Positions 1 to 64,000 of a DNA stretch of 64,000 bases are shown here, piece after piece. The translations under genes and the position numbers were made by a program. How positions within the stretch are numbered: the stretch's first letter is position 1; every line of letters begins with the position of its first letter. Origin of the DNA: a methanogenic archaeon mixed culture ISO4-G1 (GTDB lineage: Archaea; Thermoplasmatota; Thermoplasmata; Methanomassiliicoccales; Methanomethylophilaceae); contig CP013703.1 in the NCBI GenBank assembly GCA_001563305.1, forward strand, positions 1,475,773 through 1,539,772. The letters run 5' to 3'. The notes beneath the pieces were generated by a model that had not been told where the DNA came from, made no database searches, and saw only the letters and a list, made by a program, of their open reading frames with translations.

Positions 1-1477
1 CAGGCGCGAGATCTGGGTATTTGGTGGCGATCCTCTCGAAGGATTCGTCGTAAGACTCCCTGACCAGCTGCCTGGCCTGCTGGACGTTCACTCCGTAGTC
101 CTTCTGGAGACGCTCCTGGATCTGCTCCGGGAACTCAGGCATGCTGGCCCTTATGCGGCCCATCCTGTCATCCGTGATCGTTATCGGCGGGACATCCGTC
201 TCGGGATACATCCTGGCGGCTCCTGGCAGGGGCCTGGAGTACTTCGTCGTTCCGTCCGGGAGCGGGTCCCTGGTCTCCTCGGGGACGCCTACCAGGCCCT
301 GGTTGGCCCTGGCGACCGCGACCTCGAGTGCCTCGGTGGCCCTCTTCTCCTTCGCGGCGCAGATGACGAACGCATCGAACTCGCCGGTCATTCCGAGGAA
401 GTTCCTCAGGTCGTCGACGTACTTCTGCTCGATACCGTAGTTGGGCAGCTCGTCGGAATGGAATATCCCCTTCACGCCTTTGGTCCTGGCGTAGCCTGCC
501 ATCTCGGACCCGAGCCTGAGCGTCTTGTTGTCGCCGTTCATGACCCCGGCGAAGCCCGGGAGCCTGACCGCGATGACCTTGCCCTTGTCGTCCAATGCGC
601 CCTTGATGACCTTGGATTCGCATGTCCTGAATATGTCGGTGACGTCGACAGGTTCGAACGCCACGGGCTTGGTGCCCCTCTGTGCCAGTATGTCCCTGAC
701 ACGGATGAGCATCTTCTGCCTGGCGACCTCGTTCCTGACGTAGTCCGGGATCAGCTTGAGGTCCCCGACACCCTTGAGCTCGATACGGGCCCCTCCGGGG
801 ATGGAGATGTTCAGGTCCTGACGGATGGTACCGAGACCTCTCTTGACCCTCCTTGTTGCCCTGAGGAGCGTTCCCAGCCTGAAGGCCACCTCCATGACCT
901 CCTCCGGCGTCCTCATGTCGGGCCCGGTCGCCACCTCGATGAGGGGTATCCCCAGACGGTCGGTCCTCCAGAGGACCTCGCTGGTGTTCGCCTCGACCTT
1001 ACGGCTGGCGTCCTCCTCCAGACATACGGAGAGGATTGAGATCTTCCTGTCCCCCACATCCACGGAACCATCGGTGGCGATCAGTGCCGTCCTCTGGAAT
1101 CCGGATGTGTCCGAACCGTCGACGACGATCTTCCTCATGTAGTGGATCTCGTCTATGATGTTGGCCCCGAGCATCTCGGAGAATGTGAGCGCGATGTCCA
1201 TCGCATCCGGGTTGCACTCGTGGGGAGGCTCCTCGTCCAGCTCCACCAGGCATGACGATCCCTGGCAGCACTGGTACCTGTATCCCAGGTGCTTCTGGAA
1301 CTGCATGAGGGCGGCCCTGTCGATCTCACCCATCTCGGATGTGGTGGGCCTCTGCCTCCTGTAGATCGCTCCGGTTCCCTCCTCGTGGAGGACGCTGTCG
1401 CATGAGCAGAAGAGCTTCTTCGTATCGAGCTGCTGATGGATCTCGATACCGCACATCATCTCGTAATCCTCAGACAT
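1..1477 (-). CDS. gatE: Glu-tRNA(Gln) amidotransferase subunit E (partial, C-terminus beyond window)
   Basis: Archaeal GatDE converts Glu-tRNA(Gln) to Gln-tRNA(Gln) in the cytoplasm; GatE is the kinase/tRNA-binding subunit. The frame opens with MSEDYEMMCGIEIHQQL, the GatB/GatE signature, and stays open to the window edge (about 492 codons visible). A CSCDS motif near residue 28 and later CCQGSSC are cysteine pairs as in the GatB/E cradle domain. The start codon (1475-1477) overlaps the gatD stop by 8 bases, so the two are translationally coupled, as expected for a 1:1 complex. The 3' end, including most of the tail/YqeY region, is not in the window. Confidence 0.95.
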   Translation of the reverse strand, partial: MSEDYEMMCGIEIHQQLDTKKLFCSCDSVLHEEGTGAIYRRQRPTTSEMGEIDRAALMQFQKHLGYRYQCCQGSSCLVELDEEPPHECNPDAMDIALTFSEMLGANIIDEIHYMRKIVVDGSDTSGFQRTALIATDGSVDVGDRKISILSVCLEEDASRKVEANTSEVLWRTDRLGIPLIEVATGPDMRTPEEVMEVAFRLGTLLRATRRVKRGLGTIRQDLNISIPGGARIELKGVGDLKLIPDYVRNEVARQKMLIRVRDILAQRGTKPVAFEPVDVTDIFRTCESKVIKGALDDKGKVIAVRLPGFAGVMNGDNKTLRLGSEMAGYARTKGVKGIFHSDELPNYGIEQKYVDDLRNFLGMTGEFDAFVICAAKEKRATEALEVAVARANQGLVGVPEETRDPLPDGTTKYSRPLPGAARMYPETDVPPITITDDRMGRIRASMPEFPEQIQERLQKDYGVNVQQARQLVRESYDESFERIATKYPDLAP

Positions 1478-2777
1478 CGATGGTCCTCCTGTCAGACATC
1501 TCGCCCGCGAGAGGCGTCTTCATGACCTCCTTGGCCTCCTCGGCCGAGGATGTGTTCGCAAGCGCCCACATCAGCTTGACGTAGGCGGTCTCCGGGAGCA
1601 TGTCCCAGACCGTGATGACACCGGCGGACAGCATGTCCCTTCCGGTGTTGTATACATTGAGATTGGTCCTTCCGTTGAGGCACTGCGAGGTCATCACAAT
1701 GACCGTTCCGTTGTCGCAGGCCTTCTTCAGGAGAGGCACCATGTTGGAGTTGACATGTCCGAGACCGGATCCGGCGATGACCACTCCCTTGGAGTTCATC
1801 AGGATGGGCTCGAAGAGTGCGGGGTCCATGCCGGGATAGTACTGGAGCAGGACACACCTCTTCTCCATGTCGGTCCTGGCCTCGGCCTTTCTTTCGCTGA
1901 CGTCGTGCCCCTCTATGTCCATGGTGAGCTTGCCGTCCTTGTCCAGATGGGCGACCGGCAGCACGTTGATGGAGTGGAACGCATCACGCCTGGATGTGTG
2001 CATCTTCCTGACCCTGGTTCCGATGTGCACAGCAAACGAATCGTCACCGGAGGTGTCGTGCATGATGACGTACACTCCGGACTTCTTACCGTTCACGCAG
2101 AATCTGGCACATGCCATCAGGTTGCTCGATGCATCCGATGACGGACGGTCCGAGGACCTCTGCGCCCCGACGAGGACGACGGGTTTCGGCACATCGCCGA
2201 GCATGAACGAGAGCGCGGCAGCGGTGTATCCCATGGTGTCGGTACCGTGTGGGATTATGATTCCGTCAGCTCCGTCGTTGATCTGCCTCACGACCTCCTT
2301 GGCAAGTTCCTGCCAGTGGTCGACGTCCATGTTCTCCGAGAATATCGAGAACAGGACCGTGGCATCCACATTGGCGATCTCCCTGATCTCGGGGACCGCG
2401 TTCACCATGTCCGATGTCGACAATGCCGGATGGACCGCACCCGTCCTGTAATCCACGTAGGACGCGATCGTTCCTCCGGTACCTATCAGCACCAGTTTGG
2501 GAAGGCCCTTCTGGAATTCGATGGGCGTTTCCTTCCTGACCCTCTCCGCGGGGGCCTCCAGGACCCTAATCTCGGTGTCCGGGGTTATCCTGATGCCTAT
2601 GTTGTAACCGCTCTTGACCTTGATGATGAGCACATCCGGGGCGCTGAACTCGTGGTGGGGCATCAGAGTCCCCACGTTGGCCCTTCCCTCCTTGGTCACC
2701 GACAGTTTGGATCCCTCGACCGCTCCGAGGGCCTCCAGTTGCTTTGATAGCGAATCGGAATACATGCTGTTCAGCAT
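1470..2777 (-). CDS. gatD: Glu-tRNA(Gln) amidotransferase subunit D
   Basis: GatD is the L-asparaginase-like subunit that releases ammonia from Asn/Gln for GatE. The 435-residue protein has an N-terminal GatD-specific beta domain (about residues 1-90), then the asparaginase fold: LVLIGTGGTIASYVDYRTGA gives the first catalytic Thr, and GIIIPHGTDTMGYTAAALSF gives the second Thr-Asp pair. Length and domain order match archaeal GatD rather than a free asparaginase, and it overlaps gatE downstream. The first ATG (2777) is used; a second ATG 12 bases in (MYSDSL) is an equally possible start. Ends in TGA. Confidence 0.95.
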   Translation of the reverse strand: MLNSMYSDSLSKQLEALGAVEGSKLSVTKEGRANVGTLMPHHEFSAPDVLIIKVKSGYNIGIRITPDTEIRVLEAPAERVRKETPIEFQKGLPKLVLIGTGGTIASYVDYRTGAVHPALSTSDMVNAVPEIREIANVDATVLFSIFSENMDVDHWQELAKEVVRQINDGADGIIIPHGTDTMGYTAAALSFMLGDVPKPVVLVGAQRSSDRPSSDASSNLMACARFCVNGKKSGVYVIMHDTSGDDSFAVHIGTRVRKMHTSRRDAFHSINVLPVAHLDKDGKLTMDIEGHDVSERKAEARTDMEKRCVLLQYYPGMDPALFEPILMNSKGVVIAGSGLGHVNSNMVPLLKKACDNGTVIVMTSQCLNGRTNLNVYNTGRDMLSAGVITVWDMLPETAYVKLMWALANTSSAEEAKEVMKTPLAGEMSDRRTIDV

Positions 2778-2886
2778 CCGATAGGTGGGAACGTCTTAAA
2801 AGCATTGCTTGGCGGACGTGCATGACAGGGATGCCGCCCTCTCCCTAACACAAAGGCTAATACCGTACCACTGGTTACGTGTGGGT

Positions 2887-3537
2887 ATGCACATAGTCCA
2901 ACCCGGCATGGAGATCGACGTCCTGAAGGAGAACGGCAAGCTCGCCAACGAGAACTACCGTATGCTGAAGTCCCACGGAATAAAGTCAATAGACTTCATG
3001 GGATCCATCGGAGCAGGCAAGACCGCCCTCATCATCAAGATCGGCGAGAAGCTCAGGGCCAAGGGTGTGCGCGTATGCGCCATAGCCGGCGACGTCACCG
3101 GAGCGGACGATTACAACAGGTTCGAGAAGTCCGGACTGAAGGCGTTCAACTGCAACACCAAGAAGGAATGCCATCTGGACGCCCATCTGGTGAGGCACTC
3201 GCTGGATGAGATCAACCTCGATGACTACGACGTCGTGCTCATCGAGAATGTCGGGAACCTGGTATGTCCAGCGGACTTCCCGCTGGGAACGGACTACAGG
3301 GTCGTCGTGATCTCGACGACCGAGGGCGACGACATGGTCAGGAAGCATCACGACATCTTCCTGCACTCGGACATCGCAATCCTCAACAAGATCGACATCT
3401 GCGATGCGGTCGGGGTCAACCCGGACATCATCGCAGAGGACTACAGGAAACTGACCGGCGGTCTCAAGGAGATCTACAAGTGCAGCGTCAGGAAGGACGA
3501 GGGCATCGACGAGATCATGGCCGCATTGAAACTCTGA
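2887..3537 (+). CDS. hypB: Hydrogenase nickel incorporation GTPase HypB
   Basis: HypB is a SIMIBI-class GTPase that helps insert Ni into [NiFe] hydrogenases, which this hydrogen-dependent methanogen would need. The 216-residue protein has a P-loop GSIGAGKT near residue 39, the GDVTGADD switch, a metal-binding Cys-His region (NCNTKKECHLDAHLV) and the NKIDICD guanine-specificity motif. The ATG at 2887 (MHIVQPGMEIDVL) was chosen because upstream in-frame residues do not resemble the family. No His-rich N-terminus is present. It lies 9 bases before purD, so the two are probably cotranscribed; no other hyp gene is in the window. Confidence 0.93.
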   Translation: MHIVQPGMEIDVLKENGKLANENYRMLKSHGIKSIDFMGSIGAGKTALIIKIGEKLRAKGVRVCAIAGDVTGADDYNRFEKSGLKAFNCNTKKECHLDAHLVRHSLDEINLDDYDVVLIENVGNLVCPADFPLGTDYRVVVISTTEGDDMVRKHHDIFLHSDIAILNKIDICDAVGVNPDIIAEDYRKLTGGLKEIYKCSVRKDEGIDEIMAALKL

Positions 3538-3546
3538 GGGATCGAC

Positions 3547-4869
3547 ATGAAGGTATTGGCAGTAGGCGGAGGAGGAAGAGAGCACGCGGCGGTCGAGGCG
3601 CTGCACAGGTCGGGGGCCGAGATCTACTCGGTCATGAAGAACGCCAACCCCGGCATAATAGCCAGATCCAAGAAGCACCTGCTCTGCGACGAGAAGGACC
3701 TGGAGAAGGTCTGCGCATTCGCCAAGGAGAACGGCGTCAAACTGGCGTACATCGGACCGGAGGCCCCTCTGGAGGTCGGCATAGTCGATGCGCTGGAGGC
3801 CATCGGCGTCAAGTGCGCCGCACCCACCAAGGCGGCAGCCAGGATCGAGACCTCGAAGACGTTCATGAGGGAACTCGTGGACAAGTACAAGATCAAGGGC
3901 AACCTGGGATTCGCCCACTTCGACAATGCCAAGGATGCGGAGGAGTATCTGAGCAAGATCGACCACGAGATCGTTGTCAAACCCGTCGGGCTTACAGGCG
4001 GGAAGGGAGTGAAGGTCCAGGGGGAGCACCTCAACAGCTTCAACGAGACCATGGAATACGTCAACGAGATCTTCGATGCGAACATCGGCGGAGCCGGTGT
4101 CATCCTCGAGGAGAAGGCCATCGGAGAGGAGTTCACGCAGATGGCGTTCGTCGACGGCAAGAAGGTCGTCCCCATGCCCCTCGTGCAGGACCATAAGAGG
4201 GCCTACGAGGGCGATGTGGGCCCCAACACGGGTGGGATGGGCTCCTACACCGACTGCGACCACCTGCTACCCTTCATCACGCCTTCCGAGAGGAGCGAGG
4301 CGATAGCGATCATCCAATCCGTAATCGATGCCATGGCGGCGGAGGGATGTCCCTACCGCGGACCCATCTACGGACAGTTCATGCTCACGGCCAACGGACC
4401 CAAGATCATCGAGTTCAACGCTAGGTTCGGGGACCCCGAGGCGATGAACGTCCTCACGCTCCTGAAGACCAACTTCGAGGAGGTCTGCTGGCAGATGGCC
4501 AACGGATGCCTGAGCGACGACATCGAGTTCAACAAGGAGGCCACCGTCTGCAAGTACATCGTGCCCAAGGGATACGGTGTCAAATCCGAATCCGGCCACG
4601 AGATCACAGTGGACGAAGAGGGCATCAAGAACAGCGGCGCAGTCGTCTACTACGCCAACGTGGACCAGAAGGGCGGGAAGCTCGTCACCGGTACATCCAG
4701 ATCCATCGGTATCGTCGGTATCGGCAAGACCCTCGAGGAGGCCGAGGCCAACTGCGAGAAGGCCGTCCAGTACGTCAAGTGCGACGCGATCTTCCTGCGT
4801 CACGACATCGGTACCAGGGCCCTCGTCCAGAAGAGGGTCGACCACATGAAGAAGCTCCGTTCGGTATGA
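3547..4869 (+). CDS. purD: Phosphoribosylamine-glycine ligase (GAR synthetase)
   Basis: PurD catalyses the second step of purine synthesis, joining glycine to 5-phosphoribosylamine with ATP. The 440-residue protein begins with the family signature MKVLAVGGGGREHA, and has the ATP-grasp segment around VKPVGLTGGKGVKVQ and the conserved DHKRAYEGDVGPNTGGMGSY motif (about residues 215-235), followed by FNARFGDPE. Length is normal for the family. It follows hypB by 9 bases and its TGA overlaps the truA ATG by 4 bases, giving a hypB-purD-truA transcription unit. Confidence 0.97.
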   Translation: MKVLAVGGGGREHAAVEALHRSGAEIYSVMKNANPGIIARSKKHLLCDEKDLEKVCAFAKENGVKLAYIGPEAPLEVGIVDALEAIGVKCAAPTKAAARIETSKTFMRELVDKYKIKGNLGFAHFDNAKDAEEYLSKIDHEIVVKPVGLTGGKGVKVQGEHLNSFNETMEYVNEIFDANIGGAGVILEEKAIGEEFTQMAFVDGKKVVPMPLVQDHKRAYEGDVGPNTGGMGSYTDCDHLLPFITPSERSEAIAIIQSVIDAMAAEGCPYRGPIYGQFMLTANGPKIIEFNARFGDPEAMNVLTLLKTNFEEVCWQMANGCLSDDIEFNKEATVCKYIVPKGYGVKSESGHEITVDEEGIKNSGAVVYYANVDQKGGKLVTGTSRSIGIVGIGKTLEEAEANCEKAVQYVKCDAIFLRHDIGTRALVQKRVDHMKKLRSV

Positions 4870-5645
4870 AAAGAGTCCTCGTGAAGATAGCCTACCTGGG
4901 CGACGATTTCAACGGGTCGCAGATCCAGCCCAGCGGACGCACCGTGGAATCGGTGGTGCTGGAGAAGCTCACCGTCGTGATGAAGCTGTCACCGGAGGAG
5001 CTGGACCTCAAGTTCTCGAGCCGCACGGACAAGGGCGTCAACGCCCTCGGCAACGCCATAGTGTTCAACTCGATATTCGATGACGACGGGCTCATGCTGA
5101 AGGCGCTGAACTCCATCGGCCGGGACATCTACTTCAGATCGGTCTGCGACGTAGATCGTGATTTCAACGTGCGCTATGCCACGGGCAGGGTGTACAGGTA
5201 CGTCCTCCCCTCGGAAGGGATGGATCTGGCACTTGCCAGGGAATGCGCGGACATGTTCCTCGGGGAGCATGACTTCGCAAGGTTCTGCAAGCCGGACAAC
5301 AAGCCCACCACGGCCAATGTGGAAAGCATAGACATGAGGGAGGAGGACGGTCTCCTCATCATGGAGTTCCGGGCCCGCTTCTTCCTATGGAACATGATAC
5401 GCAGGATGATGGCGGCCATCGAAGCCGTCTCCAAGGGCGTCCGCACCCTGGACGATGTGGACAGGGCCCTCAACGGCCTCGAGGAGATCAACTTCGGCGT
5501 CGCCAGGCCGGATGCGCTCACCCTCGTCGACGTGGTCTATGACTGGCTCGATTTCAGCGAGGCGGGACAGGACCAGTTCGAATCCAGGAAGAGGGAGGAG
5601 GAGTTCTCGCAGGGACTTCGCAGGACCTTCTTCGGTTCGCTTTGA
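4866..5645 (+). CDS. truA: tRNA pseudouridine(38-40) synthase TruA
   Basis: TruA isomerises uridines 38-40 in the tRNA anticodon arm. The 259-residue protein starts MKRVLVKIAYLGDDFNGSQ and carries the catalytic Asp in FSSRTDKGVNALGNAI (about residues 51-66). The archaeal pattern of RYVLPSE and FLWNMIRRMMAAIE is also present. The ATG at 4866 overlaps the purD stop (ATGA), which fixes the start; a much longer upstream extension in the same frame is just the shadow of purD. A GC-rich hairpin follows the stop. Confidence 0.94.
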   Translation: MKRVLVKIAYLGDDFNGSQIQPSGRTVESVVLEKLTVVMKLSPEELDLKFSSRTDKGVNALGNAIVFNSIFDDDGLMLKALNSIGRDIYFRSVCDVDRDFNVRYATGRVYRYVLPSEGMDLALARECADMFLGEHDFARFCKPDNKPTTANVESIDMREEDGLLIMEFRARFFLWNMIRRMMAAIEAVSKGVRTLDDVDRALNGLEEINFGVARPDALTLVDVVYDWLDFSEAGQDQFESRKREEEFSQGLRRTFFGSL

Positions 5646-5662
5646 ATTATAGTGAAAAGTAA

Positions 5663-5678
5663 AGGGGGTGACCCCCCT
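5663..5678. terminator. GC-rich hairpin between convergent genes
   Basis: A run of five to six G, then TGA, then six C (AGGGGGTGACCCCCCT) can fold into a short, strong stem between the convergent truA and 5693-6463 genes. On the plus strand a T-rich stretch (TTGTTTT) follows. It probably acts on both strands; this is inference from position and symmetry. Confidence 0.55.
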
Positions 5679-5692
5679 GAAATTGTTTTGGC

Positions 5693-6463
5693 TCAGCGCC
5701 TGGACTTGGGCTTACCGAAGTTCTTGACGGGCTTGCGGTAGACCCTGACCGCGTAGATGAGGAGCAGGATCAGGACGATGAAGGCCAGTGCGGTGACCAG
5801 CGAGTAATCGTTGTCCTCGGCGTAGAAGATGTGTTCCTCGTCGAGTCCCGTGATGAGTCCGCTGTCTCCGACGGCCTTGACACAGAACCTGTGCTCTCCG
5901 ACGGGGTCAGCGATCCAGTCGTAGGAGACGGATCCGGTTCCGTTGCTCTTCATCGTGATGGTCTTGTAGCTGTCCTCCATCTTCTCTCCGTCGATGTAGA
6001 AGTATACACCGAAATCCTCGAGGTTCAGGGTGACATCGTCGGCCTTCAGGTTGACCGTCAGGACGATGGGCTTGACGGCCGTGAACGCGAACTTGTCCTC
6101 GGACTTCTTCTCACTGTCGACGAGATACTCGACTACCAGGGTGTACTTAGCGGGGTTGGCGGGCACGGTCACGGTGATCGTGTAGTCCTCTCCGCTGGTC
6201 AGTGTACCGGTGGAGGGGCTGACCGCGTTGGCCATGGTCTCTCCGGCCCTGTTGACGACCTTCGCGTTGAACTTGAGGGTCTTGTCAGCATCGGCCTCGT
6301 CCAGGACATAGTTGATCTTGAAGGTCTCCGTGGTGGAGATCTTGAAGACGTCGGTGTCGCCGTCGTGGTCGATCGTTGCGTCAGACTCGAAGCCTGTGGC
6401 GAATGCGAAGCAGCAGACTGCCAGCACCGCCAGGGCCATTATTCCGTAGGATGCTTTGTTCAT
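5693..6463 (-). CDS. Secreted, membrane-anchored beta-rich protein
   Basis: I do not recognise a named family. The 256-residue protein has an N-terminal signal/anchor segment (MALAVLAVCCFAFATGFES, about 8-27), a beta-strand-rich extracellular part of about 190 residues suggestive of one or two CARDB/Ig-like folds, and one C-terminal membrane helix (ALAFIVLILLLIYAVRVY, about 224-241) followed by a basic tail. The ATG overlaps the stop of the giant aglB-like gene (ATGA), so it is cotranscribed with it and may be a surface partner or glycosylation substrate. No catalytic motif is seen. Confidence 0.8.
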   Translation of the reverse strand: MNKASYGIMALAVLAVCCFAFATGFESDATIDHDGDTDVFKISTTETFKINYVLDEADADKTLKFNAKVVNRAGETMANAVSPSTGTLTSGEDYTITVTVPANPAKYTLVVEYLVDSEKKSEDKFAFTAVKPIVLTVNLKADDVTLNLEDFGVYFYIDGEKMEDSYKTITMKSNGTGSVSYDWIADPVGEHRFCVKAVGDSGLITGLDEEHIFYAEDNDYSLVTALAFIVLILLLIYAVRVYRKPVKNFGKPKSRR

Positions 6464-9400
6464 TTGCGTGAGAACACCCCCCTCTTGGAGCCCATCCAGA
6501 CAATGAGGATGAGCAGCAGTATGGATATTCCGAAGATGAACCAGACTCCGAGCGGGATGCCCGACTTCTGGTCGACGGCCTTGTCACCGGACACGGTCAT
6601 CGAATCGACCGTGAGGTCGATGGATGAGGGCGTCAGGGTCTTCGCGTCGCCCGAGAGCGAGGTGGTGACCGTGACCTCGGGCACATCGGTCATCGTGCTG
6701 ACCTTGGCCATGACCTTGACGTACACGACCGCGGTGTCCTTGGCCGGGATGACGAAGTCGTACGGTGAATCGGCGATGATCGCTCCGTCGGCGCCCATGA
6801 GTGCGAGTCCGTAGTCTCCGTCGACCTCTGCGTCGATGGTGACCTTCGCCGCCGCTCCCTCGTTCTTGAAGGTCAAGGCATACATGTACTCGGATCCGGA
6901 AATCCTGTCCTTGTTGATCGATCCCTCGTCCTTGGCGACGGTCATGGTGATTCCGGCGGTGGATCCGTCGGTGGTTCCTGCGATGATGTCGATCGTCTTG
7001 GATTTGGCCACGCCGTTGAAGTCAGCGACGGTGATGGTCGCTCCGTAGGAACCGATTCCCAGGGTGTGCTGCTCGTAGTGTCCGTTGACGTTGACCGCCA
7101 TGCTGCTGTTCGCGGCTACGGTCACGATGACGGAGCCGTCCAGGTCCCATGCGGATCCGCTGGTGATGACGTATGTCTGGGCGGTGTCGGTGTTGTTGAA
7201 CACGGTGACTCCGACCTTCGCGACGCCTCCGCTGAAGCTGACCAGATCGAGGCGTGCGTCCAGATCGTCGGTGTATGTGAGGATAGAATCATCGTTCGTG
7301 ACGTTGATGTTCACGATGGAATCGTCGGTGAGCGCGTTGGCTTCGGCGTATCCGGTGTATCCGTACTTGGTGCTGCCGACGGTCTTGGTGACCTCTGCGG
7401 TGAAGACCGCCGTGGTCACATCGGACGGGAGGTCCACGGAGAACGCTCCGCTGCTGACCTTGGTCTCGATGACGACATCGTCGTAGCTGATCCTGACGGT
7501 TCCGTCTGCGACTGCGCCGACGTATCCGGTAATCTGCATGAGCTTGGACTCGGTGGTCATGTCGAGCTCTGCGACGGGTCCGTTGACGTATCCGTACTTG
7601 ACGTTTCCAGTGCTTCCGTTCGAAGACTTGATGAAGAACTCTCCTCCGACCTCGAAGTAGTACTCGTTGCCGTCGTGGTAGTATGACTTGTCTCCCTCGA
7701 CGGTGATGGTGTCGAGCTCGTTCTTGACGATGTCGACGACGTTGACGTCGACGACGTTCAGTCCGGAGAGCTCGTTCATTCCGGGGTAGAGATAGACGGT
7801 TCCGCTGAAGTAGTGTCCGGTTGATCCGCTGACCTTCGCGGTGTACTGTCCAGGCTGCAGGTCCATGGTTCCGACGAAGTCGAACTCGTCTCCTCCGGAG
7901 TAGGGCTTGAGCGTCATCGGATAGGGCGCAGTGACGGACCTCTGTACGACATTCTCCTTGGCGATGTTGATGGCCACCGAGGTGTCGGTGGTTCCGTCGG
8001 CGACGTCCTTCGTGAGGCCGTCCGCCTTGAACTTTGCGTTGTCGATGCTGCCGGTTCCGGCCATGACCGTGACTCCGGTCGCATCCGAGGGCAGGACGAA
8101 CACTGCCTTTCCGCTGGTGTCGGACGACACAGTGAAGGAGTAGGGCTTGGAGTCGTATGCGAACGTTGCCGTGATCGGCGTGTATGCGATTCCGACGTTG
8201 CCCTTGCTGGTTCCGCTTGCGTATTGGTATGTGCTGGTGATCTTCCTGGCACCGGTCAGCGTGAGGGTTCCGAGGTCCTTGCCGTCGGTGATCTCGGCCG
8301 TACCGATGTAGGCCTTGTTGTTGCTCTTGTTGGCGGCCCATACGGTGTATGTTCCGGCCATGAGCCTGACGGAGAACTTTCCGTCGTCTCCGGCGGTCGC
8401 CGTGATGACGACTCCGTCGGATGTGATGAACTTGACCGTTCCCGCCTCTCCGATGGATCCGGTGACCGTGTAGGCCTTTCCGGAGGTCATCGTGATCGAA
8501 TCTCCGGACGTGTAGACTCCGTAGTAGACGTTCTCTGCGTCCGCTCCATAGAGCGAGATCTCTGATTCGGATCCGTCCACCGCTGCGGGCAGGATGATGT
8601 AGCTTCCGAATCCGTAGGTGCTGTATGTTCCTGCGGTAGCCGTGACGATGACATTCTCGGCACCGCTGATGGCCACGTCGTTCGCAGGGTATGCGGTGAG
8701 ACTGAGCGTCTTGTCGGATGTGACGGAAAGCGACGTCGTGTCGTTGGTGATGTAACCGACCGCCAGCGAGAACGTGTATGTTGCGCTGGGTAGCTTGATG
8801 ACCGCGTTCCCGTCCTTGACGACGGTGCTGAACCTATCTCCGGTGTTCTTGTTGGTGGCCACCAGGAGGCACTCATCGACCAGGACTCCGTTGTTGTCCT
8901 TGACGGTCGCGGTGACGTTGTATGTCTTGGGCTCGATCCTGAGGCCGCTGTTGTCTCCGGGGTACAGTGTGACCGTTCCGGACGAGACCGCTGTCGCTGT
9001 GTTGTCGCGGAGCTCGTAGGTGTACGTTCCGGGCACGATGAGTGCGGGCTCTCCGCTGAGGTCGACCGCGTTGTCGCTGTCGATAATCATACTGACGGAG
9101 TTGATGTGGTACTCCCTCTCTCCGCTCTTGAGAACGTAGAGGTAGCTGGCATATTCGCCGGTGACGATCGTTGTGGTGAACGATGACGAATTGATGACGA
9201 CCTGCTCTCCGATGGATGCGGGGACGAGCTTGGCATCTCCGTTCTTGAAGGTCACGGTGGCACTTGCGGGCTTGTAGACCGAGAACTTACCGTCCTTTGT
9301 GGTCTTGCACTCGGAGAACAGGACGTTCTGGTTGTACTCCTCGCTGTATCCGCTGACCCTGACGGTGATTCCGCTCAGGGGGTTTCCTGCCTCGTCTACG

Positions 9401-11886
9401 ACGGTTCCGCTCATGACCTCGGTGCCGACGATGCTATCGCGCTCGAGGATAATGACGGATGACAGGTAGTTGATGATTCCTCCCTCTTCCTTCTGCTGCT
9501 CCTCTGCCGCCACCTGGTCCATGTAGAACCATCCGTCCGCGTTGGCTGCTGCCTTCGGGTCGGGGTTGTACTTGACGAACCAGCTGAAAACCCTGTATCC
9601 ATCGAGTCCGAATCCCGGGAGGGGCTTGACGGATCCGTTGCTGGACGACAGGCTGTAGAGGTAGTCGAAGGATGACGAGTATCCTGCATCGCTGGGTGTC
9701 AGTCCGATGACCGCCTTCCAGAGGAAGGTGTCGTACAGGGCGGTGGTCGCGATCGCGGGATAGTTGGAGTAGTATGTGAGGTAGGAGTAGAACTGGTTAG
9801 CAGCTCCGTTTCCGTCGATGGAGTAACCCGCGAAGTACGCGATGGTGGACAGCGAGTTGCCGTCACCGTATGCGAGCGGGAGCATCGATGCGTCGAGGAC
9901 GTAGTATCCGATGTTGTTTCCTGCCTTCTGACACATGCTGGCGTAGATGTTGGAGATGTCGATCGCCGTGATGTCCGTGAGGATCCTGTCGACGCAGACG
10001 AGGTACACTGCGCTCTCGGTGTCCATGTCGGACCTGACGCTTCCGAACCTGTCGGGGTTGGCGTCGATGAATGCCGTGGCGGTCTCGGGGTTCTTGATGT
10101 AGTTCTCGAGTGCCGCAAGGGTGTCCGTGTACCCTACGAAGGACGAGCTGAAATCGATGTTGTTTCCGAGCATGATGCGGACCATCTGTGCCGCGTTGGC
10201 TCCGACGCTTCCGTTGGCCAGGAAGATCTCGGCAGAAGCGACCGCTCCTGCGCCCTTCGGGTCGTTGACGGCATTGTAACCGTGTGCGGCCAGATCCGCG
10301 GAGTAGTCGATCCATGATACGACTGCCTTGCTGTCGTCTCCGAGGCCGTCGAGCTCGTGGAGCACGTACTCGACAGGATAGTTGTCGCCCGTGGCGACGG
10401 TGAATGTTGTGTTTCCGTATCCGAAGTATCCGTAGTCCTCGTTGGAGGAGATTCCGGCGTCGACCGCGTTGACCACTCCGGGGGCTACGACGAGGAATGC
10501 GGTGATGAGGACGGACAGGAAGGGCAGGGGCTTGATGAGCTTCCTGAGGAAACCGGGGAATCCGGCAGCCTTCATGTCCGCGACCCACTGGCGCAGGTTG
10601 GCCTTGGTGATGACCTTGACCAGCACGATGGATGATGAGACCGCGAACACCGATCCGAAGACGACAGCCGCCCCGTAGGAGGTCCATGAGAAGAACCATC
10701 CGACCAGGAGCCACATCGTCAGGAAGAGCTGGGTGTGGGAACGGTCCTTCATGGCGTATACGTAGAACTCGTAGAGTCCGAGGATGGCGGGCATCCACAT
10801 CAGGACCCATCCGTAGTAGGCGGACATCTTGGACATCGAGATTCCGACCCTGGCCAGCTCGTTCATTATGTCGCTGGCGTAGACCGGGTTGCCCACGAGG
10901 AGCGCCGTGCAGTAGTCGGGCGCCACCAGATAGAGGACGACCGCGATGACGGCGAATGCGATGATGAGGCCGGGGATCACGAAGATCCAGGGCTTGCTCT
11001 CGAGCGCCTTGAAGACGAATCCGAAGGCGACCGCGATGATTGTTATGAGGGCTGGTCCGGAGAAAACCGCATCCCACAGGTTGGCGGGGACATAGTAGAT
11101 GGCAGCCATTGCGACTCCGATGATCATGATCAGCGAGTACGAGTAGAACGCCACGCTGAAGTCCTTGGAGTTGAAACGGTCGATGAGCATCTGGATGACC
11201 ATGATGACGATCAGAATGACCAGAACCGCACGGAATCCGTTCCAGGAAAGTGCGATGAGACCGAGGAGGATGCCTGCCACCAAGAGTTCCTTCTTCGCCA
11301 GTTCCCTGTCGTTGATCTTCCTGACCACCTTGATCATGGCCAGAGTGAAGAGCACGAAGAGGAATGCGACAAAGGCGTACTCGGTTCCGTTGGAGAACAC
11401 CGACGAAACGATGGGTAACGCCATGAGACCGTAGATGACCGCCGCGATGAAGCCGACCTTGTAGTCCCTGAGCTCCTTACCGATGAGGTACACGGGGAAG
11501 ACTGTGAGCGCACCGAAGATAGGTGCGAGGACGGCGAGTGAGGCTGACGGTCCGATGAGCGCTCCCAGCGCTGCTGCGATGAGATCGTACAGCGGAGGGT
11601 TGACGTTGAGTCCACCGATGGGATAATTGATAGCAGCGTCGGCTCCGAAGATGAAGCTTCCGTTGAGTATGCTTTCGACTACGTGCAGATGATATTGTGC
11701 CTCAGATCCGCCGGACAGTGCAAAACCTGCACCAGCGGAAACGCCGTATACGAAGACCATCCTCAGAAGCAATGCTATTACTCCGACGATGGCAACGGCC
11801 AGAACACAGTGGCTCTGCAACCACCCATTACCGCTTTCGCGGTCACCTCCAGGGGAGGCGGTTGACTCTTTTCCGAATTTGCGCAT
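6460..11886 (-). CDS. aglB: Very large AglB/STT3-type oligosaccharyltransferase with long extracellular repeat region
   Basis: AglB transfers lipid-linked glycans onto Asn of surface proteins. This 1,808-residue protein is about twice the usual archaeal size. Residues 1 to about 480 hold a first loop GGSEAQYHLH (near 59-68; STT3 enzymes usually have an Asp-x-Tyr-x-His element here) and about 12 membrane helices. The canonical WWDYG catalytic signature appears as SWIDYS (near residue 525), and a DASMLP element further on resembles the DxxM motif. From about residue 820 to 1770 come repeated carboxypeptidase-regulatory/Ig-like beta modules, then a last membrane helix and a basic tail. The start (ATG 11886) gives a cytoplasmic N-terminus before the first helix. 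Gene 5693-6463 follows with an ATGA overlap. Confidence 0.85.
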   Translation of the reverse strand: MRKFGKESTASPGGDRESGNGWLQSHCVLAVAIVGVIALLLRMVFVYGVSAGAGFALSGGSEAQYHLHVVESILNGSFIFGADAAINYPIGGLNVNPPLYDLIAAALGALIGPSASLAVLAPIFGALTVFPVYLIGKELRDYKVGFIAAVIYGLMALPIVSSVFSNGTEYAFVAFLFVLFTLAMIKVVRKINDRELAKKELLVAGILLGLIALSWNGFRAVLVILIVIMVIQMLIDRFNSKDFSVAFYSYSLIMIIGVAMAAIYYVPANLWDAVFSGPALITIIAVAFGFVFKALESKPWIFVIPGLIIAFAVIAVVLYLVAPDYCTALLVGNPVYASDIMNELARVGISMSKMSAYYGWVLMWMPAILGLYEFYVYAMKDRSHTQLFLTMWLLVGWFFSWTSYGAAVVFGSVFAVSSSIVLVKVITKANLRQWVADMKAAGFPGFLRKLIKPLPFLSVLITAFLVVAPGVVNAVDAGISSNEDYGYFGYGNTTFTVATGDNYPVEYVLHELDGLGDDSKAVVSWIDYSADLAAHGYNAVNDPKGAGAVASAEIFLANGSVGANAAQMVRIMLGNNIDFSSSFVGYTDTLAALENYIKNPETATAFIDANPDRFGSVRSDMDTESAVYLVCVDRILTDITAIDISNIYASMCQKAGNNIGYYVLDASMLPLAYGDGNSLSTIAYFAGYSIDGNGAANQFYSYLTYYSNYPAIATTALYDTFLWKAVIGLTPSDAGYSSSFDYLYSLSSSNGSVKPLPGFGLDGYRVFSWFVKYNPDPKAAANADGWFYMDQVAAEEQQKEEGGIINYLSSVIILERDSIVGTEVMSGTVVDEAGNPLSGITVRVSGYSEEYNQNVLFSECKTTKDGKFSVYKPASATVTFKNGDAKLVPASIGEQVVINSSSFTTTIVTGEYASYLYVLKSGEREYHINSVSMIIDSDNAVDLSGEPALIVPGTYTYELRDNTATAVSSGTVTLYPGDNSGLRIEPKTYNVTATVKDNNGVLVDECLLVATNKNTGDRFSTVVKDGNAVIKLPSATYTFSLAVGYITNDTTSLSVTSDKTLSLTAYPANDVAISGAENVIVTATAGTYSTYGFGSYIILPAAVDGSESEISLYGADAENVYYGVYTSGDSITMTSGKAYTVTGSIGEAGTVKFITSDGVVITATAGDDGKFSVRLMAGTYTVWAANKSNNKAYIGTAEITDGKDLGTLTLTGARKITSTYQYASGTSKGNVGIAYTPITATFAYDSKPYSFTVSSDTSGKAVFVLPSDATGVTVMAGTGSIDNAKFKADGLTKDVADGTTDTSVAINIAKENVVQRSVTAPYPMTLKPYSGGDEFDFVGTMDLQPGQYTAKVSGSTGHYFSGTVYLYPGMNELSGLNVVDVNVVDIVKNELDTITVEGDKSYYHDGNEYYFEVGGEFFIKSSNGSTGNVKYGYVNGPVAELDMTTESKLMQITGYVGAVADGTVRISYDDVVIETKVSSGAFSVDLPSDVTTAVFTAEVTKTVGSTKYGYTGYAEANALTDDSIVNINVTNDDSILTYTDDLDARLDLVSFSGGVAKVGVTVFNNTDTAQTYVITSGSAWDLDGSVIVTVAANSSMAVNVNGHYEQHTLGIGSYGATITVADFNGVAKSKTIDIIAGTTDGSTAGITMTVAKDEGSINKDRISGSEYMYALTFKNEGAAAKVTIDAEVDGDYGLALMGADGAIIADSPYDFVIPAKDTAVVYVKVMAKVSTMTDVPEVTVTTSLSGDAKTLTPSSIDLTVDSMTVSGDKAVDQKSGIPLGVWFIFGISILLLILIVWMGSKRGVFSRK

Positions 11887-11990
11887 TCTATAAGTCTCCG
11901 TCTTATGAATGGCGTTGATACTCGGTTTCGTATTAAAACATTTATGCGCATTATTTACTATAAACGCACGCGCGCGTCCAGCACCTCGGT

Positions 11991-12635
11991 TCAAAGCACC
12001 GTCATTATATCGTCCGCGAAGGATTTTGCGGACGCGCGGGGGTCGTCGGAGCCGTAGATCGCACGGCCGACGATGGCGTATGTGGCACCTGCGCTGATGG
12101 CATCGGAGGCCTTGCCGCCCTGCGCACCCACTCCGGGGGACAGGATCTTCAGATCGCCGATGATCCTGCGGATGTCGGCGATCCTCTCGGGACGTGTCGC
12201 GGGTGCGATGAATCCCTTCACCCCGCACTCGACCCCTAGCCTGGCCATCTCCTCCGCATGGAGGGCGGTGAACATCTTGCCGCCGGGATGGCTCATCTCG
12301 GTGACCGCATAGATCTCGGCCTCGCCTGCGGCCTCGACTGCCGCTTTCAGGGAATCGTCCCCGGTGAACGCGTGGACAATGACAGCGGATGCTCCCCTGG
12401 AGACCGCGTTCTCGACGATGAGCCTCACGGTGTTTGGGATGTCCGCGACCTTGAAGTCGCAGATGACGTCAGTGAGCTCGGACAGCCTCGTGATCATCTG
12501 GGGGCCTTCGGACAGTACCAGGGGCCAGTTGATCTTGATCGCGTCCACTATGTCGCTGACCGATTCCGCCACTGCCATTGCCTTCTTGCCGTCCGTCTCG
12601 TCGAGAGCGAGCACGAGCCTGCTGTCCATCTTCAT
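11991..12635 (-). CDS. pyrF: Orotidine 5'-phosphate decarboxylase
   Basis: PyrF makes UMP from OMP, the last step of de novo pyrimidine synthesis. Beginning SRLVLALDETDGKKA, it has the catalytic Lys-Asp cluster as DFKVADIPNTV, with phosphate-binding loops near PATRPERI and GVGAQGGKASDAI and IVGRAIY close to the end. The length of 214 residues fits archaeal PyrF. I start at ATG 12635 (MKMDSRL); a TTG 33 bases upstream and an ATG at 12629 are alternatives. It is divergent from the radical SAM gene with only about 50 bases between them. Confidence 0.94.
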   Translation of the reverse strand: MKMDSRLVLALDETDGKKAMAVAESVSDIVDAIKINWPLVLSEGPQMITRLSELTDVICDFKVADIPNTVRLIVENAVSRGASAVIVHAFTGDDSLKAAVEAAGEAEIYAVTEMSHPGGKMFTALHAEEMARLGVECGVKGFIAPATRPERIADIRRIIGDLKILSPGVGAQGGKASDAISAGATYAIVGRAIYGSDDPRASAKSFADDIMTVL

Positions 12636-12687
12636 GACCAGGCTATCCTCGACAGGACTTATAAACAATCGGCTCGTTCGTCAGACT

Positions 12688-13737
12688 ATGCTCAAGAGGA
12701 TGGAATGCGATTCCGCCTGCAACGGACACGTCGCCGTGGGATGCGAACACTGCATCGAGGGTTCGAAGATTGTGCTCCTGGTCACTGGCCAGTGCAAATG
12801 GGGTTGCTACTACTGCCCCGTATCCCTAGAGAAGAAGGGACTGGACGTCATCTACGCCAACGAGGCCAAGGTGTCATCCGACGAGGAGATCGTCGCCGAG
12901 GCGGAGGCCATGGAGGCCACCGGCACGGGGATCACCGGAGGCGACCCCCTGCTGAACATCGACCGCACCGTCCACATGATAGAGCTCCTGAAGTCCAGGT
13001 TCGGCAAGGACCACCACATCCACCTGTACACCGCGACCTTCGACATCGACAAGGTCAAGAGGCTCGAGGCCGCAGGCCTGGACGAGATCCGCTTCCACCC
13101 CATGGTGTCCATGTGGACCCACATGCAGGACACCCGCCTGAAGGATATCGTGGACTCCACATCCATGGACGTCGGTATCGAGGTCCCCGCCATACCGGGG
13201 AAGGAGGACGAGCTGTGCGAGCTCATCTCCTACGCCGATTCCGTCGGCGTGAAATTCGTGAACCTCAACGAGCTGGAGTTCTCCGAGAGCAACTGGGATA
13301 TGATGGCCGCCAATTCCTTCGAGGTCAAGGACGACATCTCGTCTGCCGTCAGGGGTTCCGAGGAGACGGCGATGGCCGTCATGAAGAGGAACAAGAGGTC
13401 GAACATCCACTTCTGCTCATCGGCCTTCAAGGACGGTGTTCAGCTCAGGAAGAGGCTCATCCGCCGCGCCGAGCACATCTGCACTGACTATCAGGCAGTC
13501 ACCGAGGACGGCACCCTCGTGAGGGGATTCGTCTACGGGAAGGACCTCGACGGCATCGTCTCGAAGCTCAGGGAACTAGATGTTCCAGATGATCTTTTTG
13601 TGGTGCTTTCCGACAAGGTCGAGGTGGCCCCTTGGGTGCTCGACGAGCTCGCCGACGAGATCGGTTTCAAGTGCTACATCTCGGAACAGTACCCCACGGC
13701 GGACGGCCTCGAGGTCGAGAGGACCCCGCTCAACTGA
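12688..13737 (+). CDS. Radical SAM protein (COG2108-like)
   Basis: A radical S-adenosylmethionine enzyme of unknown substrate. The 349-residue protein has the cluster motif CKWGCYYCP (Cys36, Cys40, Cys43) inside an SPASM-free TIM-barrel pattern, with GITGGDPLLN as the SAM-binding GGE-like motif. Before it lies an extra cysteine group (Cys7, Cys11, Cys19, Cys22) that could bind a second metal centre. The architecture resembles archaeal proteins described as related to pyruvate formate-lyase activating enzyme, but no glycyl-radical partner is nearby. The ATG at 12688 is the first start after the divergent pyrF. Ends in TGA. Confidence 0.85.
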   Translation: MLKRMECDSACNGHVAVGCEHCIEGSKIVLLVTGQCKWGCYYCPVSLEKKGLDVIYANEAKVSSDEEIVAEAEAMEATGTGITGGDPLLNIDRTVHMIELLKSRFGKDHHIHLYTATFDIDKVKRLEAAGLDEIRFHPMVSMWTHMQDTRLKDIVDSTSMDVGIEVPAIPGKEDELCELISYADSVGVKFVNLNELEFSESNWDMMAANSFEVKDDISSAVRGSEETAMAVMKRNKRSNIHFCSSAFKDGVQLRKRLIRRAEHICTDYQAVTEDGTLVRGFVYGKDLDGIVSKLRELDVPDDLFVVLSDKVEVAPWVLDELADEIGFKCYISEQYPTADGLEVERTPLN

Positions 13738-13775
13738 TCCTTAAAAAAGAGGAAGGTAAGAGGTTTAGGCTGATT

Positions 13776-13804
13776 CCCAACCGGACGATCGGCAGATCGT
13801 TGGG
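13776..13804. terminator. Nested inverted repeat between convergent genes
   Basis: CCCAA at 13776-13780 pairs with TTGGG at 13800-13804, and CGATC at 13786-13790 pairs with GATCG at 13795-13799. The structure lies between the 3' ends of the radical SAM gene and the nusA end of the RNA polymerase operon. A bidirectional terminator is the simplest reading; an A-rich run lies at 13742-13748. Confidence 0.5.
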
Positions 13805-13810
13805 GGACCT

Positions 13811-14239
13811 TCAGTCCACGCTGATGCTCTGGATCTCGTGATGCCTGTTCACGATGTCCCTAGCGATGCGCAGATTCTTTCCGGCCTTGCCGATCGCCCG
13901 GCCCTTGAGCTTGGGATCTACAGTGATTGTCGCGTGAGTGATGTTGCCGCGCTGCTCGATAACGACCTTCTGAGGACCGTATATGTGGAACACGTTCTTC
14001 ACGAACTGCTCGGGATCGTCGGAGTATTCGACGACCTGGATGTTCTTACCGGTCTTCTCCTTGAGCTTGATTACATGCTCACCTTTCTTACCGACGGCGA
14101 TGTTGCCCTGTCCCTTCTCAACGACGAAGACGAGCTTGTCCTCGGTATCCATGCAGTCGATGGCATTTGCTTTGGTGATCTGCTCGAAGAGAGCGATGTA
14201 CCTGAGCGTATCCTCGGTTAGTACGATATCTGCGGACAT
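13811..14239 (-). CDS. nusA: Archaeal NusA-like transcription factor (two KH domains)
   Basis: Archaeal NusA is a short RNA-binding factor linked to transcription termination, made of two KH domains without the bacterial S1 part. The 142-residue protein has KH1 with VGKKGEHVIKLKEKTG and KH2 with RAIGKAGKNLRIARDI, both GxxG loops intact. It is the last gene of the rpoH-rpoB-rpoA1-rpoA2-rpl30e-nusA operon, its usual archaeal place. I choose ATG 14239 (MSADIVLTEDTLRY), preceded by GTGAGG; a GTG at 14248 overlapping the rpl30e stop is the alternative. Confidence 0.93.
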   Translation of the reverse strand: MSADIVLTEDTLRYIALFEQITKANAIDCMDTEDKLVFVVEKGQGNIAVGKKGEHVIKLKEKTGKNIQVVEYSDDPEQFVKNVFHIYGPQKVVIEQRGNITHATITVDPKLKGRAIGKAGKNLRIARDIVNRHHEIQSISVD

Positions 14240-14244
14240 GTTCC

Positions 14245-14523
14245 TCACAGCGTTAAGATGTTGGAGCTACCTTTGTCGATGATCGCAAGGGCAGATACGG
14301 AGAACGGTTTTCCACAAAGAGCGCCGAGCTCCATGTTGTTTCCCTCGTAGATGTGGATCTTCACATCCGCGTCCTTCAGTTCCTGGCAGGGACAGTTCCT
14401 TGCAAGGATGATCATCTGGGCCTGACCGGCCTTCACTGCTTTCATAGTCTGATCGAGTCCGAACTGCACCTTTCCGGTGGTGATGGCGGACTTCAAAGCT
14501 CTGCTTATGTCTACTTCGCTCAT
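14245..14523 (-). CDS. rpl30e: Ribosomal protein L30e
   Basis: A 92-residue protein of the L7Ae/L30e kink-turn RNA-binding family. Seen: [22 protein letters not shown], then [14 protein letters not shown] and a [17 protein letters not shown] segment, in the order typical for archaeal L30e. It sits between rpoA2 and nusA, the conserved archaeal position, with a 4-base ATGA overlap onto rpoA2 and a stop near the nusA start, so translation is coupled throughout the operon. Confidence 0.93.
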
Positions 14524-15956
14524 TGCTTATCCCCCTTTTTCTTGGGTGTGTAAATAAGGTTTACCGCACCGGTTCCAAGTGTGACCGGCTGTCCTACTAT
14601 GATGTTCTCGGTGACACCCTCAAGGTGGTCCACCTCTCCTACCATAGCGGCGTGCAGAAGGTGCGCGGCGGTGATCTCGAAAGCCGCCCTGGCAAGTACC
14701 GAGGACTTCTTTCCGGACACTCCGTGCCTTCCGATGGCCTTCACATAACCGTCGTTGGTCATGAGATCGGCCACAAGCATGATGTGACGGATATCGACAT
14801 CGAGACCCGCCTCTCCCAGGGTTCCCATCGCTTCGTGGATGATGGAGTTCCTGGCCGCCTCGATTCCGAGGACGTCCGCGACCTCCAGGATGCTGTTCGT
14901 CATGACGTTGTCGGCATCCACTCCCTCTACGGTGAGGACCTCTTTGAGATTGCTTCCTTCGGTGACGATCTTCCAGTAGCCCTCCGTCTTCGACAGGACG
15001 GCCCTGGTGATTCCGTCAATTCCTTTGATCTTCGCAGTCTTGACGGCGTCGTACATCAGCTGGAGCTTCTTGTACGAGGGCTCGTCGGACTGGATCACTA
15101 TATCGTAATTGTTCTGTTTGACCATTCCGCGGACGGCCTTGACCTTGTTCAGCTTCTCGACCAGTTCGCCGATGTCGAGGTGCCTCTCGTCCATCTTGCG
15201 GACGTCGGGCCTGACGATCAGGGTCATGTTGGTGATGTCGGTGTCGATGGTGGCGACGTCGAGGATCGATGTGACCTCGATGTTGGATGCCACGAGACGC
15301 GCGACGCTCTCGTCCTGTGCGGCGATGCCGGACAGGGGGATCTCCATCGAAGGAGTGCTGGGGATGCGCCTGGCATCCACGATCTCGATCAGACGGGGAA
15401 GTCCCTGGGTAACGTTGATGTTGGCGACTCCGGCGTAGTGGAAGGTACGCATGTTCATCTGGGTACCGGGCTCTCCGATGGAGTGGGCCGCCATGACTCC
15501 GGCGGACTCGTTCTGGTCCATCTTGTGCCTCTGGTACATCTCGTTGGCCCTGACGATGAGCTCCTTGCACTTCTTCTCGGGGATGTCGTGTCCCTCGATG
15601 CGTGCGGCGATGTCGACGACGATCTTCATGGGGAGCTCGATGCCCTCCTTCTCCATGATCTTCTTGAGCATCAGCTCGGTCTCGTTGTAGGTGTAGAAGT
15701 TGGTGACCTCCTCCATGGGTGCGGCGGATGTCTCCTCCTCTTCCTTCTTCTTGGCCTTCGTGGCTGTGGTCTTCCTCGTACCGACCTTGGAAATGACGAA
15801 CTTGGCCTCATCCTCGTTGAGTCCCAGCTCCACGAGCTCCTCCTCGGTGGCCCCCTTGATCGAATCCAGGGTGCTGTACTTCGTGAGCAGCAGTGTGGCG
15901 GTCTCCTCGCTGATGTCCCTCTTCATGAGCGCTTTCATGGTGTCTTTCTTTGCCAT
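14520..15956 (-). CDS. rpoA2: DNA-directed RNA polymerase subunit A''
   Basis: A'' supplies the C-terminal part of the largest polymerase subunit (trigger-loop and jaw region). From about residue 90 on, the 478-residue protein is typical: [21 protein letters not shown] (trigger-loop start), then [19 protein letters not shown] and [18 protein letters not shown]. An N-terminal extension of about 80 residues precedes it, with a helix-hairpin-helix-like segment ([20 protein letters not shown]) and a Lys/Glu-rich linker. ATG 15956 is chosen because GGAGGTGA lies 6 bases before it; a GTG at 15962 has no room for that site. Confidence 0.95.
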
Positions 15957-15958
15957 TA

Positions 15959-18775
15959 TCACTCACCTCCTCCGTCGTAGTCGATTTCGATGTCGTCCAT
16001 CTCCTCTCCGTCTCCCTCTTCCTCGATGTATTCCATCTCGTCCTTCTCGAGGGTTCCGTAGTCTCCTCCGACGTCCTTCTCGTTGTCCTGGGTGAAGTTC
16101 TCCGCCTCGTCCCCGAAGACCTCGTAGAACAGGTCGTCGAGGTCGATGGCCTTACCCCTGACGGTCTTGGCCGGATCGACTCCGTCCTCACCGTACTTGA
16201 ACTGGATGACGGTACCCACGGTGTTCCTGACTGTTCCGTCGGCCGTGAGCTTCAGGTCCTCCAGTGCCGAGACGAGCCTCCTCTGCATGTATCCGGACCT
16301 TGACGTACGGACAGCGGTATCGACCAGTCCCTCCCTTCCTCCCATTGCGTGGAAGAAGAACTCGGTGGGTGTGAGTCCCGACTTGTATGAGTTGGAGCAG
16401 AATCCCCTGGCATATGCTCCCAGGTCTCCCTTCTCGAAGTGGGAGAGCGTCCTGTCCCAGTATCCTCTGGAGAGCCTCTCTCCACGGACGGCCTGCTGAC
16501 CGACACAACCTGCCATCTGTGACAGGTTCAGCATCGATCCACGGGCACCGGCCTTGGCCATGATGACGGCGGGGTTGTCCATTCCCAGGTACTTTCCTGC
16601 GATGTCTCCTGCCTGGTCACGAGCGTCTCCCAGCTCCTTCATGATGCTGACCTCGAGGGTCTCCCTGAGGGACCTTCCGGGCATCTGCTGGAGCGTTCCT
16701 GAGCGGTACGAGTCGACCAGCTCGGTCACCTTGTCGATGCACTCCTGGGTGTTGTTGCTGATCTGCAGCGAGGCCTCCTTGGGGATGTCCTCGTCGCTGA
16801 TACCTGTGCTGAATCCGTGGTTCATCAGGGCACCCAGCGCGAGCCTGGTGACCTGGTTGATGAACAGTGCAGCCCTGTCGGAGCCGTAGTCACGTGCGAT
16901 ACGGTCGAGGATCTTTCCCTTGCTGTTACCGATCGCCTTGACGTCGATGGTTCCGCAGACGAGCTCTCCGTTGCGGATGATTACGTATCCGTCGTAGGGG
17001 CAGTGTCCCTTCTTGCACTCGGAGCGGTCCGTGCACTGGCAGATGTTGGCCCTGAAGGACGTGTTGAAGTCCTTGGGGAGGATCGTGGAGAAGAGCTGCC
17101 TTCCGGTCCAGTACTTCTCTCCTGTCTTCTCGTCCACCATCGGCTCGGGGACCTCGATCTCCGGGAGCTTGAACAGGATGTTCGCGGTCTCCTCGGCGTT
17201 GAAGCGGGGGTTGTTGTGCGTCAGGAAGTACGCTCCCGTGATGTGGTCGTGGATGGCTCCGATGATCGGACCTCCGTACCTGGGCGAGAGGATGTTCTCC
17301 TGGACCTGCATGATTATGCGTGCCTCGGCACGTGCCTCGTCCGACTGGAGTACGTGAAGGTTCATCTCGTCCCCGTCGAAGTCGGCGTTGTAGGGAGGAC
17401 ACACGCACAGGTTGAACCTGAATGTCTTTCCCTCCATGACCTTGACGCGGTGCGCCATCATGGACATCCTGTGCAGCGAGGGCTGCCTGTTGAACAGCAC
17501 GACGTCTCCGTCGACGAGCTGCCTCTCCACGGTGTAACCGATGTCGAGACCCTCTGCGACCTCCTCGGCGTTCCTCTCGGTGACCCTGATCTTCCTTCCG
17601 TCGGAACGGATGACGTAGTTGGCACCGGCGACGTAGGGGAAGTTCAGCTGGTCGGCCATGGGACCGCGCCTGACGATCTCCCTGACCTTCTCGATGTTGT
17701 ACTGGTTGACGCGCAGGGGGACGGTGAGCTCCCTGGCTGCGAACGTGGGCACTCCGACGTCGTTGATGGACAGGAGAGGATCGGGCGAGATGACGGTACG
17801 TGCCGAGAAATTGACACGCTTACCGGACAGGTTGGATCTGAAACGTCCCTCCTTACCCTTGAGCCTCTGCTCGAGTGTCTTGAGGGGACGTCCGGACCTG
17901 TGCCTCGCGGGCGGGATTCCCGATGTCTGGTTGTCGAAGTATGTGGTGACGTGGTACTGGAGAAGCTCCCACAGATCCTCGACGATCAGCTGGGGCGCTC
18001 CTGCGTCACGGTTCTCTCTGAGCCTCTGGTTGATCCTGAGGACATCGACCAGCTTGTGGGTCAGGTCGTCCTCGGACTTGTCGCCGGCCTCGAGGGTGAT
18101 CGAGGGCCTGACGGACACGGGGGGCACTGCGAGGACGGTGAGCACCATCCACTCGGGCCTGCAGGTCTCGGGGTCGATTCCCAGGGCCCTGAGGTCCTCG
18201 TCGGAGATCCTCTCGAGCCTCTCGCGGACCTCCTTGGGTGTGAGCTTGTGGTTGTCCTCGACCTCCCTGAATGTGGTGGGCTTGTCGAGCTTGATCTTGA
18301 TCTGCGTCTCGCCGCAGTAGGGGCAGATGGCCTTTCCGGACGCGTCCTTGGCGGTGTCCTTCGTGAAGAGCTTCTTCTCGATGGTTCCTCCTCCGAGCTC
18401 CTCCATCTTCTCCATGCTGTCCATGCGCTCCTTGATCTGTTCGGGGGAGAGCATGAGCCTGCCGCACTTGCAGCAGGTGGACTCGAGCAGCATCTTGATG
18501 TCCTTGATGAACCCGACGTGGATTACCGGCAGTGCCAGCTCGATGTGTCCGAAGTGTCCGGGACACTCGTCGACCTTGCATCCGCAGGTCTTACAGCGGA
18601 TACCGGGCTCGATGACTCCCATGTGGGGGTCCATGAGTCCGCCGGGGTAGGGGTATCCCTCGTCGTTGTAGGTGTCGGGGGTGATGACCTTGATGGCGGA
18701 CATCTTCCTGATCTCCTCAGGGGAGAGACAGGAGAACTTGATCGATCCGATCCTCTTCGTGATTCCGTATGTCAT
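15959..18775 (-). CDS. rpoA1: DNA-directed RNA polymerase subunit A'
   Basis: A' forms most of the clamp and the active centre. The 938-residue protein carries the absolutely conserved metal-binding motif in [17 protein letters not shown]. The zinc sites are clear: [17 protein letters not shown] near residue 60 and STCCKCGRL near 95. The archaeal A'/A'' split is respected, with A' ending in an acidic tail (Asp/Glu-rich, last about 40 residues) just before rpoA2. The ATG overlaps the rpoB stop by 4 bases. Confidence 0.98.
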
Positions 18776-21700
18776 TTCAAATCCTCCAGCTGAAGTCTCA
18801 TGGCTACACCAAGGGACAGAAGCTCATCCATCAGCAGCTTGAAGGCGTACGATGTCTGAACCTGGTAGATGTTTGTGTTGTTCTTACAGACGGGACAGTA
18901 CAGCGATCCGTGCCTGTCCATGATCGCGATGTGTCCGCATGCGGGGTTCCCGCAGATCCACTGCTGGGTTCCGTCGGACTCATCCAGGAGACGGTCCTTG
19001 ATGACCATGGATACTCCGTGACCGATCAGACAGTCACGCTCCATCTCTCCGAACCTGAGACCTCCCTGCCTGGAACGTCCCTCGGTAGGCTGCCTGGTGA
19101 GGATCTGCACGGGTCCCCTGGACCTGACGTGCATCTTTCCGCTTACCATGTGGTGCAGCTTCTCGTAGAAGATGACTCCCGTGTAGACGTCGGCCTGGAT
19201 CATCTTTCCGGTCCTTCCGTCGTACATGATCTCCTTTCCTGTGTTCTTGAATCCGTTCCTGACGAGGCCGTCACGGATGGACTCCTCGTTCTCACCGGAG
19301 AACGCGGTACCGTCGATGAAGCGTCCCTCCATCGATCCGACCTTACCTGCGATCATCTCGAGGACGTGTCCGATAGTCATACGGGACGGGATACCGTGGG
19401 GGTTGACGACGAGGTCGGGTGTGACTCCGTCGGCGGTGAAGGGCATGTCGCACTGATCGACGAGCCTTCCGACGACTCCCTTCTGTCCGAACCTGGAACA
19501 GAACTTGTCACCGAGCTCGGGGATCCTCTGGTCCCTGACCTTGACGCGGACGAGCTTCCTTCCGTCGAGGTCCTCAGTGATCATGACGGAGTCGACGTAT
19601 CCGCTCTCTCCGTGCCTGACGGTGACGGATGTCTCCCTCCTCTTCTGAGGTGTCAGGAAGTCCGTCTCCTCCTCGTTGAACCTGGGGGGCGATGTCTTTC
19701 CGACAAGGACGTCGGAGCTTCCGACCTGGGATCCGGGCAGGATCAGACCGTCGTCTCCGAGCATGGAGTACTTGTCCTCCTCACGTGCTCCGGTGACATC
19801 GGGCTGGGGAATCTCGAACGCATCCTCGGTTCCTCCGGGGTAGCGGTGCTCCTCCGCGGAGTAGGACCTGAGGAAGGTGGACCTTCCGAGTCCCCTCTGG
19901 ACGGAGCTCTTGTTCATGACTAGCGCATCCTCGATGTTGTATCCGTGGTAGGAGAGGACGGCGATGCAGAAGTTCTGTCCTGCAGGCCTGTGCTCGTAAT
20001 GCATGAATTTCATTGTCTGGGTCTGTACCATGGGGATCTGCGGGTAGTGCATCAGGTGACCCCTGGTGTCGGGCCTAATCCTGTAGTTGGAACAGGAGAT
20101 TCCCAGTGCCTGCTTACCCATGGCCGCACCCATTGTGATACGGGGTGCGGAGTTGTGTTCCGGATAGGGAACGATACCGCATCCGACTCCGATGATGATC
20201 ATCGGGTCGACCTCCATGTGGGTGTACTTGGGGTCGAGCTTGGTGGGGACAGTGAACTCGTCTCCACACCACTTGCACTTCAGGACGACGTCCCCGTCCT
20301 TTCCGGGGTTCATCCAGTCGGCGTCCATGGGCGAGAGCGCGTGTCCGCAGCAGGGGCATCTGGAAGGTACGTCGTAGGCATCGACGAGGACGAGTGCGTC
20401 CTCCTCTTCCTCGGCGTCGATCCACTCGATGATACCCTCGCGGAACAGGTCGTTCCACCTGATCTTCTCCTCGCGGATTCCCTCGATGTGCTTCCTTGTA
20501 AGTGCCAGTCTTCCGTTCTTGACGATGAGCAGAGGCCTTCTGAGACGTCCCTCGTCGCAGTTGATGATGACCTCGTTGGTGTCCTGGTCGTAACGGACGT
20601 TGATCTCTCCGGAGATCAGACCGCATCTCCTGCGCTCCCTGATCTCGTTGACCAGCTTCTTGGCGTCCTCGTGGACTCCGACGAGGTCTCCGTTGACGAA
20701 GATACGTGTCTCGTCGGCCGTCTTGACGGACTTGATTCCGAGCTCCCTGAGCATCCACCTGATGTCCATCTCGGGGATTCCCTCCGAGATCTCGATGATC
20801 AGGGCGGCGTTCTTCACCAGACCGCAGTTCTGTCCTTCGGGTGTCTCCGAGGGGCAGAGTCTTCCCCACTGGGTGGGGTGCAGGTCACGGGCCTCGAAGT
20901 GGGGCTGGCTCCTGGTAAGGGACGATGTGACCCTCCTGAGGTGCGACATGGCGGACAGGTTGGATGTCCTGTCGAGAAGCTGCGATACTCCTGCGCGTCC
21001 TCCGACCCAGTTACCGGTCGCGAGTGCGTGGATGAGCTTGTGGGTGAGGAGCTCTGTCCTGATGGAGGAGCGGATGGTGTTGATGTCGAACTTCTCGTTC
21101 TTCTTCCTTCCCCAGCTCCTCTCCAGCTGGTACTTCAGGTCCTTCATGAGGCTGCTGAAGCTTGTCCTGAACAGATCCTCCATGAGGTCTCCCGAGAGCT
21201 TGAGCCTCTTGTTGGCGTAGTGGTCCTTGTCGTCCTCGTTCCTCTTCTCGAGGGAAAGCTCGAGGACCGAGCGGGCCACACGGCCGAGGAAGATGGCCTT
21301 CTTCCTCCTGTCGTCGTATGTGTCTCCCAGGTGGGGGAGCAGGGAACGGTCGAGGATGGACTCCACCTTCTTTGTCCTGTATTCCTTCGCCTGACCGGCT
21401 GCGAAGTTCCTCTCCAGGAACAGGATTGCGTCCTCTGTGGTGTGGAAACCGTTGGGCGCGTAAGTCTTCTTGTCGTATGCCGCCTCGATGTTGGCGTACA
21501 CCGTGTTGGCCATGAGCTCGTCGGAGACGATGGTCTCGTAGATCTCCTGATCCGAGTCCATTCCGAGAGCCTTCATGAGTGCGACCAGCGGGATGGATCC
21601 CGAGACCGCGGGGACTGAGACGGAGAGCATTCCGTCCTTCTTCCTCTCCACGAGGGTCAACGCGCGGTAGCCGTCCTTCTGTGAGAAGACCTTGGCAACT

Positions 21701-22392
21701 TCGACCGCCGCGCCGTATTTCTCGCTCTTTTCGACCATGACCCTGTTGGGTGCCAGGTCTTCCAATGTGATCAGGACCCTCTCGGTTCCTCCGACGATGA
21801 AGTATCCTCCGGGTTCCCTGGGGTCCTCTTTCTCCTTGACGAGCTCCGCCTCGTACTCCGCATCCGTCAGGGGGCGGTCGAGGTGGCGCTCAAGGTTCTC
21901 CTTGCTGAGACTACATCCCTTGGACTTCACCATGATGGGCAGGTCTCCGACCCAGAGCCATCCGGAGGAGTCGGGGGAATCCAGCTCCACACCGTCCTCG
22001 AGGATCTCGAAGAAGACCTCGACACGGGATGCATAGTTGAACTTTCTGAGCCTGGCCTCCATTGGGGTGGTCCAGTGCTCGCATCCGTTGGCCTCCTTGA
22101 CGTAGGGTTCGCCTACACGGATGGTGGGCCTCGCGTTGATGTCGATGTGCCCGTCCTCGTCCCTCCTCCTTCCGAGGCGGATCTCGAGGTTCCTGCCTCC
22201 GGTGCGCTCGGGATCGAGCTTGATGATTCCGCGGACGGATTCGTCCGTGGGGACCCTGATGTCGTCGACGATCCTCTGCATCCTGCTGTTGGGGTTGTCC
22301 TCGGATGCCAGGAAGTCGTTGAACGAAGAGAGATGGTGGTTGACGATGTTGTGCTCTGAGAAATAAAGCTGTACTAGATCCCTCATTTTCAT
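18772..22392 (-). CDS. rpoB: DNA-directed RNA polymerase subunit B (unsplit B''-B')
   Basis: The second-largest polymerase subunit as a single 1,206-residue chain; many euryarchaeal methanogens instead split it into B'' and B', so the fused form fits Thermoplasmata. Motifs seen include GRLCPSETPEGQNCGLVKN, the catalytic-region GYNIEDALVMNKSS, and KFCSRFGQKGVVG. A zinc site appears as CPCCGHALSP, with KCKWCGDE after it, and a second near the C-terminus (CGNPACGH...CPVC). The start at ATG 22392 overlaps the rpoH stop; a second ATG at 22386 is possible. Confidence 0.98.
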   Translation of the reverse strand: MKMRDLVQLYFSEHNIVNHHLSSFNDFLASEDNPNSRMQRIVDDIRVPTDESVRGIIKLDPERTGGRNLEIRLGRRRDEDGHIDINARPTIRVGEPYVKEANGCEHWTTPMEARLRKFNYASRVEVFFEILEDGVELDSPDSSGWLWVGDLPIMVKSKGCSLSKENLERHLDRPLTDAEYEAELVKEKEDPREPGGYFIVGGTERVLITLEDLAPNRVMVEKSEKYGAAVEVAKVFSQKDGYRALTLVERKKDGMLSVSVPAVSGSIPLVALMKALGMDSDQEIYETIVSDELMANTVYANIEAAYDKKTYAPNGFHTTEDAILFLERNFAAGQAKEYRTKKVESILDRSLLPHLGDTYDDRRKKAIFLGRVARSVLELSLEKRNEDDKDHYANKRLKLSGDLMEDLFRTSFSSLMKDLKYQLERSWGRKKNEKFDINTIRSSIRTELLTHKLIHALATGNWVGGRAGVSQLLDRTSNLSAMSHLRRVTSSLTRSQPHFEARDLHPTQWGRLCPSETPEGQNCGLVKNAALIIEISEGIPEMDIRWMLRELGIKSVKTADETRIFVNGDLVGVHEDAKKLVNEIRERRRCGLISGEINVRYDQDTNEVIINCDEGRLRRPLLIVKNGRLALTRKHIEGIREEKIRWNDLFREGIIEWIDAEEEEDALVLVDAYDVPSRCPCCGHALSPMDADWMNPGKDGDVVLKCKWCGDEFTVPTKLDPKYTHMEVDPMIIIGVGCGIVPYPEHNSAPRITMGAAMGKQALGISCSNYRIRPDTRGHLMHYPQIPMVQTQTMKFMHYEHRPAGQNFCIAVLSYHGYNIEDALVMNKSSVQRGLGRSTFLRSYSAEEHRYPGGTEDAFEIPQPDVTGAREEDKYSMLGDDGLILPGSQVGSSDVLVGKTSPPRFNEEETDFLTPQKRRETSVTVRHGESGYVDSVMITEDLDGRKLVRVKVRDQRIPELGDKFCSRFGQKGVVGRLVDQCDMPFTADGVTPDLVVNPHGIPSRMTIGHVLEMIAGKVGSMEGRFIDGTAFSGENEESIRDGLVRNGFKNTGKEIMYDGRTGKMIQADVYTGVIFYEKLHHMVSGKMHVRSRGPVQILTRQPTEGRSRQGGLRFGEMERDCLIGHGVSMVIKDRLLDESDGTQQWICGNPACGHIAIMDRHGSLYCPVCKNNTNIYQVQTSYAFKLLMDELLSLGVAMRLQLEDLK

Positions 22393-22655
22393 CCCCTCGT
22401 CACGAGCCTGTACGCCACAAATTCCTGGGCGGTCTTGCTCTTCCTTACGATTTTGATTACGCGTCCCTCTTCGATAGGGCCGTAGATGCTTTCCAGGACT
22501 TTGACTCCCGGGTCGCTTTTTCTTATCTTGGGAAGCTGCTCCAGTTTGATTCCCTTCCTATCGAGAACCGCCTGTGCCTCTTCCTCGGACAAGAGGTGAT
22601 GCTCAGGCACCAAACAGTGCTTGAGAACGTTGAACGAGATGCTTTCTGTTGCCAA
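22389..22655 (-). CDS. rpoH: DNA-directed RNA polymerase subunit H
   Basis: The archaeal counterpart of the Rpb5 C-terminal domain; the 88-residue length is normal. Seen: LKHCLVPEHHLLSEEEAQAVL, then LPKIRKSDPGVK and the end FVAYRLVTRG, all family hallmarks. It begins the RNA polymerase operon and overlaps rpoB by 4 bases. There is no ATG in the required place: the start is TTG (22653-22655), preceded by AGGTGA with a 4-base gap, so this is a non-ATG start with a good ribosome site. Confidence 0.95.
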   Translation of the reverse strand: MATESISFNVLKHCLVPEHHLLSEEEAQAVLDRKGIKLEQLPKIRKSDPGVKVLESIYGPIEEGRVIKIVRKSKTAQEFVAYRLVTRG

Positions 22656-22769
22656 GTTTTCACCTACTTTTTTCCAGACCGGTCATCTGGCGAAGACGTT
22701 TGTTTTTGAGAAAAAGTGTGCGCCTTTCCTCATACTTGATCTGCCGTCGATCTCTCATGAAGTCCACAT

Positions 22770-22846
22770 TGGCGGGCCTGAAGGGATTCGAACCCTTGAC
22801 AGCCTGATTAAAAGTCAGGTACTCTACCTAGCTGAGCTACAGGCCC
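22770..22846 (-). tRNA. tRNA-Lys (anticodon TTT), CCA encoded
   Basis: On the minus strand the acceptor GGGCCTG (from 22846) pairs with CAGGCCC (to 22774). The anticodon arm is CCTGA-CTTTTAA-TCAGG with anticodon TTT, the T arm contains GGTTCGAATCC, and the discriminator is G followed by an encoded CCA (22770-22772). The acceptor and T arms are identical to those of the second tRNA-Lys at 40245. An A/T-rich box with TTATAATAGTATATA lies upstream and is a likely promoter. No intron. Confidence 0.97.
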
Positions 22847-22983
22847 ATTATGTGGATAGCTTTCAAGCTTGTATTTGGGGTGCAATATATACTATTATAA
22901 AAGCTTATCTTACCCAATTATGCGCGTTATACACGTAATATAGGGAAGATCCCGAGATTGTGCTTCGGACAAGGTGATTGCGG

Positions 22984-23108
22984 TATATAGGAATCGCCCG
23001 TTCCGACGGGTACAACCTAGCATTCCGATAGGGGTTTAATAGGGAACAACGCGGTGTATTTTCGAAGTGGACCGCCAAGCGGTCTGGGAATCAAAGGAGG
23101 ACGCAGAA
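22984..23108 (+). promoter_or_regulatory. Putative mttB promoter and structured leader
   Basis: A TATA-like element TATATAG (22984-22990) is followed by a leader with two hairpins. The first is CCCGT/ACGGG (22997-23001 with 23006-23010, loop TCCG). The second is GACCGC/GCGGTC (23070-23075 with 23079-23084, loop CAA), ending 10 bases before the AAAGGAGG ribosome site. Most other genes here have almost no leader, so this long structured 5' region is unusual in the window. A regulatory role is inferred only. Confidence 0.4.
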
Positions 23109-24569
23109 ATGAGAATGCCAACATACCAGGTGCTTTCCAAGTCGGAACTGGTGGCCATCGATGCCGCCACCAAGAAGGTCCTCTCGGAAACGGGAGTCCT
23201 CGTGGAGACGAAGGAGGCCCGTGACATCTTCAAGGACGCAGGATGCGATGTCAACGAGAGGACGATGAACGTCAAGATCCCCGAGGAACTCGTGGACTGG
23301 AGCGTTTCTGTATGTCCGTCCGTGGTCACCACATATTCTCGCGGTGACGACAGGAGCAAGGACCTGGTATCCCGTGCCGACGGTACCAAGACCAACTACA
23401 TCACGTTCGGTACCGGCACCAGGATGAGCCACTATCTCGGAAACGGGAAATACGATGTGAGACCCAGCTGCCTGGAAGACATCGGTCACATCGCCAAGAT
23501 GGTGGACGGCCTCGACAACATCGACTGCATCCTCGGACCCGTCACAGCCATGGATTACATCCAGGACGGGCGCCATCTCCGTGAGGTGGACATCATGATG
23601 AGGAACACCAGCAAGCCCCTCATCCCGGAGTCCGAATACGAGTATCTGGACCTCTACTACGAATACGTCAAGGCGGTCTACGGCGGGGACGAGGAGATGG
23701 CCTGGAAGAGACCCTTCATCAGCAACGTCACATGCCCGGCCAGTCCGCTTCAGCTCAACGTCCCCCTGTGCGAGATCATGATCCATTCGGCGGATTACGG
23801 AGCACCTGTGATACCCCTTTCCATGGCCATGGGCGGTGCGACATCCCCCATAGACATCGCGGGAACGCTAGTCACCCACAACGCGGAGGTTCTGGCCTCG
23901 ATCGTCCTGGTCCAACTCGCCAATCCCAAATGGCCCACCATCTACGGAAGCTCCACGACATGCTTCGACCTGTTCAACACGGTCGCCTCCGTAGGGTCCC
24001 CGGAACTCGGTCTGATCAGTGCAGGAGTTACAGCGCTGGCACAGTTCTACGGACTGCCCTGTGTGGTAGCCGGTCTTTAGTCCGATTCCAAGGTCGTCAA
24101 CAGCCAATCCGGGCATGAGAAGACCATCACATCGCTGCCGTCCGTACAGTTGGGAGCATCCCTCGTGTACGGTGCGGGCATGTTGGATCTCGGAATGACA
24201 TTCTCCCTAGAGCAGCTGGTCATCGACAACGACATAATCGGTATGATGAAGCACGTGACCGAGGGAATTGAAGTGACCATCGACACGCTGGGAGTTGACC
24301 GCATAGCCGAGATCGGCAGTGGAGGGGACTTCACCGGCCATCCGGACACATTCGCGAAGATGAACATCCTGTCGAACCCCAAGGTCATCAACCGCCAGAT
24401 GCGCGGAGCATGGGAGGCCGACGGCCAGAAGAACGACGTTGACTACGCCCACGAGGTGGTCATGGACATCCTGGAGAACCATGTCACCGAACCGATAGAG
24501 CATCAAGCCGACTGCGACAAGGTCGTGAAGATGGGTGTCGAGAGGCATCACAAACTGGCAGGTGATTGA
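23109..24569 (+). CDS. mttB: Trimethylamine:corrinoid methyltransferase MttB, pyrrolysine-containing
   Basis: MttB moves a methyl group from trimethylamine to the corrinoid protein MttC for methylotrophic methanogenesis. The 486-residue protein contains one in-frame TAG (24078-24080, residue 324) in the family context CVVAGL-Pyl-SDSKVVNSQ, followed by SGHEKT and LVYGAGMLDLGMTFS, so the product is full length only if TAG is read as pyrrolysine. The start MRMPTYQVLSK (ATG 23109) has AAAGGAGG 8 bases upstream. Neighbours are a tRNA-Lys and an ABC exporter; no mttC, mtbA or pyl gene is in the window, so its partners lie elsewhere. Final stop TGA. Confidence 0.95.
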
Positions 24570-24571
24570 GA

Positions 24572-26386
24572 TCAGGCGGGATCGTCGCACTCCTCGAACT
24601 GGCTGTCGTACAGTTCCTGATAGAAGCCGCCCTTCCTGAGCAGCTCGTCGTGGGTCCCCTGCTCGATGATGCTGCCGTTTCTCATCACGAGGATCAGGTC
24701 GGAGTTCTTGATGGTGGACAGCCTGTGGGCGATGACGAAGGAGGTCCTGTTCTTGGCCAGATGGTCCATCGCATCCTGGATGATCAGCTCGGTCCTGGTG
24801 TCGACGGAACTTGTTGCCTCGTCGAGGATCAGCATCGGCGACTTGTCTAGCATCGCACGTGCGATCGTGAGCTGCTGCCTCTGTCCGGCGGACAGGGAAT
24901 CGTTGTCCCCGAGCTTCGTGTCGTAGCCCTCGGGAAGGGTCATTATGAAGTGGTGTATACCCACCGCCTTGCAGACCTCCTCGAGCTCCTCGTCGGTGAC
25001 GTTGTCCCTTCCGTAGACCAGGTTCTCGCGTATCGTACCCTCAAAGAGCCAGGCATCCTGAAGTACCATGCAGAACTGGTCGTGGATGTTCTCCCTCGTG
25101 AGCTCCTTGGTGGACACTCCGTCGATGAGGATGTCACCGCTGTCGACCTCGTAGAATCTCATGAGCAGGTTGACCATCGTGGTCTTTCCGGCACCGGTAG
25201 GTCCGACGATGGCGACCTTCTGTCCCGGGAGGACCTCTGCGGAGAACCCGTGGATGACCTCCTTGCCGGGAACGTATCCGAAGTGGACGTCCCTGAACTC
25301 CACATGTCCCTTGGCCTGGATGGTCTGGGTCTTGTGGGACTCGTCCTCGAGCTCGGGCTCGTCGAGGAATCCGAAGATCCTCTCCGCCGCTGCCGCCACG
25401 GACTGCATGACGGTGAGTCCCTGCGACATCTGCTGGAGCGGGTTGGTGAACAGTCTGATGTAGATCATGAAGGCGACGATCGTTCCGATGGTGATGGAAC
25501 CGTCCAGGACCATCATCGCTCCCACTATGCAGACCATGACGTATCCGAAGTTCCCGATGAACGCCATGATAGGCATCATCGATCCGGCGAAGGACATGGC
25601 CAGGAATCCGCTGTGCTGGAGATCGGAGTTGATCTGGTCGAACTGCTCCCTCGCCCTTCCGACACCGTTGTACGTCTTGACTATGATGTGGTTGTTGTAC
25701 GTCTCGGTGATGTGCCCGTTCATCGCACCCAGATAGTTCTGCTGGGCCTCGAAGTACCTCTGGGACCTGGACATGATCACCGCCATCAGGACGAATCCGA
25801 ACAGCGTCGAGAGCACGGCCACGCCTGCCATCGTGAGGTTGGTGTACGCCATCATCACCAGCGATCCTAGGAATTGGGTTATCGCGACGACCATGGTGCT
25901 GACGCTGCGGTTCGTGTCCTGTCCGAGCGAATCGGCATCGTTGGTGACACGGCTCATCAGGTCCCCTGATTTGGCGTCGTCGAAGTATCTCAGCGGTACG
26001 CGGTTGATCTTCGCCGAGATGTCGTTACGGAGGTTCCCTGCCGTCCTCTGGGAGATCGAGGCCATGATGAGACCCTGTCCCAAAGTGATGACGGCACTGA
26101 TACCGTAGATGATGAGAAGCCACAGTCCCAGCGAGGCGATCTGCTCCATGTCAATGTCGCCTGTGACGAGACCGTCCTTGATGAGGTTGGTCATGTCGCT
26201 GAGCATGTTGGGACCCAAAAGGGTCAGGGCCGTTCCGATGATCGCAAGCAGGATGGCGATCACGAACAAAGCCTTGTAGCGTCCCATGTATTGGAAGAGT
26301 CTGCCCCAGGCCTGCTTGAAGTTCTTGGGCTTCTCGGTGGGCATTCCCGGACCGCCCCTTCTGTGCCTCTCACGGTGCTCGCTCAT
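24572..26386 (-). CDS. ABC exporter half (membrane domain plus ATPase), catalytically canonical
   Basis: A type IV (multidrug/lipid-type) ABC exporter half-transporter. The 604-residue protein has six membrane helices in about residues 35-320, then an ATPase domain with Walker A GPTGAGKT, signature LSAGQ, Walker B MLILDEATSSVDT with the catalytic Glu, and the H-loop FVIAHRLST. Its start overlaps the stop of the second half-transporter (ATGA), and a MarR regulator begins the operon, so the two halves very probably form a heterodimer. Substrate unknown; drug or bile-salt-like compounds are a reasonable guess for a gut archaeon. Convergent with mttB, only 2 bases between stops. Confidence 0.9.
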   Translation of the reverse strand: MSEHRERHRRGGPGMPTEKPKNFKQAWGRLFQYMGRYKALFVIAILLAIIGTALTLLGPNMLSDMTNLIKDGLVTGDIDMEQIASLGLWLLIIYGISAVITLGQGLIMASISQRTAGNLRNDISAKINRVPLRYFDDAKSGDLMSRVTNDADSLGQDTNRSVSTMVVAITQFLGSLVMMAYTNLTMAGVAVLSTLFGFVLMAVIMSRSQRYFEAQQNYLGAMNGHITETYNNHIIVKTYNGVGRAREQFDQINSDLQHSGFLAMSFAGSMMPIMAFIGNFGYVMVCIVGAMMVLDGSITIGTIVAFMIYIRLFTNPLQQMSQGLTVMQSVAAAAERIFGFLDEPELEDESHKTQTIQAKGHVEFRDVHFGYVPGKEVIHGFSAEVLPGQKVAIVGPTGAGKTTMVNLLMRFYEVDSGDILIDGVSTKELTRENIHDQFCMVLQDAWLFEGTIRENLVYGRDNVTDEELEEVCKAVGIHHFIMTLPEGYDTKLGDNDSLSAGQRQQLTIARAMLDKSPMLILDEATSSVDTRTELIIQDAMDHLAKNRTSFVIAHRLSTIKNSDLILVMRNGSIIEQGTHDELLRKGGFYQELYDSQFEECDDPA

Positions 26387-28134
26387 CTTACCAGCTCCTC
26401 GTCGGTGAGCTGGGACCTGGCGATCTGCAGATACACGTCGCAGTCCTTCAGCAGTTCCTCGTGCCTTCCCATGCCGACCAGCCTGCCCTCGTCCAGGACC
26501 AGGATCTTGTCGGCGTCCATGATGGTACCGATCCTCTGGGCGACGATTATGGTCGTCACCCCGGCGGTCTCCTTCTTAAGTTCGGACCTGAGCATGCGGT
26601 CCGTCTTGTAATCCAATGCAGAGAACGAATCGTCGAAGATGTAGAACTCGGGCTTCAGGCACACGGCGCGGGCAATGGAGAGACGCTGCTTCTGGCCTCC
26701 GGATAGGTTGGTTCCTCCCTCGGCCACGTTGGCCTCGTACTGGCCCTCTGCCCTCTCCACGAACTCCGTCCCCTGTGCGATGCTGATCGCCTTCTTGACG
26801 TCGTCCATCGTGCGCTCCTTCTCCGTTCCCCCGTAGTTGACGTTGGACGCTATCGTCCCGTTGAACATCACCGCCTTCTGGGGTACGTATCCGATCTTTC
26901 TGTGGAGCGCATCCAGCTTGTAATCCTTGACATCCACGCCGTCCACGAGGACCTGTCCGTCCTCCACATCGTAGAAGCGTGGGATGAGGTTGATGAGAGT
27001 GGTCTTTCCGGAACCGGTCGAACCAATGATGGCCAGCGTCTCCCCTTTCTTGACGTCGAAGGAGACGTCCGTGAGCGCATCCTGCGCCGTGTCCGGATAT
27101 CTGAATGAAACATTGCGGAACGATATGGTCCCCGCATCCTGCTCAGAGGTCTCCGTGACCTTTCCGTCGGTGATCGTGGGCTCGGTGGATATGACCTCGT
27201 CGATACGCTTGGCCGCGACCAATGCACGGGGCAGGACCATGAAGATGATGATGAGCATCATGAACGAGATCATGAGCTGCATCGCATAGGACGAGAACAC
27301 TATCATATCGGCGAACGCCAGGAGCCTGTCCATGGGAAGTGCCAGACCTTCGATTATCACCGCTCCGACCCAGTAGATCGCCAGCCCCAGGATGCTCATG
27401 ATCGCGGTCATCACGGGGTTCAGGAACGCCAGTGCGCGGGTGATCGATACGTGTGTACCCGTGAGCGTCGCGTTGGCCTCCTCGAACTTCTTCTGCTGAT
27501 AGCCCTCGGCGTTGTACGCGTGGATGACACGGATACCGGTCAGCCCCTCCTTGGTGATGCGGTTGACGTCGTCGTTCAGCCACTGGATGCGCTTGAAGCG
27601 GGGGTACACGACCCAGAGGATGATCGCGATGAACGCGAGCATCACGAACAATGCGACGATGGTGACCTCGAGCCATTCCATCTGCTTGGTGGATATCTTC
27701 ATCAGCGCCATAACCGCCATCATGGGCGCCCTTATCATGACCATGAGTCCGATGATGAATGCCATCTGGACCTGTATGACGTCGTTGGTGGAACGCGTGA
27801 TGAGACTGTAGATGGAGAACCTGTTGAACTCCGCGGAGGAATACTTCTCGACCTGCTCGAACTGCCTCTTGCGCATGGTCTTTCCGAGATTCGTTCCCAT
27901 ATAGGCGGAGAATACACCGACGATGATCGCCGATACCAGGCTGCCGAACGCGCAGATCAGCATCGGGATTCCCTCGTTGAGGACGTCCTCTCCGGTGCCT
28001 CCGCCGGTCATGATCTTGGTGATCTCGGTCATGTATCCCGGGATCTCCAGCTCGAGCCAGACCTGGATGTAGACCAGGACGATACATACCGCCAAGAGCG
28101 CCCAGTCAATCTTCCTGAAGTAGTTGAAGATCAT
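26383..28134 (-). CDS. ABC exporter half with degenerate catalytic site
   Basis: The partner half-transporter, 583 residues: six membrane helices over about residues 10-310 and an ATPase with Walker A GSTGSGKT and full signature LSGGQKQR. The Walker B end reads FYIFDDSFSALD, with Asp in place of the catalytic Glu, the pattern of heterodimeric exporters with one degenerate ATP site. The start ATG 28134 overlaps the marR stop by 4 bases and gives the natural beginning MIFNYFRKIDWALL. Regulation is expected through the MarR protein. Confidence 0.9.
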   Translation of the reverse strand: MIFNYFRKIDWALLAVCIVLVYIQVWLELEIPGYMTEITKIMTGGGTGEDVLNEGIPMLICAFGSLVSAIIVGVFSAYMGTNLGKTMRKRQFEQVEKYSSAEFNRFSIYSLITRSTNDVIQVQMAFIIGLMVMIRAPMMAVMALMKISTKQMEWLEVTIVALFVMLAFIAIILWVVYPRFKRIQWLNDDVNRITKEGLTGIRVIHAYNAEGYQQKKFEEANATLTGTHVSITRALAFLNPVMTAIMSILGLAIYWVGAVIIEGLALPMDRLLAFADMIVFSSYAMQLMISFMMLIIIFMVLPRALVAAKRIDEVISTEPTITDGKVTETSEQDAGTISFRNVSFRYPDTAQDALTDVSFDVKKGETLAIIGSTGSGKTTLINLIPRFYDVEDGQVLVDGVDVKDYKLDALHRKIGYVPQKAVMFNGTIASNVNYGGTEKERTMDDVKKAISIAQGTEFVERAEGQYEANVAEGGTNLSGGQKQRLSIARAVCLKPEFYIFDDSFSALDYKTDRMLRSELKKETAGVTTIIVAQRIGTIMDADKILVLDEGRLVGMGRHEELLKDCDVYLQIARSQLTDEELVR

Positions 28135-28553
28135 CGGTTCTCCTCCCTGATGGTCTTGGACATCTTGTTGAGGATCCTTGTCAGGGAGTCGATCTCCTCC
28201 GGCGTGAGGTCCCTGATGAGATCGGACCACGCGTCATGCATGATCCTCATCGCCCTGTCGGCGGCCTTCCTGCCGGAATCTGTGACGTACAGTGAATATT
28301 CATGGCCCTCGGCCCTGTTCTCGACCAGGCCCAGGTCCAGCAGCTTCGACACGACGCGCGTACTGTGGGCCTTGTCGACCATAAGGTGTTCGGATAGACC
28401 TCTGAGGGATATGCCCTCGCTGCGGGCGATCTCGCAGATGAACGGGGCACTGGATGGCACAAGACCCAGCTCCTCCAATTTGGGGGCCATGACCCTGTCC
28501 ATGTAGGCCTTCATCTGCCTAGGACCGCATATATGGTCTACCGACTGTTCCAT
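28131..28553 (-). CDS. MarR-family transcriptional regulator
   Basis: A 140-residue winged-helix regulator. The DNA-binding part includes GISLRGLSEHLMVDKAHSTR and RVVSKLLDLGLVENRAEG, ending in a wing with YSLYVTDSGRKAADR. It is first in an operon with a two-part ABC exporter and overlaps the next gene by 4 bases, the usual layout for a MarR protein that represses its own efflux operon until a ligand binds. A TATA-like box 20-30 bases before the ATG suggests a leaderless transcript. Confidence 0.9.
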   Translation of the reverse strand: MEQSVDHICGPRQMKAYMDRVMAPKLEELGLVPSSAPFICEIARSEGISLRGLSEHLMVDKAHSTRVVSKLLDLGLVENRAEGHEYSLYVTDSGRKAADRAMRIMHDAWSDLIRDLTPEEIDSLTRILNKMSKTIREENR

Positions 28554-28572
28554 AGGACGGTTGATTCCCGCC

Positions 28573-28582
28573 TATTATAAAA
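28573..28582 (-). promoter_or_regulatory. Putative TATA box of the marR-exporter operon
   Basis: Read on the minus strand, a TTTTTTATAATAGG stretch is centred about 25 bases upstream of the marR ATG. With archaeal TATA-to-start spacing this would put the transcript start at or next to the ATG. Confidence 0.45.
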
Positions 28583-28605
28583 AACGTCACGCACGTGTCG
28601 CGGAA

Positions 28606-29373
28606 TCAGCGCACGGTCTTGCGTGCGAATATCAGATAGCCGGTGTGCCCGAGCATCTCGAACGAGGGCCTGACCCCTCCGGGGTGGACCTCCAGACCGC
28701 GCTGCATGTTCTCAAGCGCGTGCACGTCGGCATAGCCATGGTCGCGGAGGGCGTTGACGATGGATTCCGCCTGGTTCATATTCGGGACGTACGCGCAGAG
28801 CCTGCCTCCGGCCCTGAGATGCTTCTCCAGGTTGTCCAGAGCCAGCCAGGGGTCGGGCATGTCCATGGTGAGGGCATCCGCCTCCCAGTCCACGTCGACG
28901 TCCATGTCCCTCGCATCGCCGATCTGATACTCCCAGTACTGGTCCAGACCGACCCTGGAGACGTTCTTCTTGGCACGGATGGCGTTCTCCTCCTTGAACT
29001 CGAGCGTGAGCACCTTCCCGGTGGGTGCGACGGCGTGGAGGAGGGCTGTGGTGAGTCCTCCAGAACCTGCTCCGACCTCGATGACCCTGTCGCCTGCCTT
29101 GATGTCGCAGTGCATCAGGATCGTCGCGGCGTCCTTGGGCGATATGATCTGCGCTCCCCTGTCGAGGGACTCCATCAGCTCGAGCACGCCGGGCCTGAAG
29201 ACCCTGTACTCGCGGCCGACGATGGTCACGCTGTCCCCCTCGCTGAGGGACTGGAACCTGGAGCCGTCGATGGCACCCAGGGACTGGACCTTCATCATGC
29301 CGAAGGAGACCTTGAGCCAGATCTTCTTCCCCGAGGCATCCTCGAGGTAGATGTAATCGCCCTCGCTAAACAT
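28606..29373 (-). CDS. trmI: tRNA (adenine-58 N1)-methyltransferase TrmI
   Basis: TrmI methylates A58 (and A57 in some archaea) of tRNA with SAM. The 255-residue protein has the small N-terminal beta domain, then GAQIISPKDAATILMHCDI, the SAM loop VIEVGAGSGGLTTALL (about residues 99-114), an acidic loop EFKEEN, and the active-site region ALTMDMPDPWLALDN. The length is standard. It lies 4 bases downstream of proS on the same strand, so the two are cotranscribed within the prs-proS-trmI run. Confidence 0.92.
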   Translation of the reverse strand: MFSEGDYIYLEDASGKKIWLKVSFGMMKVQSLGAIDGSRFQSLSEGDSVTIVGREYRVFRPGVLELMESLDRGAQIISPKDAATILMHCDIKAGDRVIEVGAGSGGLTTALLHAVAPTGKVLTLEFKEENAIRAKKNVSRVGLDQYWEYQIGDARDMDVDVDWEADALTMDMPDPWLALDNLEKHLRAGGRLCAYVPNMNQAESIVNALRDHGYADVHALENMQRGLEVHPGGVRPSFEMLGHTGYLIFARKTVR

Positions 29374-29377
29374 GGGA

Positions 29378-30787
29378 TCACATCGTGTGGGCGGCGTATG
29401 CGGGGGTGTCCGTGTCCTTTCCGCAGATTATGCACTTGCCCTTGAACTCCTCTTTGTGATAGGGCCTTCCCAGGATCTTGAACCCGGTTGTGTCCTCGAA
29501 CTTGTGGCCGCACTCGTCGCATCCGCACCATCCGAACCTGAGGATCTTGTCCTCTGGAATGTTCTCCATGGAGTCGATGTCCACGGTCCTCTGCTTCTGG
29601 ATCTCGTTGGCCTTGTTGAACATGCACTCAGAGATGTCGTCAAGGAGCATCTGGACCCCGGGGACGAGGTTGGCGATGTCGATGGTTCCCTTCTCGGCGC
29701 TGTCCCTCCTGAAGAAGGAGATGACCTTGTTCTCAATGTCGCGTCCTCCGAGCTCGAGCCTGAGGGGCACACCCTTCATCTCCCACTCGTAGTACTTAGC
29801 GCCGGGACGGTCGTCGCGGTCGTCCATCTTGACCCTGAATCCTGCCTTGGTGAGGATGCTGGCCGTCTCCTTTGCAGCCTCCATGACGATGTCCTGGTTG
29901 TCCTTCTTGAAGATGGGGATCAGGACGATCTGGTAGGGTGCGATGCCCGGGGGCATGATGAGTCCCTGGTCGTCACCATGGACACCGATGAGCGCTCCGA
30001 CCAGCCTCTCGGACATACCGTAGGTGGTCTGGTGGACGAACTTGTGCTGCCCGTCCTTGTCCTCGTAGGTGATCTCGTAGGGCTCGGAGAAGTTGGTCCT
30101 GTAGTGGTGGATCGAACCCATCTGGAGGGTCCTTCCGTTGGGCATCGACGTGTCGATACCCACAGTGTAGTACGCACCGGGGAACTTGTCCCACTCGGTA
30201 CGGACCAGGAGCGTGTAGGGCAGACAGATTTTCTTGGCGATCCTCGCCAGGATCTCGATGTCCTCCTCAATCTGCTTCTGCGCATCGTCGTAGTCGACGT
30301 GGCAGGTATGGGACTCGAAGAAGTGGATCTCGCGGACCCTGATGAAGGGCCTGGTCTGCTTGGTCTCGTAACGGAACGTGTTGACGATCTGGTACGTCTT
30401 GAGGGGGAGGTCCTGGTGAGACCTGATCCAGAGGGCGAACATGGGATACATGGCCGTCTCGGAGGTGGGCCTTACGACGAGCCTCTCGTCGAGCTCGTCC
30501 AGTCCGGCGTGGGTGACCCAGTAGACCTCGCTGTCGAATCCCTTGATGTGCTCCTTCTCCTTGGCAAACTGGCTCTCTGGGATCAGGAGGGGGAAGCAGA
30601 CCTCGTCGTGGTCGGTGGCGTCGAACTCCTCGCGTATGTAGGAGTCGATCTGCCTCATGATCCTCCACCCGTAGGGGGTCCAGACGTTCATTCCCTTGAT
30701 GGGGTACCTCTTGTCTGAAAGGCCGGCCTTCTCGACGATGTCGAGATACCACTCCGCGAAGTTGTCCTCCTTGTTGGACATCCTCAT
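29378..30787 (-). CDS. proS: Prolyl-tRNA synthetase (archaeal/eukaryotic type)
   Basis: A class II synthetase charging tRNA-Pro. The 469-residue protein has motif 2 region TFRYETKQTRPFIRVREIHFFE, the motif 1 part GWRIMRQIDSYIREE, motif 3 LRLELGGRD and a C-terminal zinc domain (GWCGCDECGH with CIICGK). This tail and the lack of a bacterial editing insertion make it the archaeal type. The ATG at 30787 overlaps the prs stop (ATGA); a second ATG at 30781 could equally serve as start. Confidence 0.96.
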   Translation of the reverse strand: MRMSNKEDNFAEWYLDIVEKAGLSDKRYPIKGMNVWTPYGWRIMRQIDSYIREEFDATDHDEVCFPLLIPESQFAKEKEHIKGFDSEVYWVTHAGLDELDERLVVRPTSETAMYPMFALWIRSHQDLPLKTYQIVNTFRYETKQTRPFIRVREIHFFESHTCHVDYDDAQKQIEEDIEILARIAKKICLPYTLLVRTEWDKFPGAYYTVGIDTSMPNGRTLQMGSIHHYRTNFSEPYEITYEDKDGQHKFVHQTTYGMSERLVGALIGVHGDDQGLIMPPGIAPYQIVLIPIFKKDNQDIVMEAAKETASILTKAGFRVKMDDRDDRPGAKYYEWEMKGVPLRLELGGRDIENKVISFFRRDSAEKGTIDIANLVPGVQMLLDDISECMFNKANEIQKQRTVDIDSMENIPEDKILRFGWCGCDECGHKFEDTTGFKILGRPYHKEEFKGKCIICGKDTDTPAYAAHTM

Positions 30788-31644
30788 CCCTTCCTGACGG
30801 CGTCCGCGACCAGCTTGGCCACGGAGATGTCCGACTGCGAGCTCTCCAGCGTGTTGCAGCAGAGGACCTTGTCCAGTGCGCTGTGGGTGAGCTTGTCGAT
30901 GGCGTTGTTGACGAACACACCGTGCGTGCAGGCCACGGAAACGCTCTTGGCGCCAGCGTCCCTGAGTGCCTGTGCGGCGGTCATGATGGTACCGCCGGTG
31001 GAGATCATGTCGTCCACGATGAGTATGTTCTTACCCGCGCAGTCCATGGTGGCCGGGGCGATCTTGACCTCGGTACCGGACAGACGGGTCTTGTTGAGAT
31101 GGTCGTAGGGCTTGCCCATCCTTTCTCCGACGTCCTTGGCACGGCCTGCCGCACCGATATCCGGGGAGAGGACCAGGTCGATCCCCTTGTCCTTGAAGTA
31201 GTCTGCGATGACGGGGGCGGCCTTGAGGTCCGTGTGCTTGCATGTGAACGCGTCGAGGACGGCCTCCTTGTGGATGTCGATCGTGATCACGTGGTCGCAT
31301 GCCAGCGAATCCAGGAGCTTGCACATGAGGATGGCGGATGCGGGTTCTCCGGGGTTGAAGAGCCTATCCTGCCTGGCGTATCCGAAGTAGGGGATGACCA
31401 GCGTGACCTTCTTGGCCTTGAGTCCCGCCACGATGTCCTGAAGGAGGAACATCTCCACCAGCTTGTCGTCGGGGAACGTGTTCTGGACGATGACCACGTC
31501 GTCGTTGAAGTCCTCGCTCTCGACCCTGGTGTACACTTCCCCGTCGGGGAATTTCCTTGTGCCTGCCTGAATGTATCTGCAGCCGAGTTCCTCTGCGATC
31601 TGCTTCGCAAGGACCTCGGATGTAGACCCGCCAATAACTATCAT
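30784..31644 (-). CDS. prs: Ribose-phosphate pyrophosphokinase
   Basis: Makes PRPP from ribose 5-phosphate and ATP, feeding purine, pyrimidine and other syntheses. The 286-residue protein has the N-terminal GCRYIQAGTRKFPDGEVY, the ATP-binding flexible loop GYARQDRLFNPGEPAS, and the PRPP loop ILIVDDMISTGGTI. At 286 residues it is the short archaeal class III-like form. The ATG 31644 fits the family start (MIVIGGSTSEVLAK); upstream residues in frame are low-complexity and not conserved. It begins a prs-proS-trmI unit. Confidence 0.95.
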   Translation of the reverse strand: MIVIGGSTSEVLAKQIAEELGCRYIQAGTRKFPDGEVYTRVESEDFNDDVVIVQNTFPDDKLVEMFLLQDIVAGLKAKKVTLVIPYFGYARQDRLFNPGEPASAILMCKLLDSLACDHVITIDIHKEAVLDAFTCKHTDLKAAPVIADYFKDKGIDLVLSPDIGAAGRAKDVGERMGKPYDHLNKTRLSGTEVKIAPATMDCAGKNILIVDDMISTGGTIMTAAQALRDAGAKSVSVACTHGVFVNNAIDKLTHSALDKVLCCNTLESSQSDISVAKLVADAVRKG

Positions 31645-31730
31645 GAACCGTGATATCTCCTTCCCCTTAATAACACACGCGCACAGACGATACACACCTG
31701 CTTTTATGCCGATACGCCTTTCCACCATCG

Positions 31731-32336
31731 ATGACGAGGAATGACAGGGTCTCGGACGTCTGCCTGTACGGATGCCTGAGATCGTTCGACGAGGTGCGCT
31801 CCGCACTCCGCATCGTACCGGCCGAAGGTACCATGATCAGACCCCTGGCCGACAGCGGCCTGGAGATGGTGGACTGCTACCGCAAGGACTCGGGCAACTT
31901 CCTCGCCGACAAGGACCGTGTCACGGCCTTCGCGGCCATCAACTACGCCCATGCGTGGATCTCATGCTTCACCAAGCTGGGTCTTTTCGAATCCGTCCCC
32001 GGGGAGGAGCTCTTCAAGAAGATCGAGACCGACGATTCGGAGAACTATTCGATAATCACCGCGGAGAAGATGGGGAAGTACCTCGACATCACCTCGAGGG
32101 CGAGGAAGAAGCTGAAGATCTCCCCTCCGCCCAGATCCTTCGAGAGGAGATTGGCGATAGATTTCCTGGACACCTCTGAATCCTACTTCAAGAGGGCGGT
32201 GGAGTACCGCAACGGCGATGACTTCGTCAGGGCGTTCGCAGCTGTGAACTATGCGCACGCCTGGCTCGACGGCGGTGCTCGCATGGGTCTTTTCGATGTA
32301 GAGGAGGACGATGTCCTCTTCACTCTGTACGAGTGA
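31731..32336 (+). CDS. Protein with two DUF357-like repeats
   Basis: A 201-residue helical protein without a known biochemical role. The C-terminal half matches the archaeal DUF357 pattern (SYFKRAVEYRNGDDFVRAFA then VNYAHAWLDGGARMGLF). The same motif occurs in the N-terminal half as VTAFAAINYAHAWISCFTKLGLF, split here only by divergence, so the protein is an internal duplication. The ATG 31731 begins MTRNDRV. It is divergent from prs and converges on pantoate kinase, overlapping its 3' end by 17 bases. Confidence 0.8.
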   Translation: MTRNDRVSDVCLYGCLRSFDEVRSALRIVPAEGTMIRPLADSGLEMVDCYRKDSGNFLADKDRVTAFAAINYAHAWISCFTKLGLFESVPGEELFKKIETDDSENYSIITAEKMGKYLDITSRARKKLKISPPPRSFERRLAIDFLDTSESYFKRAVEYRNGDDFVRAFAAVNYAHAWLDGGARMGLFDVEEDDVLFTLYE

Positions 32337-33186
32337 CCCTGACCGGCCCGCTGTAGGAACTGCAGGAGAACAATTTCTCTTTCGAGAACATCGGCCTCAG
32401 GACGTCCATCGGCGCATCGGTGTAGATGCTGTTCCCTAGCATGCTCATCCCCGCATGATATCCTTCCTTCCAGATGGCCTTCGGTCCGGATCTCAGCTCC
32501 GGGGACTCCAGTCCGATGATCTCGGAAAAACGGTTGGATGCCGCGAAGAGCCCTTCTATCGAACGGTCGCTGTTGAACATGGCCATGGACTCGTCCCCTG
32601 CACGAGCGATCCTTTCCATCATCACCGGGTCCGTGAGTATCGGTCCGGACATGAGCGGTCTTTCGAATACGACCAGGGATAGATTATCGAAGGACAGTCC
32701 TGAATCGGTCACCCTTCCGTATCTGCCCGGTGCTCCCGGCAGCTCCCTGATGGGGACCGGATACGGCGAATGCATCGCCAGAAGGTCCCCGTAGCCTCCT
32801 CCCATCCCGCATTCGGCCTTGTGCGATTCTATCGCTGCCGCGGACGGATCGATGCCGGATAGCGATGCCGCGCACAGCGTAGCTGCGTATGTGCCAGATG
32901 CACTCGTTCCGAACCCCTGTTCCATAGGGAGTTCATGGATGAGGTCGATGTCGAATCCCCTGCCCGGGCACAGTTTCCTCAGAGCACCGCGCGTGATCTC
33001 GGCTTCGGATTCCCTGCCGTTGATACGGATCACGACCTTGTCGTCATCCCTCTCGGCGACCGATGCCCTGCATCCGAGGCTGAGCCTGATGCCCAGACCT
33101 TTGGAGCCCGTCTCCTCGAGGGTCTCCAGCGTATACGGTCTGAATATGCACGATATGTGCCCGGGGACGAAAGCCTCTGCCCTCAT
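32320..33186 (-). CDS. Pantoate kinase (archaeal CoA pathway)
   Basis: Archaea make 4'-phosphopantothenate by pantoate kinase and phosphopantothenate synthetase rather than by bacterial PanC/PanK. This 288-residue GHMP-family protein begins MRAEAFVPGHISCIF (the PGHxS start of pantoate kinases), carries the GHMP ATP loop EQGFGTSASGTYAATLCA (about 89-106), and ends with the conserved FSCSSYSGPVR. It overlaps coaBC upstream by 4 bases, placing two CoA enzymes next to each other, which supports the assignment. Confidence 0.9.
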   Translation of the reverse strand: MRAEAFVPGHISCIFRPYTLETLEETGSKGLGIRLSLGCRASVAERDDDKVVIRINGRESEAEITRGALRKLCPGRGFDIDLIHELPMEQGFGTSASGTYAATLCAASLSGIDPSAAAIESHKAECGMGGGYGDLLAMHSPYPVPIRELPGAPGRYGRVTDSGLSFDNLSLVVFERPLMSGPILTDPVMMERIARAGDESMAMFNSDRSIEGLFAASNRFSEIIGLESPELRSGPKAIWKEGYHAGMSMLGNSIYTDAPMDVLRPMFSKEKLFSCSSYSGPVRVTRTE

Positions 33187-34376
33187 AGGTCACCGAAAAG
33201 ACTGTCCAGGATGGCCTCGGAGATCTGGGATTTGGTCCCCTCGATCTCCTCCTCCCCATCCTCCGTGACGAGTATGACCGACGATGAATCGCTGCCTGCG
33301 GTGCATACGTCGTTGGCTACGACCGCCGTGAGCCCGTACTCCTTGAGGCGTCCGCGGGCCTTGGCGATAAGTTCATCTCTGCCGATTCCCGACTCCGCCT
33401 TGAATCCGATCACGGTGCCGCATCTCTTCCTGATGAGCGGGAGCATCTTCTTGACCGGATCCAGTCTGAGGTCGAAGCCTCCGTCGCTGGAGATCTTCCC
33501 GTCCGCCTTGGTGGCGGGTGTGAAGTCCGCCAACGCTGCTGGCACTATGACTATGTCGTGGTCGATGCATCCCAGCATGTCCTCCAGGTCCTTGACCGTC
33601 CTGAACCTCCTCGTCATGATGTAACCGGGGAGCGGGACGCTGCAACCGCCCATCCAGAGCTCGGTATCCGCGCCTCTCTCGAAGGCCGCCTTCGCAAGGC
33701 TGACCGCCATCATCCCCGACGAGCGGTTGGTGATCATCCTCATGGAATCGATGGGTTCCTCGCTCCTCCCGCCTATGATCAGGACCTTCTTGTCCGCCAG
33801 CGGGCTGTCGCTCAGGATGGCGCAGACGGATTCCACGACCTCCTCCGAGGTCGCGACCTTGGCCCTGACACCGTCCAGACGGGGGCCGATGAAGCTGATG
33901 CCCCAGCATCTGAGCTTGTCCATGTTCTCCATCACGGCAGGGTTGTCGAACATCGCCTGGTGCATGGCCGGGGCGATGGCCACCGGCACGCCCGCGCCTA
34001 TGGCAACCGTGGCCATGGACGTGACCGGCGTATCGTCTATCCCGTTGGCGATCTTGGATATCGTGTTGGCCGTGGCGGGATAGATGAGCAGCATGTCGGC
34101 GTAGCCCTCGTCCCCCATCAGAGTGACGTGCTCGGTGAGACCGGTAAGGTCGGTGATGGGCTGGTTGCCCGATGCGAAATACAACGCGTCCGGGGCAACC
34201 AGCTTCTGGGCCTCCTTGGTCATGACCGGGATCACCTCGGCCCCGCGCCTGATCAGCTCCCTGATGGTCGCGAAGCATTCGACAGCGGCGATGCTGCCGG
34301 TGATGCCCATTACTATCACCTTTCCGAACAATTCCTCGCTCTTCTCACAGAAAATCTCCTCTGACGGATGGGTCAT
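33183..34376 (-). CDS. coaBC: Bifunctional phosphopantothenoylcysteine decarboxylase / phosphopantothenate-cysteine ligase
   Basis: CoaBC adds cysteine to 4'-phosphopantothenate and decarboxylates it in CoA synthesis. The 397-residue protein has an N-terminal flavin (HFCD) domain: VMGITGSIAAVE at the start, the active-site His region in LTEHVTLM, and the substrate-binding PAMHQAMFDNPAV. The CoaB half follows from about residue 195 with ITNRSSGMMAVSLAKAA and a Lys-rich synthetase region. It overlaps both tmk upstream and pantoate kinase downstream (ATGA each time). Confidence 0.93.
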   Translation of the reverse strand: MTHPSEEIFCEKSEELFGKVIVMGITGSIAAVECFATIRELIRRGAEVIPVMTKEAQKLVAPDALYFASGNQPITDLTGLTEHVTLMGDEGYADMLLIYPATANTISKIANGIDDTPVTSMATVAIGAGVPVAIAPAMHQAMFDNPAVMENMDKLRCWGISFIGPRLDGVRAKVATSEEVVESVCAILSDSPLADKKVLIIGGRSEEPIDSMRMITNRSSGMMAVSLAKAAFERGADTELWMGGCSVPLPGYIMTRRFRTVKDLEDMLGCIDHDIVIVPAALADFTPATKADGKISSDGGFDLRLDPVKKMLPLIRKRCGTVIGFKAESGIGRDELIAKARGRLKEYGLTAVVANDVCTAGSDSSSVILVTEDGEEEIEGTKSQISEAILDSLFGDL

Positions 34377-34972
34377 CCTATCACCTCATCGATAACGGAC
34401 ATGGCGTCCGCGAGAACCTCCTCCCTGGAACGGGAGGCGTCTATCACATTGAAGCCGAACTCGCTCGCCAACCTGAGATAGTTGGAACGCACCTGGTTCT
34501 GGAAATCCAACCTCTCGAACTTGCTGATCTCCTCCCCGCGTCCCCCTACGCGGCCCATGCCCACCTCGGGGTCGATGTCCAGCAGGATGGTGGCGTCCGG
34601 CCTGTCTATGAACTGTCTGTTTATGTCGATGAGCCAGTCCCTGTCGGATGCATCGCCGTCAAGGCGTGCGGACTGGTATGCGACGGTGGATGCGAAGTAC
34701 CTGTCGCAGAGCACCACCTTGCCTTCGGAGACCATCCTCTCTATCGCCTCGGTGTGGTCGTTGCGGTCGGCCACGAACAGCAGGGCCTCGGTCCTCTGGG
34801 AGATCCTCCCCGCGGAACCGCTGCGTATGAACGCGCCTATGCCCTCGCGCGTGGGCTCGGCGGTGACGACCACATCCCTGCCCTTGCCGGACAGAGCGTC
34901 GGCTACCGCCTTGCACAGTGATGATTTCCCCGCTCCGTCGGGACCTTCGAAAACGATGAATGCTCCTCTCAT
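34373..34972 (-). CDS. tmk: Thymidylate kinase
   Basis: Phosphorylates dTMP to dTDP. The 199-residue protein has P-loop FEGPDGAGKSSL (about residues 7-18), the dTMP-binding DRYFASTVAYQ, and a LID region around GRVGGRGEEISKFE. I start at ATG 34972 (MRGAFIVFEG), which has GGGAGGA just upstream; an ATG 39 bases earlier reaches into the intergenic gap and adds non-conserved residues. It is coupled to coaBC by a 4-base overlap. Confidence 0.93.
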   Translation of the reverse strand: MRGAFIVFEGPDGAGKSSLCKAVADALSGKGRDVVVTAEPTREGIGAFIRSGSAGRISQRTEALLFVADRNDHTEAIERMVSEGKVVLCDRYFASTVAYQSARLDGDASDRDWLIDINRQFIDRPDATILLDIDPEVGMGRVGGRGEEISKFERLDFQNQVRSNYLRLASEFGFNVIDASRSREEVLADAMSVIDEVIG

Positions 34973-34997
34973 CGTCCTCCCATATCCCTGTAGGGTT

Positions 34998-35402
34998 TTA
35001 TTGTTGTTCATCCGCGGATGCCTGCAGCCTCTCCATGACGGAATCCAAGGATTCGATGTCCTTGCAGTAGAAACGCGAGTAGAATGCGAGATCCCTGCGG
35101 ACGGTGTCGTCGTACTGGACGCCCAGCGACATTAGGTTCTCCCTGAGGGTGCCGGCAAGGTTGCCTCCCCTCCTGTCCCAGTCGGTCAGGATGACGGCCG
35201 CCTTCCCGGACCTCCATGCATACTCCGCGGCCTTCACCGGACCGCCGCCGCTCTGGACGCAGTAGAAATCCCCGTCGATGCCGACGGCCTTCAGGGCGGC
35301 GATGTCCTTATGGCCCTCCACCAGGAGGACGTGGTCCGGGATCATGCCGGACAGCCTGTCAAGGGTCTCCGTCAAGCCTTCCAGGCGCTCCCCGTCGTTC
35401 AT
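34998..35402 (-). CDS. Small Toprim-domain protein
   Basis: A 134-residue protein carrying a lone Toprim domain: VLLVEGHKDIAAL provides the conserved Glu and ILTDWDRRGG the DxD motif. Stand-alone Toprim proteins of this type in archaea are thought to act on nucleic-acid ends or RNA maturation, but their role is not settled. The ATG overlaps the DUF167 stop by 4 bases, and tmk follows by 25 bases. It is the only gene in the window whose stop codon is TAA; the rest use TGA. Confidence 0.85.
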   Translation of the reverse strand: MNDGERLEGLTETLDRLSGMIPDHVLLVEGHKDIAALKAVGIDGDFYCVQSGGGPVKAAEYAWRSGKAAVILTDWDRRGGNLAGTLRENLMSLGVQYDDTVRRDLAFYSRFYCKDIESLDSVMERLQASADEQQ

Positions 35403-35716
35403 TGGACCGCCTTCTCCACGGCCTCTATGATAGACGACGGGTCGCCGTAGACGGTCACGGTCTTCTGATGGCTGGTCATGCCTGCGGTGACCACAGACCT
35501 GCAGCCGGTGATCTCCTTGAAGAACCCCTCGACCTCCTTGTTCGCCCTGCCGTCCAGCGGCGGGGACTTGACCCTGAGGATGAGTCTCTTCCTCCACTCG
35601 TCGAACCCTTCCAGGCCCGACCTGTTGGAACGGGGCGACACCAGGATGTCCAATTCGAGGCAGTCCGCCTTGATTCTCGAGACGTCCGCGACCTTCATGC
35701 TCCTTTCTCCGAACAT
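35399..35716 (-). CDS. DUF167 (YggU-like) protein
   Basis: A 105-residue protein of the widespread small YggU/DUF167 family, whose function is unknown. The core reads LDILVSPRSNRSGLEGFDEW, then LRVKSPPLDGRANKEVEGFF and a C-terminal TVTVYG, matching family order. It begins the run to tmk-coaBC-pantoate kinase. The first ATG (35716) and an internal ATG (35698, MKVADVSR) are both possible; the second has AGGAG directly before it but almost no gap. It is divergent from GINS with a 29-base gap. Confidence 0.85.
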   Translation of the reverse strand: MFGERSMKVADVSRIKADCLELDILVSPRSNRSGLEGFDEWRKRLILRVKSPPLDGRANKEVEGFFKEITGCRSVVTAGMTSHQKTVTVYGDPSSIIEAVEKAVQ

Positions 35717-35745
35717 TAATTACATACCTCGGATATAGTCCTTTG

Positions 35746-36528
35746 ATGAGTCCTGTTGTGCAGCCGATGACCTTCGACGACCTCTGTCAGATCTACAGGG
35801 AGGAGATGAAGGGCAAGACGCTGACCACCTGCAGGCCGGACCTGTACCGCGCCATGGCCGACCTTCTCAATTCTCTGCGCCAGGAGTATGACAGGCAGAT
35901 CGCTATAGACCCCGATTCGGTCATGAGCGAGGGGGCTAACCTCCGCAGGAAGAAGGCGGAGACCGTCAGCAAGAGCATCATCAGCCTCAGGACCAGGAAG
36001 ACCTGCAACAAGGCCGTGCTGGCCGCGGAAGGCGCCACCGAGGACCTCTCCATATTCACTCCGGAGGAGCGCGAACTGTACCTCCAGGTCGTGGAGATGT
36101 CGAAGAAGCACATGCTCGTGGTGGACCGCTACAGGGGCAAGAGGGTGGACACCCACATCGACGAACCCGTCCGTCAGAAGGAACCCGAGAAGGTGCCCGA
36201 AGTCGTGGAGGAAGAGCCCGTCGAGGAGTTCGTCCCCGTGGAGGAGGAACCGTTCGAGGAGCCCATCATAGAGGAGTCATTCGACGATGTGCCAGAGGTC
36301 ACCGAGGAGGACATGCAGGAACCCACTTCGGAACCCGAGATCGTGGAAGCCCCGGAGACCCCCAAGCTGGAGAACATGGTGCTCCGCATACTCGAGGACC
36401 TGCCCCCGTTCGTCGGTCCCGACAGGAACTACGAGCTTCACAAGGAGGACATTGTCACGCTGCCGACACCGATGGCAATGGCCCTGATCAATTCTCAGAA
36501 AGCGGTGTCGATCAGCCCCGTACATTGA
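35746..36528 (+). CDS. Archaeal GINS subunit (Gins51-like)
   Basis: GINS joins MCM and GAN/Cdc45 in the archaeal replisome. The 260-residue protein has the helical A domain (about residues 10-125, YREEMKGKTLTTCRPDLYR, then FTPEERELYLQVVEMSKKH), an extremely acidic Pro/Glu linker (about 135-210), and a small beta B domain at the C-terminus with RILEDLPPFVGPDRNYELHK and EDIVTLPTPMAMALI. A before B is the Sld5/Psf1 order of Gins51. The start is ATG 35746; the preceding TTG is not needed. Its 3' end overlaps the convergent MBL gene by 17 bases. Confidence 0.88.
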   Translation: MSPVVQPMTFDDLCQIYREEMKGKTLTTCRPDLYRAMADLLNSLRQEYDRQIAIDPDSVMSEGANLRRKKAETVSKSIISLRTRKTCNKAVLAAEGATEDLSIFTPEERELYLQVVEMSKKHMLVVDRYRGKRVDTHIDEPVRQKEPEKVPEVVEEEPVEEFVPVEEEPFEEPIIEESFDDVPEVTEEDMQEPTSEPEIVEAPETPKLENMVLRILEDLPPFVGPDRNYELHKEDIVTLPTPMAMALINSQKAVSISPVH

Positions 36529-37276
36529 TGGTACGGGTGTCGCCCGGGAACTCCAGGCAGTCTATCCTCATCCTCTTGATACCGGTGATGTCCGCCACCG
36601 ACTGGCGTGCCGTATCGGGAGTGTTGTTGGTCTTGCTGAGATGGGCCAGGAATATCTGCCTGTGCTCGTTCTCCCCCATGGTACGCCTTATCGCCGCGGC
36701 CGTGTCCACATTATTCATGTGCCCGTGATCGCTGTTGATGAGCTTCTTGAGGCTGGGAGGATACGGTCCGTTGACGAGCATCTCCCTGTCGTAATTGGCC
36801 TCCACGACTGCGACATCCGCAAGTGCCAGCGCATGTTCGATCTGGAACGAGAACTTGCCCGTGTCGGTCGCCACGAGGACCTTCTTATCGTCGACCTCGG
36901 TGAAGTAGCAGTTGGGGTCGACGGCGTTGTGGGACGTCGGGAGGGGGGTGACGTGGAACTGTCCGATGTCTATGGTGGAATTGGACTTATAGACCCAATG
37001 CTGGACGTCGCCAAGGTTGGATTCGTTGAACGTGAGCTCGTTCGCCACGATGGGCACGTCGAGCTTCCTTGCCGTCGCTCCTGCTCCGGACACGTGATCG
37101 GAATGCTCGTGGGTGATCAGTATAGCCTTGATCATCTCCTTGTCCAGACCCTGCTGGTCCATCAGGGACATGATCCTCCTGCAGCTGATGCCGGCGTCTA
37201 TCATGATGGCGTCGCCATCGGACTCTATCACGGTGCAGTTACCATCGCTGCCGCTGGCTAGCACATGGACTTCCAT
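36512..37276 (-). CDS. Metallo-beta-lactamase-fold hydrolase (YycJ-like)
   Basis: A 254-residue MBL-fold protein with MEVHVLASGSDGNCTVIES at the start and the metal-binding ITHEHSDHVSGA near residue 58. Further ligands lie in PTSHNAVDPNC, VATDTGKF and DHGHMNNVD. The pattern is that of the YycJ/WalJ-type phosphodiesterase group (nuclease-like) rather than of a beta-lactamase or glyoxalase. The ATG at 37276 is clear. It lies just downstream of the CBS protein (6-base gap). Confidence 0.88.
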   Translation of the reverse strand: MEVHVLASGSDGNCTVIESDGDAIMIDAGISCRRIMSLMDQQGLDKEMIKAILITHEHSDHVSGAGATARKLDVPIVANELTFNESNLGDVQHWVYKSNSTIDIGQFHVTPLPTSHNAVDPNCYFTEVDDKKVLVATDTGKFSFQIEHALALADVAVVEANYDREMLVNGPYPPSLKKLINSDHGHMNNVDTAAAIRRTMGENEHRQIFLAHLSKTNNTPDTARQSVADITGIKRMRIDCLEFPGDTRTINVRG

Positions 37277-37282
37277 GGGCCG

Positions 37283-37768
37283 TCAGACCTTTTTCTTGTA
37301 GAGAGCGAAAATGATGTCCCCTCTGGAGATGATTCCGACCAGCACTCCCTTCTCAAGGACAGGGATACGGTTGATGCCGAGCCTGAGCATGGTCATGAGG
37401 ACCTCCATGATCGGCGCATCCGGGGATGTGGTCATGACCGAGCGCACCATGATGGACGACATCTCGATGTTGGAGATCTCCTCGGACACCTTCTTCAGGT
37501 CGTCGTCGTTATCCAGCAGGGAGTCCATGGAGTAATCCAGGAGCCTGTCGCCGCTGTTGTTCTTGTCCAGTTTGATCTGGTACTTCATGATGGTGTTAAG
37601 GATGTCGTTCTCGCTGACGAAACCTAGAAGATGGTTCTTCTCGTCGACGATGGGCGCACCGGACACGTTCTCCAATGCGAGCCTGATAGCGGCCTTCTTG
37701 ATCGTGTCGTCTGGACGCAGAGTCAAGACCTCTGTCGTCATCAAATCCCTAACCTTGAGCTTAGTCAT
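37283..37768 (-). CDS. Two-CBS-domain protein
   Basis: A 161-residue protein of two CBS domains and nothing else: MTTEVLTLRPDDTIKKAAIR with APIVDEKNHLLGFVSENDIL, then SVMTTSPDAPIMEVLMTML with RIPVLEKGVLVGIISRGDII. Such pairs bind adenosyl ligands and often regulate other proteins. The ATG 37768 (MTKLKVRDLM) fits the family; a longer frame upstream is not conserved. Cotranscription with the MBL gene is likely. Confidence 0.88.
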   Translation of the reverse strand: MTKLKVRDLMTTEVLTLRPDDTIKKAAIRLALENVSGAPIVDEKNHLLGFVSENDILNTIMKYQIKLDKNNSGDRLLDYSMDSLLDNDDDLKKVSEEISNIEMSSIMVRSVMTTSPDAPIMEVLMTMLRLGINRIPVLEKGVLVGIISRGDIIFALYKKKV

Positions 37769-37910
37769 CGCTACGTAATCCTGTGGGCACGATATAAAGG
37801 GTTCTCTGCAACGTTTCGGACCGACGAAAGACCCCTCAAAATAAAAAGCACTTAAAAAAAAGGGAAAGCCCGATAGATTTAAATTAGACCTCAGATGAAT
37901 CGCGTTTTTG

Positions 37911-38822
37911 ATGAAAGACATCGCCAACCCTGGAAATGCGAGATTCCTGATGATATTCTCGTGCTTCATCTTCGGTACGATAGGTGTCTTCACGCAGTTC
38001 ATCGACCTTCCTGCCAGCGTCATCCTCATGGGGCGCGGTGCGACAGGATGCACGTTCCTGGTCCTGATCATCTACCTTCTCGGCTCCAGGATCTACAAGG
38101 ACGATATCTACAGCAACATGTTCACTCTGATCTGTTCCGGGGTATGCCTGGGAATGAACTGGCTGTTCCTGTTCGAAGCTTACAAAACTATCGAGGTCTC
38201 CGTGGCCGTGGTGTGCAACTACATGACTCCCGCGATGGTCATCCTGGTCTCGCCGCTGGTGTTCAAGGTCAAGCTGACCGGGATCAACCTGGTCTGCGCC
38301 CTCATGGCCCTGTTCGGACTGGTTCTCGTATCCGGAGTCCTGGATCATAGCGGCCCCATCAACTCCCACGGACTGATGTGCGGAATCATGGCCGCCATCT
38401 TCTACACCGGCATGATTATCTTCAACAAGCTCCTGAAGAGTATCGGCACGTACGACCGCACCCTGGTCCAGCTGGCTATCGGTACCGTGGTCGTGACGAT
38501 CTACAGCCTCATAACCGTCGATTTCGGGACCCTCGTGGTGACGACCGACGCGATCATAATGGTCGCCATCCTCGGAATCGTCCACACCGCAATCGCGTTC
38601 CTGATCTGGTTCGGTGCATTGACCTACATGGACGCCTCGAGCGCGTCGATCATCTGTTATCTGGAACCGCTGATAGCAATCATCCTCAGCGTTGTTCTCC
38701 TGCACGAGGACCTGGGACTGCTGGGATGGATAGGTGCAGCGATCATCCTCGGATCCACGTTCATGCCCGAGGTCATCACTCACCGCAAGTTCAAGAAAAT
38801 GGAAGCTGCGGAGAACAATTGA
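37911..38822 (+). CDS. EamA-family (DMT) transporter
   Basis: A 303-residue membrane protein of the drug/metabolite transporter group. It shows about ten hydrophobic helices in two similar halves, e.g. FLMIFSCFIFGTIGVFTQF near the start and the second-half signature ASIICYLEPLIAIILSVVLL. Substrate cannot be told. The start is ATG 37911 (after an in-frame TTG). It stands alone, with a hairpin after its stop. Confidence 0.88.
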   Translation: MKDIANPGNARFLMIFSCFIFGTIGVFTQFIDLPASVILMGRGATGCTFLVLIIYLLGSRIYKDDIYSNMFTLICSGVCLGMNWLFLFEAYKTIEVSVAVVCNYMTPAMVILVSPLVFKVKLTGINLVCALMALFGLVLVSGVLDHSGPINSHGLMCGIMAAIFYTGMIIFNKLLKSIGTYDRTLVQLAIGTVVVTIYSLITVDFGTLVVTTDAIIMVAILGIVHTAIAFLIWFGALTYMDASSASIICYLEPLIAIILSVVLLHEDLGLLGWIGAAIILGSTFMPEVITHRKFKKMEAAENN

Positions 38823-38824
38823 GA

Positions 38825-38844
38825 GGGCCGGGAGATCCCGACCC
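38825..38844. terminator. Hairpin between convergent DMT transporter and DUF2188 genes
   Basis: GGGCCGGG and CCCGACCC fold with an AGAT loop and one internal mismatch, directly after the transporter stop, followed by TTT. It faces the 3' end of the DUF2188 gene, so it may act in both directions. Confidence 0.6.
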
Positions 38845-38859
38845 TTTGAGGTTTGAGAA

Positions 38860-39297
38860 TCAGTGCTTCTTCTGGATCTTTCCGTCCTTCTTCTGCCTGA
38901 CGACGTTGGATCCCTGGTTGTCGGCGACGGTCTTGGCGTACTTCTCCGCCTCAACCTTCGTCTTGAAGATCTTCAGGGCCTTCTGGGCCTTGGTCTTCTT
39001 GACCTGCCATCCACCGTCGGGATGGGGTGAGACGAAGTAGGAACCGACCTTCTCTTCCTTGGCCGCGGCTTCCTTCTTGGGGGCTACCTCTTTCTTGGCG
39101 GGGGCCTTCTTCGGAGCAGCCTCCTTCTTAGGTGCGGCTGCTTTCTTAGGAGCCGCTTCCTTCTTGGTCGCGGTGGTCTCCTTCGTCGCTGCGGCCTTCT
39201 TCTCGGTGGCAGGCTTCTTCGCGGGCTTCTCTTCCTTAGCGGGGGCCTTTTTGGTCTCCTTCTTCTCTTCTTTCTTCTTGGCGAGAATGGGTGACAT
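38860..39297 (-). CDS. DUF2188 protein with Lys/Ala-rich histone-H1-like tail
   Basis: A 145-residue protein in two parts. Residues 1 to about 84 are a low-complexity tail of Lys, Ala, Pro and Glu with repeated KKEAAPKK/KKAAAPKK units, resembling the tails of histone H1 and bacterial H1-like proteins. Residues about 86-145 form a DUF2188 domain (YFVSPHPDGGWQVKKTKAQK, ending VVRQKKDGKIQKKH). A close paralog with an acidic tail lies at 57829-58161. DNA binding is a plausible inference from charge; nothing else is known. Single gene with its own promoter region. Confidence 0.85.
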   Translation of the reverse strand: MSPILAKKKEEKKETKKAPAKEEKPAKKPATEKKAAATKETTATKKEAAPKKAAAPKKEAAPKKAPAKKEVAPKKEAAAKEEKVGSYFVSPHPDGGWQVKKTKAQKALKIFKTKVEAEKYAKTVADNQGSNVVRQKKDGKIQKKH

Positions 39298-39381
39298 GGA
39301 TAATGAATCGATACTATCAGACTAAAAACTATCTCATTATGGGTCAGTTTTGGTCAATGCTGACACTGTAAGGGGTTGGAT

Positions 39382-39400
39382 GGCCCTGCATAGCAGGGCC
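39382..39400 (-). terminator. Perfect 8-bp hairpin after aquaporin gene
   Basis: GGCCCTGC (39382-39389) and GCAGGGCC (39393-39400) form a perfect stem with an ATA loop, 10 bases beyond the aquaporin stop. There is no following T-run, so it may be a processing or mRNA 3'-end structure rather than a classical terminator. Confidence 0.55.
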
Positions 39401-39410
39401 GGTAAAGGTT

Positions 39411-40103
39411 TCAGGCGGATGCTTCGTCGTCGCAGAGGACGTACTTCCAGACGACCCAAGCGAGGATTCCTCCGACGATCGGGGCGATGATGAAGATCCA
39501 GAGGACACCGAGTGCCTCAGGCTGGAAGACGGCCATTCCGATGGACCTCGCGGGGTTCACTGAGGTTCCGGTCAGTCCGATACCGACGAGGTGGACCATG
39601 GTCAGTGCCAGACCGATGAACAGCCCGGCGAACTTGTCCATTCCGTTCTTCGCGGTCGCTCCGAAGACGACGAGCACGAAGATGAATGTCAGGACGATCT
39701 CCACGATGAGTCCGGCAAGGACGTCGCCGTTGACCCCGTCGAGGGAGTTGGTTCCGAACGTTCCGAAGGTGACGATGTCCCCGAACGGGATCCCGGTGTG
39801 GGCCGAGTAGAAGAAGAGGACCAGTCCGCCTCCGATGACGGCTCCGATGATCTGGAAGATGACGTAGCCCAGGAGGTCCTTAGTCGACAGCTTCTTGTCG
39901 AGATACATCGCAATCGAGATCGCGGTGTTCAGGTGGCAGCCGGAGATCCTTCCGACGGTGACGGACATGACGACGACAGTCAGACCGAATGCCACCGCGC
40001 AGGTGAGTGTGTCGCCCGTCATGAGGGCGGCACCGACTCCGAACATCACGAGGACCATTGTCCCGATGAGTTCGGCAAGGTATTTTCTGATCGATATTTC
40101 CAC
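39411..40103 (-). CDS. Aquaporin/glycerol facilitator family protein (first NPA box is NTA)
   Basis: A 230-residue MIP-family channel with six predicted helices. The second pore motif is intact (SVNPARS, Asn183-Pro184-Ala185), while the first reads HLNTA (Asn59-Thr60-Ala61) instead of NPA. The start MEISIRKYLAELIGTMVLV and length match archaeal AqpM-like proteins. The start codon is GTG (40101-40103), with a GGTGAT site upstream. It stands alone between DUF2188 and tRNA-Lys. Water, glycerol or small-gas transport is possible; substrate unknown. Confidence 0.88.
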   Translation of the reverse strand: MEISIRKYLAELIGTMVLVMFGVGAALMTGDTLTCAVAFGLTVVVMSVTVGRISGCHLNTAISIAMYLDKKLSTKDLLGYVIFQIIGAVIGGGLVLFFYSAHTGIPFGDIVTFGTFGTNSLDGVNGDVLAGLIVEIVLTFIFVLVVFGATAKNGMDKFAGLFIGLALTMVHLVGIGLTGTSVNPARSIGMAVFQPEALGVLWIFIIAPIVGGILAWVVWKYVLCDDEASA

Positions 40104-40244
40104 AATATCACCATTTTTAAGACTCGTAAAATCGATACATATTTACTGATTTCCAAGAAAGTCCCCAATACCCTGACTATGGTCACTCTGAGAAAGACAG
40201 ACACCTTTATCTATGATGAGTTGCTAACGTGATTTCACCCAAAT

Positions 40245-40321
40245 GGGCCTGTAGCTCAGCTAGGTGGAGCACTCGACTCTTAATCGAGGTGCCAAGGGTT
40301 CGAATCCCTTCAGGCCCGCCA
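40245..40321 (+). tRNA. tRNA-Lys (anticodon CTT), CCA encoded
   Basis: Acceptor GGGCCTG pairs with CAGGCCC; the anticodon arm CTCGA-CTCTTAA-TCGAG gives anticodon CTT; GGTTCGAATCC forms the T arm; discriminator G is followed by CCA (40319-40321). With the TTT species at 22770 this covers both lysine codons. A promoter-like CCTTTATCTATG box lies about 40 bases upstream. Confidence 0.97.
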
Positions 40322-40613
40322 CTTTATTGCATTAAATTGAGCGCACGGTGCTCGGATTTATTCTGATTCTCGAATGCTCCCATCCGTTCGCGCGCGCAAA
40401 CAGAGTTGATACAGATACAATGAAGATCAGTCTGACCGCTGACCGCAAAGAGCCTTCTTAGAAAGTTGTAAAAAGGGAGGGCACTCTGAAGTGACCTGTC
40501 CAGTCAAGACTTATCGAATAGAGTAGACCGAAGGTTTGTAACGAGACGAAGTACGGATATCGAAGGATGACCGCAGTACGAAGACTGCGTAAGTGGTTTG
40601 AAAGTATTTCGGA
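40322..40613. other. Intergenic region with mobile-looking short repeats
   Basis: No gene is seen. It contains a 27-base segment at 40405-40431 that recurs in inverted orientation at 43189-43216, and a 17-base sequence at 40438-40454 that recurs exactly, in direct orientation, at 43219-43235. The rest is unremarkable. Confidence 0.6.
40405..40454. repeat. Repeat locus A (inverted 27-mer plus direct 17-mer)
   Basis: Positions 40405-40431 (beginning GTTGATACAG) match the reverse complement of 43189-43216 with two differences (one indel, one substitution). Positions 40438-40454 (GCTGACCGCAAAGAGCC) equal 43219-43235 exactly. The two loci bracket the hcp-hxlR-42.6 kb gene group. Confidence 0.7.
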
Positions 40614-42170
40614 TCACTCGATCTTCAGTATGACCCTATCCGCGGCAGGTTCGCTGTTGGCCTTGATACCGAAGTTCTTCACTAGGACGTCGGTGACACC
40701 CGGGGATAGGAATACCGGAAGCCTCGGACCGAGCATGATGTCCTTGACGCCGAGTTTCAGCAGGACCAAGAGTACAAGCACGGCCTTCTGCTCATACCAG
40801 GATATGTTAAACGATAACGGCAATCCGTTGATATCGGTACCAAAGGCTTCGGCCAGAGCGTTGGCGATAACTACGAGGGAGTAGCAATCGTTGCACTGAC
40901 CCGCATCGATGATCCTCGGTATACCTCCGATATCCCCGAGGTCCAGCTTGTTGTATCTATATTTGGCGCATCCTGCGGTGAGAATGACGGTGTCCCTCGG
41001 AAGCTCCTGGGCGAATCTGGTGTAGTAGTCCCTGGACCTCTCCCTTCCGTCGCATCCGGCCATAACCACAAATCTCTTGATGTCCCCAGCCTTGACCGCG
41101 TCGATGATATTTCCTGCCAAGGCAAGGGTCTGATCGTGAGCGAAACCTATGGTAAGGATACGATCATCGATCTCTGCAGGAGCAGGACATCCCTTGGCCA
41201 TGGCAATGACCTCAGAGAAATCCTTCTTGCCGTCCTTCTCGGGGATGTGCTTCACACCTTCGACCCCTGCGGTACCGGTGGTGAACAGCCTCTGTCTGTA
41301 TCCATCCTTCGGGATCAGGACACAGTTGGTGGTCGCTATGATAGGGCCGTTGAACTTCTCGAATTCCTCCTTCTGGAGATACCATGCATTGCCGTAGTTG
41401 CCGACCAAGTTATCATACTTCTTGAAAGCTGGATAGGCGTGGGCGGGGAGCATCTCTCCGTGGGTGTAGACATCGATGCCTGTACCCTTGGTCTGCTCCA
41501 ACAGCTGCTCCAGATCCTTGAGGTCGTGCCCGGTGATCAGAATTCCAGGATTCTTTCCCACCCCGGTCCTCACCTGGGTGATCTCGGGACTACCGTAGTA
41601 CTTCACGTTGTACTCGTCCAGAAGGGCCATGGCCTTCGCACTGACCTCTCCGCATTCCATATTCAACGAGATGAGTTCCTCTACGGACAGATCCTTCTTG
41701 ATCGCCGCCAATGCCTTCCTCATGAATGAGGTGACCGTTGGATCGCCAGCGCCCAGCACATGAGCGTGATGGTAGTAGGCAGCCAATCCCTTCAGACCGA
41801 ACAGGAGGAGTTGCTTCAAGGACTTCAGGTCCTCGTTGGGATCGTAGGTATCGACGGAACAGTCCTCTCCGAATAAGGAGTACTGCTTACCGGCCCTCTT
41901 CATGAACGAATCGCTCAGGGATATGGCATCGTCTATCCTCTGTATGTCGAAATTGGTGTTGGACAGCGTCATGAACAGTGAATCCACAATGTGCTCATCG
42001 ATCTCCTTGATGAATCCTTCGTTCTTACAGTCAGCTGTCGCAGTAGAGATCTCTATCAGAGAAGCGATCAGCTTGTCCATCCTGTCGGCCAATTCCCCGC
42101 TCTTACCGCAGACTCCGTTCCTCAGACATCCCGTACCGGCGATGCTCTCCTCGCATTGCATGCATTTCAT
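40614..42170 (-). CDS. hcp: Hybrid cluster protein (hydroxylamine reductase family)
   Basis: Hcp carries a cubane and a hybrid Fe-S-O cluster and acts in NO/hydroxylamine or redox stress handling. The 518-residue protein starts MKCMQCEESIAGTGC and has the N-terminal cluster cysteines (Cys3, Cys6, Cys15, Cys21). The hybrid-cluster ligands are recognisable in GHDLKDLEQL, ATTNCVLIPK, TAGCAKYRYN and GQCNDCYS. It is divergent from an HxlR regulator. A TATC-N5-GATA dyad in its promoter is shared with the gene at 42633, which suggests joint control. No separate reductase (Hcr) is present. Confidence 0.95.
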   Translation of the reverse strand: MKCMQCEESIAGTGCLRNGVCGKSGELADRMDKLIASLIEISTATADCKNEGFIKEIDEHIVDSLFMTLSNTNFDIQRIDDAISLSDSFMKRAGKQYSLFGEDCSVDTYDPNEDLKSLKQLLLFGLKGLAAYYHHAHVLGAGDPTVTSFMRKALAAIKKDLSVEELISLNMECGEVSAKAMALLDEYNVKYYGSPEITQVRTGVGKNPGILITGHDLKDLEQLLEQTKGTGIDVYTHGEMLPAHAYPAFKKYDNLVGNYGNAWYLQKEEFEKFNGPIIATTNCVLIPKDGYRQRLFTTGTAGVEGVKHIPEKDGKKDFSEVIAMAKGCPAPAEIDDRILTIGFAHDQTLALAGNIIDAVKAGDIKRFVVMAGCDGRERSRDYYTRFAQELPRDTVILTAGCAKYRYNKLDLGDIGGIPRIIDAGQCNDCYSLVVIANALAEAFGTDINGLPLSFNISWYEQKAVLVLLVLLKLGVKDIMLGPRLPVFLSPGVTDVLVKNFGIKANSEPAADRVILKIE

Positions 42171-42183
42171 TTTCTCGAACCTC

Positions 42184-42200
42184 GATATCTTTTTGATATT
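42184..42200. promoter_or_regulatory. Putative HxlR operator in the hcp promoter
   Basis: GATATC-TTTTT-GATATT is a dyad of the form TATC-N5-GATA, lying just downstream of an A/T-rich TATA-like stretch for hcp and 14 bases before its ATG. The same TATC-N5-GATA layout with a T-rich spacer occurs at 42973-42993. Repression by the neighbouring HxlR protein is inferred. Confidence 0.5.
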
Positions 42201-42222
42201 AGATATTAAATAGATACTACAC

Positions 42223-42231
42223 TATATATAT
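42223..42231 (+). promoter_or_regulatory. Putative TATA box for the HxlR regulator
   Basis: TATATATAT lies about 28 bases before the ATG at 42255, the spacing expected for a leaderless archaeal transcript. No ribosome site is seen before the ATG. Confidence 0.45.
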
Positions 42232-42254
42232 CACTAAGTTTCTGACTAGAAAGC

Positions 42255-42611
42255 ATGCACGAAAGTTGCACCGTGTATAACACATTGGACTATCTTTCGA
42301 AGAAATGGGCGATGGTCATCCTGTTCGAGATGAGGAGATCCGGCGATTGGATCAGATTCTCGGATCTTCAGATGAGGATAGCGAACATAACCCCCAAGGT
42401 CCTGACTGAGAGGCTCAAGGAATTAGAACAGGAGGAGCTTATAGAACACAGGATGGATGCATCAGAGGTCCCCATCAAGAGCGAATACCGTCTTACTCCT
42501 GCAGGGTCCGAGCTCACCGACATAATATTAGAGATCAAGATGTGGGCCCTCAAGTGGAAGATCGATAACAAACCGTGTGAGAAGCTCAATTGCTGCAAAT
42601 GCAAGCTGTGA
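42255..42611 (+). CDS. HxlR-family transcriptional regulator with cysteine-rich tail
   Basis: A 118-residue winged-helix protein: LDYLSKKWAMVILFEMRRSG and FSDLQMRIANITPKVLTERLKELE are the HxlR hallmark. It begins MHESCTVYN, with a Cys at position 5 as in many redox-sensing HxlR proteins, and ends CEKLNCCKCKL, an unusual cluster of four cysteines. Control by thiol oxidation, nitrosative stress or metal binding is therefore plausible. It is divergent from hcp and convergent with the small gene at 42633; matching dyads stand before both. Confidence 0.92.
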   Translation: MHESCTVYNTLDYLSKKWAMVILFEMRRSGDWIRFSDLQMRIANITPKVLTERLKELEQEELIEHRMDASEVPIKSEYRLTPAGSELTDIILEIKMWALKWKIDNKPCEKLNCCKCKL

Positions 42612-42632
42612 TGCCTGCAAGCAATAGCCCCA

Positions 42633-42968
42633 TCATTCGTCCTTGACCATATCTATGGTGATGGGTCCGCTCTTGGGATAGATCCTTCTGGAAAGCATTC
42701 CGCATTCCATCCATGCGGCCTGATAGACCATTATGGGTGCCACACATATCATGGACATATTCCCGCGGACCTCTTCCTTGTTGATGTTGCTGGTCTCGAA
42801 GTTCAAAATATCGTCCATGGTGACGGAGGTCAGATTCTCTGCGAACCCCTGAAGTGCATCGCAATCCGATTCCACCTTGATCCCTATGGTACCGTCCTCC
42901 CTCTGATCGGCGGTCACTCTGATGTACTTGTCGCAAATGCTCATTTTGGTCTCTATAGTGGATGACAT
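42633..42968 (-). CDS. Small cysteine-containing protein of unknown function
   Basis: Not recognised. The 111-residue product (MSSTIETKMSICDKYIRVTA) is not membrane-bound and contains four cysteines (in SICDKY, SDCDAL, MICVAP and MECGML). The ATG 42968 lies just inside a 21-base dyad, and a TATA-like GCTATATA before it suggests a leaderless transcript; an ATG at 42974 inside the dyad is less likely. The shared dyad with hcp points to a role in the same stress response. Confidence 0.7.
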   Translation of the reverse strand: MSSTIETKMSICDKYIRVTADQREDGTIGIKVESDCDALQGFAENLTSVTMDDILNFETSNINKEEVRGNMSMICVAPIMVYQAAWMECGMLSRRIYPKSGPITIDMVKDE

Positions 42969-42972
42969 ACAC

Positions 42973-42993
42973 ATACTATCTATTTGATAGTAT
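42973..42993. promoter_or_regulatory. 21-bp perfect dyad before the 42.6 kb gene
   Basis: ATACTATC-TATTT-GATAGTAT: 8-base arms at 42973-42980 and 42986-42993 with a 5-base spacer. It lies between the likely TATA box and the start codon, where an archaeal repressor would block transcription. The inner part TATC-N5-GATA is shared with the hcp promoter. Confidence 0.6.
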
Positions 42994-43380
42994 ATAGCGT
43001 GGCACTTTCCAGATGGTAACTGTGCGAACGGTTCAGTTCAGTTCGTACATATTATCTACTCACGCTCAACTTAATAGAACCAGAAAATGCCTGTATTCCT
43101 CAGTTTGTGCCATGAGCCCGGCCGTGTCTGCATAATGTTTGACTCTGATCTTGGATAGAGTCGGATATATGACCGGTCAGCGGATAGAACTGATGCTTCA
43201 TTGTACCTGTATCAACTCGCTGACCGCAAAGAGCCAAATGGTTAAAACAATTAGGAAATCAAGAAACCTTGAAAACTCCCAAAAACGGGTGAGTCTACCA
43301 TGCGGGTTCCTTCAGGCCCTCCAATTCTTGCCCTTATTGATCTGTGTTTTCTTCATACGATTCTTATCGATCGAGGTTCA
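42994..43380. other. Non-coding region with repeat locus B
   Basis: No supported gene. It holds repeat locus B (43174-43235). The short open frames here have no family signal. Confidence 0.6.
43174..43235. repeat. Repeat locus B flanked by 9-bp inverted repeats
   Basis: CGGTCAGCG (43174-43182) and CGCTGACCG (43218-43226) are perfect inverted copies flanking a segment whose core (43189-43216) is the reverse complement of 40405-40431. The adjoining 17-mer at 43219-43235 is in direct orientation relative to 40438-40454. Confidence 0.7.
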
Positions 43381-43451
43381 TTAATTGTGAAAAATCCATT
43401 TTCCGCAATTAACAAAAATTTTAATTGCACAAACGCTGTTTTCTGCAATTA
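43381..43451. repeat. Two tandem TTAATTG-N16-GCAATTA dyads before fic
   Basis: Arms at 43381-43388 and 43405-43412, then 43421-43428 and 43445-43451, each pair separated by exactly 16 bases and repeating with a 40-base period. The last arm overlaps the fic start codon. A third copy with the same spacing lies after the gene at 44597-44628. Probably an operator; possibly autoregulatory. Confidence 0.65.
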
Positions 43452-44593
43452 TGAAGGAAGAGAATTACCACCCGGTGATATCCGGCCAAATCAGGTACTC
43501 CGATAACGGTGAATTCAGTTATTTCTGGCCGAACGATCTTCCCTTCGACTTAGAATTCGATAAAAGGATCTACAAGAAAATAGAGACCGCGATAATCACA
43601 TTGTCAAAACTCGACGGCAAAGTATCCCAGATGACGGAACAGGAAAGGAACATCCTCCTTGTCCCGTTCGTCCTCATGGAATCCACGGAATCCTCCGCGA
43701 TCGAGGGCACTGGCACGACTATGGAGGACATCTACAGGTCGGAAAGGGTGGAAGAGACGGACCCGCGCAAACTGATGGACAATCTGGAAGTCCTGAACTA
43801 CCGGAATGCGCTGAATCATGCGACCTCTATGAATGGCGACACCATCGATGAGGATCTCTTACTGGAACTCCACAGGATTCTCATGAAGGGCGTGCGTGGA
43901 GAGAACAAGAATCCGGGAACCTACCGTTCAGTCCAGGTGCTTGTGGGCAACAGAGGAGACACACTGGAGAGCGCCAGATTCGTTCCCATGCCCCCCGAAC
44001 AGGTACCCTGGAAGATCAGGAATCTCTTCGAATACATCAATTCGCCGGACGAGAACACCCTGATCTCCGCCGCACTCTCCCATTACCAGTTCGAGACGAT
44101 CCACCCGTTCACGGACGGGAACGGAAGGATGGGAAGACTGCTTATCATGCTCATCCTCAGCAAGAGCGGCATCCTGGAACACCCGGTACTGTATCTCAGC
44201 GGGTATTTCAACAACAGACGTGAGGAATATATAGAGAGGCTGAACAGGGTCAGGGAGGAGGACGATTTCCGTGGCTGGATTGATATGTTCCTCGATGCCC
44301 TGATAGAACAGTCCCAGAGTTCCATAAGGATGATCGATTCATTGTTCCAGCTGAGGCAGAGATTCCATTCAATGGACACCGACAGGCATACATTGCAGCT
44401 TCTCGATTCGCTGTTCGTCAATCCGTTCGTAAGGAAGGCGGACGTTGCCGATATCTGCAATGTTCATCTTTCTACCGCAGGAAAGATCGTGAACGATCTG
44501 GTCGATGCTGGCATCCTGTCAGAGACAACGGGCAAGAGAAGAAATCAGTTGTTCGTATGCAGAGAGATCATGAATGTTCTCAATTCTTACTGA
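43451..44593 (+). CDS. Fic-domain protein with inhibitory helix and C-terminal winged helix
   Basis: Fic proteins usually transfer AMP to target hydroxyls. The 380-residue protein has the active motif HPFTDGNGRMGR (residues 218-229) and an upstream SSAIEG inhibitory motif (81-86), as in self-inhibited class II Fic enzymes. The C-terminus (about 315-375) looks like a winged helix (RKADVADICNVHLSTAGKIVNDL), so the protein may bind DNA. Dyads of identical geometry stand before and after the gene, overlapping the start. No antitoxin gene adjoins. Start ATG 43451; base composition of the flanks is more A/T-rich than the surroundings. Confidence 0.92.
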   Translation: MKEENYHPVISGQIRYSDNGEFSYFWPNDLPFDLEFDKRIYKKIETAIITLSKLDGKVSQMTEQERNILLVPFVLMESTESSAIEGTGTTMEDIYRSERVEETDPRKLMDNLEVLNYRNALNHATSMNGDTIDEDLLLELHRILMKGVRGENKNPGTYRSVQVLVGNRGDTLESARFVPMPPEQVPWKIRNLFEYINSPDENTLISAALSHYQFETIHPFTDGNGRMGRLLIMLILSKSGILEHPVLYLSGYFNNRREEYIERLNRVREEDDFRGWIDMFLDALIEQSQSSIRMIDSLFQLRQRFHSMDTDRHTLQLLDSLFVNPFVRKADVADICNVHLSTAGKIVNDLVDAGILSETTGKRRNQLFVCREIMNVLNSY

Positions 44594-44596
44594 GTG

Positions 44597-44628
44597 TTAA
44601 TTGCGAAATATCGTTTTTACGCAATTAT
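44597..44628. repeat. Third TTAATTGC-N16-GCAATTAT dyad after fic
   Basis: Arms 44597-44604 and 44621-44628 with the same 16-base spacing as the two dyads before fic. Further half-sites (ATAATTGC at 44637-44644, GCAAT at 44651) follow. The remaining sequence to 44833 shows no supported gene. Confidence 0.6.
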
Positions 44629-44833
44629 CATAATCTATAATTGCGTGAACGCAATCAGTGAACATGATGACCCCATTCCAACGAGTGTCTGGCAGTTGGG
44701 ATAGTTAGAATAGTTAACTAAATCCAAAACCCAAAACAACCACGAAAACGATGCAGCTGATCAGATATCACGGGACCAAGAACTATCCGAGATGACGGTC
44801 CTTTCCGGTAAGAGGGCCGAATATCTCAACGAA

Positions 44834-45865
44834 TCACGGACGACTGAACTGGCGCCTGATCCACAACACCGCCCTATAGAATATGTCCAAAATGGTGAAT
44901 GATGAATCCCACACATCATCTGGCTTCCCGTTTTCGTAAGGGACCCGGTCTATGCCTGATGCCCCCTCACGCTCGGCTATAGCGGTGATCAGCCCTATCT
45001 CGTATCCCTCCTGGGCCCTAATGTGCCTATTCATGGTGCGAATTACAAAGAAGAACAAGAATGTAAAGTACAGCCCCACGATCATAATCACCGGAGATTG
45101 CTGGGGTAAAGTGATGCCTTCACCATCCAGATAAATCACCAGATAGTACTGGATAAGATAAAGGACCACGGCCGTGATGATGAATACCGCCTGATATGAG
45201 AGCCTGTGGGCACCTATGCCTGAATCCATCGGTTCAGCGATCCTCTCGTCCCCCATCACACGGACGAATTCCTCCGTGAATCTGCTCTGAATGTCATCAA
45301 CCCTGTAGATCTTGATCAGCGCAAAGACCACGGTGGCACTGAGGTCGAACATAGCAATGACCAGCACGACCTTTTCGGGAATCTCGAAAGGATTCCCGTC
45401 GGAGACGTAACCGGTCATATCGAACACGAAGAAACTGAGTATCATCATTAGGAACATGGCGAGAAAAGCAAGATAGGAGACGAGCCTGGCTCTGTTGAGG
45501 ACCTGCTCCGTCATCTCGTCCGAGATCGGTCTCAGCCGTGAGACGTCCTTCCCTTCGTGGTCGGCATAATCCGACAGGGAACCGATCCATTCTGCATCAC
45601 GGCTCAGGTGCAGCGTGAGCGACTTCATCATGGTGTATGCGATGAATGAGACATCCATGCACATGAACAATGCCACGAGATATTCTCCGGCTTCTGACAG
45701 TTCGAGCCAAATCCCATAATCAGAATACATCCGGTAGAACAGGTAGAACAGGAATCCCAGCGAACCCGGGATTATCAGGAGCATAATCGGCCAGCTGAGA
45801 AATATATCCTTCTTGGAACGCTGAAGAACACAGTCCAGGAATCTGTCCGCTGCCGGATCGCCCAT
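44834..45865 (-). CDS. Multi-pass membrane protein of unknown function
   Basis: Not recognised. The 343-residue protein has about six hydrophobic helices (near 25-45, 62-82, 130-155, 165-188, 225-247 and 257-278) and soluble loops, with a C-terminal cytoplasmic part. The ATG 45865 (MGDPAADRFLD) is used; an in-frame TTG 9 bases upstream is less likely. It is divergent from another small membrane protein at 45907 with 41 bases between, so the two may be functionally linked. Confidence 0.75.
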   Translation of the reverse strand: MGDPAADRFLDCVLQRSKKDIFLSWPIMLLIIPGSLGFLFYLFYRMYSDYGIWLELSEAGEYLVALFMCMDVSFIAYTMMKSLTLHLSRDAEWIGSLSDYADHEGKDVSRLRPISDEMTEQVLNRARLVSYLAFLAMFLMMILSFFVFDMTGYVSDGNPFEIPEKVVLVIAMFDLSATVVFALIKIYRVDDIQSRFTEEFVRVMGDERIAEPMDSGIGAHRLSYQAVFIITAVVLYLIQYYLVIYLDGEGITLPQQSPVIMIVGLYFTFLFFFVIRTMNRHIRAQEGYEIGLITAIAEREGASGIDRVPYENGKPDDVWDSSFTILDIFYRAVLWIRRQFSRP

Positions 45866-45906
45866 GTCTTGCAATATTTTTTATCGTTAATAACGTTGCT
45901 CGAGCG

Positions 45907-46437
45907 ATGGCATCCGTTTTGAGTAACAGCGAAAGAATCAAGATCGGCAGGATGCCGTTCCTTCTGTATCTTGTAGAATTCATCCTCGCATACGTACTGG
46001 CTGCCAACCTGTACAGGTTCGGGAACCTGACCATCGGATTTGACCTGTCGACGACAGAGAATATGGTGAAATCCCTGTATCTGTTACTGTCCACCGTCAT
46101 TTCTTCAGAGTTGACCATCAGGACCATGGTCTGCCTATCGTCAGCACTGAAGAGGTCGTGGCAGCTGGCAAGCAGGACCATGCTGATACAGCTCCTGTTC
46201 ATATCGATCAACGAATGTCTCTTGGGAAGCTGGTCCAGGATCCCGCTGCTGGAGTCCGAACTCTTCTTCGCGATACTTTGCGTGACGAGCCTGATCATCC
46301 TGTTCCTGCCCCATGTCAGGAAATACTACACCCCTCCCAAGGTCGAGGTTCCACCTGTTAAGAATTGGATACCCTACATCATATACGACAACAGCAGGGA
46401 CAAACAGTACCGTTACGTCCTCAGATACGACCGCTGA
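45907..46437 (+). CDS. Small membrane protein of unknown function
   Basis: Not recognised. A 176-residue protein with about four hydrophobic segments (FLLYLVEFILAYVLAANLY, then about 55-75, 88-105 and 120-140) and a basic C-terminal tail with several Tyr. No motif is seen. It is divergent from the membrane protein at 44834 and convergent with the purine permease. Confidence 0.7.
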   Translation: MASVLSNSERIKIGRMPFLLYLVEFILAYVLAANLYRFGNLTIGFDLSTTENMVKSLYLLLSTVISSELTIRTMVCLSSALKRSWQLASRTMLIQLLFISINECLLGSWSRIPLLESELFFAILCVTSLIILFLPHVRKYYTPPKVEVPPVKNWIPYIIYDNSRDKQYRYVLRYDR

Positions 46438-46441
46438 ACCC

Positions 46442-47839
46442 TCACAGCATCGGGATGATCAAGAACGTGAGCAGGAAATACAACGAGAAAATCAGGAACA
46501 GCAATTTCATAACTTTCGACAGTTCCGATGTCCGGTTGGAACCCATCATCGAAATCGTGTAAGCGATTATTCCGAAAGCGATCCCGTCAGTAATTGATCC
46601 GGACAGTCCGGTCATAAACACCGTGGTGAATACTGTGACCAGGTTTATCGGGTCCAGAAGATCCAGTTCCTTCAGGGATCCGAGCATGAGGAATCCAACG
46701 ATGACCAATGCCCCGACAGTGCAGGATCCGGTCACCATCACGAACAGAGGGGCGAAGAACATCGCAATCAGGAACATCAACCCGGTAACGAGGGACATCA
46801 ACCCGGTCCTGGCTCCGGATGCTATACCTGTGGTCGATTCCACGTAGGAAGTCGTCGTGCTGGTTCCGACAAGAGCCCCTATCAGGGTAGCGGCGGCATC
46901 CGCCTTGAAGGCCCTGTCTTTGCCGTCCACATTACCTGAATCGTCCATGATGCCCGCCGCCTTTCCGGCCGCGAAGAGGGTTCCCGTGGTATCGAAGGTA
47001 TCCACGACTAACAGTGATGCGATCGCCGCCAGGAACGCAGGGATCATAGTCCCGTCGAAGAACGTGAACTGCGTGAACATGGAACCCACGAGACCCAGAT
47101 CCGGAAGGGTTAACAACGATTCTACCGCCGCGGTCCCAACCCCGGGGATAAGACTGGTACCTTCGGGTGTGATCGTGTCCCATCCCAGCAACATTCCTCC
47201 GACGAACCCTATGACGAAGGTCACCATCATCCCGGTGAGTATAGCATCCCAGCGTTGCCTGAACCATAGGTATGTCGTGACAGATATGCACAGTATCCCC
47301 AGGAACACCCCGGGTGCTCCCAGATCGCCCAGGGTCAGCGCGGAACCCGTCCCGTGGACGATGATCCCGCTGTTGTACAGTCCGATGATCATGATGAAGA
47401 ATCCGATACCCGCGGCCATTGATATCCTGACGATCGGGGGGATCGCCTCGAAGAGCTTCTGCCTCAGACCGGAAACAGCTAGGATGAAGAATCCCACTCC
47501 CGCGATGAAGACGACCATGAGCGCCTGATAATAATCAAAACCCATGGACGACACTATCGTGTACGACAGGAACGCGTTCTCACCCATACCGGGGGCCAAT
47601 GCGATCGGGAACCTGGCATACAGTGCCATCAGAACGCACGATAGGAAGGATGCGAGCGCCGTGGCCGTCGCAAGAAGGTTGAAATCGACGCCCGTAGCCG
47701 AAAGGATCGATGGGTTCACCACAAGGATGTAGAGCATCGCCAGGTAGGTGATGATTCCACCTTTGATCTCCGTGCGGATGGTGGAACCCCTTTCTGTGAT
47801 GTGGAAGAACGCATCGACCTTCTCGGCGAACTCTGACAT
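46442..47839 (-). CDS. NCS2-family purine permease (AzgA-like)
   Basis: A 465-residue transporter with 12-14 helices. The start FFHITERGSTIRTEIKGGII and the segments NAFLSYTIVSSMGFDYYQAL, PPIVRISMAAGIGFF, and TSTTTSYVESTTGIASGART are typical of AzgA-type hypoxanthine/guanine permeases. Uptake of purine bases for salvage is the likely role. It is a single gene with a short gap on each side. Confidence 0.9.
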   Translation of the reverse strand: MSEFAEKVDAFFHITERGSTIRTEIKGGIITYLAMLYILVVNPSILSATGVDFNLLATATALASFLSCVLMALYARFPIALAPGMGENAFLSYTIVSSMGFDYYQALMVVFIAGVGFFILAVSGLRQKLFEAIPPIVRISMAAGIGFFIMIIGLYNSGIIVHGTGSALTLGDLGAPGVFLGILCISVTTYLWFRQRWDAILTGMMVTFVIGFVGGMLLGWDTITPEGTSLIPGVGTAAVESLLTLPDLGLVGSMFTQFTFFDGTMIPAFLAAIASLLVVDTFDTTGTLFAAGKAAGIMDDSGNVDGKDRAFKADAAATLIGALVGTSTTTSYVESTTGIASGARTGLMSLVTGLMFLIAMFFAPLFVMVTGSCTVGALVIVGFLMLGSLKELDLLDPINLVTVFTTVFMTGLSGSITDGIAFGIIAYTISMMGSNRTSELSKVMKLLFLIFSLYFLLTFLIIPML

Positions 47840-47932
47840 TATCGGAGAGGAATCGACCTCATTTCTTAATAAATATGTTATGTCCTGGCATGGAATCCCA
47901 TACAGGTTATCCGACCTCCCTCCGCAGAATCC

Positions 47933-47940
47933 TTTATATG
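47933..47940 (+). promoter_or_regulatory. TATA box for the lipase-like gene
   Basis: TTTATATG, 15-22 bases before the ATGs at 47955 and 47961. The transcript would begin near the second ATG, which suggests a leaderless message starting there. Confidence 0.45.
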
Positions 47941-47954
47941 TTTCGGTTAATCAC

Positions 47955-49769
47955 ATGCCAATGAAAACCTCGCATCTAGCCATCATTGGACTCACCGTTG
48001 TCATTGCGGCGATCGCCGCATTCGTTGTGATCGATCAGTTCACTGGGGACGTCAGGGTCGAATCGGTACAGGACAGCGATTCCAAGATAGGTGAGTTCTC
48101 CTTCGTCGACGAGAACGGAGGGAAGAGCGGCATCGGGAAGGGTGCGAAGCTCTCGAACCCCGTCACGATAGCGTACACCGGAGAGGACAGAACGTGGACG
48201 GATTGCAGCGTGAACGAAGTCTCGGACTTCGTGGTCCTCAGCACCGTGGTGGACGGTGATCCGACGGACTACGTATTCATGTTCGAGGGCGTGGAAGGAA
48301 AGGACATCGAAGCATCCCTGGAGGACGGGGTCCCCAGGATGACCTTCACATCGCCCGGGAAACTCGGTATCAGCCTGATGTACTTCGAGAGCAAGGGCGA
48401 GGACATCCAGAGGATCTACTACTCGGCATTCGAGAGGATGGTTGAAAAGAACGTCGTCCTTCCCGCATACTACTCCGACAGCTTCTTCGACGCAGATGCC
48501 ACGAATCCTAACTTCGACCTCATGACCTTCGCCCTGAACCTGGAGAGGTCCTGCGGATACGAGACGGATGACATCAAGGAAAGGTCCGGACCCGTGCTGA
48601 AGGTCCTGAACGACATAGGGTGCACCAAGGTCAAGGCCAACGCCGATTATTACGGGGAGACCAGCATAGACAGCACCGATGCGGCGATAGGACTCAAGCA
48701 GGTCGACGGATGCAATATCATCTTCCTGGCACTCAACGGCGCCAAATACGACAAGGAGTTCTCGGCGAACTTCATGGCCGGCGAGAGCGGGGACTACGAG
48801 GGATTCACGATCGGCAAGGAAAAGGGACTGGAGCTCCTGAGGGGATTCATCGAGGAGAACGGCATCACCGGAAAGACGAAGCTCCTGGTCACCGGCTACA
48901 GCAGGACCGGAGCAGGGGCGAACCTCCTGGGGGTCTACATATCCGATGCCATCCACGACGGCAAGGTGAAGGAGAGGATCGGGAACATCGACCTGACACA
49001 GGATGATGCGTACATCTTCTGCTTCGAACCGCCGCTCTGCGGATACTATGAGCCAGACAAGGGAATGGTGTCCCCGACCGACCCGCGTTACGACAACATA
49101 TGGTATGCCATCAATCCCGATGACATGGTCGTGTACGTGCCCACCAAGAACTACGGGTTCGTCAGATACGGACAATGCTACACCATACCCTCCGCCGACA
49201 AGGATAAGGCGGCCAAGGCACTGAGTCTGATAGTGGATTTCGCGGACCAGGACCGTAACGTCTACGACCTGTCGAAGTTCAACAAGATCTCCGACATAAG
49301 CCGCCCGTCGGACATCACGTCGGTGTTCATCGACAAGGTGTTCGCCAAGCTCGGTACGAGGGAATTCTACCACGAGAGCATCGAGAACGATGTCGTTAGG
49401 GCGAGTTACATCCTCCTCAGCAAGGACGGCCTCATGGAAGATATCGTGGATGAGAACGGCGGGGCGATGTCGCTGATCACAAACATGTACGTTCAGTCCA
49501 CCAGTTACGAGAAGTTCATGAATCACTTCAAACCGTTCATGATGAAGTCGGCGGAGAAGTACGGCTGCACCGAATATGCCGAGAACATAATCAACACAGG
49601 ATATCAGATGGTGGAGCTCCTGAAGCGCTATTCCAACTACAGCATGCTGAACATCATCACGGACAAGTACATCCTGGCCACCTTCGCGAACACCGATCTA
49701 CTGCTCGTCCCCCACTCGCCGCTGATGTCGCTGTGCTATATGCTGCAAGAGACCAGTTACTGCCCGTGA
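47955..49769 (+). CDS. Exported alpha/beta-hydrolase (lipase-3-like)
   Basis: A 604-residue protein with an N-terminal signal/anchor (LAIIGLTVVIAAIAAFVVI), a roughly 120-residue beta-rich part, then an alpha/beta-hydrolase domain with nucleophile elbow GYSRTG (Ser316) in the layout of class 3 lipases (LLVTGYSRTGAGANLLG). A conserved Asp region follows near INPDDMVVYVP, and a His residue for a triad is likely further on. It is probably exported and acts on lipids or esters outside the cell; the substrate is unknown. The neighbouring operon is convergent, with 2 bases between stops. Confidence 0.78.
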   Translation: MPMKTSHLAIIGLTVVIAAIAAFVVIDQFTGDVRVESVQDSDSKIGEFSFVDENGGKSGIGKGAKLSNPVTIAYTGEDRTWTDCSVNEVSDFVVLSTVVDGDPTDYVFMFEGVEGKDIEASLEDGVPRMTFTSPGKLGISLMYFESKGEDIQRIYYSAFERMVEKNVVLPAYYSDSFFDADATNPNFDLMTFALNLERSCGYETDDIKERSGPVLKVLNDIGCTKVKANADYYGETSIDSTDAAIGLKQVDGCNIIFLALNGAKYDKEFSANFMAGESGDYEGFTIGKEKGLELLRGFIEENGITGKTKLLVTGYSRTGAGANLLGVYISDAIHDGKVKERIGNIDLTQDDAYIFCFEPPLCGYYEPDKGMVSPTDPRYDNIWYAINPDDMVVYVPTKNYGFVRYGQCYTIPSADKDKAAKALSLIVDFADQDRNVYDLSKFNKISDISRPSDITSVFIDKVFAKLGTREFYHESIENDVVRASYILLSKDGLMEDIVDENGGAMSLITNMYVQSTSYEKFMNHFKPFMMKSAEKYGCTEYAENIINTGYQMVELLKRYSNYSMLNIITDKYILATFANTDLLLVPHSPLMSLCYMLQETSYCP

Positions 49770-49771
49770 GC

Positions 49772-50599
49772 TCATTCGGAGGGTTCGAGTTCTTCCTCGG
49801 AAACATCGTAGTCATTGCCGGCCAGAGGATCGATGTCCTGATCGCTGGCTAGCATATGGGGCCTGCCTTCGTAGGTCACGATCTCCGAATGCACACCGTA
49901 GACGTGCAGGATGTTCTCCGCGGTGAGCACCTCCTCCGGAGTCCCGTCCGCATAGATGCCCCCGTCGTACATCATGACGATCCTATCCGAATAACGGGAA
50001 GCTATGTTCAGGTCGTGGCAGATCATGATGATCATGATCCCCTTCTGATGTGCCAGATCCCTCAGCAGGTGTGCGACGGACATCTGATGCATGATATCGA
50101 GATTTGCCGTAGGCTCATCCAAAAGCAGGAGCAAGGAACCCTGCACCAGACCTCTTGCGAGCATGACCTTCTGATGCTGTCCGGCAGAGAGTTCGTTGAA
50201 CATGCGCAGGGACAGGTCCTCGATGCCCATCAGCTTGATCGCGGAATGAACTATCCTCAGATCCTCATCCGTCCTGCGGTTCCCAGAGTGAGGATACCTT
50301 CCGAGCATGACAGTATCGACAACGGACATGGGGAACGAGGTCTGCGAAGAGTAGGGAACGTAACCGACCATCCGGGCCAGCTCTTTCAGGGAATAATCCT
50401 TCACATCCTTACCGTCGATGGTGACGGAACCGGAATTCGGCTCGAGGATCCTGTTGATACAGTGGATCAGCGTGGATTTGCCGACTCCGTTCGGTCCGAG
50501 TATGGAAACGAACTGAGATCCCTCTATCCTCAGGGACACGTCCTTGAGCACCGGTTTCTCTCCATATCCAAAGTTAAGGTTCTCGATATTCAATTCCAT
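49772..50599 (-). CDS. FecE/BtuD-type ABC ATPase
   Basis: ATPase of a type II importer. The 275-residue protein has Walker A GPNGVGKST, signature LSAGQHQK, Walker B LLLLDEPTANLDI and the H-loop MIICHDLNIA. It is last in the nitrogenase-like operon, 9 bases after the second permease. Substrates of this family are ferric siderophores, heme or cobalamin; with a nitrogenase-like reductase upstream, a metal-containing cofactor or metallophore is the natural guess. The C-terminal 40 residues are acidic. Confidence 0.92.
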   Translation of the reverse strand: MELNIENLNFGYGEKPVLKDVSLRIEGSQFVSILGPNGVGKSTLIHCINRILEPNSGSVTIDGKDVKDYSLKELARMVGYVPYSSQTSFPMSVVDTVMLGRYPHSGNRRTDEDLRIVHSAIKLMGIEDLSLRMFNELSAGQHQKVMLARGLVQGSLLLLLDEPTANLDIMHQMSVAHLLRDLAHQKGIMIIMICHDLNIASRYSDRIVMMYDGGIYADGTPEEVLTAENILHVYGVHSEIVTYEGRPHMLASDQDIDPLAGNDYDVSEEELEPSE

Positions 50600-50608
50600 T
50601 TCATTACC

Positions 50609-51670
50609 TCAGTTCCAAGTGCGTCTGTGTTGTTTTACCAGTATGTAGATGAAGATTGGTCCGCCGATGATCGCTGTTATGACTCCTACGGGAAGTCCTG
50701 TAGGGGTGCATTCGATCGCTATGCAGTCCGCAGCAGCAAGGATAAGCGCACCTGCCGCTGCCGAAACAGGTACCAGATATTTGCAGTCGGATCCCATGAA
50801 GATTCTCATGATGTGAGGTGCCACCAGTCCTACGAACCCTATGGTTCCGGTGAAGCACACTACGGTGGCAGTCACCAGGGACACCGCACAAATGCTGATC
50901 AGCCTGACCTTCTTTACGCTGACTCCTGTGGTAAGTGCCAGCTCGTCATTGTTGGACAGAAGGTTCAGACGTGAGAACAGTATGTAGAAGAAAAATATCG
51001 ACACGATGCAAGCCACTATCAGGAACGGTGCGGTCGTCCATGTGGTACTCCCGAGTGTTCCCAAGGCCCAAGAGAAGACAGCCGCGTACGTCTCATCCGA
51101 AGCGGTCAGTTTCAACATAGTAGTGCAGGCTCCAAACAGATACATCACGGCGATACCTATCAGGATCATCGTGGTGGAGCTCGCCCTCTTCTTCAGAGAG
51201 CTCAGGGACAGAATCGCCATCGCCGGGACCAATGACAGTATGAAGGCGTTGATAATCATCCCCAGATCTCCCGTGATTGTAGGGATCACGAATATCCCCG
51301 CGATAGTTGCCAGTGCCACTCCGAAATTAGCTCCGGACGATATTCCTGTGATGTATGGGTCCGCCAGAGGATTCTTCAGTGTCGTCTGCATGGCGCATCC
51401 ACAGACGCCCATGATCGATCCGGCCGTCAGAACTGCAATCAAACGGGGCACGGACTTCTCCCAGACAACATAATCATCAGTACCGATGATAGGATTGCCC
51501 ATGAGATGCTGGAAGAACACCTCATACGCCCAAACGAAATCGATGTTGTATGGTCCCAAAGGTATCTCGAGCAGAGAAATTGCTATGGCCATCACAGCCA
51601 CTATAGCAATTATCGTTGCCTTCCTTCTACCGACCTTACGGTATACCTCGATGAATCTCCTGTCATCCAT
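50609..51670 (-). CDS. FecCD-type ABC permease
   Basis: A 353-residue permease with about ten helices. Family motifs seen: AGSIMGVCGCAMQTTLKNPL, ADPYITGISSGANFG and GFVGLVAPHIMRIFMG. The start ATG 51670 overlaps the upstream permease stop (TGATG); a GTG at 51679 is the alternative. With the paralogous permease at 51670-52956 it probably forms a heterodimer. Confidence 0.9.
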   Translation of the reverse strand: MDDRRFIEVYRKVGRRKATIIAIVAVMAIAISLLEIPLGPYNIDFVWAYEVFFQHLMGNPIIGTDDYVVWEKSVPRLIAVLTAGSIMGVCGCAMQTTLKNPLADPYITGISSGANFGVALATIAGIFVIPTITGDLGMIINAFILSLVPAMAILSLSSLKKRASSTTMILIGIAVMYLFGACTTMLKLTASDETYAAVFSWALGTLGSTTWTTAPFLIVACIVSIFFFYILFSRLNLLSNNDELALTTGVSVKKVRLISICAVSLVTATVVCFTGTIGFVGLVAPHIMRIFMGSDCKYLVPVSAAAGALILAAADCIAIECTPTGLPVGVITAIIGGPIFIYILVKQHRRTWN

Positions 51671-52956
51671 CAGTCCCACATCTCCTGACGGTCCCTGATC
51701 ACCAGAAGAAGGAATATCGGCCCTCCGATGAATGACATTACGACCCCGACCGGAAGGTCGTTTATTCCGATGTTAATACTGATGAAATCGGCGATGAGCA
51801 GAATGATTGCACCCAATATCGCCGATGCTGGTATCACATACCTTGTGTTACTGCCGAAGAACATGCGCACGATATGCGGTGTTACGAGTCCCAAGAACCC
51901 GATGATACCGACGTAGCTGACGACAGACGCCGTCATGAATGACAATAGGATGAGGCACATCATCCTGTAGTTGTCCACGTTCAGACCCAGCGCCTTGGCT
52001 TCGTTGTCCCCCGCCATCAAAAGGTTGAGTCTGCTGGATGTAAGATATAGGAAGATTGAACCGATGAGTGTAATCGTGAACATCAGAGGTATCCAGCTCC
52101 AGCTGGCACCACTGAGGGAACCCACCTCCCAAACGAATGTCTCCTTCAGAGAGGTCTCATCCGCTATGGACATGATCAAGGTGGTGAAGGCACCGAATAT
52201 CGAAGATACGGCCGTTCCGACAAGAATGATAGTAACAGGAGAACTGCTGCTTATCCTGGAGACCAAGATCATTATCGTGGCAGGGATCAAACTGAAGATG
52301 AAGGCATTAAGTATCAGTCCGAACTGGCCTGTTCCGCCCACTGTAAGTCCCAGTATGAGGCCCAGACACACGCCGAACACCGCACCCGATGATATCCCTG
52401 TGGTATATGGGTCGGCAAGCGGGTTCTTGACGACACTCTGCATGACTGCTCCGCCTATGGCCAAGGCCATTCCCGCGATGATTGCCACGAGCACTCTGGG
52501 AAGACGCGCGTTCCAGAGGATCAGATCGGCCCACCAGTCAGCAGTCCCCGGTTCGTACTCTGCGCCCATGAGGTGCTGCCAGATGAGTCTGAACACATCC
52601 GTGATCTCGAAATAGTTGATACCTACAGACATCTCCAATGCGGCCATGAACACGGCCGCCACCAAAAGCAGGAGGATGAGAATCAATTTGACCTTGACAC
52701 TCGCCCGATAACTGCTGAAGAAATCACTCCCGTCACCGGCTTTCAGATATTTCCTCACGTAACGTGTGAGTCCGGATGTGCGCTCGTTATAAATCACGCA
52801 TCCGCAGATTATGCAAGTGATGGATACAATGAGGCCTGCAGTCGACCAAATGATGACTGGATCAATGCCCTTATTGTTCATGATCGCAAGGACTATGACC
52901 CCTGAAAATGCCATCAGGAGAATGATCGTTGCCAAATTGAAGACATATTTCTTCAT
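51670..52956 (-). CDS. FecCD-type ABC permease with extra N-terminal helices
   Basis: A 428-residue permease. The core, from about residue 90, shows the same motifs as its neighbour (GMALAIGGAVMQSVVKNPL, ADPYTTGISSGAVFG, GFLGLVTPHIVRMFFG). It has an N-terminal extension of about 85 residues with two further hydrophobic helices and a CIICGC cysteine group that is not typical of FecC or BtuC. The gap to the substrate-binding protein is 42 bases; the overlap with the next permease shows coupling. Confidence 0.9.
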   Translation of the reverse strand: MKKYVFNLATIILLMAFSGVIVLAIMNNKGIDPVIIWSTAGLIVSITCIICGCVIYNERTSGLTRYVRKYLKAGDGSDFFSSYRASVKVKLILILLLLVAAVFMAALEMSVGINYFEITDVFRLIWQHLMGAEYEPGTADWWADLILWNARLPRVLVAIIAGMALAIGGAVMQSVVKNPLADPYTTGISSGAVFGVCLGLILGLTVGGTGQFGLILNAFIFSLIPATIMILVSRISSSSPVTIILVGTAVSSIFGAFTTLIMSIADETSLKETFVWEVGSLSGASWSWIPLMFTITLIGSIFLYLTSSRLNLLMAGDNEAKALGLNVDNYRMMCLILLSFMTASVVSYVGIIGFLGLVTPHIVRMFFGSNTRYVIPASAILGAIILLIADFISINIGINDLPVGVVMSFIGGPIFLLLVIRDRQEMWD

Positions 52957-52998
52957 CGTATCCGTTCTTGAAAGGTAAGGGGGAAACCCCCTTGTTTA

Positions 52999-54246
52999 TC
53001 AGGCCATCTTTTCCTTGGTCCAAAGGAACTGACCGTTTGCCTTGTAGTCGATTCCCTCGATGTCCAGGAGCTGCTGGTGCCACTTATCCCCGTATCCTGC
53101 TCCGAACACATCAGGGTAGAGGTACTCGGCGATGTACGCAATCCTCAGGATCTGGGGCAGTGTGAAGTCGATGACACAGAATTTACCAGCCTTGTATGCA
53201 TCGGTCTGGTCGATCATCGCACCATACTTGTTGTAGACGGCCTGGCGGGCTGCATCATCAACAGCGTATCCCATGGTGTAGATCCTCACCATGTACTCGT
53301 TGTGATAGTTCAGGAGCCAGGTGTTGTTGTCTGCGTTGAGGACCCTGTAGTTCTCCCAGTCCGCAACGGAGATTCCTCCTGCGAATTCCAATGCCTCGGT
53401 GTAAGGTCCTCCGGAGGATCCTCCCTTTCCAGCACAGGCCTGTCCGCCAAACCAGATGAGCGCCGTGTGACGCTTGTCCATGGGTATGGTAGCGACCTTC
53501 TTCTCGATCTCGTCGAGCATGTCATGGCACCATTTGGAGTACTTCTGGGACTGTTCAACGTGGCCGCAGATGAAACCGAGGGTCAGAGCTGATGATGAGC
53601 TCTCCTTCCCATCCAATCCGGCAATGTGGATGATGTCAACACCCGCCGCATCATACAGTGCCTTGGTACCGTCGCTGCAAGTCGTGTTTGTTCCGACGAT
53701 AACCGCATCGGGGACACCATTGGATGTCACGGACTCAAAATCATCAAGCCCGTCGGAGATGACCTTGGCTCCCTCGAAGTTCTTGAAAACGATCGAGTCC
53801 TTCTTGGTGTATGCCAAAACATCAGGGTACTTGACTCCAACAGCGTTGACCATGAGCTGGGGCGAGTTGGAGAGGACTACAACCGTCTTGATTGGAAGTG
53901 TTACCTCTGCAAGTTTCTCCGCTCCATCGATGTAATAGACCTTTGTGCCGGTCTTATAGTCGATCAGGTCCTGGACGTATGCCACGTCCTTGTCATCGAC
54001 CTTTCCGTCGTGGTTGGCATCGGAGAATGTCGTCTCCTTCTTGTCCCCTTTGATCACCGCGTTGATGTATGCGATGTCGGCCGCGTCGATGACGCTGTCC
54101 TCGTTTGCGTTTCCGTAAACCTTCAGCTCACCGCCGTAGTCGATCTGCTTCTCGGAGCTTCCTCCTCCCATCATTATGAAGGCGGCGACTCCGACTCCGG
54201 CCACGATGACCACGGCCAGGAGCGCAATCATGATTTTCTTATCCAT
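52999..54246 (-). CDS. Substrate-binding protein with dockerin-like calcium repeats
   Basis: A 415-residue exported protein. After a signal/anchor (about 5-27) lie two dockerin type I-like repeats, GNANEDSVIDAADIAYINAV (about 45-64) and SDANHDGKVDDKDVAYVQDL (about 75-94), the second with a full DxNxDG calcium loop. Residues 110-415 form a FecB/BtuF-like binding fold (TVVVLSNSPQLMVNAVGV, then PDAVIVGTNTT). It lies between a nitrogenase-like gene and two permeases. The dockerin part could dock to a cohesin or just be a calcium-stabilised linker; no cohesin is in the window. Confidence 0.85.
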   Translation of the reverse strand: MDKKIMIALLAVVIVAGVGVAAFIMMGGGSSEKQIDYGGELKVYGNANEDSVIDAADIAYINAVIKGDKKETTFSDANHDGKVDDKDVAYVQDLIDYKTGTKVYYIDGAEKLAEVTLPIKTVVVLSNSPQLMVNAVGVKYPDVLAYTKKDSIVFKNFEGAKVISDGLDDFESVTSNGVPDAVIVGTNTTCSDGTKALYDAAGVDIIHIAGLDGKESSSSALTLGFICGHVEQSQKYSKWCHDMLDEIEKKVATIPMDKRHTALIWFGGQACAGKGGSSGGPYTEALEFAGGISVADWENYRVLNADNNTWLLNYHNEYMVRIYTMGYAVDDAARQAVYNKYGAMIDQTDAYKAGKFCVIDFTLPQILRIAYIAEYLYPDVFGAGYGDKWHQQLLDIEGIDYKANGQFLWTKEKMA

Positions 54247-54277
54247 CTTATCACTCGTTTGTCTATTTCGTTAGTCC

Positions 54278-55525
54278 TCACAAGGCGTTCATTATACGAT
54301 CCAGCAGGTACATCGCTCCGCGGCATCCCAATACAGGGGATTCACGGAAATCCACATTCTGTATGGAGGGGAAACACACGTCAACGCCTCTCCTGCAATG
54401 TTTGGATAGTTCGTACAACTTCGCCGTGTTACCGTCGCAGATCATGCAGTCCACGAAATCGGGGACCTCCGAGTCCAGACAGTTTCCTAAATGGTTTTGT
54501 TCCAAGAATGTGGAAAGTGAATGCTCCAGCGGCCCGCAGTCCTCACCGTTGGACCTTATCGAGACCGGCACCATGGCGAGTGACTCGTACAGCCACTTCG
54601 TCAATGGATATGCCGTCGAGGGATCCGCGTCTATCGCGAACGTCCTGCCCTTCACCTCGATGCGTGCGGATCTCATACATCTGTAGGCACGCTGCATGTA
54701 AGCTCCAAGATAATCTCTGGCAGGCTTCGGGTCCTTCCTGGTGCGCTCGCATATCAGATCGATGAACTCTTTGATTGCATCGAACCCCACCGGCGCATAG
54801 CCCAGACAGATTGCCGGGATCCCGAACCTCCTCTTGTAGTACGATGCGGTCTCTTTCGAGTATTCGGGAGAAAGGATGACGTTGAACTCTGCGGAAGCAG
54901 ACCTCCTGATCTCATCTACAGTGCATCCCGCACCCAGGTAGCATGTGACTTTGAGTCCGAGCGATCCAAGGATCTCGTCAAGCTCTTTCCTGACGGTCTG
55001 CCAGTCCTTGCTCAGGACGTTAAGGCCAAGGATATTCACTGTGTCCTTGACAGTGGGCCGCGCATCCTTGATGATAAAATCGGCTATCTTCTCGAGCGTT
55101 CTGTCCATACCGTACCCGCATGATTTGGATATGAGACTCGAATCCAATGCAAGTGCCAGACTCTCGAAACCTGAATCATTTATCGCCTTGTTCACATCGT
55201 CTCCGATCAGGGATGCCCCGGGGGACGAGACGACGGTTATCATGTTGTCCTCGTACTGACTGACGAATCTCAGGGCATCGCTGAGCTTGCCCTGAGCACC
55301 GACGATGTAATCCGTGGAGATGATCCCGGTACAGGGCAATCTGGGCATGTTATGGTAGTACGGAGTGCCCATATCGAACTTGCAACAGTTGTCACGCGGG
55401 AACACCTTGTTAGACAGAACTGAAAGATTCTTCCTGCATCCATCCGGACCGTGCAGGAGGGTCGTCGAATCCGCGATGCCCTCCGCGGCCATCACCGTGC
55501 CTATGAATCCATCGGGTTTGACCAT
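54278..55525 (-). CDS. Nitrogenase component-1-like protein (second subunit)
   Basis: A 415-residue NifD/NifK-superfamily protein. The N-terminal part has HGPDGCRKNLS (Cys30), a Cys47-Cys48 pair and Cys65 in MPRLPCTGIISTDYIVG. The usual third cluster position reads SSPGASLIGDDV, Ser/Ala-rich instead of Cys. The domain end has DFRESPVLGCRGAMYLLDR. It starts (ATG 55525) within the stop of the NifH-component-1 fusion (TGATG), so the two are made together and probably form a heteromer. Not a true NifD: MoFe-cofactor ligand motifs are not evident. Function unknown. Confidence 0.85.
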   Translation of the reverse strand: MVKPDGFIGTVMAAEGIADSTTLLHGPDGCRKNLSVLSNKVFPRDNCCKFDMGTPYYHNMPRLPCTGIISTDYIVGAQGKLSDALRFVSQYEDNMITVVSSPGASLIGDDVNKAINDSGFESLALALDSSLISKSCGYGMDRTLEKIADFIIKDARPTVKDTVNILGLNVLSKDWQTVRKELDEILGSLGLKVTCYLGAGCTVDEIRRSASAEFNVILSPEYSKETASYYKRRFGIPAICLGYAPVGFDAIKEFIDLICERTRKDPKPARDYLGAYMQRAYRCMRSARIEVKGRTFAIDADPSTAYPLTKWLYESLAMVPVSIRSNGEDCGPLEHSLSTFLEQNHLGNCLDSEVPDFVDCMICDGNTAKLYELSKHCRRGVDVCFPSIQNVDFRESPVLGCRGAMYLLDRIMNAL

Positions 55526-57663
55526 CACAGCCCATCACCCCATGATTTCCAGCCCTCGTCCATAGGGGTCCTGAGGATGCTGTCTATGAATTCCAGATAA
55601 TTGATTGATGCATGATGGGTCAGGGCCTCGAACGAGATCGGAGCGTAATGGCATCCGGCCATCTCCGCCACATGCTTGCTGCCGATGATCAAGTCTGGCC
55701 CTATCTCCTGGACCCTCTCGACTATGGATCTTATGGGAAGGTCCCTGACTATCGGGACGCTGTCAGCGCACCTCATGTCACGTGTCACGGGCGATGATTT
55801 TCCCATACGGTAGACGAACACCGTAACAACATCGGCGCCAGCATCCATCAGGCATTCCACCGCCCAGTCGATGTCGAAGAAGGAGCTCACTACGAATACG
55901 ACCTTCCTCCCTTTGAGGGAATCAGAACATCTGGCCACGGCCTGCTCGTATTCCGCCCTGTAGCCCTCCAAGACCTTCTCAGGATCCTTCCCGATGATTC
56001 CGCATACCTTCCTGACCCATTCCTCCGTCTGTGTGAATCCCTATGGAAGAGTGCCGTCCAGTATGTCCAGTTTTGATGAGAAGAACGAACGAAGGTCCTG
56101 GTTGTCCATGACCATCGCTGTGAACCTGTTCCTCCGGCAGGTGCGTATGGACTCCACCGTGCAGTCCTCGAACAACTTGGTCCCCATCTCCATGCCGATA
56201 TCGGACAGGACGCTCCTGAGCCAACGGTCGTTGGAGCCGATGTTGTACTGCATGAACGTATCGTCTATCAGGTTCAATCTGTTATCAGTCGGTTCGATGC
56301 TTTCGTCGATGAACTTGGTGAGCTCGTTCACGACCTGGATTCTTCCCGAATCGCTGCTACCGGAAAGATTCCCGTCTGCCATGACAGGGATGATGTTCAC
56401 ACCTGGATGCTGCAGTATCTCGTCGGCGATTATGTTCCGCACATCGTCGCCGATCATCCCTGAGACGCATGTCGTGATGACCATGATGTTGTTGAGACCC
56501 TCATCGATCATCGATTCCAGGGTTCTGCAGAGCGGTTCCTTCCCCCCGAATATGCAGTCACCGTCGGTCATGTCTGTACAACGTACGTTGTTACGAAGCT
56601 TGACATCCAGATGGATGTTCTCTGAGATCTCGGAAAGATAATGGTTGTCCTGTGTGTGGGACATGACGTAACCGCAGGCCCTCGGACCATGTACCAGTAT
56701 GGGCAGATCCGTGACCCTTCCAGCCGCATATACGGCCCCCCTCGACGCACACGACTCCATGCCGATGGGTCGTGATTCGGCCTTCTTCCTCGGAGTCGGC
56801 TCGATGACTGAGACGGCCCTCCCGAAGATGATCTCCTCAAGACGGGCATCGGACAACGGTTTGGGAAGGCTGAGCTCCTTCTTCCCGTACATTAGTGACG
56901 AAATATCCTTCGCAATGGTCTCGTAACATTTGGCGGGAACCGATTCAGGAAACAGTTCACTGAGTGTCCTCCCTTTGGATTCGGACTCTTGGAACAGCTG
57001 ATCCCTCGGGATCACGGAGATTATCGGCAGACCTACGGCATCGGCGAACTTGCGTACGGTCTGCTCCTCATCCTTGACCCCACGGCAATTGAGTATGATG
57101 CCCCCGATGCGGGGTTTGTTCCCGAAATTGCTGGCCCCACGTAGAATGTTGTTGGCTGCATAGATCGCCATGTACTCGCCTGAGGTCACTATGTAGATGA
57201 CATCAGCGTACTCCTGGCGCATCGGAACGGCGAACCCTCCGCACACGACATCCCCCAGAACATCGTATATGGTGAAATCCAAGGGAACATCGTCTATTCC
57301 CAGCCGCTTCAGGACATCGAATGATGTCAGTATCCCTCTTCCGGCGCAGCCTATCCCGGGCTGGGGGCCGCCGGCCTCTATGCAGGCTATTCCGTTGGTG
57401 CCCTCAAGCATGACGTCGTCGAGACTCCTCTCGTTCGGAGGGACCTGCGATATGTAATCCAGTACGGTGGTCTGCACTGAATTGTTTAGGAGTAATTTCG
57501 TCGAATCGTGCTTGGGGTCGCAACCCATCTGGAGGACACGATAACCAAGCTTGGAAAGGACGTAGGAAATGTTCGATGATGTGGTTGATTTACCGATACC
57601 TCCCTTGCCGTAAATAGCGATCTTGATACCAGTTGGACTAATCATCCAACAGGCATCTGACAT
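55525..57663 (-). CDS. NifH-like Fe protein fused to nitrogenase component-1-like domain, with in-frame TAG
   Basis: The 712-residue frame is read through one TAG (56041-56043, residue 541). Residues 13-265 are a complete NifH: P-loop GKGGIGKST (19-27), GCDPKHDST, and both [4Fe-4S] ligands (Cys106 in GIGCAGRG, Cys141 in [11 protein letters not shown]). From about 295 there is a component-1 domain with Cys305 and Cys330 spaced as in NifK (24 between), and CVSGMIGDD at Cys399. After the TAG the frame continues [14 protein letters not shown] and then [19 protein letters not shown], which completes the domain. No start codon with a ribosome site is seen after the TAG. The operon is led by this gene, next to a 10-bp dyad. 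Confidence 0.87.
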
Positions 57664-57700
57664 TACGATATTTAGACATTATTATTCGACAAATATCGTA
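57664..57700. promoter_or_regulatory. 10-bp inverted repeat at the start of the nitrogenase-like operon
   Basis: TACGATATTT (57664-57673) and AAATATCGTA (57691-57700) are perfect inverted copies 17 bases apart, directly before the first ATG. The surrounding 60 bases are very A/T-rich. A repressor site controlling the whole operon is likely; it does not match the GGAA-N8-TTCC NrpR operator of methanogen nif genes. Confidence 0.6.
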
Positions 57701-57828
57701 CAATAATATTTCCCGTAATGGTCCTCAAAGGACAGGAAATCGAACAAGGCCACTCCAAGGACTATGGGGCTTCTGCAATCCAAGCGGACGCCGTGAAACA
57801 TCAAATAGAATCTAGGCGATGTATACTC

Positions 57829-58161
57829 ATGTTCGAATTCTTGAGAAGGAAGAAGAAGGACGAGCCGAAACCCGAGGCAAAGGAAGAGAAACCTGTCGAG
57901 GAAGAGGCCGTTCCCGATGAGGAACAGTGTGCTGAAGAGGAATGCGAATCCGACGATAAGAAGGAGAAGGCATCCGGTGCATACTTCGTATCGCCCCATC
58001 CGGACGGAGGATGGCAGGTGAAGAGGGCCAAGGCACAGAAGGCATTGAAGCGCTTCAAGACGAAGGCCGAAGCCGAGGAGTACGCCAAGCAGGTCGCCGA
58101 GAATCAGGGATCCAACGTCGTCAGGCAGAAGAAGGACGGGAAGATCCAGAAGAAGCACTGA
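57829..58161 (+). CDS. DUF2188 protein with acidic tail
   Basis: A 110-residue paralog of the protein at 38860-39297. The C-terminal about 62 residues are nearly the same (YFVSPHPDGGWQVKRAKAQK, ending VVRQKKDGKIQKKH), but the N-terminal tail is short and acidic (EEKPVEEEAVPDEEQ) after a basic start MFEFLRRKKK. The ATG 57829 is chosen as the first start close to the promoter-like TATACTC; an upstream extension is poor in family signal. It is divergent from the nitrogenase-like operon, with about 165 bases between. Confidence 0.85.
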   Translation: MFEFLRRKKKDEPKPEAKEEKPVEEEAVPDEEQCAEEECESDDKKEKASGAYFVSPHPDGGWQVKRAKAQKALKRFKTKAEAEEYAKQVAENQGSNVVRQKKDGKIQKKH

Positions 58162-58172
58162 AACCGTTACCC

Positions 58173-58210
58173 GACCCTGCCGGAGCCTCCGACAGGGTCC
58201 ATCCTTTTTT
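58173..58210. terminator. Strong hairpin with T-run after DUF2188
   Basis: GACCCTG (58173-58179) pairs with CAGGGTC (58193-58199), and inside it CGGAG pairs with CTCCG. TTTTTT (58205-58210) follows on the plus strand. It stands between the convergent DUF2188 and GT8 genes. Confidence 0.8.
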
Positions 58211-59301
58211 CACAGCACAGAGAACTTGCCGAAGACCTTCATGGCGAACCAGGCTGCGCCCTGTATGAACCTGAACGTCCTGGAATCGCCGTCGAAATTC
58301 TTGCAGAGCCAGATCGTGAACTTCTGACCGAGGTTCTCGGTGGCCTTCCTGCCCTTGAAGACGTCGGTGTCGAGTATCTCCTGGTAGTAGGAGGTCTTCT
58401 TCGCATACTCCCAGAACACGTCCGCCTTGGGCCAGTACGTGTTCACCCAGGGCTTCACCGATCCCACATAGTGGATGATGGCGGGGTCCACGATGGCCTC
58501 CCTATAGGAGTCCTTCTAGGCACCCTCCTCTATGATGTCGAACTGCTTCATCCAGGCGGTCACCTGGTAGTTGTACCTGCACGGCAGGATCTTATGACAG
58601 TCGTAGAACACGATGTTCATGAGGTCCTGGTCCTGGAAGGGCAGCTCGTTGTGCGTCAGGATGTCCACGATGGTGTCGTAGAAGCAAGGGGCGTCGATCG
58701 CCGAGACGTCGAAATGGATCAGACCGCCGTTGAAGTACACCTTGGGGTCCTTCACTCCCTGCGATTTGATGAGCTTGGCCCTCTTCTCCATGTACCTCTC
58801 CATGTGGTGGGCCGCGGCGTCCGTGACCCCCATGACCTATTTGCCCTCGAAGTCCGCATCGAAGACGGAATCGACGTCGAGGAAGATCATGTCCGAATCC
58901 AGATAGAGGACCTTCCTGTAGTCATGCATCATGATCGGGATGAAGCACCTGTAGTAGGTGGACACGTTCCAGTAGGACCTGACCTTGAGCATGTCCTTGA
59001 AGAGGGCGTTGACCGCATCGTTCACGTTGAAGAAGCGGATGGAGAAGTTCTCGGGTGCCATCTCGGTGAGTCTGGCTATGTTCTGCTCCCCTACGTTGGA
59101 ATGCATGATGACGATGTCGTACTTCCTTCCGGGGGTGGAGTTGTCGATGAGGGACTGCAGGGCGGGTGCGAAGAACTTACTGAAACCCTCGCTGATCACG
59201 TACACGATCGTCACCGCATCGTCGTCGAAGACCGGAGGTATCATGTGGTAGTACTGTTCCAGGATCTTGCCTGTGTCCGTGTGATCGTTGTCCACCCTCA
59301 T
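58210..59301 (-). CDS. GT8-family glycosyltransferase with two in-frame TAG codons
   Basis: A 363-residue frame if both TAG codons (58837-58839, residue 155; 58516-58518, residue 262) are read as amino acids. All three parts carry conserved GT8 features: the DxD metal site KVLYLDSDMIFLDVD (Asp135/Asp137) before the first TAG; VYFNGGLIHFDVS and FQDQDLMNIVFYDC between them; and IIHYVGSVKPW after the second. No frameshift and no TGA or TAA occur inside. The ATG (59301) overlaps the stop of the DedA-like gene. Pyrrolysine or another amber decoding is the likely reading; a recent pseudogene is the alternative. Confidence 0.8.
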
Positions 59302-59951
59302 TCCTCCTCTTCGGCGTTCTCCGCCTTCTTACTGGCCCTCTTGGCCTTCCAGTCCCTGTAGATCTGCTTGGGGTCCAGACCGTCCCTCATCTTCTTCCAG
59401 ATGGAGAGGATGGCGAAGATCACCATGATCAGGATGGTCAGAAGGAAGCTCATGTTCTGTGCGTCCTTGGTCTCCATGGTGGCCGCCAGGAACAGGTACA
59501 GGAACGACAACAGAAGGTATTTCACGTAACACGCCAGACCGTTCCAGAAGAGTGCCCTGGGAAGGGTCCAGTTGTCCAGGACCCTGACGAAGACCCCGGT
59601 GAACATGAGGACCGGGAATATGCGGTGGACGATTAGCAGGCGCTCGTCATGGATGAGCAGGAAATCCGTCCATGCCCTCATGACCTTCTTGACCCTCTCC
59701 GGAAGCTCGAAATGGCCCGCCAGGATGTACAGTATGACCATGCCTATGCTCTCACCCAGGACCACACCGAACGGGAGGATGAACCCCCAGAGCAGCGTGG
59801 GATCGGTCATGAAGATGAAATTGTAGATGACATCGGGGACCATCGGGACGCCGAAGCTCTCGATGACACAGGACAGGACCATCGCTAGGAACAACCCTAT
59901 GCTGCCCAGCGGTGTAAGGAAATCGATCAAGCCTGTGATTATGGTATCCAT
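59298..59951 (-). CDS. DedA-like membrane protein
   Basis: A 217-residue membrane protein of the SNARE-associated/DedA type: a helix pair at the start, the loop ESFGVPMVPDVIYNFIF, and the core ERLLIVHRIFPVLMFTGVFV. It ends in a charged tail (KKAENAEEEE). DedA proteins include flippases for lipid carriers, so here, next to glycosyltransferases, a role in glycan-lipid transport is plausible. It resembles the protein at 61174. It overlaps the GT8 gene by 4 bases. Confidence 0.8.
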   Translation of the reverse strand: MDTIITGLIDFLTPLGSIGLFLAMVLSCVIESFGVPMVPDVIYNFIFMTDPTLLWGFILPFGVVLGESIGMVILYILAGHFELPERVKKVMRAWTDFLLIHDERLLIVHRIFPVLMFTGVFVRVLDNWTLPRALFWNGLACYVKYLLLSFLYLFLAATMETKDAQNMSFLLTILIMVIFAILSIWKKMRDGLDPKQIYRDWKAKRASKKAENAEEEE

Positions 59952-60061
59952 GTCAACAACTCGTCCGTCGCGTTGCGATTGTTCGGACGATGGCCTCCCC
60001 CTATAAATATAAAGTCCTTAGGAGGTCGTCGATGGACTTCCATTCCGATGCGGGATGGGTC

Positions 60062-61012
60062 TCAGTACAGCGGTATCGAATCGATATCCAGCGTCCTGAG
60101 GGTCTCCCTGACGGACCCAGTGGAATCGAACTCGTACTTCCAGCCCCTGGCCTTCGCCTTCTCCACGTTGTACGCGAAGGAGGACACGTCCCCCTTCCAT
60201 CCAGTGGATCCGCCGGTGTACTGGTATTCGGGCTCGAGACCCATCCTCTCGCAGACCAGGTCGGCGATGGCGTTCACGTCGGTGAAGGATTCTGTGGAGA
60301 CGTTGTAGACGTTGACCCCCTTCTCGATCCTGTCGGCGAAGTCGCAGATACCCCTCACAAGGTCCAGGACGTAGACGTACTGCTTGTTCTGCTTGCCGTC
60401 GCCCAGGATCTGCAGCTTGGTGGGGTCCCTCTTGAGCTTGCCGATGAAATCGAAGATGACGCCGTGGGTCAGACGGGGGCCGATGACGTTCGGGAACCTG
60501 AAGATGAGCGCGTCGAAATCGTTCATGTATGCGTACGACGAGATCAGCGACTCGGATGCCATCTTGCATGAGCCGTAATAGGATATCGGCTGGAGTCCTC
60601 CCGTGTTCTCGTCAAGGAGCCCCTTCCTGTCGCCGTAGACGGCCGATGTGGATGAGAAGAACAGCTTCTTGATGCCGTTGACCCTCATGGCCTCCAACGT
60701 GGCGCGCGTGGTGAGGAAGGTCTTGTTGAAATCGATGGAGGGGTCCTTCCCTCCGTTCCTGATATCGGAATTGGCCGCCATGTGGTACACGAAATCGCAT
60801 CCCTCGGTGGCCTTCACCATGGAATCCACATCCGAGGCATCCGCCCTGACGTAGCTGAAGTTGGGTCTGTCGAACAGATGGGAGATGTTGTGGCAGTCCT
60901 TCCTGTCGATGACGTCCACCGCCGTCACATCGTATCCTTTGCTGACAAGAATGTCCTCGACATGCGAGGGGATGAATCCCGCTCCGCCCGTTACAACTAC
61001 CTTTCCGGCCAT
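60062..61012 (-). CDS. NAD-dependent sugar-nucleotide epimerase/dehydratase
   Basis: A 316-residue extended short-chain dehydrogenase: GGAGFIPSHVEDILVSKGY (NAD loop), the catalytic SSTSAVYGD and YYGSCKMASE (the Tyr-x3-Lys pair), and FRFPNVIGPR. It is most like UDP-glucose 4-epimerase or related enzymes; the exact sugar cannot be told. The glycan cluster around it makes a role in surface-glycan building likely. The start is ATG 61012. Confidence 0.9.
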   Translation of the reverse strand: MAGKVVVTGGAGFIPSHVEDILVSKGYDVTAVDVIDRKDCHNISHLFDRPNFSYVRADASDVDSMVKATEGCDFVYHMAANSDIRNGGKDPSIDFNKTFLTTRATLEAMRVNGIKKLFFSSTSAVYGDRKGLLDENTGGLQPISYYGSCKMASESLISSYAYMNDFDALIFRFPNVIGPRLTHGVIFDFIGKLKRDPTKLQILGDGKQNKQYVYVLDLVRGICDFADRIEKGVNVYNVSTESFTDVNAIADLVCERMGLEPEYQYTGGSTGWKGDVSSFAYNVEKAKARGWKYEFDSTGSVRETLRTLDIDSIPLY

Positions 61013-61173
61013 CGTGTATCACCTGACGGTATCACTTGAAGTTGTTAAAAGTACCGCCCCCGGCACCGCGGACACCACCCATTCAATTAAAACTGTAAAC
61101 CGCATATTGTCGCCCGCAGGGATAGGGACATGACCATCGCAGATAGCCGCCTGGCACATCCGGAGGACAAGGG

Positions 61174-61755
61174 ATGTTCCTGACTGATTGGCTGTTCGAG
61201 ATATTCGACAGCCTCGACTCATGGCAGGTGCTGCTGCTGGTGGCATTCCTGTTCATGATCGACGCAATGCTCATACCGGTCCTTCCCGAGGTCTTCTTCG
61301 TTCTGGGTTTCCACAACAACCCCAGCATCGTCTTCGGCTCTGAACTCCTGCTGGCATCTGTCGTCGGGGAGCTGGCCGGGGTTCTGGTACTCTACTATGC
61401 GGTGAAGCACATCAAGATTCCCCGCAGAATCGCCAACGCGATGAACAAGTACATCGATTTCCTCATCGTGAGCGACGAGAAGGTGCTGCTGGTGAACAGG
61501 ATCGCACCCATGCTTCCTGCCACGGGCGCGTTCATGGCCATCATGGAGAAGAAATGGGACCTCAACAAATGCTTTTTGTATCTGGTGGCGGGATGCCTGA
61601 TAAAATACGGTTTCATCATGGTCCTGTGCCAATTCGCCTACGATTACATCGGAGGGACGGCCGGTCAGGATATAACCATCATCGCCGTGATCGTGATCAT
61701 CGTGATCAGCGCTATCGCCTCGTACGTGAAAAGGAAAGACAACAATCTGAAGTGA
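61174..61755 (+). CDS. DedA-like membrane protein, second copy
   Basis: A 193-residue membrane protein with about five helices. The segment EKVLLVNRIAPMLPATGAFM aligns with ERLLIVHRIFPVLMFTGVFV in the protein at 59298, showing a shared fold, but the rest is divergent. The GT4 gene begins 6 bases after its stop, so the two are cotranscribed. GGAGG lies before the start. Confidence 0.8.
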   Translation: MFLTDWLFEIFDSLDSWQVLLLVAFLFMIDAMLIPVLPEVFFVLGFHNNPSIVFGSELLLASVVGELAGVLVLYYAVKHIKIPRRIANAMNKYIDFLIVSDEKVLLVNRIAPMLPATGAFMAIMEKKWDLNKCFLYLVAGCLIKYGFIMVLCQFAYDYIGGTAGQDITIIAVIVIIVISAIASYVKRKDNNLK

Positions 61756-61761
61756 TGAGAG

Positions 61762-62847
61762 ATGAGATTCGTTGACGTCAACCCGTTCTTCTACCCCTAC
61801 AGGGGAGGCATCGAGAACCGTATGAACGACACCGCCCGTCTCCTCACCGAGATGGGGCATGAGGTCATCATCCTCACCAGCCGTCTTCCCGGTACGGAGG
61901 AAGAGGAGGTCATGGAGGGCGGCTACAGGGTCATTAGGCTCAAGTCGAAGTTCATCAACGTCTACAACCCGCCTTTCGTCACGTCGGAGAACGTATACGA
62001 GACGCTGGTATCCCTCGATCCCGATTCAGTGAACTACAACTACAGATGGGCTCCCAGCTACAACAAGCCCATGAAGAGGTACGACGGGAGGAAGCTGTTC
62101 ACCTACCACAACATGTGGGGCGAGGGGACCGGGGCGATGAAGGTCGCATCCGAGTTCAACGACTGGAGGTTCCGCAGCACCCTCGAGAGCTTCGATCACA
62201 TCATATCGGTCAGCAACTACGTCAAAGAGGACCTGGTCCGCAGGGGGATCCCGGCGGACAGGATAACCACCATCCCCAACGGATTCCACTGCAAGCCGTT
62301 CGTCAGGGGCGAGGAGGAGGACTTCATCCTCTCGCTGGGAAGGATCGTCAAGGTCAAGGGCCTGAGGTACCTGATCGAGGCCATGAAGGACATCGATTCC
62401 AAACTCGTGGTGTGCGGGAAGGGTCCCGAACTGAAGAAGCTGGAGAAGCAGGCCGCAAGGATGCATCTCGGCGACAAGGTCGAATTCAAGGGATACGTAT
62501 CCGAGGAGGAGAAGCACCATCTCATGGACAGCTGCAAGCTGTTCGTCATGCCGTCGCTCTTCGAGGCGTTCGGAATAGCCGCCGTCGAGCTGATGTCCCA
62601 CGGAAGGCCCCTGGTGTGCACAAACGTCAACGGTCTGCCTGAGACCGTCGGGGACGGGGCGATAACTGTGGATCCGAAAAGCCCGTCACAGCTGGCGGAT
62701 GCGGTGAACTCGCTGCTTTCCGACGATGATTACAGGTTCGAGATGGGTGAGAAGGCGAGGAAACAGGCCGAATCCTTCGCCTGGGAGAACTTCACCGATC
62801 TCCTGGAGAGGACGGTCTTCGGAACAAAGTCCGAAGACCGTCCGTGA
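61762..62847 (+). CDS. GT4-family glycosyltransferase
   Basis: A 361-residue GT-B enzyme: MRFVDVNPFFYPYRGGIENRM is the acceptor-side start; VSNYVKEDLVRRGIPADRIT and IPNGFHCKPF follow, then FILSLGRIVKVKGLRYLIEA (donor side) and the E-x7-E motif EAFGIAAVE. Length and layout are normal. It follows the second DedA-like gene. The last 12 codons are part of a 14-bp perfect inverted repeat that continues up to the stop. Confidence 0.92.
   Translation: MRFVDVNPFFYPYRGGIENRMNDTARLLTEMGHEVIILTSRLPGTEEEEVMEGGYRVIRLKSKFINVYNPPFVTSENVYETLVSLDPDSVNYNYRWAPSYNKPMKRYDGRKLFTYHNMWGEGTGAMKVASEFNDWRFRSTLESFDHIISVSNYVKEDLVRRGIPADRITTIPNGFHCKPFVRGEEEDFILSLGRIVKVKGLRYLIEAMKDIDSKLVVCGKGPELKKLEKQAARMHLGDKVEFKGYVSEEEKHHLMDSCKLFVMPSLFEAFGIAAVELMSHGRPLVCTNVNGLPETVGDGAITVDPKSPSQLADAVNSLLSDDDYRFEMGEKARKQAESFAWENFTDLLERTVFGTKSEDRP
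62810..62843. terminator. 14-bp perfect inverted repeat inside the 3' end of the GT4 gene
   Basis: GGACGGTCTTCGGA (62810-62823) and TCCGAAGACCGTCC (62830-62843) form a perfect stem with an ACAAAG loop. It ends 2 bases before the stop codon and 8 bases before the 3' end of the convergent gene. Probably a bidirectional terminator placed in coding sequence. Confidence 0.65.
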
Positions 62848-62850
62848 AGA

Positions 62851-63480
62851 TCACTCCTTCGGCATTATGAAATTCGTAGGGGTCTGGACCTCGACCTCGG
62901 GGAACGTCACTCCGTTCTCCTTGCCGAGCTGTATGCACTTCAGGATCCAGGCCATGTTCCTGCCGAGGGACCTCATCGTCTGAAGGCCCTCCTTGTCCAG
63001 CTGCACTTCGTCTGGGTTGCGCCCGTGGGTCATGTTCCAGTACTGGGATCCCGGGACGATCATGTGGTTCATCAGATAATACTGATTGAGCCTCTCAAAC
63101 GATGCGGTGTTCCCGCCCCTGCGGGCGTTGACCACTGATGCCGCGACCTTTCCCCTGCACTTCTTCCCGTTAACGTAGAAGAAACGGTCCATCCATGCGC
63201 AGAGCTGCGCGGCGGGACCGGAGTAGTACACGGGTGCCCCGAAGACGAATCCGTCGAACTCCTCGACCCTGGCACCGATCTCGTTGACATCGTCATTGAC
63301 GACGCAGCGGCCCTCCTTCCTGCAGTATCCGCATGCCTTGCATCCGGGGGTGTCGCCCTTACCGATCCAGTGGATCTCGGTGGAGATCCCGTTCTCTTCC
63401 AATGTGCCAGCAAGTTCCTTGAGCGATGTGTACGTACAACCGTTCTCGTGTGGGCTTCCGTTTACGAGGAGCACTTTCAT
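62851..63480 (-). CDS. Iron-sulfur flavoprotein (Isf-type NAD(P)H-FMN reductase family)
   Basis: A 209-residue flavodoxin-fold protein starting [20 protein letters not shown]. The compact cysteine motif Cys47-x2-Cys50-x2-Cys53-x5-Cys59 is the one described for methanogen iron-sulfur flavoprotein, which binds a [4Fe-4S] cluster and FMN and reduces oxygen or peroxide with electrons from ferredoxin. [20 protein letters not shown] forms the flavin site. The ATG 63480 is the true start; an upstream TTG is not needed. Confidence 0.9.
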
Positions 63481-63564
63481 GGACAATCCGAACGATTACG
63501 GATAGATTATAGTTTGCCAGACTGGAAGCCAACGGTTATTTCTACCGTTTCCGATACGGAGTGC

Positions 63565-64000
63565 ATGACAGACGTGATCATGCACACCACAATGGGCGAC
63601 ATCAAGATCAGAATGCACGATGATATGCCCATCACCACAGGCAACTTCATCAAACTGGCCAAGGAAGGGTTCTACAACGGAACGATCTTCCACAGAGTCA
63701 TCGAGGACTTCATGAACCAGGGAGGGGACCCCACTGGCACCGGAATGGGCGGACCCGGATACACCATCGACGACGAGTTCGGAAAGGGACACTCCAACGT
63801 CAGGGGCACCATCGCCATGGCCAACACCGGCAGGCCCCACAGCGGAGGAAGCCAGTTCTTCATCAACGTCGTAGACAACACCTATCTCGACAAGGAGGAT
63901 CCCAGGACCCCCTACGCGCACCCCGTCTTCGGTACCGTCATCGAGGGAATGGAGGTCGCGGACGCCATCAACAAGGTCGACACCGACAGGAACGACAAGC
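63565..64000 (+). CDS. Cyclophilin-type peptidyl-prolyl isomerase (partial, 3' end beyond window)
   Basis: A cytoplasmic peptidyl-prolyl cis-trans isomerase. The start [19 protein letters not shown], then [20 protein letters not shown] (catalytic Arg) and [16 protein letters not shown], are clear family motifs. About 145 codons are visible and the frame is open at the window edge, so only the last few residues are missing. It is divergent from the iron-sulfur flavoprotein. Confidence 0.93.

Follow-up and report, generated by a model that had tools for sequence, protein, structure and literature searches.

In the genome of a methanogenic archaeon of the Methanomethylophilaceae, a fic gene lies between dyads of identical 16-base spacing, two in front of its start codon and one behind its stop codon. 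We asked what reads these dyads and why they stand on both sides of the gene. The window, that is, the whole 64,000-nucleotide stretch that was analyzed, belongs to a genome of 1.59 Mb in one contig. We consider it likely, from sequence comparison, that a SoFic-like Fic protein represses its own gene and that fic is gained or lost through the operator blocks flanking it.

The fic gene and its flanking dyads

The initial annotation placed TTAATTG(C/T)-N16-GCAATTA twice before the gene, 40 bases apart and with the last arm overlapping the ATG, and once after the stop. All three dyads are present exactly as described, without mismatch, on the + strand at 43381-43411, 43421-43451, and 44597-44627. 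The first and the second are offset by 40 bases, the latter reaching to the A of the ATG (43451), and the third begins 3 bases past the stop codon (44591-44593). With up to two mismatches allowed on both strands of the window the same three dyads alone matched, each on both strands, against 0.07 matches expected from shuffled sequences. Across the whole genome, TAATTG-N18-CAATTA with at most one mismatch occurred only at these three dyads, and a slightly longer dyad pattern with two mismatches was found at four places versus one for a backward control. The extra half-sites claimed behind the third dyad were also seen (ATAATTGC at 44637, then GAACGCAATC). The N16 pattern was exact on the + strand and was refined to an even-centered unit of 32 bp (TTA...TAA) within a directly repeated block of ~56-76 bp. 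The two blocks of the window, which we call operator blocks, form a direct repeat (56 bp at 77% identity) flanking fic. The features of the locus are as follows.

40245..40321, + strand: tRNA-Lys(CTT), a likely integration hot spot
43309..43323, + strand: att-like remnant that matches the tRNA-Lys 3' end over 15 bases with 1 mismatch and precedes dyad 1 by 57 bases
43377..43450, + strand: putative upstream operator block of dyad 1, linker, and dyad 2 (block model, 64.0 bits)
43381..43412, no strand: upstream dyad 1, 32 bp, TTAATTGT...GCAATTAA (pattern scan)
43421..43452, no strand: upstream dyad 2, overlapping the ATG and starting 40 bp after the start of dyad 1 (pattern scan)
43451..44593, + strand: SoFic-like Fic gene, 380 aa, with Fic_N, Fic, and a C-terminal winged helix (profile, structure matches, AlphaFold2 model)
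43691..43708, + strand: N-terminal putative inhibitory motif SSAIEG, residues 81-86 (sequence)
44102..44137, + strand: Fic motif HPFTDGNGRMGR, residues 218-229 (sequence; largely invariant in the alignment)
44468..44506, + strand: codons of the predicted recognition helix, residues 340-352, LSTAGKIVNDLVD (DSSP on the model; co-variation at Ser-341)
44596..44669, + strand: putative downstream operator block, with a second site at 44637-44658 (block model, 63.9 bits)
44597..44628, no strand: downstream dyad 3, 32 bp (pattern scan)

The left arm of dyad 2, ~25-30 bp before the ATG, would coincide with the position at which leaderless archaeal genes have their TATA box. An Rfam search returned no family matching the dyads. 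Between the blocks fic stands alone, with no integrase or transposase, and the Pfam domains of seven neighboring proteins include neither.

The fic product scored 81.9 bits with Pfam Fic and 61.5 bits with Fic_N. Residues 218-226 read HPFTDGNGR, in agreement with the catalytic motif HPFx(D/E)GN(G/K)R of SoFic-like Fic proteins. Its N-terminal SSAIEG, in which Ser-81 and Glu-85 are invariant and Gly-86 is conserved in at least 90% of the alignment, is what we take to be the inhibitory motif under the definition (S/T)xxxE(G/N), and places the protein in class II. The PADLOC SoFic profile matched at 336 bits; this match is the single pointer to an anti-phage role, which the protein may have. The score with Pfam SoFic-like_C was 24.1 bits against a gathering score of 27, and that with the NCBIfam SoFic equivalog NF046030 was 150.4 bits against a cut-off of 550. 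Both scores lie under their thresholds, although the fold is present in the structural model, and the protein is filed as SoFic-like and as neither a SoFic-like_C member nor an NF046030 equivalog. The AlphaFold2 model (mean pLDDT 94.5) predicts a C-terminal winged helix with high confidence, bearing out the winged-helix-like domain read from the sequence in the initial annotation, and contains a recognition helix at residues 340-352 together with a wing. Foldseek searches with the model gave Fic proteins as the top fold matches, SoFic included (TMq 0.76-0.79), and solved Fic proteins were also matched by sequence. Among named organisms, a Candidatus Methanomethylophilaceae archaeon and other Thermoplasmata hold its nearest relatives, in keeping with an origin of the window in that archaeal family.

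Dyad geometry and predicted half-site recognition across the family

SoFic-like loci with an upstream dyad of 32-bp outer length span bacteria, archaea, and viral contigs. Eighty loci of distant relatives were fetched, giving 77 upstream and 79 downstream flanks, of which 27 and 11, respectively, hold inverted repeats at p ≤ 0.01; many of the downstream repeats of bacterial relatives resemble terminators. A scan for outer length with 8-bp perfect arms peaked at 32, which was found in 32 of 92 upstream flanks where 1.0 was expected. The concentric even lengths 22-30 were raised too (16-30 loci), and the odd lengths 19-33 gave 1-8. This set was made without L034-L036 (copies of L008, L011, and L014) and without L116 and L117 (a duplicate and a broken copy). 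A dyad of this outer length lies upstream of fic in 25 of 73 cases, versus 5 of 172 for other genes in the same loci. In a viral-contig set that was not used to form hypotheses (80 loci fetched, 79 with an upstream flank, 68 non-redundant), the peak was again at 32 (14/68; 0.5 expected), with odd lengths 27 and 33 raised too.

The distance to a second dyad is likewise restricted. Among 46 dyad loci it was 39-42 bp in 15 instances (0.04 expected) and 49-53 bp in seven (0.06 expected) and was never 20-38 bp; the viral-contig set gave four at 39-42 bp (0.00 expected) and two at 49-53 bp (0.04 expected). The 40-bp dyad pair of the window is therefore one case of a family spacing rule. Pairs phased in this way suggest cooperative binding along a single face of the DNA.

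What speaks most for a reading of the dyads by Fic itself is the co-variation of half-site and recognition helix. At 23 loci with TTATTT half-sites, the residue at the position of Ser-341 is Asn with CA (13/13), Ser with TG (5/5, one of these loci also having a CG half), Ala with TA (4/4), and Pro with TC (one locus), counts that include related loci. On a tree of the Fic part alone, drawn without support values, Ser/TG and Ala/TA each appear in two separate places, and parsimony requires four residue and five half-site changes. Half-sites of the window's kind, TTGC/TGCA, accompany (S/A)T(A/V)x(R/K) at nine of nine usable loci versus two of 36 others, in a list read by eye; the group includes a Fic protein from Fibrobacteres that is 38% identical to that of the window and has the half-site CTTAATTGCA. 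Mantel correlation over 45 loci was r = 0.37, and r = 0.23 in a partial test given Fic-domain identity (both p = 0.0005); the link is nearly gone for pairs below 45% identity (r = 0.09). Below the dyad threshold for these comparisons were 46 of the 92 loci of the first set and 46 of the 68 viral-contig loci, and L009 was excluded from the counts, its protein being frameshifted and misaligned. Together, family dyad geometry, phased tandem sites, and half-site/helix co-variation strongly support the autoregulation that the initial annotation proposed.

Operator blocks with and without fic

A Fic protein of at least 50% identity is encoded in eight of 102 family genomes: the window's own, G051 (81%), G005, G009, G022, G001, G012, and G021. 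The initial annotation had looked to orthologs to decide its case, and they answered it in part. The upstream dyad is present at all eight loci, the window included (degenerate in G009 and imperfect in G001); the downstream copy is present at five (window, G051, G009, G001, and G021) and missing at three. In G021 the arms differ (TTAACG type) and are of identical type on both sides of fic. DNA similarity among the close loci starts at the dyad block, mostly 69-75 bases 5' of the ATG, and stops near the stop codon. Behind fic the block recurs as a direct repeat in G009 (76 bp, 72%), G001 (70 bp, 96%), G021 (70 bp, 79%), and G051 (49 bp, 73%). Such operator direct repeats (72-96% identity) occur at five of 21 near loci, all among the eight closest, and at none of 151 more distant loci; direct repeats at the distant loci L057, L064, and L090 were found on inspection not to be operator dyads. 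When 60 relatives were searched for the dyad pattern, chance matches predominated in some genomes, where the backward control gave high counts as well. Besides the close fic homologs, few open reading frames match among nine loci compared, at 20-45% identity, and the idea that the orthologs share no neighbors was softened accordingly. In G012 a tRNA-Gly gene lies ~25 bases behind fic on the opposite strand (L162, 2822-2896).

Blocks also occur where fic does not. A block model built from 14 copies and run on the 102 family genomes found strong copies in 15 of them (17 counting two weak matches left out of the count, G044 with E = 3.5e-5 and G128 with E = 0.001). Of 20 strong copies, 10 lie by a whole or frameshifted fic, three by a truncated fic (G017, G029, and G137), and seven are solo (G024, G029, G138, G105, G108, G110, and G002). 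In the solo block of G029 (L193, 2359-2434), which has no fic in its vicinity, most of both dyads is preserved.

Three solo blocks sit at sites comparable with an occupied locus. G105 and G051 are syntenic, and the G105 site is a hybrid of the two G051 blocks: on the left it has the flank of the G051 upstream block, its block is 98% identical to the G051 downstream block, and its right flank holds a stretch at 75% to G051 beyond an inserted segment. In G002 a single block lies between both flanks of G001, at 81% over 2.8 kb on one side and, on the other, at ~72% (102 bases) and 80% (416 bases). G110 combines the right flank of G051 with a single block. Given these one-block sites, fic has probably been lost or gained by recombination between its operator blocks. 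A candidate fic remnant beside the G002 block was rejected; the weak tblastn matches there (best E = 0.005) overlap a short repeat that flanks the block left and right. For the window's own locus, an empty site was not found among the other 30 same-genus genomes because none of them encodes a relative of the right neighbor (44834-45874) that exceeds 43% identity over its length.

In downstream and solo blocks the arms of dyad 1 have a mean identity of 0.92 versus 0.67 for the other columns (permutation p = 0.0001). This is suggestive of continued function of these blocks and is to be read as such, since the solo blocks were found by a model that favors arms.

An intact tRNA-Lys(CTT) precedes the block by 61 bases in G110 and by 63 bases in G137. 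Near the block of G029 and of G051 there is a copy of the tRNA-Lys 3' end, 18 bases long and 55 bases away in G029, 15 bases long and 64 bases away in G051. Several genomes thus have the cassette in an accessory region associated with a tRNA, ~60 bp behind tRNA-Lys(CTT) itself or behind a copy of the 3' end of that gene. In the window, the ~3 kb from tRNA-Lys(CTT) to the near-copy of its 3' end (40322-43323) encode a Prismane/hybrid-cluster protein, an HxlR regulator, and a DUF6951 protein. Positions 40459-43039 are 98% identical (~2.4 kb with one gap) to part of G105, which belongs to another genus, and the hybrid-cluster segment was thus probably transferred recently. The window has two tRNA-Lys genes in opposite orientation (TTT, 22770-22846; CTT, 40245-40321), with the last 25 bases in common. 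A ~62-bp repeat (84%) is shared by the window behind the downstream block (44687-44747) and L157 (8578-8639) upstream of the G051 fic, there belonging to a 564-bp element with two copies.

Competing explanations and known systems

The mechanism that we favor is as follows. The SoFic-like AMPylating enzyme would repress its own gene, a Fic dimer binding the 32-bp dyad through the C-terminal winged helix, and two dimers on helically phased dyads would lie over both the start codon and the likely promoter. A direct repeat of the operator block follows fic in this archaeal clade, and the locus would thus form a compact block-fic-block cassette, from which recombination between the two blocks would remove fic, leaving one block, or, in reverse, insert it.

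The downstream block admits other readings. It might be a passive leftover of a tandem duplication of fic whose second copy has since been lost, as its direct orientation and its end near the start-codon position would suggest; in G009 the upstream and downstream copies even align beyond the start codon (76 bp, 72%). Yet no second fic remnant was visible by eye behind downstream blocks, and these retain their arms while inner positions vary (the solo copies again coming from the arm-favoring model), and we regard a leftover as somewhat unlikely. The initial annotation suggested a loop between the two sides of the gene, which would add to autorepression a ~1.2-kb repression loop with Fic dimers bridging the blocks. 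Matching arms on both sides at five loci, the shared altered arms of G021, and a mean identity of 0.875 in downstream arms versus 0.61 in the inner spacer agree with this idea, but homogenization of direct repeats explains shared arms equally well, and neither the three close orthologs lacking a downstream block nor the 151 distant loci have the repeat that a loop would use. A loop is accordingly doubtful, more so than a leftover.

Readings in which Fic does not bind the dyads fare worse. Binding by Fic is here a prediction, so that another regulator might occupy the dyads; half-sites that track the recognition helix of Fic across phyla, and dyads unique to this locus in the genome, make this very improbable. 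Nor do we give much credence to RNA hairpins or terminators, the least probable reading of all. The dyads can be drawn as stems, and the terminator-like repeats downstream of many bacterial relatives would fit, but at many loci symmetry is limited to the outer arms with a less symmetric center, the sites are phased by approximate helical turns, and Rfam has no match.

Sofic is a single-protein phage-defense system whose control is poorly understood. If autorepression with block-mediated gain or loss of fic is correct, the 32-bp site, the 40/51-bp phasing, and the residue-to-base code would predict the operators of many SoFic-like genes from sequence, and the duplicated operator would offer a concrete route for precise loss or gain of a costly toxin-like gene, with scars that can be counted in genomes. 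A bolder extension, which we think improbable, is that the block serves as both repression site and attachment-like site: a self-silencing single-gene defense cassette would move in and out of the tRNA-Lys hot spot via its own operators, and solo blocks would be landing sites at which occupancy by Fic from a new copy would control both expression and exchange.

In the literature searched, with subscription papers and preprints mostly outside it, no description was found of SoFic operators, a residue-base code, or a direct-repeat operator cassette. SoFic (PMC12249575; PDB 3eqx and 3zcn) and the window Fic have the same domain order and the same fold; no operator is described for SoFic in the passages compared, whereas the window locus carries dyads, and DNA binding by SoFic had not been shown according to PMC10628234. 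The latter source, in which the motif TSAIEG, similar to SSAIEG, appears, describes CbFic2 of Coxiella burnetii, a class II Fic that binds DNA via a C-terminal winged helix. The window Fic shares the class and the winged helix, its DNA binding being predicted; CbFic2 was studied with random DNA and has no specific site known there. RptR (PMC12255303) resembles the window locus in that a defense locus is silenced on repeated palindromes by a repressor that it encodes, but differs in its separate regulator gene and 6-bp palindromes, and no direct-repeat cassette is described for it in the passages compared.

CccR of Yersinia pseudotuberculosis (PMC9755527) is, like the window Fic, a class II Fic with a C-terminal helix-turn-helix and an inverted repeat at its own promoter, which it represses through that repeat; it needs to dimerize for DNA binding and is secreted by the T6SS. 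Its footprint, 10-N26-10 (46 nt), differs from the 32-bp dyad of the window, which does not have the CccR geometry, and a downstream block like that of the window is not described in the passages compared. The window Fic thus lies outside the CccR subfamily, and we predict from the co-variation that it works like CccR, by autorepression. CccR is the direct precedent for dyad-based self-repression by a Fic protein.

Follow-up and report, generated by a model that had tools for sequence, protein, structure and literature searches.

A nitrogenase-like fusion gene of the methanogen ISO4-G1 with an in-frame amber codon, probably read as incidental pyrrolysine

Results

Gene organization of the locus

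The analysed window is a stretch of 64,000 nucleotides of the ISO4-G1 genome. On its minus strand, a gene for a NifH-like Fe protein fused to a NifD-type component-1 domain is followed by a gene for an unfused NifK-type partner and by genes for a FecCD-type importer (Table 1). The frame of the fusion gene opens with the ATG at 57663, meets a single TAG at codon 541, and then runs through 171 sense codons to a TGA (55527-55525). The first-pass annotation had described the frame in this way, with LP immediately before the TAG and GFTQTEEWV after it, and re-reading of the minus strand gives the same course and the junction ...DGTLP / GFTQTEEWV.

Table 1. Features of the nitrogenase-like locus, in window coordinates.
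Feature	Position	Strand	Basis
NifH-like Fe protein + component-1-like (NifD-type) fusion gene, TAG read as sense, 712 aa	55525..57663	-	Pfam, orthologs
NifH/CfbC-like ATP-binding Fe-protein domain, residues 14-279	56827..57624	-	PF00142, E 1.9e-89
Component-1-like domain, residues 305-712; Cys305, Cys330 and Cys399 shared by 90-100% of homologs	55528..56751	-	PF00148
In-frame TAG, residue 541, predicted pyrrolysine	56041..56043	-	frame reading, ortholog alignment
TGA that ends the read-through frame and shares one base with the next ATG (TGATG)	55525..55527	-	
NifK-type component-1 partner, unfused, translationally coupled, 415 aa	54278..55525	-	PF00148, E 5.1e-43
Probable substrate-binding protein of the adjoining FecCD-type importer	52999..54246	-	position and length; sub-threshold dockerin match alone
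FecCD-family permease	51670..52956	-	PF01032, E 1.7e-85
FecCD-family permease	50609..51679	-	PF01032, E 9.9e-77
ABC transporter ATPase, FecE type	49772..50599	-	PF00005, E 6e-30
Perfect 10-bp inverted repeat TACGATATTT-N17-AAATATCGTA, abutting the fusion start codon	57664..57700	.	

The earlier proposal that the two parts together make a complete component-1 domain, similar in size to that of the neighbour, is borne out. A Pfam scan returns one continuous PF00148 match across the TAG (residues 305-669 of the fusion protein), and the component-1 part has about 410 residues, compared with 415 in the unfused homolog. Scanned alone, the 171 residues 3' of the TAG match positions 228-357 of PF00148 (E 4.4e-10), which is the next stretch of the profile. 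By base composition, the probability of 171 codons in a row without a stop is about 0.0015, and the other five readings of the segment contain 12, 5, 3, 5 and 11 stops; the low probability and the homology together exclude chance as its origin. In the relatives G073 and G029 (L091, L092), the gene ends at the equivalent of position 711 and adjoins the start of the partner gene. In combination with the continuous Pfam match and the TGATG overlap, this identifies the read-through TGA as the real gene end. Full-length orthologs that are free of internal stops (L010, L011) share 47-50% identity with the fusion protein.

The inverted repeat upstream of the fusion gene is possibly an operator of the nitrogenase-like/importer operon. 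The exact TACGATATTT-N17-AAATATCGTA repeat was not found in the loci fetched from elsewhere.

Nitrogenase-like family

The proteins score below the NCBIfam equivalog cut-offs for NifHDK (TIGR01287, 314.6 against 394.35; TIGR01282, 73.3 against 653.55; TIGR01286, 36.8 against 427.3), for CfbCD of F430 biosynthesis (NF033200, 317.2 against 402; TIGR03282, 26.1 against 268.4), and also for DPOR. The combination of PF00142 and PF00148, the NifH-type P-loop Fe protein and the ligand-type cysteines place them among nitrogenase-like component-1/component-2 systems. In the fusion, Cys106 and Cys141, the pair of the Fe protein, and Cys330 and Cys399 of component 1 are invariant, Cys305 is present in 90% or more of the homologs, and Cys29 and Cys64 of the NifK-type partner (numbering of the aligned sequence) are also invariant. 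In view of what is typical of the family, the cysteine positions of fusion and partner suggest an Fe-S-cluster-relaying reductase. The best 50 Foldseek matches cover the Fe protein only, and none the component-1 half.

There are four NifH/component-1 fusions in ISO4-G1 and more in some relatives, and some of them lie beside FecCD-type transporter genes. They belong to a large nitrogenase-like family, as yet uncharacterised, of gut Methanomassiliicoccales. Adjoining FecCD-type genes are seen in several relatives and at a second ISO4-G1 locus. It is a reasonable guess that the enzyme may act on an iron chelate, or on a compound resembling a tetrapyrrole, after its import.

Amber decoding in ISO4-G1

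This rumen methanogen reads UAG as pyrrolysine (Pyl), the 22nd amino acid. Its PylRS gene (L053:7689-8507) encodes a protein that is 100% identical over 273 aa to the ISO4-G1 PylRS of PDB entry 8ifj. A tRNA-Pyl gene with the anticodon CTA (L053:7603-7673) lies just upstream of pylS, and frames that match pylB, pylC and pylD in size and order follow 3' of it. The published pyl operon of ISO4-G1 is AUP07_0651-654 (PMC4824259). One TAG each is present in both mtmB (MtmB) genes and in four of the five mttB-family genes. The MttB-type methyltransferase gene inside the window (23094-24566, plus strand) carries its expected Pyl TAG at 24078-24080 and is a positive control for amber decoding. PylRS was also found in all four checked relatives with TAG-bearing homologs (G001, G008, G010, G028).

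Codon usage was surveyed with a simple home-made, codon-usage-based gene caller in 284.5 kb, made up of the window and sampled stretches (18% of the genome). Of about 265 sampled genes, TGA terminates 237, TAA 17, and TAG no more than one; in the single possible TAG-ended gene, a TGA follows 8 codons later. The rarity of TAG terminators points to efficient constitutive decoding. A symmetric census of in-frame stops flanked by coding sequence returned seven TAG, seven TGA and one TAA. All seven TAGs lie inside single genes, five in genes of methylamine methyltransferase type and two in one family-8 glycosyltransferase gene. All but one of the flanked TGA and TAA codons have a new start within a few codons, and these are gene boundaries. 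The nitrogenase-like fusion falls just below the local score threshold of this census, which is therefore independent of it.

The family-8 glycosyltransferase gene (58213-59301, minus strand) has its two in-frame TAGs at 58837-58839 and 58516-58518. The read-through product (363 aa) matches PF01501 with E 1.8e-36, compared with 1.3e-12 for the first piece alone.

Sequence constraint beyond the TAG

Component-1 columns were counted as conserved if 80% or more of 26 homologs agreed. By this measure, the fusion protein retains 34 of 37 conserved columns upstream of the TAG and all 14 downstream. GC content by codon position is equal on either side. A point against read-through is the lower identity to near orthologs after the TAG (27-34%) compared with that before it (42-52%), although the C-terminal part is less conserved in all homologs.

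Among the PF00148 matches listed for ISO4-G1 and 60 relatives, four have a TAG within the domain, and none is interrupted there by TGA or TAA. The TAGs of other homologs are found at the equivalents of positions 383, 480, 543, 549 and 574. In the tree, every included TAG sits on a separate tip, and within the clade of 10 that contains the fusion, TAG is seen in ISO4-G1 only. The TAGs at 284-290 in L033 and L058 were not counted, since they fall in the NifH/D linker, which may be a true gene boundary. Several TGA codons that might have counted as interruptions were rejected: those of L033, L075, L076, L077, L091 and L092 are natural C-terminal or upstream stops, and that of L078 sits at a broken contig end.

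In L060 (from G010), the TAG at the equivalent of 549 replaces a near-invariant Trp (TGG to TAG). It is less neutral than the ISO4-G1 case, and may be a Pyl substitution that is damaging or has been compensated.

The residue 541 site

Residue 541 stands between the near-invariant Pro540 and the invariant Gly542. The first-pass annotation had suggested finding out what relatives carry between this Pro and Gly. In near orthologs, the residue is Gln (CAG), Arg (CGC) or Lys (AAG, AAG, AAA, AAA); among wider homologs, Val, Ile, Leu, Thr, Met, Pro, Lys and Arg occur. None of the aligned relatives that could be read at this column has a TAG there, so that the site is not conserved as a Pyl site; in the nearest relative (G006, 66-67% identical), the contig ends before the column. 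TAG is one base away from CAG and from AAG. In an AlphaFold model (mean pLDDT 83), residue 541 falls between a strand (534-538) and a helix (542-557). Pyrrolysine is a lysine derivative, and a change from Lys or Gln to Pyl in the loop before the helix would therefore be chemically mild. This is the pattern expected under neutral drift in a genome that in effect uses TAG as a sense codon, unlike that of a selected catalytic Pyl.

Discussion

The reading that we favour, with a probability of about 0.85, is that the TAG is translated as pyrrolysine, giving a full-length fusion coupled to its partner, and that this Pyl is an incidental, non-catalytic residue fixed by neutral drift. The tRNA-Pyl(CUA) and PylRS of ISO4-G1 would decode the codon, and the 712-residue product would end at TGA 55525, translationally coupled to the NifK-like partner. 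A point mutation, for which CAG (Gln) and AAG (Lys) are the simplest starting codons, would have created the TAG at a variable position ahead of a component-1 helix, and the codon would have persisted because the genome uses TAG as a sense codon. As it persists as an ordinary sense codon, the Pyl is most likely incidental.

Amber decoding as such is very likely from the sequence data. The view of the first-pass annotation that the protein is full length only with such decoding is upheld by the pyl operon with its tRNA-Pyl, by the rarity of TAG terminators, by the continuation of a conserved component-1 domain past the TAG, and by the presence of TAG alone inside related domains. The accompanying suggestion, that Pyl is thereby placed in a nitrogenase-like enzyme, holds for the decoding; a special role of the residue is not supported, given the variable column (Lys, Gln, Arg or Val) and a TAG confined to ISO4-G1.

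A recent nonsense mutation, which would leave a pseudogene or only a 540-residue product lacking the last third of component 1, could explain why the TAG is restricted to one member of the clade, and the other NifH-component-1 paralogs of the genome are intact. Such a mutation is nevertheless unlikely: the 2.1 kb carry no further lesion, every conserved column 3' of the TAG is retained, the TGATG junction is still coupled, the tRNA-Pyl/PylRS pair is present, TAG hardly serves as a terminator in the sampled genes, and homologous domains are interrupted by TAG alone among the matches listed. Even less credence is due to a sequencing or assembly error at 56041-56043, the least probable of the alternatives. 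The single-base distance to CAG or AAG would make such an error easy, but the sequence is a finished isolate genome obtained by 454 and MiSeq (PMC4824259), further TAG genes lie nearby, and like events are found in several relatives, the probable ISO4-H5 genome among them. Neither a sequencing error nor a pseudogene would favour TAG so strongly over TGA and TAA.

Two other alternatives accept decoding and differ from our reading in what it is for. Termination could be regulated, so that NifH with a truncated D part is made along with the full-length fusion, in proportions adjusted to the supply of methylamine or Pyl. tRNA-Pyl always faces competition from termination, and regulation of the Pyl cassette has been discussed (PMC4153887); a 540-aa product could coexist with the full-length fusion. 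As an explanation of the TAG, dual output is nonetheless improbable in view of the near absence of TAG terminators, which suggests constitutive decoding, and of the ordinary RNA structure 3' of the codon: in a search for a PYLIS-like signal, the single-strand fold after the TAG was no more stable than those of shuffled sequences (z 0.08). That Pyl541 was selected because it serves the enzyme, for instance by providing an electrophilic side chain close to the substrate or the subunit interface, appears more doubtful still. Pyl is catalytic in methylamine methyltransferases, and the site is part of a conserved P-x-G turn, yet the x of this turn varies (V, K, R, L, I, Q, M, P, T) and is occupied by Lys, Gln or Arg in the near orthologs, and the TAGs of other homologs lie elsewhere. 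If Pyl541 were functional after all, this would be the first nitrogenase-like enzyme to use pyrrolysine.

In the fusion gene of this methylotrophic methanogen, the case for TAG acting as an ordinary sense codon is well supported. A standard gene caller would cut the enzyme short and miss its last quarter. In the family, TAG occurs several times independently and at variable positions, and neither TGA nor TAA interrupts the domain among the matches listed; the family thus offers a clean natural test of the neutral spread of the 22nd amino acid. Confirmation of Pyl541 would extend physically observed Pyl beyond methyltransferases and Thg1.

Comparison with known systems

With NflHDK, CfbCD, DPOR and methylthio-alkane reductase, the ISO4-G1 proteins share the pairing of a NifH-type reductase with a component-1 heterodimer (PF00142 and PF00148). 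They differ in the fusion of the Fe protein to the D-type subunit, and in the FecCD-type importer in the operon.

With respect to amber codons, the statement of the first-pass annotation that Pyl is so far known mostly from methylamine methyltransferases falls short of the published record. Of the 25 Pyl genes predicted in ISO4-G1, 9 encode methylamine methyltransferases and 16 other proteins (PMC4824259), and the fusion gene may be among the latter. Similarly, 16 non-methyltransferase Pyl genes, including those for Cas1 and MtxX, have been predicted in 'Ca. Methanomethylophilus alvus', where TAG accounts for 1.6% of terminators (PMC4153887). Low use of TAG as a terminator and amber codons scattered over unrelated genes are common to both organisms, although the species and the genes are different.

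A single-species in-frame amber codon in a widely conserved gene is also known from Methanosarcina acetivorans Thg1. Pyl is reported to be inserted there, with proof at the protein level, and not to be needed for activity (cited in PMC2933860 and PMC3639795). The two cases differ in that Pyl is proven in the Thg1 protein, whereas it is predicted in the ISO4-G1 fusion, a nitrogenase-like enzyme.

The closest parallel comes from ISO4-H5, in which 46 amber genes have been reported, including 'a predicted nitrogenase gene', AR505_1289 (PMC5011839). Genome G075 contains a NifH/component-1 fusion with one in-frame TAG, at 480 in the numbering of the ISO4-G1 protein; we infer that G075 is ISO4-H5 and that this fusion is AR505_1289. 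The two genes come from the same order and gene family, and each has a single in-frame TAG. The G075 fusion is another paralog (39% identity), with its TAG at 480 instead of 541. The ISO4-G1 fusion thus adds to a known class, the incidental Pyl proteins of amber-decoding methanogens, and has a published precedent in the same gene family.
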